A stretch of 22,811 nt of DNA, from positions 1-22,811 of the IMG/VR virus record IMGVR_UViG_3300008448_000701; one strand, 5' to 3'. Each line of letters opens with the position of its first letter. Positions within the stretch are counted from its first letter, which is position 1. The position numbers were made by a program, and so were the translations under genes. Positions 1-22,811 of this stretch are shown in pieces. Source of the stretch: a virus. The notes under the pieces are model-generated. The model searched no databases, was not told the DNA's origin, and was given only the letters and a program-made list of their open reading frames with translations.

Positions 1-56
1 TGTTCGTTTGCCAACAAAAACCTGCCGCACACTACGCAGTAATAGCCATCACTCAT
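1..56 (-). CDS. Partial small zinc-ribbon-like protein (runs off left edge)
   Basis: Only the first 18 codons are inside the window. The visible N-terminus reads MSDGYYCVVCGRFLLANE and contains one CxxC pair (CVVC), typical of the first knuckle of a small zinc ribbon; the second pair would lie beyond the edge. Its ATG overlaps the TGA of the gene at 53-220 as ATGA, which supports the start. The function is unknown. Confidence 0.5.
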   Translation of the reverse strand, partial: MSDGYYCVVCGRFLLANE

Positions 57-220
57 GTGTTCTTCTCCTTGAGTTTGGCTTCAATGGCGCGGTAAATGTC
101 TTCGGTTTTGTATGCGCCCATCAATCGCACTTTAATTTCGTGGTGCAACTCCGTTATCTCCTCATCCGTCAGACCCACCCAAGGGCGAACATAGTCTTGA
201 ATGTCATCGTCGTCAGTCAT
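53..220 (-). CDS. Small acidic phage protein, 55 aa, unknown function
   Basis: The 55-codon frame starts MTDDDDIQDYVRPWVGL and ends KLKEKNT. It is joined by 4-base overlaps to both neighbours: its ATG overlaps the stop of the 217-423 gene and its TGA overlaps the ATG of the gene at the left edge. The N-terminus is very acidic and the rest looks helical and charged, with no signal peptide or membrane segment. I do not recognise a family. The tight coupling on both sides is the main reason to call it a gene. Confidence 0.65.
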   Translation of the reverse strand: MTDDDDIQDYVRPWVGLTDEEITELHHEIKVRLMGAYKTEDIYRAIEAKLKEKNT

Positions 221-423
221 GCTTGCTCCTTAATTTTGGCAACCTTTACGCGAATGTTGCCCTCGCCCATGTGGTGCATGAGCAGGTGAACAAAGGTCTG
301 GCTCATGCTGGTGGTATCAATCTCGATGAACGCCTCTTGGCACACCATGATGCCATCGCTGATGAGTGTAGGGTTCTCGTGCGTGATGGTGTTCTCTCGC
401 ACGCTGAAGGTGGGCAAGGTCAC
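217..423 (-). CDS. Small conserved-looking phage protein, 68 aa, GTG start
   Basis: The start is GTG, overlapping the TGA of the upstream gene as GTGA and preceded by a strong GGAGGAGG ribosome-binding site a few bases upstream. The protein is soluble, with a beta-rich look (TFSVRENTITHENPTLISDG) and a C-terminal helix containing LLMHHMGEGN. The stop overlaps the next ATG. It belongs to the run of tightly coupled small genes downstream of promoter cassette 1. The function is unknown. Confidence 0.7.
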   Translation of the reverse strand: MTLPTFSVRENTITHENPTLISDGIMVCQEAFIEIDTTSMSQTFVHLLMHHMGEGNIRVKVAKIKEQA

Positions 424-683
424 TTGACCTCCTCCACCGTCACGCGGTACTTGGTTCCGAAGCGGTCTTCGACCTCGATGGTCTTCTTGGTGCTGGCAAA
501 GCCGCCCTCTTGGGTCAGGTCGTACTTGGGGCGGCTCACGCTGGACAGCAAGCGCTCGGTGTCGTTGGCCTTGAGTTCTTTGCTGATGACGTGCGCGATG
601 TAGTCGCAGTAGACAACGTAGGACTTTGGCAGGTTGTCAAAGAACTTGTTGACGATGGTGTTCATTGTGTCGAAGTGTGTCAT
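420..683 (-). CDS. Small phage protein, 87 aa, unknown function
   Basis: The start is placed at MTHFDTMN, preceded by AAGGGG about six bases upstream. A start 11 codons earlier at 716 would overlap the upstream gene and lacks a clear ribosome-binding site. The N-terminal half is helical (MNTIVNKFFDNLPKSYVVYCDYIAHVI) and the C-terminal half looks like a small beta sheet (TIEVEDRFGTKYRVTVEEV). The stop overlaps the GTG of the next gene. I do not recognise the family. Confidence 0.7.
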   Translation of the reverse strand: MTHFDTMNTIVNKFFDNLPKSYVVYCDYIAHVISKELKANDTERLLSSVSRPKYDLTQEGGFASTKKTIEVEDRFGTKYRVTVEEVK

Positions 684-693
684 GGTGTTCCCC

Positions 694-945
694 TTAATCG
701 TTGAGTTGTTCTGCAATCTCGGACTCGATGCGGCTGGTGTCCTTGTCGGTCAGCTTGCGCTCCAGCCACGGGGCTGGGCGTCCACGGCGGTCGCACACTT
801 CAAACTCGCACTCGATGTAGCCGTGGTAGTCCCAGTCACTGGCGGCGTGGTAGCTGAAGGAGCCACGCACGCTCTCGAAGTGGGTCACGCCAACGATGCA
901 AGGGATGCCTGCAACACGGGTTTCAATCTCTGCTAGGTATGACAT
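694..945 (-). CDS. Small phage protein, 83 aa, unknown function
   Basis: The protein starts MSYLAEIETRVAGIPCIVGVTHFE and its middle is rich in aromatic and beta-type residues (FSYHAASDWDYHGYIECEFEV). The ribosome-binding site is AGGAAA, set in an A-rich leader with direct GCGAATC repeats. The composition resembles small phage proteins of unknown function found in replication arms. It lies just downstream of the UUCG hairpin that follows the 1010-1279 gene. Confidence 0.7.
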   Translation of the reverse strand: MSYLAEIETRVAGIPCIVGVTHFESVRGSFSYHAASDWDYHGYIECEFEVCDRRGRPAPWLERKLTDKDTSRIESEIAEQLND

Positions 946-986
946 CTTGTTTCCTTTCGATTTCGATTCGCTTTTGATTCGCTATC

Positions 987-1002
987 GGGGGCCGAAGCCC
1001 CC
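987..1002 (-). terminator. Stable UUCG-tetraloop hairpin after the 1010-1279 gene
   Basis: On the minus strand the sequence is GGGGGC-TTCG-GCCCCC, a perfect 6-bp GC stem closed by the very stable cUUCGg loop, 8 bases past the stop codon. No U-tract follows, so it is a weak classical terminator. A role in 3'-end stabilisation or partial attenuation is equally possible. Similar hairpins follow the first gene of the other two promoter cassettes. Confidence 0.55.
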
Positions 1003-1009
1003 TTCTGGT

Positions 1010-1279
1010 TTAGCCGATTAACAGGGCCACGTCCTTGACGTCTTCCATGTTCGCCAGCCGACCGTAGTTGCTGATGCTGTACTCAATCTGGGCAATTGTC
1101 GGCACGCCCAGCAAAGAGTAGTCCACGCCTTGAATGCACTGGTTCGTGCCTTCGTACCAAGTCAAGGTGACTTGGAAACCCTCAACGCTTTCAACGGTAC
1201 GCACTTGGGCTTCTGGGCTGTCGCTGGTGACCACCAGTTGACCGGGGCGGATGTCTTTGAGTTTGATTGCTTTTTTCAT
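1010..1279 (-). CDS. Small protein driven by promoter cassette 1, 89 aa
   Basis: The start is placed at MKKAIKLKDIRPGQLVV. The open frame extends 28 codons further upstream, but that stretch is the promoter and leader of cassette 1. The protein has an SH3/KOW-like beta look (IRPGQLVVTSDSPEAQVRTVESVEGFQVTLTW), with alternating strands suggestive of a small barrel. It stands alone between its own promoter and a UUCG hairpin, an arrangement suited to high, separate expression. The function is unknown, and nucleic-acid binding is only a guess from the fold impression. Confidence 0.75.
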   Translation of the reverse strand: MKKAIKLKDIRPGQLVVTSDSPEAQVRTVESVEGFQVTLTWYEGTNQCIQGVDYSLLGVPTIAQIEYSISNYGRLANMEDVKDVALLIG

Positions 1280-1299
1280 TTCGCTTTTCTTTCGCTGTA

Positions 1300-1327
1300 A
1301 CTGACTATGCGGTATTGCTGTGTCAGT
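1300..1327 (-). promoter_or_regulatory. 5' leader hairpin of cassette 1
   Basis: On the minus strand ACUGAC pairs with GUCAGU (6 bp). Inside is a 2-bp GC/GC helix, separated by a 3x3 internal loop (ACA/AUA) and closed by AAUACC. The stem begins about 7 bases after the -10 box, so it would be at or very near the transcript's 5' end. Cassettes 2 and 3 have the same architecture with compensatory changes. Confidence 0.6.
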
Positions 1328-1396
1328 GAAGTTAGTATAACACCAAATTAAACGATGCAACAACTATTTTAAAAATATTTCTAGGGACTTTCCCTA
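1328..1396 (-). promoter_or_regulatory. Promoter cassette 1 (leftward)
   Basis: The minus-strand -35 is TTGTTG (1358-1363) and the -10 is TATACT (1334-1339), with an 18-base spacer and an extended TGT before the -10. An inverted repeat GTATAA-N7-TTAAAC (1335-1353) overlaps the spacer and -10, as an operator would. Upstream lies TAGGGA-CTT-TCCCTA (1382-1396), a perfect 6-bp dyad, joined to the -35 by A/T-rich sequence. The whole block matches the region at 4332-4402 closely. Confidence 0.75.
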
Positions 1397-1401
1397 ATGC
1401 T

Positions 1402-1417
1402 GGGGGCTTTCGCCCCC
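1402..1417 (-). terminator. GAAA-tetraloop hairpin after the 1423-1737 gene
   Basis: On the minus strand the sequence is GGGGGC-GAAA-GCCCCC, a 6-bp GC stem with a GNRA loop, a few bases past the stop codon. It has no U-tract of its own. It sits between the cassette 3 gene and promoter cassette 1. Confidence 0.55.
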
Positions 1418-1422
1418 GCTCT

Positions 1423-1737
1423 TTAGAAGTTGTAGTCGTAGAAGCGGACGGGCTGGTCACTCAGGCCAAACTTGCGACCATGCTTGTCTTTCCAGACGCC
1501 TGACTTGCTCAAACGGATACGCACCACCGGGTTGGTGTCATTGCTTTTGATGAACCACTTCTGGTCGTGCTGGTTGGAGCAGTGGGCGCTGAAGCCACCA
1601 ACATGGAACTCCAGCTTCACGCTGTCATCGCGCTCGGCGTCCATCTCACGCACTTCAATGGTCTTGTCGCTGACTACCTTCACCACCTCGTAGGGGTTGA
1701 CATCGCTGTAGCCGTAGTGGTTTGCAAACTTGTTCAT
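1423..1737 (-). CDS. Conserved phage protein driven by cassette 3, 104 aa
   Basis: The protein starts MNKFANHYGYSDVNPYEVVKVVSDKTIEVREMDAE. The layout (NPYEVV, a KTIEVREM strand, then HVGGFSAHCSNQ and ending RKFGLSDQPVRFYDYNF) matches a small family I have met repeatedly in phages and prophages under hypothetical-protein names. The ribosome-binding site is AAGGA in an AGCGAAGGAACAGAG context. It is the only gene between promoter cassette 3 and the GAAA hairpin. The fold is probably all-beta. No catalytic motif is evident and the function is unknown. Confidence 0.8.
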   Translation of the reverse strand: MNKFANHYGYSDVNPYEVVKVVSDKTIEVREMDAERDDSVKLEFHVGGFSAHCSNQHDQKWFIKSNDTNPVVRIRLSKSGVWKDKHGRKFGLSDQPVRFYDYNF

Positions 1738-1759
1738 TTCTCTGTTCCTTCGCTGTTAG

Positions 1760-1780
1760 ACGACTGCACCTTGCTGTCGT
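1760..1780 (-). promoter_or_regulatory. 5' leader hairpin of cassette 3
   Basis: On the minus strand ACGAC pairs with GUCGU (5 bp), followed by an A-A mismatch, a GC/GC inner helix and an AAGGU loop. Compared with cassette 2 (CUGAC/GUCAG), the two outer pairs change as U-A to C-G and C-G to A-U. Both changes keep the pairing. Confidence 0.6.
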
Positions 1781-1859
1781 TAGTGTAATTCTAACATAAA
1801 CAAAGAGGGGGTGCGCAACCCCCTTTTGCAAATTATTTTGTAGGTAGTTTCCCCAATGC
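1781..1859 (-). promoter_or_regulatory. Promoter cassette 3 (leftward)
   Basis: An extended -10, TGT-TAGAAT (1788-1796 on the minus strand), lies just upstream of the leader hairpin; TACACT is an alternative -10 five bases further down. No good -35 is seen. An inverted repeat GTTAG-N7-CTAAC (1779-1795) covers the -10. The upstream element TAGGTAGTTTCCCCAATGC (1841-1859) is a degenerate copy of the TAGGGA dyad of cassettes 1 and 2. A terminator hairpin (1806-1824) is inserted between the two parts. Confidence 0.6.
1804..1830 (-). terminator. Rho-independent terminator embedded in cassette 3
   Basis: On the minus strand AGGGGGU pairs with ACCCCCU across a 5-base loop, preceded by an A-run and followed by UCUUUGUUU. 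It would end leftward transcripts coming from the 1916-2230 gene just before cassette 3 restarts transcription. Confidence 0.65.
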
Positions 1860-1901
1860 CCTTCTGGCGGCAATTTCGCGCTGGAGGATGTGCCAGAAGG
1901 G
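1859..1901. other. Isolated 10-bp inverted repeat (stem-loop)
   Basis: CCCTTCTGGC (1859-1868) and GCCAGAAGGG (1892-1901) form a perfect 10-bp stem with a 23-base loop. It lies between the stop of the 1916-2230 gene and the cassette 3 upstream element. No U-tract follows on the minus strand. It could be a transcript-end structure or a protein-binding site. Confidence 0.5.
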
Positions 1902-1915
1902 GGACTTGATTGGTT

Positions 1916-2230
1916 TCAGTTTGGCTTGCCTTCCATCTTCAGGTGGGCCAACAACTCATCAAGCGAGAACGTGGCGTCTTTGTATTTCCAGATGTACTGC
2001 TCAATCTCGTTCAGGACGTAGCTGTAACCCGCGTCAAAGCCCCTGATGTACTCAGACATCACCGCCTCGCTTTGAGGCTTCTGGCAGGCTTTGTGGGCGT
2101 CCATGAAAGCATCGAACTGCGACAAGAGGTCGTCCAATGGCACAGGCATCTTGATGGCCTGCGTGAAGCCACAGTGCTGGCACTCCATGCGCTGGGTCTG
2201 GCTGTTGGAAATAATGTGGTCGGTGTTCAT
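1916..2230 (-). CDS. Small phage protein with CxxC, 104 aa
   Basis: The N-terminal region carries MECQHCGFTQAI, a single CxxC knuckle like a half zinc ribbon. The rest is helical (LLSQFDAFMDAHKACQ, then EYIRGFDAGYSYVLNEIEQYIW). Segments like YIRGFDAGYS recur in small phage proteins of unknown function. The start overlaps the stop of the upstream 213 aa gene by 4 bases. It is the last gene before the terminator in cassette 3, so it ends the transcription unit that begins at cassette 2. Confidence 0.7.
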   Translation of the reverse strand: MNTDHIISNSQTQRMECQHCGFTQAIKMPVPLDDLLSQFDAFMDAHKACQKPQSEAVMSEYIRGFDAGYSYVLNEIEQYIWKYKDATFSLDELLAHLKMEGKPN

Positions 2231-2868
2231 GCTGTCTCCTCTGCTGGTTCGTAGGTCAACTCAAAGATGTCTGGCTTGCACGGGTAATGCTCACCCTTCA
2301 CACCAGTGATGATGTAGTCGCCGGGGGTAACGATGTGACCGCCTTCGAGAGTCTCAATCCAAAAAATAGGCATACCACTCATGGTGGCCTCAACCACCTG
2401 CGGGTGGTCACCCATCTTGAACCACTGGGTGGCCTCAATGACCACGGGTTTCTTGCGGTACTTCATGCCTTTGTTTTCTGAAAGTTGGCCTGCCAATAAT
2501 TCGCACTCTCGCACACAGTAATCCAAAGACTTGACCATGTCATCAGTAAAGTGATGCCTGAACATTCCCTTGTCATGCAATTCTTTGTACTCGCCCTGCA
2601 TGAGTTCTGGGTCGTTTGCATCACCAAGGTGCGCACAGTCGTAACCAAGCCACCAAAGTCCAGCCGATGGTGCAGGGTAGTCAGCCTCGCCGCCCGCGTA
2701 AGTCAAGCCGCCATGCACGTCGGCAGGCACGTCGTCATACCCCTTGCTGTGATGCTTGTTGTTTGCTGGAACGCCAACGTAGCCACAACGATGACCTGCT
2801 GGGTGGATGACCACCACGGCACGCAGGCCCGAACCAGTCACCCAGTCTTTTTCAATGCTGAAGTTCAT
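2227..2868 (-). CDS. Two-domain phage protein of unknown function, 213 aa (apparent fusion)
   Basis: Residues 1 to about 130 form a module with HPAGHRCGYVGVP, GYDDVPADVHGGLTYAG and WWLGYDCAHLGD, known to me as a widespread phage hypothetical. Residues 135-213 start MKYRKKPVVIEATQWF and end with a PGDYIITG...GEHYPCKPDIFELTYEP block, which is normally a separate protein of about 80-90 aa. Here the two are joined in frame by QLSENKG with no stop codon. The internal Met (2464-2466) has only a weak AAAGGC upstream, so a second, shorter product is possible. It is coupled by ATGA overlaps on both sides. The biochemical role is unknown. Confidence 0.8.
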   Translation of the reverse strand: MNFSIEKDWVTGSGLRAVVVIHPAGHRCGYVGVPANNKHHSKGYDDVPADVHGGLTYAGGEADYPAPSAGLWWLGYDCAHLGDANDPELMQGEYKELHDKGMFRHHFTDDMVKSLDYCVRECELLAGQLSENKGMKYRKKPVVIEATQWFKMGDHPQVVEATMSGMPIFWIETLEGGHIVTPGDYIITGVKGEHYPCKPDIFELTYEPAEETA

Positions 2869-3056
2869 GCTGTCACCTCCTGACGTGCCTCTTGGCGTCC
2901 ACGCTCGACGAAGTAGCGTGCGTCGGTGGTGTCGGTGATGTGTTCCTCTTGGAGCATCTTGCGGATGCCCTCCGCCACTGCACGGGCCTTGTCGGCACTG
3001 GTGGCCTTCTCGTATTTGTAGCCCGCGTTGATGTAGTCTGCTTGTGCGTGTTTCAT
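2865..3056 (-). CDS. Small helical phage protein, 63 aa
   Basis: The protein reads MKHAQADYINAGYKYEKATSA and continues with charged helices (ARAVAEGIRKMLQEEH, ARYFVERGRQEAR). A ribosome-binding site GGAGAACACC precedes the ATG. The stop overlaps the ATG of the 213 aa gene. It has no membrane segment or cysteine pair. I recognise the style of small phage proteins with a YxxG(Y/R) helix but not a named family. Confidence 0.65.
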   Translation of the reverse strand: MKHAQADYINAGYKYEKATSADKARAVAEGIRKMLQEEHITDTTDARYFVERGRQEARQEVTA

Positions 3057-3066
3057 GGTGTTCTCC

Positions 3067-3402
3067 TTACCAGTTTGATTCGATGGTCTTCAACATATCG
3101 GCGACCTTTGCTGATATGTCCGTGAACTCTTCCAACTCTGCCGCTGGAACGTAGCCTTTGTCCCCGCCCTCGGCGTAGTCGCCTTGCACAAGGATGCGGT
3201 CGCCAGCCCAATGACCGATGAGGTCATGCTTAGGGAAGTCGCCGCCTCCGCGCCCGTTGCTGTTTGCAAGCAGGGCGAACAGCGCAGTGGCAGTGCTACC
3301 GATGTGACCGACCTGCTCGTACAACTTGAGGCCGTTGTCGATGGCGTGGGGGTTGATGCGCTCTTTTTTGTCTACGTTGTAGACCTCGTGATATTGACCC
3401 AT
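3067..3402 (-). CDS. MGQYHxV-type conserved phage protein, 111 aa
   Basis: The start is set at MGQYHEVYNVDKKERINPHAID, with GGAGAACATC upstream; an earlier in-frame Met at 3444 would run into the upstream gene. The N-terminal MGQYH motif followed by a KKE(R)I-HP pattern is a recurrent phage family of unknown function that I recognise. Later segments are GSTATALFALLANSNGRGGGDF, GHWAGDRILVQGDYAE and an acidic helix. The WAGDR...GDYAE block resembles known homologues. The role is unknown. Confidence 0.75.
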   Translation of the reverse strand: MGQYHEVYNVDKKERINPHAIDNGLKLYEQVGHIGSTATALFALLANSNGRGGGDFPKHDLIGHWAGDRILVQGDYAEGGDKGYVPAAELEEFTDISAKVADMLKTIESNW

Positions 3403-3412
3403 GATGTTCTCC

Positions 3413-3775
3413 TTAGCCGATGTGAATGATTTGGAAGTGGTCACGCATAAAGTTCTGTGCGTCCATCTCGTCGCTGGCTACCAAGCCGCCCAGAATCATG
3501 TTGTAGCAGTCACGCTTGGCGTGGTAGTAGTCGGCGTCACGCTCACCTTGACGGAAGTTGTGCCACTGGTTGGGCTTGGCGTTGCGCTCGATGTCGGCCT
3601 TCAGAGAATGCTCTGAGTAGTAGGCAATGAAGCCCTGCAAGTTGTAGTGGGCAATGAAGCCAGAGGCCAAGTACAGGAAGTTGTAGCCTGTCTTGTTCAA
3701 CTTGTTGATGTCTTTGCAGGCGGCAAGGACGTTCTTTGCAATGATTTGCTTTTGGCGCTGTGTTAAGGGAGTCAT
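3413..3775 (-). CDS. Phage protein of unknown function, 120 aa
   Basis: The start is set at MTPLTQRQKQIIAKNVLAAC; a Met 14 codons earlier would overlap the upstream stop. The upstream context GAAAGCGAATTGAAA is the purine-rich start signal seen before several genes here. The protein is helical, with aromatic-rich segments (YNFLYLASGFIAHYNLQGFIAYY) and a charged end (YYHAKRDCYNMILGGL). The hydrophobic stretch is interrupted by His, Asn and Gln and is probably not membrane-spanning. The function is unknown. Confidence 0.7.
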   Translation of the reverse strand: MTPLTQRQKQIIAKNVLAACKDINKLNKTGYNFLYLASGFIAHYNLQGFIAYYSEHSLKADIERNAKPNQWHNFRQGERDADYYHAKRDCYNMILGGLVASDEMDAQNFMRDHFQIIHIG

Positions 3776-3801
3776 TTTCAATTCGCTTTCGTTTTGGTTG
3801 A

Positions 3802-3960
3802 TTAACTGTTGAGCCACTCTTCGTAGGTCTTGAGCGGTTCACCGTTGTTGGTGATGTCGCCGCCCTGACCGTTGTCTGCGCAGTGCAGATAAATTTGGTA
3901 CTCCATGTCGTTGGAGCCGCGTGCCTTGGTTTGCCATGTATCGGATGTTTCGAGTTGCAT
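3802..3960 (-). CDS. Small acidic phage protein, 52 aa
   Basis: The protein starts MQLETSDTWQTKARGSND and ends EPLKTYEEWLNS, preceded by GGAGAACATC. The spacing to both neighbours is short. An alternative start at the internal Met (MEYQIYLHCADNG) would leave 34 aa. The terminal TYEEWLNS resembles endings of other small phage proteins. The function is unknown. Confidence 0.6.
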   Translation of the reverse strand: MQLETSDTWQTKARGSNDMEYQIYLHCADNGQGGDITNNGEPLKTYEEWLNS

Positions 3961-3975
3961 GATGTTCTCCAATGA

Positions 3976-3989
3976 GGGGCCGAAGCCCC
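3976..3989 (-). terminator. UUCG-tetraloop hairpin after the 3995-4288 gene
   Basis: On the minus strand the sequence is GGGGC-TTCG-GCCCC, a 5-bp GC stem with a stable UUCG loop, 5 bases past the stop and without a U-tract. It is the third example of a tetraloop hairpin directly after a cassette-driven gene. Confidence 0.5.
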
Positions 3990-3994
3990 GTTGA

Positions 3995-4288
3995 TTAGCG
4001 TGTGGTGACTTTGACGCTGAACACAGCGGTGGTTTTTGTGTGGCGGGCAATCTGCTCGGCAGTCGCGCCCAACTCAGCCAACAGGGCTTTGTTGTCAACC
4101 ACGGAGCGGTTGCTCTCGATGTATGTTGCTTTGAAGAGGTTGCCTTCAACCACTTTGTCGCCACCAGCAGAGGCGGACTCTTTGATGCCGTCTTTGATGG
4201 CGTCGGCTTGCTTGGTCAACTCAGCAATCTGAGCCAAGAGGTTACCCAGTACGTCGACTTGGGTGAGTTGGATGTCGTTTGATTTCAT
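3995..4288 (-). CDS. Coiled-coil phage protein driven by cassette 2, 97 aa
   Basis: Residues 1-37 form a heptad-like helix (VLGNLLAQIAELTKQADAIKDGIKE). Then comes a beta part (VVEGNLFKATYIESNRSVVDNKALLAEL) and an ending TKTTAVFSVKVTTR. This layout, helix then NLFKAT then TKTT-V-VKV, matches a phage family of unknown function I have seen often. The leader contains the cassette 2 hairpin and the start context GAAAGCGAACC-ATG. Its own promoter and a 3' hairpin suggest an abundant product. It has no catalytic motif; DNA or protein binding is a guess. Confidence 0.75.
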   Translation of the reverse strand: MKSNDIQLTQVDVLGNLLAQIAELTKQADAIKDGIKESASAGGDKVVEGNLFKATYIESNRSVVDNKALLAELGATAEQIARHTKTTAVFSVKVTTR

Positions 4289-4309
4289 GGTTCGCTTTCG
4301 TTTGGTTAC

Positions 4310-4331
4310 CTGACTGCTTGATTGCTGTCAG
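4310..4331 (-). promoter_or_regulatory. 5' leader hairpin of cassette 2
   Basis: On the minus strand CUGAC pairs with GUCAG, followed by an A-A mismatch, a GC/GC inner helix and an AAUCAA loop. It begins about 8 bases after the -10 box, so it would sit at or near the 5' end of the transcript of the 97 aa gene. Confidence 0.6.
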
Positions 4332-4402
4332 TGATGCTAGTTTAACCCCAAATTAAACACCGTCAACAACTTTTTCAAAATATTTTGTAGGGACTTACCC
4401 TA
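4332..4402 (-). promoter_or_regulatory. Promoter cassette 2 (leftward)
   Basis: The minus-strand -35 is TTGACG (4361-4366) and the -10 is TAAACT (4339-4344), with a 16-base spacer. A perfect inverted repeat GTTTAACCCCAAATTAAAC (4340-4358) covers the spacer and -10. The upstream dyad TAGGG-N5-CCCTA (4388-4402) overlaps the stop codon of the HNH gene. The region is nearly collinear with cassette 1, including the AACAAC and ATATTT segments. Confidence 0.75.
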
Positions 4403-4690
4403 AGTGTTGTTTTGTAGCAATCCCGCAACATCTGCCAGCAGGTCATCCTCATCGAATCCCCAGTGCTTAGGGAACCCCTTCGTGCCAAGCCCGTGGAGGC
4501 CCGTCTTGCCCCTGTGATGCTCTGGGCATAGTGGGATGACGTCCATGTGGCTTGAGCGCCTTCCAGCCCCTGTTCCTGACCTTTTGTGATGGAGTTCTGC
4601 GGGCGTCCCCTCGTACCCCATACGTCGGCACACAGCACAGCCCAACTCAGCCACCGCGTTCATGTGCTTTTTCTCTTTGAGCGTGGTCAT
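4400..4690 (-). CDS. Small HNH nuclease, Ref/RecA-dependent-nuclease-like, 96 aa
   Basis: The zinc and HNH elements are in order: GCAVCRRMG (residues 18-24), AELHHKRSGTGAGRRSSH (31-48), IPLCPEHHRG (52-61) and GLHGLGTKGF. The pattern CxxC, then HH-x(n)-G-x-G-x-R-x-SH, then PLCxxHHR matches phage Ref-type proteins (recombination enhancement nucleases, P1 Ref being the best known), which cut DNA together with RecA filaments. At 96 aa it is the bare catalytic core. Its start overlaps the stop of the preceding microprotein, and its stop lies inside the cassette 2 upstream dyad. A generic HNH endonuclease is the alternative. Confidence 0.75.
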   Translation of the reverse strand: MTTLKEKKHMNAVAELGCAVCRRMGYEGTPAELHHKRSGTGAGRRSSHMDVIPLCPEHHRGKTGLHGLGTKGFPKHWGFDEDDLLADVAGLLQNNT

Positions 4691-4851
4691 TCGCTGTCCT
4701 CTTCCATGTCTTTGAGCATTTGGTTCAACGCCATCATTTTTTTCATTGCGTCCATCTGTTGGTTGTGGGCAAAATCCATGACCTCGCCAAATGCTTTCTG
4801 GGCGGCGTACAACTCAATGATTTCGTCTTGAATTTCTTGCTTTGTTTTCAT
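4687..4851 (-). CDS. Met/Gln-rich helical microprotein, 54 aa
   Basis: The frame reads MKTKQEIQDEIIELYAAQKAF, then a methionine-rich helix (MDAMKKMMALNQMLKDMEED). A clear GGAAAG site lies 4 bases before the ATG. The ends overlap both neighbours: its ATG overlaps the TGA of the zinc-ribbon gene and its TGA overlaps the HNH ATG. It is probably a single helix or coiled coil. The function is unknown; coupling to the nuclease suggests it could be an accessory. Confidence 0.65.
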   Translation of the reverse strand: MKTKQEIQDEIIELYAAQKAFGEVMDFAHNQQMDAMKKMMALNQMLKDMEEDSE

Positions 4852-4994
4852 TGCTTTCCTTTGGTAAAGCCGCCACGGTTCTTCAAGTCATGGCAGGTCT
4901 GGCATCGCCACTGCGGTGCGCCCCTGCTGTTCTTGCCTTTAACCTCTGCTGGACGCAGGCGGCACACCTGACAGGTCTTTGGCTTGTCAGTCAT
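4848..4994 (-). CDS. Small zinc-ribbon protein, 48 aa
   Basis: The frame begins MTDKPKTCQVCRLRPAEVKG and has a second knuckle CQTCHDLKNRGG. The two CxxC pairs are 19 residues apart and the surroundings are basic, as expected for a four-cysteine zinc ribbon. It overlaps the upstream gene by 8 bases and the downstream gene by ATGA. It is a likely nucleic-acid or protein adaptor and lies directly before the helical microprotein and the HNH nuclease. Confidence 0.7.
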   Translation of the reverse strand: MTDKPKTCQVCRLRPAEVKGKNSRGAPQWRCQTCHDLKNRGGFTKGKQ

Positions 4995-5361
4995 TCATTT
5001 CCTTCTTGAGTCGCTCATTGCGTGAGCCTGCCTCGAACCCAGCCATGTAGGCCCGACGCTCAACGAAATACTGTGAAGGTTGGTGGCTGTGTTCCCACTC
5101 ATCAAAGGACTCGACGTTAGTTCGCAACGAGACAATCTGACGCTTACGCCAGCCTTCAGCGTTTCTCTGCTCCTGCTCACGCTCTATGCGCTCGAACTCT
5201 TCGTCCTCTGGTGTTTTCATCGTCATCCTCCACATTGAATAAATCATCAAGGCGAACCCAAAAGCCGCCAGATAGTGCGTGTGGGTTATCCACCCATCGG
5301 TCAAAACCAGAACCCAGCTTAGACCGTGGAGGACTCCCCATTGGAAGATATTAAAACGCAT
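4987..5361 (-). CDS. Membrane-anchored phage protein, 124 aa
   Basis: The start MRFNIFQWGVLHG overlaps the end of the lipoprotein gene by 11 bases; an earlier Met at 5409 would sit deep inside that gene. Residues about 8-48 are strongly hydrophobic (GVLHGLSWVLVLTDGWI and LAAFGFALMIYSMW) and form one or two membrane segments. The rest is a charged soluble tail (PEDEEFERIEREQEQRNAEGWRKRQ) with a GFEAGSRNERLKKEM end. An internal Met before KTPEDEE might start a soluble form. Its neighbours are a lipoprotein and membrane microproteins, so a role at the host envelope, possibly lysis, is conceivable but unproven. Confidence 0.65.
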   Translation of the reverse strand: MRFNIFQWGVLHGLSWVLVLTDGWITHTHYLAAFGFALMIYSMWRMTMKTPEDEEFERIEREQEQRNAEGWRKRQIVSLRTNVESFDEWEHSHQPSQYFVERRAYMAGFEAGSRNERLKKEMND

Positions 5362-5614
5362 ATCGGTTGGAGCAAAGCACGTCGATGACCGTCTCTGTGC
5401 TGTAGCCATTCACCAAGCGCTTGCCGTATATCACGCGAGGTCTCAAGCCCGCCTCTTGGCAGTCTTTGATGGCGTCAATCTGCTCACCACGGCTCAGGGG
5501 TTGGATGTTCCTGTCCATGATGAGGTTCTGCACCGTGACGTGCGGCACGTCCTTGTTTGACGAACACCCAGCCAATGCGCCAATTGCACAAACCAAAATC
5601 AAAATGTTTTTCAT
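5351..5614 (-). CDS. Small lipoprotein, 87 aa
   Basis: The N-terminus MKNILILVCAIGALAGCSSNK is a signal peptide with lipobox LAGC, so Cys17 should be lipidated after signal peptidase II cleavage. The mature part has PLSRGEQIDAIKDCQEAGLRP and ends VNGYSTETVIDVLCSNRY, matching a small phage lipoprotein family in which an EAIxxCxxAGLxP segment recurs. The two cysteines, at DCQEAG and VLCSN, might form a disulphide. Asp is absent at +2, so outer-membrane sorting is expected. A superinfection-exclusion or outer-membrane spanin role is possible, but no partner inner-membrane spanin is evident. Confidence 0.75.
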   Translation of the reverse strand: MKNILILVCAIGALAGCSSNKDVPHVTVQNLIMDRNIQPLSRGEQIDAIKDCQEAGLRPRVIYGKRLVNGYSTETVIDVLCSNRYAF

Positions 5615-5943
5615 ACTGTTGCCCTTCCTTCTGCTCTGTTATTTGCCTGCTCAGTGCGCCATATCTCCACCCTCAACTCGGCGGCGGTGATGTCCCACTT
5701 CAGTTTTTCTTCTATCTCGACTGCGGCTTGCAGTCCCTTCAACAACTCCACCATCTCTGGGTGCGCGTATGCCTCACGCTCTTGCGCCCCGATGGCAGTC
5801 TCCATGCTTCGCTTCATCAAGATGCCCTTCAGCGACTTGCGATACTGCTCGATGTAGGTGCGCTCCGCCTTTGCTTTGGCAAAGAGCGCCGCGTGCTTCA
5901 AGATGTAGTCAACGGCCTTGTGCGGGTCTCTTTCTTCACTCAT
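5611..5943 (-). CDS. Helical phage protein of unknown function, 110 aa
   Basis: The protein is almost entirely charged helix: MSEERDPHKAVDYILKHAALFAKAKAERTYIEQYRKS, then AHPEMVELLKGLQAAVEIEEKLKW and AELRVEIWRTEQANNRAEGRA. This pattern (FAxAKAxRxYxEExRKS, a HPEYxxLLxGLxxAVExEExLxW middle, ExWRxxxxxNR end) is a recurrent phage coiled-coil family of unknown role. The stop overlaps the lipoprotein ATG. AGGAGA precedes the start. Confidence 0.75.
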   Translation of the reverse strand: MSEERDPHKAVDYILKHAALFAKAKAERTYIEQYRKSLKGILMKRSMETAIGAQEREAYAHPEMVELLKGLQAAVEIEEKLKWDITAAELRVEIWRTEQANNRAEGRATV

Positions 5944-6070
5944 AAAACATTCTCCTTTTTGCGCGGTTGCGCTTGATTACCATCCCAACAAAAATCACCA
6001 GACAAATCCAGAACATGAATCCAGACATTGCCATGAACGTCCAAAAAAAATCTCCGAATGAATCAAACAT
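5936..6070 (-). CDS. Single-span membrane microprotein, 44 aa
   Basis: The frame reads MFDSFGDFFWTFMAMSGFMF, then WICLVIFVGMVI and a basic tail KRNRAKRR. It has a strong ribosome-binding site GGGAGGAAATAA and overlaps the next gene by 8 bases. Positive charges after the span predict N-out/C-in topology. It is too short for most gene callers. It may be a holin-like or envelope-associated peptide, but no family was recognised. Confidence 0.6.
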   Translation of the reverse strand: MFDSFGDFFWTFMAMSGFMFWICLVIFVGMVIKRNRAKRRMFYE

Positions 6071-6190
6071 TTATTTCCTCCCTTTAGACTGGCACAGCCA
6101 GTAGTACCACGTTAGACAAATAACAACCACCCAAGACAAAACACCAGACAATAAAAAAAACCAAGTCATCACGTTTAAAAATGCATCCAT
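6071..6190 (-). CDS. Single-span membrane microprotein, 39 aa
   Basis: The frame reads MDAFLNVMTWFFLLSGVLSW, then VVVICLTWYYWLCQSKGRK, an uninterrupted hydrophobic helix of about 25 residues with a basic C-terminus. The ATG overlaps the preceding TGA (TGATG). The stop directly abuts the next ATG. Very high Trp and Tyr content at the membrane boundary is typical of real membrane helices. Confidence 0.6.
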   Translation of the reverse strand: MDAFLNVMTWFFLLSGVLSWVVVICLTWYYWLCQSKGRK

Positions 6191-6360
6191 CAATCACCCC
6201 TTTTGTTCACGAAGTCTTCGCGTACCTCGACCATTGCCTGCGCCTGCTCAAAAGCCTCGTAGGCAATATCTATCTTTGACTTGCCCTTGACGGGCTTTTG
6301 CATGAGGCCCATCAACGCAAACATTGCATAGATGTCAATCAAGTCTGGTTCGGTTTTCAT
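6190..6360 (-). CDS. Small soluble phage protein, 56 aa
   Basis: The frame reads MKTEPDLIDIYAMFALMGLM, then QKPVKGKSKIDIAYEAFEQA and EVREDFVNKRGD. It has amphipathic helices and no clear membrane span. It is coupled on both sides (ATGA with the 40 aa gene upstream, TGATG with the membrane microprotein downstream). The function is unknown. Confidence 0.6.
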   Translation of the reverse strand: MKTEPDLIDIYAMFALMGLMQKPVKGKSKIDIAYEAFEQAQAMVEVREDFVNKRGD

Positions 6361-6479
6361 TTGCGGCCCTTTTCTTTTTCTGCGAGGTAGTGCATGACAT
6401 GGTCGTGTAGTACGTCAATCAATGGCGGCTCCCCCGTGAACAGGAAGTACACCACCACCAGCGAAATAATCCAGTTCAT
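6357..6479 (-). CDS. Single-span membrane microprotein, 40 aa
   Basis: The frame reads MNWIISLVVVYFLFTGEPPL, then IDVLHDHVMHYLAEKEKGRK. The N-terminal helix of about 14 hydrophobic residues is short for a span and could be a signal anchor. Its ATG overlaps the RusA stop as ATGA. No family was recognised. Confidence 0.6.
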   Translation of the reverse strand: MNWIISLVVVYFLFTGEPPLIDVLHDHVMHYLAEKEKGRK

Positions 6480-6823
6480 TCAATCCCCTCTATGGTCACC
6501 TTGACCATGCCGCCAACTTCGTCTGCCCAGTACACCCGCAGGTCTTCAATCAAGGCATCGTCCTGCATGACGCCCGCGTAAGTCATGGAGTCAAGCAATG
6601 CTTTCAAAAGGTTGTCCAAATCACGGCGACGGCGGTCAGGGCGGAAGGCTTGAATCTCCACCTTCACCGCGTAGTCGATGTGCTTGGCGGCACGTTGAAT
6701 CAGCACTTGGTCAGCGACAGCCTTGCGGTACTCGCGCCCCTTTGCACTGATGATGGTGCGACCGTTGAAGTTGCGCCAGTAAGTGTTGACCGTTGGGGGC
6801 CAAGGTAGTGTGAGTTCAATCAT
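6476..6823 (-). CDS. rusA: RusA-family Holliday junction resolvase, 115 aa
   Basis: The protein begins IELTLPWPPTVNTYWR, the standard RusA opening, and has the catalytic block PDRRRRDLDNLLKALLDSM, then GVMQDDALIEDLRV. The aspartates in RDLDN and in QDDA correspond to the metal-binding acidic residues of RusA. RusA is a dimeric, metal-dependent endonuclease that resolves four-way junctions formed during phage replication and recombination. The length (115) is close to E. coli RusA (120). It lies downstream of the helicase and is coupled by ATGA overlaps to its neighbours. Confidence 0.92.
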   Translation of the reverse strand: MIELTLPWPPTVNTYWRNFNGRTIISAKGREYRKAVADQVLIQRAAKHIDYAVKVEIQAFRPDRRRRDLDNLLKALLDSMTYAGVMQDDALIEDLRVYWADEVGGMVKVTIEGIE

Positions 6824-7083
6824 TGGCGTTGTGTAGGTATGCGGTTGAGGATGTCATTGGCAAGAGGCGAGTTGAAGTTCTCATCGTCCTCTTTGCCAGC
6901 CAGCTTTGCCTCATAAGCAAAAGCCATCTCGGCGCAGGCTTGACGTTCCATAAAGATTGCCTGCTTGGTAGTCTGTATCGCTACAGCCATGATTTCCGCC
7001 TTCGCCTCACTCAACGCTTGGTTGAATTGTTCTTGCGTAAAAAATGTCTGCGCTTGCGACAGTATGTTTTTTTCAAAGTTCAT
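6820..7083 (-). CDS. Helical phage protein, 87 aa, unknown function
   Basis: The start is placed at MNFEKNILSQAQTFF, where AGGAG lies 7 bases upstream and the ATG overlaps the preceding TGA; a Met two codons earlier is too close to that site. The protein is mostly charged helix (TQEQFNQALSEAKAEIMAVAIQT, KQAIFMERQACAEMAFAYEAKLA). It ends near the RusA start with an ATGA overlap. A coiled-coil protein of unknown role. Confidence 0.7.
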   Translation of the reverse strand: MNFEKNILSQAQTFFTQEQFNQALSEAKAEIMAVAIQTTKQAIFMERQACAEMAFAYEAKLAGKEDDENFNSPLANDILNRIPTQRQ

Positions 7084-7250
7084 TTCCATTCTCCTGTGTT
7101 ACCTCGGTTACCTTTTGCCCATTGCTCTCTAACATCAGCCTCAAGGCGTGACTTGGGGTGAAGTTCGTTCCATCCCTTGTGACGCTTCCCAAAGTCATCA
7201 ACGTAACCATTGAACCAACGGTATGCGCTATCGCGATTTTTGATGCGCAT
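7080..7250 (-). CDS. Small basic phage protein, 56 aa or longer (start uncertain)
   Basis: The frame starting MRIKNRDSAYRWFNGYVDDF, then HKGWNELHPKSRLEADVR, is rich in Trp, Tyr and Phe and looks like real protein. It continues open to a TTG at 7322, five bases after a GGAGGA site, which would give 80 aa. A competing frame starts with ATG at 7318, nine bases after the same GGAGGA, and runs to 7073 (81 aa), beginning MRRKKVKERTNIVTVV. Either the start is TTG, or the two frames are parts of one gene split by a frameshift. The function is unknown. Confidence 0.5.
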   Translation of the reverse strand: MRIKNRDSAYRWFNGYVDDFGKRHKGWNELHPKSRLEADVREQWAKGNRGNTGEWK

Positions 7251-7318
7251 CTTGATGACTTCCCGAACGAGACAACGGTGACGATGTTCGTCCGCTCCTT
7301 GACCTTCTTGCGCCTCAT

Positions 7319-8320
7319 TCAAAATCGTCCTCCATCGTCAAACGACATCGGGATGGAGTCGTGATGCTCGACAAACTGCTGGCTGTCTTTCAAATACCAA
7401 AGCGAGTACCAGTCCTCCGCCTCACCGTTGCGTTGCTTCTCGCACATGAGGTAGGCGTCAGGAATCATTGGGTCAACAGAGCCGTTCTGTGCATCGTGTT
7501 CTTTTTTCTTGTTGCGCCACACCATGAGGACGTTGTCCACTTGGTCGCTGATAGAACCTGAACCCTTGATGTCGTTTTTGTTTGGCTTGATTTCCTCGCT
7601 CTGCAATTTGCGGATGTGGTGAATCAGGTGGATGTGGACGTTGTGGTCACGGGCCAGCGATGTCAACTCATCAACAAAAGACTTCTGGGCGTTGTAGTCG
7701 TCCTCACCAGACACGCACTTCATCAGCGAGTCAATGAAGATGTGTTGCACACCCAACTCAACTGCGCTGTAGCGTGACACTGCAATGACCTGCTGTGCAG
7801 TCACCGTGCCTTGCTGGTCATATAGCCACAGGTTTGCGTGGGCAAAGGTTCTCATGCGAGTGATGAGGTTTGTCAGGTAGCGGGCCTTGTCCATGTAGCG
7901 CGGGAAGTCGATGTTCTCACCAGCAAACTGGCGGAGCATACGAAACAGCGTGCGCTTGGGTTTCATCTCAAACGACGCAATCATCACGCGCTGGCCCTGC
8001 TTGATGAGACCCATTGCAATCTGGCCTGTCACCATAGACTTGCCGCCACCGTTGCCGCCAGCGTACAAGGTCACCTCACCTGCGCGGAATTGGAACCCTG
8101 CATGGGTCTTCGTCCAAGGCATGGTCTGTGACACCTCGACCACTGGGCTGGCAATCTCTGCCTCGATTTCATCCAAGAACTCGCCCGCGCCCTTGACCTT
8201 CTGGGCCACGTCGTTGGCCTTGAGGTACTTCTCAAAGTCAACCTCGTCAGGTCGCACGATACGAATACGACGAGCCTCGTCGAGTTCTTGCGCTCTTTTT
8301 TGCACGTCAGACGTTTGCAT
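7319..8320 (-). CDS. DnaB/Twinkle-type replicative helicase, RecA fold, 333 aa
   Basis: The ATP-binding Walker A is GGNGGGKS (residues about 88-95). Walker B is the hydrophobic run ending HIFIDSLMK (about 195-203). The downstream IHLIHHIRK and GSGSISDQVDNVLMVWRNK blocks match helicase motifs of superfamily 4, where the last is the GSG/D-Q-R-finger region. The N-terminal ~70 residues lack a primase domain, unlike T7 gp4, and may serve as linker or oligomerisation arm. It follows the zinc-finger primase-like gene with a 14-base overlap, so the two probably act together at the phage fork. A RecA-like recombinase or RepA-type helicase is a less likely reading. Confidence 0.85.
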   Translation of the reverse strand: MQTSDVQKRAQELDEARRIRIVRPDEVDFEKYLKANDVAQKVKGAGEFLDEIEAEIASPVVEVSQTMPWTKTHAGFQFRAGEVTLYAGGNGGGKSMVTGQIAMGLIKQGQRVMIASFEMKPKRTLFRMLRQFAGENIDFPRYMDKARYLTNLITRMRTFAHANLWLYDQQGTVTAQQVIAVSRYSAVELGVQHIFIDSLMKCVSGEDDYNAQKSFVDELTSLARDHNVHIHLIHHIRKLQSEEIKPNKNDIKGSGSISDQVDNVLMVWRNKKKEHDAQNGSVDPMIPDAYLMCEKQRNGEAEDWYSLWYLKDSQQFVEHHDSIPMSFDDGGRF

Positions 8321-8741
8321 ATTTCATTGCCTCTTCAATTCGCTGTTGTGATAATTTCATTCGCTCTCTGTCGCCTTCGCTCAACTTCTTACCTTGACTC
8401 ATGTCATAGGCGCAGATGGAGACCACCAATGCCTCGAAGGAGATGATTCGCATCAGGTCGCTGGCGTAGAACGCTGGCTTCAGGCTCTTCTTACCTTCAA
8501 CTGGGTACTCACGGCGCTTGTCGTCTGGTGGGAACAAGTCAGTCATGTCCATGCCCAATGCCTGCACCACGCTCAAGGTCTCACAGCCTGCAAAGCAGTG
8601 GAGCAACACCCGACCGTCGTCTGTCTCACGAATGGCAAGGGATGGCCCCTTGTCGTTGTGCGCAGGACAGCAGGCAGTCCAAGACCCGTTTCGGCCCTTG
8701 ACCTTGGTCAGCATCCCCAGCATTTTCTCAACAGGGGTCAT
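8307..8741 (-). CDS. Primase-type (CHC2) zinc-finger protein without TOPRIM, 144 aa
   Basis: The start MTPVEKMLGMLTKVKGRNGSW overlaps the previous TGA as ATGA; the open frame upstream lies inside that gene. The zinc motif is ACCPAHNDKGPSLAI ... LLHCFAGC (about residues 23-53), the CxxH-CxxC layout of primase zinc-binding domains. It is followed by GMDMTDLFPPD, the usual exit of that domain. The remaining ~80 residues are helical, with no TOPRIM acidic residues visible. The protein therefore looks like a template-recognition subunit, with the catalytic part missing or encoded elsewhere. It lies next to the helicase. Confidence 0.8.
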   Translation of the reverse strand: MTPVEKMLGMLTKVKGRNGSWTACCPAHNDKGPSLAIRETDDGRVLLHCFAGCETLSVVQALGMDMTDLFPPDDKRREYPVEGKKSLKPAFYASDLMRIISFEALVVSICAYDMSQGKKLSEGDRERMKLSQQRIEEAMKYANV

Positions 8742-9376
8742 ATCACCCTCCGACCAACGGCTGGCGTGCCTGCGTCGTCTTCCCAACGACGTTGGTTGAT
8801 GTACGTCAAAGGTGCTGGCTCGTAGCCGCCTGTCCACTGCTCAGACACCTTCAGGATGTTGACCTGAGCGATGATGACGTCAGCTACAGAGTCCAACCCA
8901 GCCTTGGCCCATTTCTTCTGGCACTCTGACTTTGCGACCTTGCGTTTGGACGAAGGCCAACATTGCCAGAACTCGTCGAATTTCGACGATGTATTTATAT
9001 TCTTCTTCTGTATCTGTATCTTCTTAGGGTTATCGTTCGCTTTCGATTCGGTTTTCGATTCGGTTTTTGACGGCCTGCCGCCTCGCTTTCCGAGTTGTCG
9101 ATTATTTTCGACTTGATGTTGATACTTGGTAACTTCGACATGGCAACGATTGTTGAAATACCCTGTTTCGGTACGTTCAAAAAACTCATCCAAAACCGAT
9201 TCGGTTATGTCCAAATCAAGACGAATCTTGCGGGCCACAGCCTCGGTGTCAAGCGGAATCATCTTCTCGCTCATGTAGTAAAGGTCAAGCAGGCGTCGGT
9301 ACGCCAAGTCCTCTGCATCGCTGAGATGCACTGTGTGGGTGAGGTAGTCACCAATGTGAAATTTGTACCATATCAT
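8738..9376 (-). CDS. DUF1376-containing replication protein, 212 aa
   Basis: Residues 1 to about 95 are a DUF1376 domain: WYKFHIGDYLTHTVHLSDAE, YRRLLDLYYMSE, then DTEAVARKI and GYFNNRCHVEV. A Lys/Glu/Ser linker contains a short repeat (KTESKTESK), and a C-terminal part reads FDEFWQCWPSSKRKVAKSE and APLTYINQRRWEDD. That end is the FxxFWxxYPxK...PxTYLxxxRWxD pattern of phage replication and helicase-loader proteins. The gene sits directly before the primase-like and helicase genes, so a loader or initiator role is likely. The start is coupled to the HTH gene stop (ATGA). Confidence 0.82.
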   Translation of the reverse strand: MIWYKFHIGDYLTHTVHLSDAEDLAYRRLLDLYYMSEKMIPLDTEAVARKIRLDLDITESVLDEFFERTETGYFNNRCHVEVTKYQHQVENNRQLGKRGGRPSKTESKTESKANDNPKKIQIQKKNINTSSKFDEFWQCWPSSKRKVAKSECQKKWAKAGLDSVADVIIAQVNILKVSEQWTGGYEPAPLTYINQRRWEDDAGTPAVGRRVI

Positions 9377-9585
9377 TTCGCTGTCTTTCCAAAAATGTCG
9401 GGCCGAAGTTCAGCCCTCTTCACTTTCCTGCCTGTGTGCAACTCGATGTCACGAGCCAGTTCGGGACTAGGCAGTCGTCGCCCCGTAACAATCAATGAAA
9501 ACCACGTCTTGCTGATGCCCAGCGTGCGGGCCATAGCAATCATCGTCCCCCTCGGTTTGTCGGAAAAATATTCGGTTAGAGTCAT
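9373..9585 (-). CDS. Small Cro/YdaS-like HTH regulator, 70 aa
   Basis: The protein reads MTLTEYFSDKPRGTMIAMAR, then TLGISKTWFSLIVTGRRLPS, a clear helix-turn-helix of the Cro/CI-like type, and ends in an ELHTGRKVKRAELRPD segment. YdaS-type regulators have this layout (xLxxYFxxxxG...LAxxLGIS...ISxWxxGxRxxPxxxA). It is the first gene of the leftward arm and faces the recombination operon across a 103-base control region. It probably controls both directions. No integrase is visible, so it need not mean lysogeny. Confidence 0.78.
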   Translation of the reverse strand: MTLTEYFSDKPRGTMIAMARTLGISKTWFSLIVTGRRLPSPELARDIELHTGRKVKRAELRPDIFGKTAK

Positions 9586-9609
9586 CTGGTTCCTTTCTTG
9601 GTTAAGCGG

Positions 9610-9677
9610 ATGTTACACTAAAAAAAATTGTTGTGCAACACCAGATTAAACATGATACACTACACCCAGTTTAACTT
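9610..9677. promoter_or_regulatory. Divergent control region with palindrome and operator-like half
   Basis: The leftward promoter for the HTH gene has -35 TTGCAC (9633-9638) and -10 TAACAT (9610-9615), with a 17-base spacer. A near-palindrome TGTTGTGCAACA (9629-9640) overlaps that -35. The segment CAACACCAGATTAAAC (9636-9651) matches the right half of the operator dyads in cassettes 1 and 2, and CACCCAGTTTAAC (9662-9674) is a weaker second copy. The rightward promoter is less clear; TTGTGC with a TGATAC/TACACT -10 is possible. Confidence 0.6.
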
Positions 9678-9688
9678 GAAAGCGAACC

Positions 9689-9862
9689 ATGCACAATGAA
9701 AGTGAAATGCACCAGCTTATGCTGGAAAGAATGCAAATGCTTGAGGAGGCTCTGAGAAGGGGCATCGCAGGCGTTGCTACCGAGGACGATTGGGTACTCA
9801 TCTGCGCTGAATGCGGGATGCCCAAGAGTTCATTTATGACTGAAGAAACTAGGAGCGAATGA
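9689..9862 (+). CDS. Small phage protein, 57 aa, first gene of rightward operon
   Basis: The frame reads MHNESEMHQLMLERMQMLEE, then ALRRGIAGVATEDDWVLICA and ECGMPKSSFMTEETRSE. The start context GAAAGCGAACC-ATG is identical to that of the 97 aa gene at 3995-4288. Its TGA overlaps the next ATG. There is a helical N-terminus and a CAEC pair, perhaps half of a zinc site. The function is unknown. Confidence 0.65.
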   Translation: MHNESEMHQLMLERMQMLEEALRRGIAGVATEDDWVLICAECGMPKSSFMTEETRSE

Positions 9863-10518
9863 TGGCTTTAATAGCGAAAGAAAGCGGCGGCGGCGGTGGT
9901 GAATTTACCCCTGTCCCCCAAGGAATGCACCTTGCACGGTGCTACCGAGTAATTGACTTGGGAACCCAAGAATCAACCTACCTTGGCACAGTGAAAAAAC
10001 TGCCAAAGGTCATGTTGCAATTTGAGGTTCATGGCGAAGACGACGCGGGCAAGCCCATTGTCACAACCAAGGGCGAACCAATGTCCATCAGCAAGAACTT
10101 CACGCTCTCGCTGGCGGAGATGGCAACCCTACGCAAAGACCTGCAAACATGGCGTGGACGTGAGTTCACCGCTGAAGAGTTGCGTGGCTTTGAACTCAAA
10201 AACGTGCTGGGCGCGTGGGCGATGATTTCGGTCATCAAGGCTATGGGCAACAATGGCAAGGAGTACACCAACATTGCCGCCATCATGTCTGTGCCACCCG
10301 CAATCAAGAAGGCAGGAATGCCAGAGGGCCACAACGACCTGAAGTTGTTCTCCATCGACGAGCCTGACATGACGCTGTTTGACAGCTTCAGCAACGGCCT
10401 GAAGGAGAAAATCCAGAAGTCGCCAGAGTGGCAAAGCCGAGGAGGTTCAAGCGCTCCAGCGCCCGCTAAAGCGGCTTCCAGCGGCTTTGACGACATGGAC
10501 GACGACATCCCCTTCTGA
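9859..10518 (+). CDS. Phage single-stranded-DNA-binding-like protein, 219 aa
   Basis: The start is ATG at 9859 or 9862, after TAGGAG. After a glycine run (residues 10-14) comes an OB-fold-like beta region: FTPVPQGMHLARCYRVIDLG, LPKVMLQFEVHGED and EPMSISKNFTLSL. The protein ends with an Ala/Pro/Ser linker and the acidic tip DDMDDDIPF, the hallmark C-terminus by which SSB proteins recruit partners. Proteins of this layout appear in phages as SSB or DUF669-like replication proteins. It sits just before two nuclease genes. It should coat ssDNA during replication and recombination. Confidence 0.8.
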   Translation: MMALIAKESGGGGGEFTPVPQGMHLARCYRVIDLGTQESTYLGTVKKLPKVMLQFEVHGEDDAGKPIVTTKGEPMSISKNFTLSLAEMATLRKDLQTWRGREFTAEELRGFELKNVLGAWAMISVIKAMGNNGKEYTNIAAIMSVPPAIKKAGMPEGHNDLKLFSIDEPDMTLFDSFSNGLKEKIQKSPEWQSRGGSSAPAPAKAASSGFDDMDDDIPF

Positions 10519-10520
10519 CC

Positions 10521-10898
10521 ATGAGGCTCATGCGTAACCAAAACGCGGCGCACATTGATTTCTTTCAGTTCAAAGGACTGATTGAGACCAACCCAAAAGC
10601 GACGCCCTGCGACATCGACATGGTGTTTGAACGCAAGTGCAAATTCTTTGTTGGTGAATGGAAGCGGGAAGGTGAAAGCATCAGCCAAGGACAGGGGTTG
10701 CTACTGCGCAATCTGGCAAGGCAACCCCAGTTCACCGTCGTCATCATCCAAGGCAACACGGATGGCGAGACGGTGGTCGAGAAGTTTGAGCAACTCTGTT
10801 CAGATGGACGCTTCAGGGTGCGGGGCAAGTCTTTTGATGACCTCAAGAAATTTGTCACGCGCTGGTACAACTGGGCAGACGCCCAAGAATTTCAATAA
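10521..10898 (+). CDS. Putative PD-(D/E)XK nuclease, 125 aa
   Basis: The protein shows CDIDMVFERKCKFFVGEWKREG (about residues 30-51) and SQGQGLLLRNLAR (54-66). An acidic residue at the start of a strand, then an E-x-K (GEWK), then a Q-rich helix fits the PD-(D/E)XK core of small resolvases and VRR-like nucleases. FTVVIIQGN supplies the next strand. I infer a nuclease or a catalytically modified relative. The start could also be the Met three codons later. It begins 2 bases after the SSB-like gene. Confidence 0.55.
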   Translation: MRLMRNQNAAHIDFFQFKGLIETNPKATPCDIDMVFERKCKFFVGEWKREGESISQGQGLLLRNLARQPQFTVVIIQGNTDGETVVEKFEQLCSDGRFRVRGKSFDDLKKFVTRWYNWADAQEFQ

Positions 10899-10905
10899 GG
10901 AAAAT

Positions 10906-11055
10906 ATGGGCTACATCATAGGACTCGCCTGCTTTTTTGCTTGGCTCACTCACGTCTTCACTTGCTTTGCACAAGGCTTGTGGGGCTTCTTGGTTGCTGG
11001 CGCAATCATGTTCCCCATCGGCATCTTGCATGGCTTTTATCTCTGGTTCAAATAA
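10906..11055 (+). CDS. Two-span membrane microprotein, 49 aa
   Basis: The frame reads MGYIIGLACFFAWLTHVFTC, then FAQGLWGFLVAGAIMFPIGI and LHGFYLWFK. It has AAGGAAA upstream and two hydrophobic segments separated by a small turn. It is unusual to find such a protein between two nuclease genes; a membrane anchor or an exclusion peptide is possible. No family was recognised. Confidence 0.7.
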   Translation: MGYIIGLACFFAWLTHVFTCFAQGLWGFLVAGAIMFPIGILHGFYLWFK

Positions 11056-11064
11056 GGAAAAAAG

Positions 11065-11838
11065 ATGACTATCACGGCAACAGCACCACGCGCAAGCGAA
11101 TCAAATCACTGGTACACCCGCGACGGCGTGCCACAGTACACAGTCCCATCCAAGAAAGATGGCTCACCACGCAACACCACGCTCAGAGATGCTCGAACCA
11201 TGAACTTGGTTCCGAGTGTCACTACAATTCTGAGTGTCGCGGCAAAACCTGCACTGACCAATTGGCTTCAGCAACAGGTACTACTCGCCGCGCTTACCCT
11301 TCCCCGCCGCCCCGACGAACCTGAAAAGGAATACATAGACCGAATCATCAACGATTCCAAAGAACAGGGTCGTTCGGCGGCGGATGCGGGAACTGACATC
11401 CATGCATCTATTCAAGGCTTTTATGAAAACAATCCGACAGGCAAGCACCATGAGAGTGTCCAAGCCTGCGACCTCGCAATCACAAAACACTTCGGTCAAC
11501 AACGATGGGTCTCTGAGCGCTCGTTCGCACATGACCTCGGTTTTGGCGGTAAGTGCGATTTATTTACTGGGGATGGAGAAGGCATCGTCGCTGACATCAA
11601 AACCAAAGAGTTCTCTGACCCCGCAAAGGTCGATGGCTACGACGAACACCTCATGCAACTCTCAGCTTATCGAGTTGGTCTAGGCATTCCCAAGGCCCGC
11701 TGTGCCAACGTCTTCGTGTCCCGTAGCGTCCCTGACCTCGTCGTGGTGCGCGAGTGGAGCCTCGAAGACCTTGACCGTGGTTGGGAGATGTTCGTCAACC
11801 TGCTTCAGTTCTGGCAATTGAAAAATTCACACAAGTAA
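11065..11838 (+). CDS. PD-(D/E)XK exonuclease, Cas4/RecB-like, 257 aa
   Basis: Residues 46-60 read NLVPSVTTILSVAAK, a typical opening. Then come DAGTDIHASIQGFYE (motif I His at about 112), GFGGKCDLFTGDGEGIVADIKTKEF (motif II Asp and motif III D-x-K) and HLMQLSAYRVGLG (the QxxxY motif). The order H, D, D-x-K, QxxxY is that of Cas4 and RecB-type nucleases used in phage DNA processing and recombination. Together with the SSB-like protein it suggests an exonuclease-type recombination module, although no annealing protein is recognised. AAGGAAAAAAG precedes the ATG. Confidence 0.85.
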   Translation: MTITATAPRASESNHWYTRDGVPQYTVPSKKDGSPRNTTLRDARTMNLVPSVTTILSVAAKPALTNWLQQQVLLAALTLPRRPDEPEKEYIDRIINDSKEQGRSAADAGTDIHASIQGFYENNPTGKHHESVQACDLAITKHFGQQRWVSERSFAHDLGFGGKCDLFTGDGEGIVADIKTKEFSDPAKVDGYDEHLMQLSAYRVGLGIPKARCANVFVSRSVPDLVVVREWSLEDLDRGWEMFVNLLQFWQLKNSHK

Positions 11839-11847
11839 GGAGTAAAA

Positions 11848-12069
11848 ATGCTAAGTGAAGAAACCATCAAACAGGTCTTTTTCTACTGTGACCACAAAGA
11901 GCCTAATGCTCTTTTGGCTGACGAAGTAGACATTGTCCAGTTCGCCCACCGTATTGAACAAATGGTGGCGGTGGAGTACGCTCGGAAGGAACACGCTCGG
12001 TGCGTGGAAATTGTGAGCCAACTCAACCGCGAGGTCGCAAAAGCCCTCGACACACAACGCCCGAAGTAA
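11848..12069 (+). CDS. Small phage protein, 73 aa, unknown function
   Basis: The protein reads MLSEETIKQVFFYCDHKEPN, then VDIVQFAHRIEQMVAVEYAR and a charged helix EIVSQLNREVAKALDTQ. AAGGAG lies 6 bases before the ATG. It is helical and soluble. It belongs to the class of small phage proteins with an FAHRIE-x(3)-V/A...ERxxC pattern that I know without a function. Confidence 0.7.
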   Translation: MLSEETIKQVFFYCDHKEPNALLADEVDIVQFAHRIEQMVAVEYARKEHARCVEIVSQLNREVAKALDTQRPK

Positions 12070-12071
12070 TC

Positions 12072-12257
12072 ATGGACATCCATCTCATCAGATACCTAGC
12101 AAAGCAATATGAAGAAGGCAGGCGCGACCCAGAGGCTCTTCTGGCCCACGCTTGCCTTGAGGCATACGAGCAGGGGTTTGATGATGGGGTCAATGAGGCC
12201 GAAGAGCGAATGGCCCAGACCCAGATGCTCTTGATGTTCACCGCTGGAAGCGCGTAA
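12072..12257 (+). CDS. Small phage protein, 61 aa, unknown function
   Basis: The start is set at MDIHLIRYLAKQYEEG, 2 bases after the preceding stop; the open frame extends back into that gene, but without a start signal. It is helical and acidic (AYEQGFDDGVNEAEERMAQT), ending MLLMFTAGSA. The TAA is followed by the terminator. The last gene of the rightward operon. Confidence 0.65.
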   Translation: MDIHLIRYLAKQYEEGRRDPEALLAHACLEAYEQGFDDGVNEAEERMAQTQMLLMFTAGSA

Positions 12258-12261
12258 AAAA

Positions 12262-12285
12262 AGCCCCCCCGATTAAAGGGGGGCT
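12262..12285 (-). terminator. Rho-independent terminator between convergent operons
   Basis: AGCCCCCC (12262-12269) pairs with GGGGGGCT (12278-12285) across an 8-base loop. On the minus strand the stem is followed by an uninterrupted T7 run, making it a strong terminator for the leftward virion operon. On the plus strand no U-tract follows, so its effect on the rightward operon is weaker. Confidence 0.85.
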
Positions 12286-12315
12286 AAAAGGAGAGTGGCA
12301 ACTGCTCCTCGAAAT

Positions 12316-14103
12316 TTACTCTTCTGGCGGTCTTTCTTTCAGCAATCGCTTGCCGAGTTCGTAGGTTCCTAGACCCAGCCCACCAAGGACGCCAGCGCCC
12401 CTTGTACGGGTCATTGTCTTGCCCGCAGGGGGTAACAGAGCCGCCGCCGCAGAACCCGCCTCCAAAGCCTTTAAAACGCCCTCGCTGGTATCGCCAGCCT
12501 TGAATCGAGCCAAAGCCTCTTGGTAACTCATCACGCCAAGGTAGCCAGCGCCACCACCAACAACAGTTCGCGGCAACGCGCCCATCTTTGCAGTCTTCAC
12601 GCCAGCGGCATCCAAAGGACGCACCAGCGCATTTGGCTGTTCTTGCGCACGAGCCAGTCTGCGACGAGCAATTTCGGCATCGGTCTCAGCTTTGGTCAGC
12701 GCACGCTGTAGAGGAGCCGCCGTGCGTTTCTGGCCCGTGACCACGTTGTGCTGTTGACCAGCCGCCGCACGCTCTCGACGCAGACGTTCCAACTCAGCCT
12801 CATAAGTGGCTTGTTGTTGCTGGAAAGCCCGCGCTTGGGCCTCTTGCTGAAGTCGAGCCTGTTCGGTTTTTTGAGCCAACTCGGCTTGACTTGCTTGGTT
12901 CTGTCGGTCTATATCAGCTTGACGCTCCGCCACAGTGGTGGGTGGCAATTGAAGTTGCACGCCGCCTTCGGTCGTCACGAGGCCATAGTCACCAGCACCA
13001 AGTTTCTTGATTTTTTCCAGATTTTTCAAGTCTTCTTCAATTAGGCGCTTACCGCCTGTTGGGCTGTCTTTGGTCTGGTCGGTAACGATGTCCAAAATGG
13101 CCTCTGGCATTTGATGCTTTTGGCCTGCGGACTTGATTGTCCAGTTCCTTACACCTGAGTCACCTTCGACTGGCGCACCACTTGCTGGGCCAGTGCGAAT
13201 CACTTGCGGGAACGGCGACGATGGTGCAGGCGGCTCAACCACTGGCGGAGTTCTGGGTAGACCCCTCAAGCGCTCTTGAGTCAGACGCTGTTCGTTCTTG
13301 AGGCGCTCAAGTTCGCCCTGACTTTGTCGGAATGTTTCCTCAAGATTGTCTGCGCCTTGAGGCACAGCGACCTCCAAGTTACGTCGAGCCAACTCCAGTT
13401 TGTCCGCAGTCTCCAGCGCACGCTCTTGAGCCTTACTGGTGTCAATCTTTGGAGGCAACTCTGGGTTTGTCATTGGCGGGAACAACAGGTTTGTCGCCGC
13501 ACCAGCAATAGCGCCAACTTCAGGCGCGTTGATTCCACCCTGCTTGTCATCAGGGTTCACGACCGCAGGAGGCTTGTTCTTTTCAGCCTCCTCCTGCTCA
13601 CGTTTTAACTTTGAGGACTCTGACTCGTAGCCCTCAAAAGGACTTTCACTTTTCTTCTCGCCATCATCAGCGCCACCGAAAAAGTTGGACGTGAGTTTGT
13701 GAGCGCCACGAATAGCTTGCTCGTATCCCTCGTCTTCTGCGTAGGAGCCTTTGACGCCCGTGCGCAGACCCTGCGCGTACTTGGTGATGTCGTCGCCAGT
13801 GTTGAGCGCCTTGGGGTAGAGGCGGCGCATCATGTTTGCATAGTAATCTCCAAAAGCCTCTGGGCTTTCAAAGTTCACATAGTTGTCTTTGGTCTTGCTC
13901 TTGTTGTCCACCGCTGAAGTGCCTGCGCCAGACATATCTTTGATGTTGCCAAGGTTGAAGTGACCCGGCACTTTTCGACCGTAGTCAGTCTCCATGCCCC
14001 ACTGAGCCAACAACACCGTAGGAGACACACCAATCTGCTTGCCTACCTGCACAGCAATCGGGCTGTACTCCTCGGTGAACATCTTTACATGGTCATTTGC
14101 CAT
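12316..14103 (-). CDS. Virion protein with N-terminal glucosaminidase/lysozyme domain, 595 aa
   Basis: Residues about 5-135 form a FlgJ/Acm2-type glucosaminidase domain: SPTVLLAQWGMETDYGRK with probable catalytic Glu38, then PGHFNLGNIK, VNFESPEAFGDYYANMM and EDEGYEQAIRG. It should open the cell wall during DNA entry. Residues 150-530 are mostly charged, coiled-coil and Gln/Ala-rich (QKTEQARLQQEAQARAFQQQ). The C-terminus has two glycine-rich hydrophobic patches (VVGGGAGYLGVM and GAGVLGGLGLG) suited to membrane insertion. This fits an ejected internal virion protein comparable in role to T7 gp16, though I see no clear homology to it. GGGGAG precedes the ATG. It is the last gene of the virion operon. 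Confidence 0.8.
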   Translation of the reverse strand: MANDHVKMFTEEYSPIAVQVGKQIGVSPTVLLAQWGMETDYGRKVPGHFNLGNIKDMSGAGTSAVDNKSKTKDNYVNFESPEAFGDYYANMMRRLYPKALNTGDDITKYAQGLRTGVKGSYAEDEGYEQAIRGAHKLTSNFFGGADDGEKKSESPFEGYESESSKLKREQEEAEKNKPPAVVNPDDKQGGINAPEVGAIAGAATNLLFPPMTNPELPPKIDTSKAQERALETADKLELARRNLEVAVPQGADNLEETFRQSQGELERLKNEQRLTQERLRGLPRTPPVVEPPAPSSPFPQVIRTGPASGAPVEGDSGVRNWTIKSAGQKHQMPEAILDIVTDQTKDSPTGGKRLIEEDLKNLEKIKKLGAGDYGLVTTEGGVQLQLPPTTVAERQADIDRQNQASQAELAQKTEQARLQQEAQARAFQQQQATYEAELERLRRERAAAGQQHNVVTGQKRTAAPLQRALTKAETDAEIARRRLARAQEQPNALVRPLDAAGVKTAKMGALPRTVVGGGAGYLGVMSYQEALARFKAGDTSEGVLKALEAGSAAAALLPPAGKTMTRTRGAGVLGGLGLGTYELGKRLLKERPPEE

Positions 14104-14104
14104 A

Positions 14105-15949
14105 TTACTCCCCTTCGCGTTTCTTGCGAATCACGCCAGTTTTTTTGTCTCGTATGTAGCCGGGAGGCACAGACGGGTCGGTTGATGGCAACGGCGTTGC
14201 AGGAGTGTTTGCCTTTGGATTTCCGCCCCCATCCGTTGGTGTGGCAGGCTTTGCGGGAGTTGGGGATGTAGCCGCTGGCGTTTTGTCCTTCTTCTTTGGC
14301 GACAGCAAGTCCATGTTCTCTTCGCGCACGCGGTCAAGCGTTTTGCGATAGTCAGCCTTGAGCGCCTTGAAGTCGTCGTCAACAAGGAAGTCGTTGTAGG
14401 TGTAGCCAGCCTGCTTGCTCTTTTGGTTCCACAGCTTGAAGCGCTCTTCGTCAAACATACCCTGCATCTTGAGGGCGTCGGACTTCAGAATGATGGCGCG
14501 TTGGCTGTCGGATGGCAACGCATAGATGCCGCCCAGCAGTTTGGTTTCGTAGTCGGAGGTGGAGCCTTCGCCCGGTGTCCTGTTCAACTGACGACCACGC
14601 GACTGCAACTGTGCGCTCTTCTGCATGAACATCTGCAACGCAGTCAAGTCGTTGCCACTGAGTTCGTACTGCTTGATGGTCGCGGCAGGCAGATTGATGT
14701 TGAAGTTGCCGACGTTCGCGCCTTCTTGCACAGCACGGGCCACCGCGTTCGCGAGGCCGGGGCGGTTCATAATGTCAAACACCAGCGGGTTGTTCTTGGC
14801 ATAGCCAATCATGTCGTTTGCAATGTTGCTGTTCTCAAACGCCGCCTCAGCTTGCAGGCCAAGTCGTGACGCCATCTTTTCAGCGGCTTCAGCGCGACCC
14901 TTTGAGGTTGTCTCTGCGGCGGCTTCGTCAGCCTTTTGCTCTGACGCGGATTTGGCGCGAGGAATAGGTGGCGGTGCGCCCCCCTCTGTTGGCGCTGTGC
15001 CGTCTGCTGGCTTTGGCGTAATCTTGCGACCACGAACCTGCTCAGACTCAAGCCAGCCCTTACGGTCATAGAACTCAAGCAACTTGTTCTCGTCGCCATC
15101 ATTGAAATATCTATTGAGGGCGTTTTGGTATTCAGCGTACTCAGCCACGTTCATCTCGCGCTCAGTGCGCAAGCCACGAGGGATAGCCTTGCGCTTGTCT
15201 TGGCCTAGCTTCTCGCGCTCAATGCGGTTCTTCTCTTCACCTTCTTGGGCCTTGCGAATCTCGGTCAAGGTTGGGAGCATCTTTGGAGCCACGCGGCTTG
15301 CCAGCAACAACACCTCATCAGTGATTGGAATGCGGCCTTGACGTGCGGCAGTCAAAACTTGGTTTGGATTTGGAGCGGTTGTAACGTCAACAGGCGAGGC
15401 TGTGCCGGGGACTCTTAGCTGTCCGTCTGGCGTAGTCACAGCACCGCCAGCAGGTGCAGGTGCGCCTACGTTTTTGGGGCCACCCATCAGGGCGCTGATT
15501 AACTGGTCGCCACCCAACTGCTGACGCAACTCTTGCTCTTTGCCAAGCAGTTCCATCTCCAGCTTCTGGTTCTCTCGCTGGTGGAGCATTTCGCGCTCTG
15601 CGGCTGTTCCAGCGTTCTCTGCGGCATACCCCAAGGATTCGCCAAACGAACCCGTCTTGGTTGGTTTTAAGAAGCCTGCGGCGGTCTGCATCAAGACAGG
15701 GTCAAACATCCTGTTCTTGCGCATATCCAAACTCTCACGCATACGCAACAGCGCGGCATTCATTGCCTCGCGCTGGTCGCCAAGGTCGTCAACGATTGTC
15801 TCTTTCAAGCCAGTCGGTTTCGATTTGGTTATCTCTTCGATGTTCTCGGCCTGCACTGCGCTTGCATCAAACTTGTTTCCAGCTTGAGCGGGAGGTTTTG
15901 CTTGAGCGGCGGAGGCTTGACCCAAACCACCCTGTGTTGGAATTGCCAT
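14105..15949 (-). CDS. Large internal virion protein candidate, 614 aa
   Basis: After an Ala/Gln-rich start comes a conserved-looking block LRMRESLDMRKNRMFDPVLM, then AAGFLKPTKTGSFGESLGYA, which I associate with uncultured-phage virion proteins. Long charged coiled-coil stretches follow (REMLHQRENQKLEMELLGKE and AESKADEAAAE-like segments). The globular part at about 370-540 includes YELSGNDLTALQMFMQKSAQ. The C-terminal tail is Pro/Thr/Lys-rich, ending PPGYIRDKKTGVIRKKREGE. It probably belongs to the ejectosome with its neighbours. No enzymatic motif is seen. Confidence 0.7.
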   Translation of the reverse strand: MAIPTQGGLGQASAAQAKPPAQAGNKFDASAVQAENIEEITKSKPTGLKETIVDDLGDQREAMNAALLRMRESLDMRKNRMFDPVLMQTAAGFLKPTKTGSFGESLGYAAENAGTAAEREMLHQRENQKLEMELLGKEQELRQQLGGDQLISALMGGPKNVGAPAPAGGAVTTPDGQLRVPGTASPVDVTTAPNPNQVLTAARQGRIPITDEVLLLASRVAPKMLPTLTEIRKAQEGEEKNRIEREKLGQDKRKAIPRGLRTEREMNVAEYAEYQNALNRYFNDGDENKLLEFYDRKGWLESEQVRGRKITPKPADGTAPTEGGAPPPIPRAKSASEQKADEAAAETTSKGRAEAAEKMASRLGLQAEAAFENSNIANDMIGYAKNNPLVFDIMNRPGLANAVARAVQEGANVGNFNINLPAATIKQYELSGNDLTALQMFMQKSAQLQSRGRQLNRTPGEGSTSDYETKLLGGIYALPSDSQRAIILKSDALKMQGMFDEERFKLWNQKSKQAGYTYNDFLVDDDFKALKADYRKTLDRVREENMDLLSPKKKDKTPAATSPTPAKPATPTDGGGNPKANTPATPLPSTDPSVPPGYIRDKKTGVIRKKREGE

Positions 15950-15952
15950 TCT

Positions 15953-16978
15953 TTACCCCACTAAGTAGCCATCGGCATCGTAAAAATTTCCGTTGCCATC
16001 GTGATATTCTGCGCCAGTTGGGGCCATTCCGCCATCAGCAAGACGTACACCGCCCCCTTTGGCTTTGCGCATGACTCCGCCTTTGGCGACCTTTGCCGCA
16101 CGCAAGCGAGACTCTTCTGCCATTGCGTCGTAGTACGCCTTCTGCGCGTCGGTTGAACTGGAACTTGGGAACAGCGACGCCACCAAAGAACCCAAGCCAG
16201 CAATCTGCGACAGCGGGCTATTGGAGTAACCTTCGGAACCAGTTGACTGTGTGGTCGTACCCATAGGCATTTGGTAGCCCTGCATCAGCTTGGCAAACTG
16301 CTGAGTCTGAGCCATTGGGTAGTCGAGCAACTTCTGGCCCTGAGCCTGCTGTTGAGCGCCGTAGTCGGACATGGTCTTCAAACCAGCCAGACCCATGCCT
16401 TGTTGGGCTTGGCCCAGATTCTCAAAAGCCTGACCAGCATTCAAGGCGCGAGACAAGTCTGTCTGAGCCTGTGTGCCAGCGGTCGTGTAGCCTTGCTGGA
16501 GGGCTTGCATTTGCTTGCCCATCAAGTCAGCTTGGATGTCACGCAAAGCGTTGCCAGTGACCTGCTGTTGACGACGTGAGCCAAACTGCCCAGAGCCAAC
16601 AGCCGCCGCACCGAGGTTTGGCATGATGTTTTCTTGGACGTTGCGGTTGGTCAAGCGACCCATCTCATCCACCACCGCACTGGTGTATGGGTTCATGTAG
16701 TCAGCAATGACGTCAGGAACGGTTGTAGCGCCCGCCTCGCCCAGCAATTGAGAAGCCGCGCCCATAGACCCAGCGCCAGCAAACGCGACGTCTGGAGCCA
16801 TCTGGAAGGCTTGCTGTTGCAAAGGACTGAAGCCAGCGATACCACCTTGCTGGACAGCGTTCTGGCCTAAGTTGGCAATGTCTTGCAGGTAATTCGTGTA
16901 AAACTCTGGAGCCGTCTGCTGGGCTTCCGTCGTCTTGGTAATCGCGGGTAGTGGGTCACCCTGAAATAAGCCAGCCAT
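15953..16978 (-). CDS. Ala/Gln-rich virion protein with KGG-DGG tail, 341 aa
   Basis: The N-terminal third reads APEFYTNYLQDIANLGQNAV and GIAGFSPLQQQAFQMAPD. The middle holds DYMNPYTSAVVDEMGRLTNR, then IMPNLGAAAVGSGQFGSRRQ, a recurring block in environmental phage virion proteins. The C-terminal third is Gln/Ala-rich with a short hydrophobic segment (IAGLGSLVASLF), followed by a basic KGGVMRKAKGGGVRLADGG tail. Its size, position and composition suggest an internal or ejection protein similar in role to T7 gp14. AGGAGCGAAATA precedes the ATG, and the ATG overlaps the previous stop by one base. Confidence 0.7.
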   Translation of the reverse strand: MAGLFQGDPLPAITKTTEAQQTAPEFYTNYLQDIANLGQNAVQQGGIAGFSPLQQQAFQMAPDVAFAGAGSMGAASQLLGEAGATTVPDVIADYMNPYTSAVVDEMGRLTNRNVQENIMPNLGAAAVGSGQFGSRRQQQVTGNALRDIQADLMGKQMQALQQGYTTAGTQAQTDLSRALNAGQAFENLGQAQQGMGLAGLKTMSDYGAQQQAQGQKLLDYPMAQTQQFAKLMQGYQMPMGTTTQSTGSEGYSNSPLSQIAGLGSLVASLFPSSSSTDAQKAYYDAMAEESRLRAAKVAKGGVMRKAKGGGVRLADGGMAPTGAEYHDGNGNFYDADGYLVG

Positions 16979-19797
16979 TATTTCGCTCCTTTGAGGTATG
17001 AGGTCAGCGCCTTGGTCTTGGGCGGAATTTTATTGATTGGAGCCGAGCGCTTGTGGGCGCGGATGCCCTCGCGGAACTTGTCCAAAGCCTGAGCGCCCGC
17101 CTTTGTTGAGCCGTTACCAATCTGGGCCACGGTCTCGGCGTCAATCACATACTCACCGTCCGCCAGCATAGCTGGGATGTCGTCCGACTGTCCATCGCCA
17201 GCGCCATGCACAGCCGCACCCTTGCGGAAGTCCATGCGGCCCTGAGTCAGTGGCACGTTGGAAACGTGAGGCAAGCCGCCCTTGCGCATTGGGGGAGCCA
17301 TGCCCTGCTGTTGAGGCATCATGCCTTGCTGTGGCATCCCTTGTGGCATTTGTTGCGCCATTTGAGGAGGCTGTTGCTGTGGCAGACCCTGCTGTTGTGC
17401 TTGCTGAGGGGGTTGCTGTTGACCAATCTGAGGCATCATCTCAGGAGGGTTCATTGGGGGTTGCTGACGCATTCCCAAGTTCGCCAAGATGTCCGCAGGC
17501 TGACCGAAGGTGTAGTACGAGGCCACAGGGGTAGCCATCGAAGACAGGCCACCAGAGGCCATTTTGGGAGCCTCTTCTTCAGCGGCAACTTCTTCGTAGC
17601 CGTAGTCGCCTTCGTTCACGGGGTTGTACCCCGGGGCATTCAGGTTCTTCAGCAACTCTGCGTTTGGCGTGTAGTCGCCATCGCTTGTGCCGTAGTCTTC
17701 GTAGCCCACAAAGCGAGTTGGGCCAATTCCAAAATCTGTGGTGCGTGGGTTGATGAGGCCAACCTGCGACATATCCAAACCTTGGTTTTGCGCACCAGTA
17801 CCACCGCTAAAGTCTTGACCAAGCAACGTGGCAACCAAAGCGCCAGCGCCAGCCGCGCCTGCGGTTGTGCCAAGCGCACCAGTAATACCAGACAGGGCGT
17901 CACTACCTAAGCGGGTCAATGTGTTAACACCACCAGTCAAGGTGTTACCCAAGTTTTCATACCAAGGACGCTCACCGCCACCAGAGGATGTGATGTCTTC
18001 TGGAACTTCAGCCGCACGATAAAACTCGCCGTTCCTGAAAATGTTGCCCAGCGAATCAGTGTCGTAGTACGGCTCTTCCTCATCCGTTGAGTAAATGGCA
18101 TCAGGACTGACGTTGCTGATGTCTCCAGTGTCTGGGTCGGTGGAGTACAGGTACTCGTCCGTCATCATGTCATAGGTGAAGTTGCCAATGGTGTATGTGC
18201 CATCGCCGTTATCAACGTATCCGCCGTCTTCAAATTTAGCGACTCCGCCTTTTTTCATCATAGTAATCAAGCCTCCACGTTTGCCGTATTCTTCATCTTC
18301 GTATGGTATGTAATACGACGAGTCGTCATTGTTTACAGCGTAGTCGCTGTCCCAATAAATATCTTCTGGGTAATCGGTATAGTCCGATGAGTCGTTGTAG
18401 ACGCTGTAGTCTGTGGAGTCATCACTGAGAACGCTGTCATCAAGCGACGCCCAATAGCTGTCGTAATTGAAATCAGTGTCCCACGTCCCGTCTTCACCCA
18501 TAGTCCAAACTGCACCAGTTGCATCATCAACCCAAGTGTTGTCAGCAACGGGGGTGTCTTCGTAGATGTCCTCGTCTACTTCTGCGGCACGGTAAAGGTC
18601 ATACCCACCATCCGCAGTTGAAATGTAAACATTACCCAATGAGTCTTCAAAATATTCAGGCTCAAAACCAGTTGAACTGTCGTCTGTACCCACTGTGTTT
18701 GGGGGGAAGGCGTCAATATCTTCATCGACCTCTGCGGCACGATACAACTCATACGTCCCATCAGGCATCGTCTTGTAGACATTGCCCAAGGAGTCTGTCA
18801 TGTATTCGTCTTCGGCAACCTCTGCGGCTCGATAAAGTTCGGAAGTGCCATCAGGCATGGTTTTATAGACGTTACCCAAAGAGTCGGTTGTGAACTCGTC
18901 TTCAGGGACTTCAGCGGCGCGATACAAAACTTCAGAGCCATCAGGCATGACCTGATAAACATTGCCTTTTTCGTCTGTGATGAACTCATCATCAGCGGGG
19001 GGCGCTGGAGGGCCGACATAGTTGGGGTCTTTAGGGTCAGTGACAGGCGGCTTCACCACGCTTGTTGGGGGAGCCTTTGGTTTTACCGCCTCAGCTTTTG
19101 CTTTTGCGGCGGCATCCGCCTTTGCCTTTGCGGCGGCAGTTGCAGTAGCGGCGGCGGCTTTGTCTTTTGACGTGGCGCTGGCTAACGCTTTCTTTTCAGC
19201 GGCAATTTGCGCTGGTGTTTTTGAGACGTTTGGCTTGCCAGTAATTTTGTCAATCAACAGTTTTGTGCCAGCACCAATCGCCGCGCCCGTGAGTGCGTTC
19301 ACCACCTTACTGGTGGTCGAGTTTGGATTGCTGACATTTGGCTTGACCGTAGGTTTTGCCGCGCCTGTACCAGTTGTGGTTTTGGTGGTCGGTGTAGTCG
19401 TGGTCTTGTTTGTAATCGTCGGTTTTGTCGTCGGCGTGGTTTTAGACGTCAGCGTTGTCTTGGGGGCAAGCGTCGTCTTAGGTGTAGATGATGTCTTCGT
19501 GGTCAAAGATGTCTTTGGAGTCAAAGTAGTCTTTGGCGTCGAAGACGTGCTTGTTGTCAGCGTAGGCTTGGTTGCAGGGTTGACAAACGTCGAGGTGAAC
19601 GGGCGGTTGCCAACGCCAGATTTGATGTTGGTATTGGAGCCGCCAGAGCCACCAGCAGAAGTCAAAGAAGACGCGCCCCTGTCAGAGATGAAGGGGGTAT
19701 TGTCTACACCGCGAATGACGCTACCCAGCGGTGCGCGGTCAACTCCCCTTGCGTCAGGAAGTTGTCTGCTTGATGTGCGTTTTTTTAGAATAGCCAT
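16978..19797 (-). CDS. Giant modular virion protein with tandem repeats, 939 aa
   Basis: The parts in order are: a basic N-terminus; a Thr/Lys/Pro linker (78-145); a glycine/hydrophobic segment (168-183); an Ala/Lys helix (197-240); 30-residue acidic repeats (271-360, 381-410, vestige 577-600); an acidic Tyr/Asp/Ser stretch (440-505); a KKGGVAKFEDGG motif (515-526); a YTIGNFTYD beta segment; a hydrophobic Gly/Ala patch (631-660); a Gln/Pro/Met-rich run (775-836); and a terminal module with GDGQSDDIPAMLADGEYVI (868-886). That terminal module is widespread in environmental phage virion proteins. The chain looks largely extended. A role as an internal or tail-associated protein is inferred from the operon. 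No catalytic site is seen. Confidence 0.7.
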   Translation of the reverse strand: MAILKKRTSSRQLPDARGVDRAPLGSVIRGVDNTPFISDRGASSLTSAGGSGGSNTNIKSGVGNRPFTSTFVNPATKPTLTTSTSSTPKTTLTPKTSLTTKTSSTPKTTLAPKTTLTSKTTPTTKPTITNKTTTTPTTKTTTGTGAAKPTVKPNVSNPNSTTSKVVNALTGAAIGAGTKLLIDKITGKPNVSKTPAQIAAEKKALASATSKDKAAAATATAAAKAKADAAAKAKAEAVKPKAPPTSVVKPPVTDPKDPNYVGPPAPPADDEFITDEKGNVYQVMPDGSEVLYRAAEVPEDEFTTDSLGNVYKTMPDGTSELYRAAEVAEDEYMTDSLGNVYKTMPDGTYELYRAAEVDEDIDAFPPNTVGTDDSSTGFEPEYFEDSLGNVYISTADGGYDLYRAAEVDEDIYEDTPVADNTWVDDATGAVWTMGEDGTWDTDFNYDSYWASLDDSVLSDDSTDYSVYNDSSDYTDYPEDIYWDSDYAVNNDDSSYYIPYEDEEYGKRGGLITMMKKGGVAKFEDGGYVDNGDGTYTIGNFTYDMMTDEYLYSTDPDTGDISNVSPDAIYSTDEEEPYYDTDSLGNIFRNGEFYRAAEVPEDITSSGGGERPWYENLGNTLTGGVNTLTRLGSDALSGITGALGTTAGAAGAGALVATLLGQDFSGGTGAQNQGLDMSQVGLINPRTTDFGIGPTRFVGYEDYGTSDGDYTPNAELLKNLNAPGYNPVNEGDYGYEEVAAEEEAPKMASGGLSSMATPVASYYTFGQPADILANLGMRQQPPMNPPEMMPQIGQQQPPQQAQQQGLPQQQPPQMAQQMPQGMPQQGMMPQQQGMAPPMRKGGLPHVSNVPLTQGRMDFRKGAAVHGAGDGQSDDIPAMLADGEYVIDAETVAQIGNGSTKAGAQALDKFREGIRAHKRSAPINKIPPKTKALTSYLKGAK
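17992..18069 (-). repeat. Displaced copy of the 30-aa repeat
   Basis: Residues 577-602 read YYDTDSLGNIFRNGEFYRAA then EVPED. It retains DSLGN(V/I) and YRAAEVPED but has lost four central residues. It lies about 165 residues beyond the main array. Confidence 0.75.
18568..18990 (-). repeat. Tandem 90-base (30-aa) repeat array
   Basis: Three copies follow exactly every 30 residues (271-300, 301-330, 331-360) and a fourth after a 20-residue insertion (381-410). The consensus is DE(F/Y)xTDSLGNVYKTMPDG, then (S/Y)ELYRAAEVxE. The DNA copies differ at many third positions, so they are not very recent duplications. Confidence 0.85.
19363..19566 (-). repeat. Thr/Lys/Pro low-complexity linker
   Basis: Residues 78-145 of the giant virion protein consist of imperfect 5-8 residue units of the type TPKTTLxxKT. 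This should be an extended, flexible and positively charged linker. Confidence 0.8.
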
Positions 19798-19800
19798 TTT

Positions 19801-21537
19801 TTATCCACCATTCTTTACAAGCGAAGTCAGACTTGCAATGTCGGTTATAGGAGTTAAGTTTGCTCCGCTTGCCAAAGTCTTTGCAGGCGCGGCACGAGCA
19901 ACTTTTTTGACCTGTTGTGTTGGCGCGGCCTTCTGAATTGGAATCAGCTTTGCCACGTCCATGCGTTGTGGTGGAGGCGCTTTGCGTGCAACAGGCTTGG
20001 CAGTTGCCATTTGCAAACCACCAGCAGGTCTTGGCGCAGGAGCGCGACGCACTGGTTGCTTTTTCTGCGTCAAGGTTTGCTTGAGCAAGTTGCCAACAGT
20101 AGCGACCATAGGCTTGGTGAAGTCTGTGGGTTTGATGCCCATAGAGGTTGCCATTTTTGCTTCAGGCGTTGCTTGTTCTGCTTGCGCAACGGCATTCAAA
20201 CCACCAGCGGGTTGGTCAGAAGCCAAGCCAGCAGTCAACAGGTCTTGAGCAACAGGAGCCTCAGACACAACAGCAGGCTTGGAAGTGTCCAAGTCGATTG
20301 CTGGTACGGAAGCGTCAGCCAGAGCATTCAAGCCGCCCACAGGTTCTGTTGATGCAACAGCAGGAGCCTCGGATGGAAGACCCTCAGCAATGTCAATCAC
20401 GCTTTCAGGGACGTCTTCGGTTCCGACGGGTGCTTCAGCCAACAAGGTGTTGCTAGATGCTGGAGTCTCTTCGCCAAGCAATTCAGCAAAATCAGTTTCG
20501 CCTTCAGCTTGAGGGGCGTCCGCAAAAATTTCACCGCGTCGAACTTCAATCTCAGGAAGAGATTCAGAGTCAGGAAGAATTGCAATCTCAGACGTTGGGG
20601 TCTCGCCAGTGTATGAAGATGTTGCGTTGTTTACACTTTCTGTTTCATCAGCGTCAGCCAACACGCTTGCAACATCAAAAGTGCCTGCGTCGTTTTCCAC
20701 GCCGTAACCAGAGACGGTGACTTGACCAACAACTTCATCAGGGATACCAGCGCCAGTTGTTGCTACGCTGACTGGTTCGCCTTCTTTGTCTTTCTCGTTC
20801 CAATCAGTTGCGGCGGCGCGGAACTGCTTATCAATTGATTCGTTGACTTCACGAACGCCATAGTCAACACCTGAGCCAACCGCGCTGTTTGCGAATGCAG
20901 TTTCAAAGTCGCCTCGACCAGTCACTTCAGCAGTGATGCCAGATGAGAATGCTCTTGTGCCTGCGTTGAAGACTGCGGTTGCGTCTTGCAAGTCCAAGCC
21001 GCTTTCCATAGCCAACTCAATGACGTCAGGCTTGACGTAGCTTGCAACTTCGCTGACACCGCCTGAGACCATGCCGCCAGTAAATCCACCAGCAAAACCG
21101 TCTTCAAAATCGCCGCCTTTAATTTCTGCAATTGTTCCGTTGACCAAGCCCTTACTGATTGAAGAACTTGCAACTTGAGAGAATGTTTCGTTGAAACCAG
21201 CCTCAATGAAAGTAGACGACACAGTAGAGGAAATTGCACTGCCAACTTGGGGAGCAAAGTACGCCGTACCCATTGACAGGGCAATGTCCTCAAGGTCACC
21301 GCCGCGTGCGGCAGTGATTGCGCCCATCGTGACGGCAGGAGGTATGCCGACAAAACTGCCAGCAACAGAGAGCAGGACAGGGAGCGGGTCGTCAATTACC
21401 GCTTGAACAACGTCACCAACTTTTTCGACAACGTCACCGACAACGTCAACAACGTCTTCGACGACGTCACCAACGGCTTCAAATACGTCGCCAACAGCTT
21501 CAAAGGCGTCTTCAACGATACTGACAACTGCGCTCAT
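19801..21537 (-). CDS. Membrane-active, repeat-containing virion protein, 578 aa
   Basis: Residues 10-47 are a 7-residue repeat (FEAVGDV, VEDVVDV, VGDVVEK...), predicted amphipathic helix. Then comes a Gly/Ala/Ser-rich section with repeated GGDxED(I/G)A units (GGDLEDIALSMGTAYFAPQV, GGDFEDGFAGGFTGGM, GRGDFETAFANSAVGSG), a style seen in proteins that insert into membranes. The C-terminal half is Ala/Pro/Glu-rich with P(A/V)GGL(N/Q) motifs at 399, 443 and 505, and ends in a basic Pro/Ala/Lys tail. It probably acts in DNA ejection. GGGAATAAGC precedes the ATG. No catalytic motif is seen. Confidence 0.7.
   Translation of the reverse strand: MSAVVSIVEDAFEAVGDVFEAVGDVVEDVVDVVGDVVEKVGDVVQAVIDDPLPVLLSVAGSFVGIPPAVTMGAITAARGGDLEDIALSMGTAYFAPQVGSAISSTVSSTFIEAGFNETFSQVASSSISKGLVNGTIAEIKGGDFEDGFAGGFTGGMVSGGVSEVASYVKPDVIELAMESGLDLQDATAVFNAGTRAFSSGITAEVTGRGDFETAFANSAVGSGVDYGVREVNESIDKQFRAAATDWNEKDKEGEPVSVATTGAGIPDEVVGQVTVSGYGVENDAGTFDVASVLADADETESVNNATSSYTGETPTSEIAILPDSESLPEIEVRRGEIFADAPQAEGETDFAELLGEETPASSNTLLAEAPVGTEDVPESVIDIAEGLPSEAPAVASTEPVGGLNALADASVPAIDLDTSKPAVVSEAPVAQDLLTAGLASDQPAGGLNAVAQAEQATPEAKMATSMGIKPTDFTKPMVATVGNLLKQTLTQKKQPVRRAPAPRPAGGLQMATAKPVARKAPPPQRMDVAKLIPIQKAAPTQQVKKVARAAPAKTLASGANLTPITDIASLTSLVKNGG
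21397..21510 (-). repeat. 21-base tandem repeats encoding heptads
   Basis: About five 21-base units with recurring ACGTC trinucleotide patterns encode residues 10-47 of the 578 aa protein (DAFEAVG, DVFEAVG, DVVEDVV, DVVGDVV, EKVGDVV). The unit length equals one heptad of an amphipathic helix. Confidence 0.75.
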
Positions 21538-21539
21538 GC

Positions 21540-21983
21540 TTATTCCCTTTCAGCCCGCTTTGGCCCTAACTTGACCGTCACGCGGAAACCTGTTTTGGTT
21601 CTCTCGGCTTTGTAGCCCATGCCCTCTTGCGGGGGGTTGCGTGAGATTGCTTTGAAAATGTTCATAATTGTTGGGTCTTCAAACTCGCTTACAAGCGTGT
21701 CAAAACCCATCTTGTATGCACCTTGGATGAAGGCGTATGAACTCTCTAGGTAGTTGCGGGCGGTGTCTGCGTTTAAGGCGCGGAACACACCAACACGCCC
21801 CTCGGCGTTGTGGATAACGAAAAGGGTGTTGCCCTCGCGCACGATAGATGTGCCGGGCATATTCATCTCTTTGACCATTGCCGCGTAGACAGTGGAGGCA
21901 GGGTGTGGCGACTTGGTTTCTTGAGCCGCAATCATCAAGATTGCTTCTTGACCCAGTTGTTTCTTTTTGCTATCGACCAGCAT
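21540..21983 (-). CDS. Small protein coupled to the ketosynthase gene, 147 aa
   Basis: The preferred start is ATG at 21983, with AAGGGG 5 bases upstream; a GTG one codon earlier is possible. The stop of the ketosynthase overlaps this ATG by one base (TGATG), so translation is coupled. The protein has a helical N-terminus (KKKQLGQEAILMIAAQET), then strands (TSIVREGNTLFVIHN, GRVGVFRALNAD), a helix (NYLESSYAFIQGAYKMGFD) and a strand pair near the end (YKAERTKTGFRVTVKLG). The alpha/beta order is reminiscent of a GNAT acyltransferase fold, and T7-like phages carry a GNAT-like small protein (gp13) in this operon position. I cannot confirm either from sequence. Confidence 0.75.
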   Translation of the reverse strand: MLVDSKKKQLGQEAILMIAAQETKSPHPASTVYAAMVKEMNMPGTSIVREGNTLFVIHNAEGRVGVFRALNADTARNYLESSYAFIQGAYKMGFDTLVSEFEDPTIMNIFKAISRNPPQEGMGYKAERTKTGFRVTVKLGPKRAERE

Positions 21984-22811
21984 CACATCCCCTTAAAAAT
22001 TGCGGCGGAATAGATGTTGCCCATCCCAGCCGCCAGACTCATTATCAGACCATCAGGTGGTGTTGTCGATTCCGAAAGGAATACCGAATCGGTTTCGGTT
22101 CGGTTCTCAATCGCTGGAACAACTCCAGACCTAATATCGTTTAACAGTAAAAGTGTCTCAAGCAGTCCACTGCTACCCATCGTATGACCAATTTTTTGTT
22201 TATACGAGGTTGCAACGAATGCTTTTAGCGTTTGGTTCAAGGCGTTCTTTTCAGCCTTGTTGTTGGACGCCGTTCCAGTGCCGTGGGTTTTGACTATTTT
22301 AATCTCATCAGGGGATATATTGCTATAGTGCATAGCACCTTCCATAGCCTTGATGAAGCCCTCACCGTCCTCGCACTGCCCAATTGCATTTGTTGAGCGC
22401 TCTGAGGCGCTGTAAGCCCCCACCAGACGGGCGTGAGGCTTGATTTGTTGTCTGGCTACAGCGTCACGGGACTCAAATACAGCCAAGGCCGCGCCCTGAC
22501 CAATCCGAAACCCAAAGTTCGTCGAGTCGAAAGCGGATGGCTTTATGCCCTCCTGCTCTTGCTTTTCGGTCAGCACAGCCTTGGAGTCACCAAAGAACTC
22601 CAGCACAGCGTTGGAGACGCCATCCTCGACAGTCAGAACGATTACACGGTCGTAATCGTAGAAGTCAATGAGGTTGACCACATCCATCATCACCTTGAGG
22701 CTTGAAGCGCAGGCGCTGGCATCGGTGGTGACCATGTCCATCTCACCAAAAGACTGAGCGATACGACCCGCATAGACCTGCGTCAACGTGAATGGCAGGA
22801 ACTTGTAGGTA
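21983..22811 (-). CDS. Beta-ketoacyl-ACP synthase (KAS/FabF-like) homologue, partial at right edge
   Basis: The frame is open to the window edge, so the N-terminus (about 130 residues) is missing. The visible upstream residues TYKFLPFTLTQVYAGRIAQS match the P-x-x-L-x-N/T-x-x-A-G-R-I-A approach to the active site. The nucleophile block is TTDASACASSLKV, His one is in VKTHGTGTASNNKAE, and Lys plus His two are in YKQKIGHTMGSSGLLE. The Cys-His spacing is 142 residues and His-His 33, close to FabF (140 and 37). The late GFGG loop is replaced by GMGN. This thiolase-fold enzyme class condenses acyl-ACP with malonyl-ACP. It is coupled to the 147 aa gene and lies upstream of the virion proteins; the native substrate is unknown. 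Confidence 0.88.
   Translation of the reverse strand, partial: TYKFLPFTLTQVYAGRIAQSFGEMDMVTTDASACASSLKVMMDVVNLIDFYDYDRVIVLTVEDGVSNAVLEFFGDSKAVLTEKQEQEGIKPSAFDSTNFGFRIGQGAALAVFESRDAVARQQIKPHARLVGAYSASERSTNAIGQCEDGEGFIKAMEGAMHYSNISPDEIKIVKTHGTGTASNNKAEKNALNQTLKAFVATSYKQKIGHTMGSSGLLETLLLLNDIRSGVVPAIENRTETDSVFLSESTTPPDGLIMSLAAGMGNIYSAAIFKGM

Follow-up and report, generated by a model that had tools for sequence, protein, structure and literature searches.

A repeated promoter cassette with an operator and a leader hairpin precedes unrelated small genes in a virus record and its relatives

Introduction

Phage morons are single accessory genes that carry a promoter of their own and are followed by a 3' hairpin. 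The modules described here are built in a similar way, but to our knowledge morons as a rule lack one common conserved promoter cassette, unlike these modules. The promoter early stem-loops (PeSLs) of T4-type phages are the subject of Arbiol et al. (2010, doi 10.1093/gbe/evq006) and Comeau et al. (2014, doi 10.1093/gbe/evu129). PeSLs are likewise repeated promoter and stem-loop cassettes between small accessory genes, tied to modular shuffling (see PMC4503421), and they unite a terminator-like hairpin with a promoter, as one class (class B) of our cassettes does. Compared with PeSLs, the present cassette belongs to phages of another type, adds an upstream TAGGG dyad, an internal operator and a 5' leader hairpin past the promoter, and has a terminator-like hairpin in the promoter in only a minority of copies.

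Cluster K mycobacteriophages have a 13-bp element at translation starts, SAS, accompanied by 17-bp inverted repeats whose spacing varies (PMC3203893). Like our cassette, SAS/ESAS is a compound repeat, of an inverted repeat and a start-associated sequence, that lies before non-structural genes of varied families, is conserved among relatives and is nearly missing from the host (PMC3203893); the present cassette is longer, includes a promoter and an operator, and has a hairpin whose stem covaries. The cassettes do not have the 13-bp SAS sequence GGGATAGGAGCCC in the few bases next to the start codon; their start signal is of the AGCGAAAGCGAA type. The 5'-terminal stabilising stem-loops of ompA and papA (Emory et al. 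1992; Bouvet and Belasco 1992; via PMC3997798) likewise have a stem that starts at the very 5' end of the RNA and leaves next to no bases unpaired there, whereas the stem studied here belongs to a repeated mobile phage cassette and its stabilising effect is putative. Finally, lambdoid prophage CP-933P also encodes a YdaS-family protein beside a switch with repeated operator sites, and its YdaS/Cro system also regulates a distant promoter (PMC8630535). The operator proposed here differs in its half-site and recurs in one to five dispersed single-gene promoters. No description of the present element was found in literature searches.

Results

Three cassettes in the window

The window is the whole 22,811-nt stretch of IMG/VR record IMGVR_UViG_3300008448_000701, a genome fragment of an uncultivated freshwater phage. 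It holds three cassettes of about 117 bases, all on the minus strand as read from the record's sequence, which comprise a TAGGG dyad, an A/T tract, a sigma70-type promoter with an overlapping operator, a leader hairpin and a start signal.

1280..1396, minus strand: cassette copy 1, class A; HMM score 90.1 bits; precedes the 89 aa gene
1010..1279, minus strand: 89 aa gene under copy 1; no Pfam or PHROG match
987..1002, minus strand: 3' hairpin GGGGGC-UUCG-GCCCCC after the 89 aa gene
1738..1855, minus strand: cassette copy 2, class B; HMM score 37.6 bits, outside the training set; precedes the 104 aa gene
1423..1737, minus strand: 104 aa gene under copy 2; phrog_19789, unknown function
1402..1417, minus strand: 3' hairpin GGGGGC-GAAA-GCCCCC after the 104 aa gene; -16.8 kcal/mol for 25 nt
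4289..4402, minus strand: cassette copy 3, class A; HMM score 104.1 bits; precedes the 97 aa gene
3995..4288, minus strand: 97 aa gene under copy 3; phrog_6244, unknown function
3971..3989, minus strand: 3' hairpin GGGGC-UUCG-GCCCC (plus flank) after the 97 aa gene
1806..1824, minus strand: GC hairpin AGGGGGTTGCGCACCCCCT of copy 2, whose loop holds the -35-like TTGCGC; CTTTGTTT comes next; -12.1 kcal/mol

The first-pass annotation had recognised the same order of parts in regions 1300-1396, 1760-1859 and 4310-4402, and all the parts it described are found in each, confirming the three-copy cassette as real. The global pair scores of the copies (59.5, 29.0 and 32.5) exceed the maxima of 2000 shuffles per pair (17.5, 12.0 and 13.0), and all three are recovered by a profile HMM trained on upstream regions of relatives, with the 1760-1859 copy excluded from training. 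Two copies had been called nearly collinear although they serve unrelated genes; indeed, 1280-1396 and 4289-4402 align within the record at 83% identity across 83 bases (E 3e-16), while the protein comparison finds no similarity between the 89 aa and 97 aa products and no meaningful likeness of either to the 104 aa product. The terminator thought to be inserted in the middle of the 1760-1859 copy, however, had to be given up: the distance from dyad to ATG is almost the same in the three copies (117, 118 and 114 bases), the -35 region lies within the GC hairpin at 1806-1824, and this class B arrangement recurs in relatives as a variant of the same length. Class A, the majority, has no terminator-like hairpin at the promoter; a filter flagged 23 of 164 cassettes as class B, about 16 of them truly so. 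An early promoter and a stem-loop terminator united in one motif, as in PeSLs, are thus found in class B only.

Distribution among relatives

The HMM search detected 259 copies in 110 IMG/VR contigs, one to five per contig, before small genes of 37 unrelated families; the cassette-bearing contigs are kin, so these counts and the p-values given below are not independent. All but one of the copies (258/259) lie on the same strand, and the reversed-sequence control is near zero (4 matches, each below 8 bits). The motif-model search of related phages that had been suggested yields further copies and strongly supports the idea of a dispersed phage regulatory element at selected small genes, and repetition between unrelated small genes is shared with PeSLs. 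One could still regard the copies as ordinary independent promoters, alike through common hexamers and A/T tracts, since each part is familiar on its own. This reading is refuted by collinearity over about 120 bases, by the 259 copies where the control is nearly empty, by compensatory stems and by a common dyad and spacing, and we find it scarcely credible.

A GC tetraloop hairpin, absent from the earlier annotation, lies downstream of each of the three cassette genes. Overall, such a hairpin follows 68 of 196 cassette genes and 38 of 1101 others (p 2e-34), which makes it about ten times likelier after cassette genes; these 3' hairpins mostly have no U-tract.

A nucleotide search with the record found no close relative among isolated phages, and the isolated Limnohabitans phage DC33 carries a 97 aa homologue without the cassette. 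The replication arm of the record encodes a DnaB-like helicase, a DUF1376 protein and a YdaS-like switch, and no T4-type match was found among its tested proteins. The cassettes resemble T4 PeSLs yet lack some PeSL features. A cassette-bearing contig from a MAG was considered as a possible prophage; it looks phage-like from end to end, and so gives no evidence of integration.

A leader hairpin under structural constraint

In each copy a hairpin begins at the predicted +1/+2:

1300..1327, minus strand: 5'-terminal leader hairpin of copy 1; -8.8 kcal/mol, z -2.3; predicted +1 at 1327
1760..1780, minus strand: leader hairpin ACGAC...GTCGT of copy 2; -8.1 kcal/mol, z -1.0; predicted +1 at about 1781
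4310..4331, minus strand: leader hairpin CTGAC...GTCAG of copy 3; -9.0 kcal/mol, z -2.3; predicted +1 at about 4332

Across relatives, 97.5% of the stem cells are paired and four of the five pairs have changes on both sides. The covariation of the stem is 0.521, against 0.171 after shuffling (0 of 500 shuffles reached 0.521) and at most 0.074 for slid partners. These compensatory changes support a structural constraint on the hairpin. The stem starts 7 nt past the -10 in both classes (81 of 131 leaders in class A, 10 of 17 in class B), although the position of the -10 relative to the operator differs between them. Relative to the predicted transcription start, the stem would begin at about 0-4 nt, the range of stabilising stem-loops.

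Since the hairpin sits at this position and carries compensatory changes, we infer that it protects the message: the RNA would start at the hairpin or one base before it, leaving almost no unpaired 5' end, and both pyrophosphate removal and 5'-dependent decay of the message should be hindered. The frequent AGCAAU in the loop and the start signal directly after the hairpin would also suit a binding site for an RNA-binding regulator, or a part of an antitermination or attenuation device, rather than a generic 5' stabiliser. We consider this doubtful, given that pairing and the +1 position are retained although the stem differs widely in sequence and the loop in both size and sequence, that no Rfam family matches the cassette up to E 5, and that single small genes with hairpins close behind them hardly need antitermination.

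A proposed operator shared with the early switch

Each promoter overlaps an operator-like dyad of the general form GTTTAA-N7-TTANAC:

1335..1353, minus strand: GTTTAA-N7-TTATAC, copy 1; overlaps the -10 TATACT (1334-1339)
1783..1801, minus strand: GTTTAT-N7-TTACAC, copy 2; encloses the -10 TAGAAT
4340..4358, minus strand: GTTTAA-N7-TTAAAC, copy 3; overlaps the -10 TAAACT
9373..9585, minus strand: 70 aa YdaS/Cro-like HTH protein; Pfam YdaS_toxin 1.9e-9, phrog_35 transcriptional repressor 5.4e-8
9633..9675, unstranded: divergent switch with GTTTAA/TTAAAC half-sites, adjoining the YdaS/Cro-like gene

The first-pass annotation took the element to multiply expression; an operator overlapping the promoter argues for regulated, and not merely strong, expression. 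As in CP-933P, a YdaS-family HTH protein is encoded at a divergent switch with repeated half-sites, and the half-site occurs 15.7 times per kb in 57 switch regions versus 0.38 per kb elsewhere (about 40-fold). Because the half-sites are common to cassettes and switch, we propose the 70 aa protein as candidate repressor of the cassettes. Part of the GTTTAA conservation may be conservation of the -10, since the two overlap; class B retains GTTTAA where it is not the -10. The site at 9633-9675 is itself partly related to the cassettes, as a fourth such site in the record.

A phased TAGGG dyad upstream of the promoter

The upstream end of each cassette carries the dyad:

1382..1396, unstranded: TAGGG dyad TAGGGAAAGTCCCTA of copy 1; at a fixed promoter distance in relatives
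1841..1855, unstranded: degenerate TAGGG dyad TGGGGAAACTACCTA of copy 2, read from the sequence
4388..4402, unstranded: TAGGG dyad TAGGGTAAGTCCCTA of copy 3, read from the sequence; shares bases with the stop codon of the RecA-dependent-nuclease-like gene upstream (4400-4690)

Its centre lies near -63 relative to the predicted start, and in 84 of 105 unique cassettes it precedes the operator by 35.5-36.5 nt; some relatives have no recognisable dyad. The pattern occurs in at least 120 IMG/VR contigs, while its reversed form gives 5, and a promoter follows 74 of 129 dyads compared with 399 of 3000 random positions. In phages picked by the dyad alone, its distance to the -35 peaks at 18 (25 sites) and at 27-29 (33 sites). 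Other phages thus also have the dyad in front of different promoters, where 18 or 28 bp separate it from the -35, spacings that differ by one helical turn. Because of this helical phasing, we read the dyad as bound by an activator from one face of the DNA. Tentatively, and with the case for and against nearly in balance, the dyad and its AAAATA flank may be a phage-specific upstream activating site, used by many freshwater phages at two helically equivalent distances from the -35 and recognised by an undescribed activator; the phased site at least hints at such a protein in freshwater phages.

The dyad could instead act as RNA, as a 3' hairpin that protects or terminates the upstream transcript, for it folds (-7.0 kcal/mol) and often directly follows the upstream stop codon. 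This seems very unlikely: the dyad has no U-tract, its distance to the -35 is fixed and helically phased, its A/T extension is on the promoter side, and variants such as TAGGGTTTTCCTTA pair poorly.

A host regulon for the dyad was rejected, as the dyad is nearly missing from 30 genomes of the genus (one mismatch allowed) and from about 670 of the family (301) and class (369) of the likely host. The only matches there are phage contigs of one MAG, one site in an apparently unrelated region of another genome, and a site resembling the dyad that lies upstream of a BoxC-like gene in two genomes. The isolated 76-kb Limnohabitans phage DC31 has one intergenic copy.

Proposed function of the modules

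The cassettes are probably the 5' control regions of self-contained expression modules, dyad-activated, Cro-like-repressed and producing a 5'-hairpin-protected mRNA. Each module would consist of the TAGGG-dyad promoter, the 5' hairpin, one small gene and often a 3' GC hairpin. Host RNA polymerase would read the ordinary sigma70-type promoter, stimulated from one DNA face by a protein at the dyad, and the phage YdaS/Cro-like protein, bound to GTTTAA-N7-TTANAC over the -10, would turn off the module and the early switch alike. Copies of class B (1738-1855, for one) would also stop upstream read-through by means of the terminator-like hairpin with the -35 in its loop. Activation, repression, stabilisation and timing of the cassette genes are thus putative, deduced from cassettes whose sequence, conservation, structural constraint, spacing and distribution are observed.

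The cassette looks like a reusable, swappable means of expressing accessory genes. Each module would bring an activator site, an operator for the resident repressor, a protected 5' end and often a 3' hairpin, so that small accessory genes, including an ArdC-like anti-restriction gene, could join or be swapped in the early arm without rewiring. Where metagenomic phage proteins are unrecognisable, the cassette profile can flag accessory genes, including new anti-defence candidates.

Gene exchange at the cassettes

The modules would pass between phages, with the cassette often travelling with its gene. In 38 contig pairs a common upstream flank is followed by unrelated genes, and in 231 pairs a common gene has an unrelated upstream flank, the cassette usually going with the gene. 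Breakpoints where homology starts have 4.9-fold odds at cassettes over other long gaps (p 8e-8). These figures would fit mobile promoter cassettes selected mainly because they provide homology by which genes are shuffled, a role proposed for T4 PeSLs, with expression control secondary. Against this, other gene starts are also breakpoint hotspots, and the excess at cassettes over them is just 1.8-fold in odds (0.239 versus 0.148, p 0.001), while breakpoints where homology stops show no excess in the same contig comparison. Copies within a contig are also barely more alike than copies from different contigs (0.698 versus 0.674). Pairing kept despite changing sequence, phased spacing and the shared operator point to selection on function, and we regard selection mainly for shuffling as unlikely. 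A stronger claim of a recombination hotspot was dropped, because an initial 3.5-fold excess of homology starts fell to 1.8-fold against gene starts and the stops gave none.

Relative to the shuffling junctions of PeSLs, homology starts are thus enriched, stops are not, and there are clear single cases. One pair of relatives (L014 and L087) has in common the flank (0.96) and the cassette (0.98), followed by unrelated genes. Copy 2 of the record and relative L011 match in the flank (0.93) and the cassette (0.83), and the genes differ, the 104 aa gene standing in one and the ArdC-like gene in the other.

A composite promoter cassette recurring in the window and its relatives

The first-pass annotation had described three regions of the window as copies of one compound promoter cassette, each driving a small gene. 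Their extents, as placed in the present analysis, are:

1280-1396, minus strand, copy 1, driving an 89 aa gene
1738-1855, minus strand, copy 2, driving a 104 aa gene
4289-4402, minus strand, copy 3, driving a 97 aa gene

The described parts are present in all three regions, and protein comparison bears out that the driven proteins are unrelated to each other. The pairwise scores of the three copies exceed every one of 2000 shuffles. The collinear pair consists of 1280-1396 and 4289-4402; 1738-1855 is more distant but clearly another copy, as an HMM trained without it detects it (37.6 bits, E 2.8e-9).

The cassette lies, whole or mostly, upstream of the 97 aa gene in nearly all of 80 loci. The proposed model search of relatives for further copies, using a profile HMM built from these upstream regions, yielded 259 de-duplicated copies on 110 contigs (four matches in the reversed-sequence control, each below 8 bits), with 258 of the 259 on the helicase strand. 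The genes behind them form 37 blastp clusters, with products of median length 97 aa (81% of 150 aa or less) that include proteins with an ArdC N-terminal domain, DUF932 or DUF6011. An ArdC-like anti-restriction gene is among those carried (comparison loci L077 and L148, cluster 7), and the cassette may therefore mark anti-defence genes. The cassette is a real, widespread, composite promoter element, whose function we infer. No Rfam family describes it, and no description was found in the searchable literature, a scope that leaves most subscription papers outside. It would work like the promoter early stem-loop (PeSL) of T4-type phages combined with a moron, a phage accessory gene with its own promoter, but it differs from PeSLs in two of the features tested.

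Leader hairpin, upstream dyad and putative operator

Across 44 distinct leaders, 97.5% of the cells of the five-pair leader stem are paired; four pairs have changes on both sides, and the stem scores far above shuffles and slid partners. Variants include CTGAC/GTCAG, TCGAC/GTCGA, TCAAC/GTTGA, CCAAC/GTTGG, CGGTC/GACCG and ACGAC/GTCGT. In most copies of class A (the majority form) and class B (a same-length variant), the stem starts 7 nt past the -10, which is +2 if transcription starts, as predicted, 7 nt after the hexamer. Pyrophosphate removal from such 5' ends would be expected to be inefficient; PMC3997798 reviews the principle of hindrance by 5'-terminal structure. Leaders of full cassettes are more strongly folded (mean z -2.25) than those of other TAGGG promoters (-1.05) or random promoter-like sites (-0.38). 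Many window start codons are preceded by a purine-rich AGCGAAAGCGAA-type sequence without a classical Shine-Dalgarno core, for example at 1280-1296, 4289-4300, 3777-3800 and 946-980.

The dyad has the form TAGGG-N4/5-CCYTA or a near variant, followed by the A/T tract, and its centre lies 35.5-36.5 nt upstream of the operator, near -63, in 84 of 105 unique cassettes. Scanning IMG/VR with the pattern TAGGGNAANNNCCTANAAAATA retrieved at least 120 contigs (5 for the reversed pattern); the loci span 35 to 60% GC and widely have ORFs in common, so that not all are independent lineages. Full cassettes account for only 39 of the 127 dyad sites in these loci, and many of the others stand before different sigma70-type promoters. 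In these loci, the spacing between dyad centre and -35 peaks at 18 and at 27-29 bp. The two peaks are one helical turn apart, as would be expected if a protein acted from a single face of the DNA. Two Limnohabitans genomes (L151, L155) carry a 22-bp site, TAGGGTAAA[C/T]ACCTATAAAATG, ahead of a BoxC-like gene; these are the only host sites in promoter position that closely resemble the phage dyad.

A putative operator, GTTTAA-N7-TTANAC, overlaps the -10. Its right half is TTAAAC, TTATAC or TTACAC, and a GTGTAA left half always goes with TTACAC (11/11). Because class B keeps this operator dyad with its -10 (TAGAAT, TACAAT) inside the N7, the motif is more than a -10. The window's divergent switch, near 9.6 kb (9633-9675), has a 70 aa YdaS/Cro-like HTH gene beside it. 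In relatives and window alike, 57 switch regions adjoining the HTH gene carry 15.7 half-sites per kb versus 0.38 per kb elsewhere on the same contigs, where many half-sites fall in cassettes; in the window, five of eight occurrences lie within cassettes or the switch. Since YdaS of CP-933P, a Cro analogue, regulates a distant promoter as well (PMC8630535), it is reasonable to suppose that the 70 aa protein would repress the cassettes.

Class B and the 3' hairpins

Besides window copy 1738-1855, about 16 unique relatives have class B cassettes; an automatic filter flagged 23, several of them merely the TAGGG dyad. In this class the -35 sits next to an inverted repeat or within its loop, and T-rich DNA follows the repeat, whose arms vary yet pair (GGGGG/CCCCC, CCGCAAA/TTTGCGG, TGGCAAGA/TCTTGCCA). 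From its sequence, class B resembles a promoter with a terminator joined to it, the arrangement that gives PeSLs their name. At the other end, a short-loop GC stem follows 68 of 196 cassette genes versus 38 of 1101 others (odds ratio 15, p 2e-34); each of the three window genes has such a stem. As most of these stems have no U-tract, their role may be 3'-end protection rather than termination.

Mobility

In clear cases, among them window copies 1 and 2, one flank and cassette are common to unrelated genes, or one cassette and gene lie under unrelated flanks. Homology starts are modestly enriched at cassettes over other gene starts, and homology stops show no enrichment in the same comparison; we therefore accept that cassettes move, but do not take movement for their proven main role.

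Gene content and probable host

The window is a 22,811-base fragment of an uncultivated virus (IMG/VR, which is rich in its close relatives), with a leftward arm encoding a DnaB-like helicase, a CHC2-type primase domain, a DUF1376 replication protein and numerous small genes. Limnohabitans, or a freshwater betaproteobacterium close to it, is the probable host, since the nearest homologue of the 97 aa protein with an assigned host belongs to Limnohabitans phage DC33, a Limnohabitans MAG includes a phage contig bearing cassettes, and the upstream TAGGG dyad is present in Limnohabitans phage DC31. DC33 (PQ492659.1, L149) is a 39-kb tailed dsDNA phage that GenBank taxonomy places under Inoviridae. 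Direct repeats of 90 nt and roughly 21 nt lie within large structural-arm genes of the window (18569-18988 and 21390-21518). At a convergent gene end (12255-12296), a match to the Rfam family Betaproteobacteria_toxic_sRNA falls below threshold (26.9 bits; gathering 50) and is probably just a hairpin terminator.

What the first reader, a model, noticed from the sequence alone, without database searches (positions are those of the whole stretch)
21983..22811. A beta-ketoacyl synthase with an intact catalytic triad inside a phage virion operon
The last gene of the window carries all hallmarks of a condensing enzyme: Cys in DASACASSL, His in THGTGT, Lys and His in KQKIGH, in the right order and at near-canonical spacing. 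It shares an operon with ejection-type virion proteins on the same strand and is coupled to its neighbour by a one-base stop/start overlap. Phages rarely carry fatty-acid condensing enzymes. The position among virion genes rather than in the metabolic/early arm suggests late expression. Possible roles: redirecting host fatty-acid chain length, making an acyl group that modifies a virion protein, or a structural use of the fold.
Basis: partly seen in the sequence, partly recalled or inferred. Interest (0 to 1): 0.92.

Follow-up and report, generated by a model that had tools for sequence, protein, structure and literature searches.

The report
Phage acyl-building enzymes beside virion genes
A group of uncultured phages carries, among the genes for proteins injected with its DNA, its own fatty-acid carrier protein and chain-building enzyme next to a predicted acyl-transferring protein, which suggests (untested) that these phages attach a fatty group to an injected virion protein.

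Summary
Window 22810-21983 (-) is the 3' three-quarters of a ketosynthase (KAS) gene; a contig identical to the window's last 1,930 bases completes it (369 aa), so it is phage DNA. Cys/His/Lys/His are kept in 108 of 108 distinct homologues, under purifying selection. Two things change the picture: (1) an acyl carrier protein (ACP) gene lies directly upstream, Asp-Ser kept in 105 of 105; (2) the 148-aa downstream neighbour has a confidently predicted GNAT acyltransferase fold without the CoA-loop motif. In the loci kept from four searches, ACP, KAS and GNAT occur together wherever the contig reaches. Four other fatty-acid families were not found in 18 records. Some relatives have GNAT and the next gene without ACP-KAS, so ACP-KAS is a separable module. 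Best reading (0.4): a dedicated acyl-ACP supply for a GNAT-type transferase that acylates the ejection protein encoded next (N-terminus nearly always Met-Ser/Gly), working like RtxC/HlyC. Acylation is inferred; nothing was assayed. Rivals: lipid AMG, small-molecule N-acylation, non-enzymatic assembly role.

The parts
21983..22810 (-). Beta-ketoacyl-ACP synthase (KAS), residues 95-369 of 369; the 5' part and the upstream ACP gene lie beyond the window (L002, L003)
   Evidence: catalytic Cys/His/Lys/His kept in 108 of 108 distinct homologues
22709..22711 (-). codon of the nucleophilic Cys (Cys128 of the full protein)
22283..22285 (-). codon of catalytic His270 (THGTGT)
22184..22201 (-). codons of Lys298 to His303 (KQKIGH)
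21540..21986 (-). 148-aa protein with predicted GNAT acyltransferase fold lacking the CoA pyrophosphate-loop motif; overlaps the KAS stop (start at the GTG, or one codon later at the ATG)
   Evidence: AlphaFold2 pLDDT 92.2; Foldseek and VIA matches to GNATs; motif absent at the expected place in 97 of 97 distinct homologues
19801..21537 (-). 578-aa putative ejection protein, N-terminus MSAVV, followed by a Val-rich and hydrophobic region; proposed acyl target
   Evidence: 98 distinct homologues start within 4 bases of the GNAT stop; position 2 is S 66, G 27, A 4, K 1; conservation
16978..19797 (-). 939-aa tape-measure/ejection-type protein; its C-terminus is the part matched in Caulobacter phage GB2A, which lacks the cassette
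15953..16978 (-). 341-aa DNA-ejection-type protein
   Evidence: phrog_4287 E 0.0017; homologue in GB2A, 33% identity, 1.1e-31
14105..15949 (-). 614-aa late-operon protein without a family match
12316..14103 (-). 595-aa glucosaminidase/lysin
   Evidence: PF01832 2e-10, phrog_3513 1.3e-19

Best explanation
ACP, KAS and the GNAT-fold protein form one cassette, expressed late (inferred from its place), that makes a particular acyl-ACP and uses it to acylate a virion protein. Steps: host phosphopantetheinyl transferase and malonyl transferase charge the phage ACP (inferred; neither family was found in 18 phage records); the phage KAS elongates or selects the acyl chain, with host FabG/FabZ/FabI doing the reductions (inferred from the intact KAS and the missing partners); the GNAT-fold protein takes the acyl group from the ACP's pantetheine arm (inferred from fold, missing CoA loop and linkage) and puts it on the ejection protein encoded right after it, most simply on its N-terminal Ser/Gly amine (inferred), so that this protein can enter the cell envelope during injection (inferred). 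Shown: gene identities, tight linkage, conserved catalytic residues, purifying selection, and that the GNAT plus ejection-protein pair also occurs without ACP-KAS. Not shown: any enzymatic activity or acylation.
For: KAS residues intact in 108/108 and ACP Asp-Ser in 105/105 distinct sequences; median dN/dS 0.079 KAS, 0.100 ACP, 0.083 GNAT over pairs with pS 0.1-0.6. Linkage: of 82 KAS sequences (81 loci and the window) 80 have the ACP and 73 the GNAT gene; the 2 and 9 without are cut by the contig end. Of 69 further KAS loci 66 have all three, 3 are cut by contig ends; of 80 GNAT-query loci 77 have KAS and ACP, 3 begin too close; of 80 ACP-query loci 79 have KAS directly after the ACP, 1 ends inside the ACP. 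These sets share many contigs. GNAT fold: pLDDT 92.2, Foldseek best E 2.3e-4, VIA Z up to 11.2. G-N-T and N-x-D invariant in 10 of 10 aligned members with and without KAS. No Q/RxxGxG/A at the CoA loop in 97 of 97, as described for the acyl-ACP-using, GNAT-like RtxC proteins (PMC8339906, passages). No match to the AcpS, FabG-type SDR, FabA/Z or malonyl-transferase family in any of 18 records. Next gene begins M[S/G/A] in 97 of 98, with varied codons. Clean ACP-KAS-free site in L400; GB2A without cassette.
Against: No biochemical or proteomic data. GNAT occurs without ACP-KAS in relatives, so it does not need a phage ACP. G-N-T is not universal: L454 and the by-eye homologue in L393 read N-N-T, and L393, L396 and L398 lack the first Asn of N-x-D. 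Small residues at position 2 are common in phage proteins (A+S+G 67 of 167 background ORFs), so the N-terminal pattern is only suggestive, and 1 of 98 breaks it. An invariant Tyr and a nearly invariant Thr in the 22-sequence alignment are other possible acceptors. The ACP scores below Pfam's cut-off (12.6 vs 20.8 bits). The KAS model is poor (pLDDT 63) though its fold match is clear. The GNAT/ejection-gene tie could be mere order in a virion operon.
Confidence: 0.4

Rival explanations
1. Ordinary auxiliary metabolic genes: the phage ACP and KAS boost or re-tune host fatty-acid or membrane-lipid synthesis during infection; their place among virion genes only sets late timing, and the GNAT neighbour is unrelated.
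For: ACP genes in other phages are read this way in print (PMC11705849, PMC5463345, passages); Rhodobacteraceae prophages with fabG-acpP-fabF are reported (PMC8224337, passages). KAS and ACP could plug into the host FASII.
Against: In the loci kept, ACP-KAS lies directly upstream of the GNAT gene in the ejection operon; no fabG-type, FabA/Z or malonyl-transferase match in 18 records; a late gene has little time to change membranes (inference).
Confidence: 0.22
2. The GNAT-fold protein is a non-catalytic assembly or ejection factor (Pfam names T7 gp13 a probable scaffold protein), and ACP-KAS serve as structural or chaperone folds.
For: GNAT persists without ACP-KAS beside the ejection protein; canonical GNAT loop motif missing; gene order parallels T7 12-13-14-15-16, where gp13 matches PF11090.
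Against: Every KAS catalytic residue and the ACP serine are invariant in 108 and 105 sequences, unexpected for folds used only structurally; few but strict positions in the GNAT protein.
Confidence: 0.18
3. The three proteins make a small N-acyl molecule (LuxI/FeeM-like: a GNAT-fold enzyme using acyl-ACP, recalled), for instance a signal or membrane-active lipid.
For: The AHL synthase TofI appears at rank 18 of the Foldseek list.
Against: The listed structural matches are mostly N-acetyltransferases, with the protein acetyltransferase RimI first; constant coupling to an ejection gene.
Confidence: 0.1
4. Bacterial DNA or a chimeric assembly at the window's right edge.
For: The gene is cut by the window edge.
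Against: Identical overlap with L002 and 96% identity with L003 across the junction; same order in 80 loci, near-duplicates among them, and in a deposited circular phage genome, MW202545.1; phage KAS form one branch apart from 7 comparison KAS.
Confidence: 0.01

Closest known systems
FabF/FabB beta-ketoacyl-ACP synthases (type II FAS)
   Same: Both Pfam ketosynthase domains, Cys-His-Lys-His set, fold match
   Different: Compact (369 aa; the single-domain PDB chains listed have 404-451); over long alignments at most 31.4% identical to the 7 comparison sequences; far below the FabF equivalog cut-off (115 vs 494 bits for the 275-aa part); in a virion operon, with no FabG-type, FabA/Z or malonyl-transferase match in 18 records
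phrog_35856 (PHROGs, unknown function)
   Same: The phage KAS matches it at 1.3e-37, best stretch residues 2-313 of 369
   Different: The PHROG carries no function; the KAS nature and ACP/GNAT linkage are stated here
RtxC/HlyC toxin-activating acyltransferases
   Same: GNAT-like structure without CoA-binding elements and acyl-ACP donor in RtxC (PMC8339906, passages); gene near its target
   Different: No sequence match to the RtxC Pfam family for two GNAT proteins scanned; here the phage brings its own ACP and KAS; target unproven
Phage-borne acpP and the prophage fabG-acpP-fabF cluster (PMC8224337, passages)
   Same: ACP next to a KAS in phage DNA
   Different: No fabG match in 18 records; virion operon; followed by a GNAT-fold gene
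T7 gene 13 - gene 14
   Same: Small protein between a tail gene and the first internal virion protein; gp14 homologues begin Met-Cys in 26 of 26 distinct sequences
   Different: No profile similarity of gp13 to the window's GNAT protein; no fold was predicted for gp13 here, so a fold link is not shown

Membership tests
Beta-ketoacyl-ACP synthase (ketoacyl-synt superfamily) | Cys-His-His nucleophile set plus Lys | tested here: met
   108 of 108 distinct near-full sequences; aligned to FabF
Beta-ketoacyl-ACP synthase (ketoacyl-synt superfamily) | ketosynthase domains over curated cut-off and thiolase-type fold | tested here: met
   Pfam; Foldseek best E 4.8e-17 on a pLDDT-63 model
FabF equivalog (TIGR03150) | score over 493.75 bits | tested here: not met
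   115.2 bits for the 275-aa part; the full length was not scanned with this library
Beta-ketoacyl-ACP synthase (ketoacyl-synt superfamily) | decarboxylating condensation of malonyl-ACP | not testable with these tools
   needs an enzyme assay
Acyl carrier protein | phosphopantetheine-site Asp-Ser-Leu | tested here: met
   Asp-Ser in 105 of 105 distinct; D-S-L-D-G invariant in the 41 aligned
Acyl carrier protein | profile similarity to known ACPs | tested here: met
   77 PDB sequences at E<=10, best 3.6e-4; of the 60 shown most are titled ACP, the rest SDAP1, NDUFAB1-type subunits, NodF and one PKS-NRPS chain, which I take for ACP homologues
Acyl carrier protein | Pfam PP-binding over its cut-off | tested here: not met
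   12.6 bits against 20.8 for the L003 protein; no match for the L048 one
GNAT superfamily | GNAT fold | tested here: met
   model pLDDT 92.2; Foldseek 18 matches at E<=1e-3; VIA first row RimI, Z 11.2, rmsd 3.2, 123 aligned, many rows tied
GNAT superfamily | Q/RxxGxG/A pyrophosphate loop after strand 4 (motif recalled) | tested here: not met
   0 of 97 at that place; 5 matches elsewhere in the chain
RtxC/HlyC acyltransferases | sequence match to the family | tested here: not met
   no such match for two GNAT proteins at E<=1 in Pfam
RtxC/HlyC acyltransferases | acyl-ACP-dependent acylation of the neighbouring gene's product | not testable with these tools
   needs mass spectrometry
FASII-type AMG cluster (fabG-acpP-fabF) | fabG beside acpP and fabF | tested here: not met
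   0 of 18 records match PF13561
T7 gp13 family | profile similarity | tested here: inconclusive
   hhalign probability 0.1%; gp13 was not folded here

The most novel reading that the evidence does not exclude
GNAT-fold proteins encoded just before the first ejection protein are dedicated N-acyltransferases that lipidate that protein's exposed N-terminus (Ser/Gly here, perhaps Cys in T7 gp14), giving phages a lipid-anchored injected protein; the phages of this window have added their own ACP and ketosynthase to make a special acyl group for it.
Probability: 0.17. Interest if true: 0.95.

Novelty: new variant of a known kind. Interest (0 to 1): 0.78.

Why it matters
No phage-encoded fatty acylation of virion proteins turned up in the paper searches made (listings; a few papers opened at passages). 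If right, the ACP-KAS genes found in hundreds of stretches of uncultured viral contigs (379) would be part of the injection machinery, not metabolism, and small conserved proteins beside ejection genes would gain a directly testable chemical role. Even if the acylation idea fails, a tightly linked, catalytically intact ACP-KAS-GNAT cassette in a virion operon needs explaining.

Tried and rejected
Chimera or bacterial contamination: rejected by overlapping contigs and repeated order.

KAS as a dead, chain-length-factor-like paralogue: rejected, catalytic residues kept in 108 of 108.

A wider FAS set elsewhere in the genome: not found in 60 of 61 ORFs of record G003 by Pfam at 1e-5 (greedy set of ORFs of 70 aa or more; one ORF across a fetched-piece boundary was not scanned), nor by four family searches of 18 records (the records may be fragments).

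Homology of the GNAT protein to T7 gp13: no profile support; gp13's profile has no PDB sequence match; kept only as a parallel. A PDB sequence search with the window GNAT profile gave one chance-level row.

Origin of the KAS: one scan of genome contigs gave a single locus, itself a phage-like stretch in a Balneolaceae MAG (only two peptide patterns were used, so not exhaustive); that MAG's next ketosynthase matches score 34.8 bits or less against 637. In the plasmid search (406 records, all under 60% identity) the ten rows listed are 25.6-27.8% identical. For the KAS tree ten comparison loci were fetched; the script found a usable ORF in 7 and left out L438, L441 and L443, and 14 near-duplicate phage rows were dropped; with 7 long-branched outgroups it shows separation, not ancestry. 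Gain or loss of ACP-KAS is unresolved: the GNAT tree needs at least 3 changes and its deep forks are weak.

A search for relatives of a KAS-less GNAT gave 4 loci, too few to survey that slot. A search of deposited phages with the first 130 residues of the 578-aa protein gave no match.

Counts and dropped rows: the partner gene was sought as an ORF of 60 aa or more beginning between 40 bases before and 90 after the GNAT stop; rows sharing the first 150 residues were merged, pieces L084-L095 were left out, and loci without such an ORF are not counted. L223 (MKYNH) was dropped before the table but is in the 98. The 22 sequences are my selection. Each collection search keeps only its best 80 loci. 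Locus sets from different queries share contigs, so their counts must not be added. In one search, 54 of 80 loci have all three genes, 3 have KAS and GNAT but begin after the ACP, 23 show neither KAS nor ACP; of those 23, GNAT was found in 12 (weakly in L397) and not in 11, and several (L385, L391, L392, L399) hold under 1 kb upstream, where absence means little.

Recalled, from no call: E. coli FabF biology, the GNAT Q/RxxGxG/A motif, LuxI/FeeM and N-myristoyltransferase biology, which Pfam model is RtxC's.

Full report
Observation. The last gene of the window (21983-22810, minus strand, open at the edge) matches both Pfam ketosynthase domains over their curated cut-offs, the PHROG family phrog_35856 of unknown function, and 97 distinct PDB sequences at E<=1e-3, the best a FabF at 7.7e-24. 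The gene is phage DNA: contig L002 is identical to the window over its last 1,930 bases and L003 is 96% identical over 10.8 kb, and both continue upstream. The complete protein has 369 residues. The predicted model is poor (pLDDT 63), but the structural matches shown are ketosynthases, best E 4.8e-17.

What surrounds it. The gene directly upstream, outside the window, encodes a 93-residue ACP. Its profile hits PDB carrier proteins (best E 3.6e-4; 60 of 77 rows shown), although single sequences are below Pfam's PP-binding cut-off. Asp-Ser of the phosphopantetheine site is present in 105 of 105 distinct sequences. The gene directly downstream, window 21540-21986, has no family match better than E 0.066, but its AlphaFold2 model is confident (pLDDT 92.2, pTM 0.84) and has a GNAT fold. 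Foldseek gives 18 PDB matches at E<=1e-3; the 50 rows shown are mostly titled acetyltransferases, with four rows of a domain without a functional title and the AHL synthase TofI at rank 18. VIA-align 2 gives RimI first, Z 11.2, rmsd 3.2 over 123 residues, with many rows tied within Z 1. The CoA pyrophosphate-loop motif (recalled: Q/RxxGxG/A) is absent after strand 4 in 97 of 97 distinct sequences. Then follow ejection-type proteins and a glucosaminidase.

How constant it is. A scan of viral contigs with the KAS part found 379 stretches encoding a relative, of which the best 80 were kept. With MW202545.1 and the window that makes 82 KAS sequences: 80 have the ACP and 73 the GNAT gene, and the 2 and 9 without are cut by a contig end. 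With a distant KAS as query, 66 of 69 new loci have all three genes and 3 are cut; with the GNAT profile, 77 of 80 kept loci have KAS and ACP and 3 begin too close. With the ACP profile, 79 of 80 kept loci have KAS starting at the ACP's end; one ends inside the ACP. These sets share contigs. The same order is in the deposited circular phage MW202545.1, where the KAS is annotated with a later start and the ACP as hypothetical, and in a phage-like stretch of a Balneolaceae MAG. KAS Cys/His/Lys/His are kept in 108 of 108 distinct near-full sequences. Median pairwise dN/dS, over pairs with pS between 0.1 and 0.6, is 0.079 for KAS, 0.100 for ACP, 0.083 for GNAT and 0.152 for the small upstream gene P86.

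What is missing. Of 18 virus records none matches AcpS, the FabG-type SDR family, FabA/Z or the malonyl-transferase family, while each has exactly one PF00109 ketosynthase. A Pfam scan of 60 of 61 ORFs of one 54-kb record matched 23 families, with no further lipid enzyme among them. So the pair would have to rely on host enzymes for charging and reduction.

Comparison with relatives. Among deposited phages the nearest cultured ones by capsid are Caulobacter phages (76.6% identity to the capsid protein of record G003). They gave no match in searches with KAS, ACP or GNAT. In GB2A the tail-hub gene is followed by a P86 homologue (E 3e-9) and then directly by a gene whose C-terminus matches the 939-aa protein; the 578-aa protein's best match there is E 0.013, to a different gene. 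In MW202545.1 the two are one gene: its N-terminus matches the 578-aa protein and its C-terminus the 939-aa one. A search with the N-terminal domain of the 578-aa protein gave 80 kept loci: 54 with all three genes, 3 beginning after the ACP, and 23 with neither KAS nor ACP; among these 23, GNAT was detected in 12, and GNAT-like ORFs can be seen by eye in L393, L396 and L398. In L400 the hub gene, the P86-like gene, GNAT (48% identical) and the ejection protein follow each other, with 70 bases where ACP-KAS would be. In L373 the slot holds a PF10118 metal-dependent hydrolase instead. So ACP-KAS behaves as a separable module in front of a GNAT plus ejection-protein pair; whether it was gained or lost is unresolved. 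In an alignment of ten diverse GNAT proteins with and without KAS only G-N-T and N-x-D are invariant; this looks like an active site but was not tested, and more distant members vary: L454 and L393 read N-N-T, and L393, L396 and L398 keep only the Asp of N-x-D.

The partner gene. The product encoded right after GNAT begins Met-Ser (66), Met-Gly (27), Met-Ala (4) or Met-Lys (1) in 98 distinct sequences; among 23 representatives under 60% identity it is S 15, G 7, A 1 (L223 left out). Both serine codon classes and several glycine codons occur, which points to constraint on the protein. Background ORFs of four related records have A 34, S 26 and G 7 of 167 at this position, so this is an enrichment of Ser/Gly, not proof. 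In a 22-sequence alignment its conserved region has no invariant Lys, Cys or Ser; Ser2 is nearly invariant, one Tyr invariant and one Thr nearly so. In KAS-less relatives the same protein often begins Met-Gly by eye (for example L376, L380, L387, L393, L396, L398), but also Met-Ser (L395), Met-Ala (L400) and Met-Cys (L404).

Mechanism. The reading that ties these facts together is acyl-ACP-dependent acylation of an ejection protein. RtxC proteins are the precedent: GNAT-like structure lacking CoA-binding elements and an acyl-ACP donor (PMC8339906, passages). This protein is not a member of that family by sequence; it would work like it. I give this 0.4, the plain AMG reading 0.22, a non-catalytic assembly role 0.18, small-molecule acylation 0.10.

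Prior art. Phage ACP genes and one fabG-acpP-fabF prophage cluster are in print (PMC8224337, PMC11705849, PMC5463345: passages only; PMC11924767 names an ACP in one passage). Searches for phage ketosynthase, AMG, acylated virion proteins and T7 gp13 listed no paper whose title or abstract start describes this cassette, 104 papers held the terms and 12 were listed; most listed papers were not opened, and the library is open-access only.

Noticed in passing
L407-L435 (T7-like phages), first gene after gene 13: T7 gp14 homologues begin Met-Cys in 26 of 26 distinct sequences from 29 loci. With gene 13 just upstream this parallels the GNAT plus Met-Ser/Gly pair, but gp13 showed no profile similarity.
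   Followed up: partly
L373:2821-3519: In a relative without ACP-KAS, the slot between P86 and GNAT holds a PF10118 predicted metal-dependent hydrolase (8.4e-40) with two EExxH-like motifs: possibly another acyl-modifying enzyme.
   Followed up: partly
L082:10833-13994 (MW202545.1): Two ejection-type proteins are extraordinarily cysteine-rich, one with a long run of Cys/Ser near its end; the record annotates that one as a coronavirus S2 glycoprotein, surely wrong.
   Followed up: no
L087-L089 and L008 (record G003): A related 54-kb phage has matches to a TET-associated glycosyltransferase, an ADP-ribosyltransferase domain of polyvalent proteins, and Cpn10.
   Followed up: no
window 9373-9585 (-): Small DNA-binding-like ORF; the ORF set of record G003 includes one YdaS-family match. 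Assignment to this ORF was not checked.
   Followed up: no
L390, L391, L392, L403, L405: The hydrophobic domain of the 578-aa protein is embedded inside long frames (1,469 codons, open at the locus end, in L390, L391, L392 and L403; L405 is shorter and cut), and no GNAT gene was detected beside them, unlike many loci where the domain is N-terminal; upstream DNA is short in L391 and L392.
   Followed up: no
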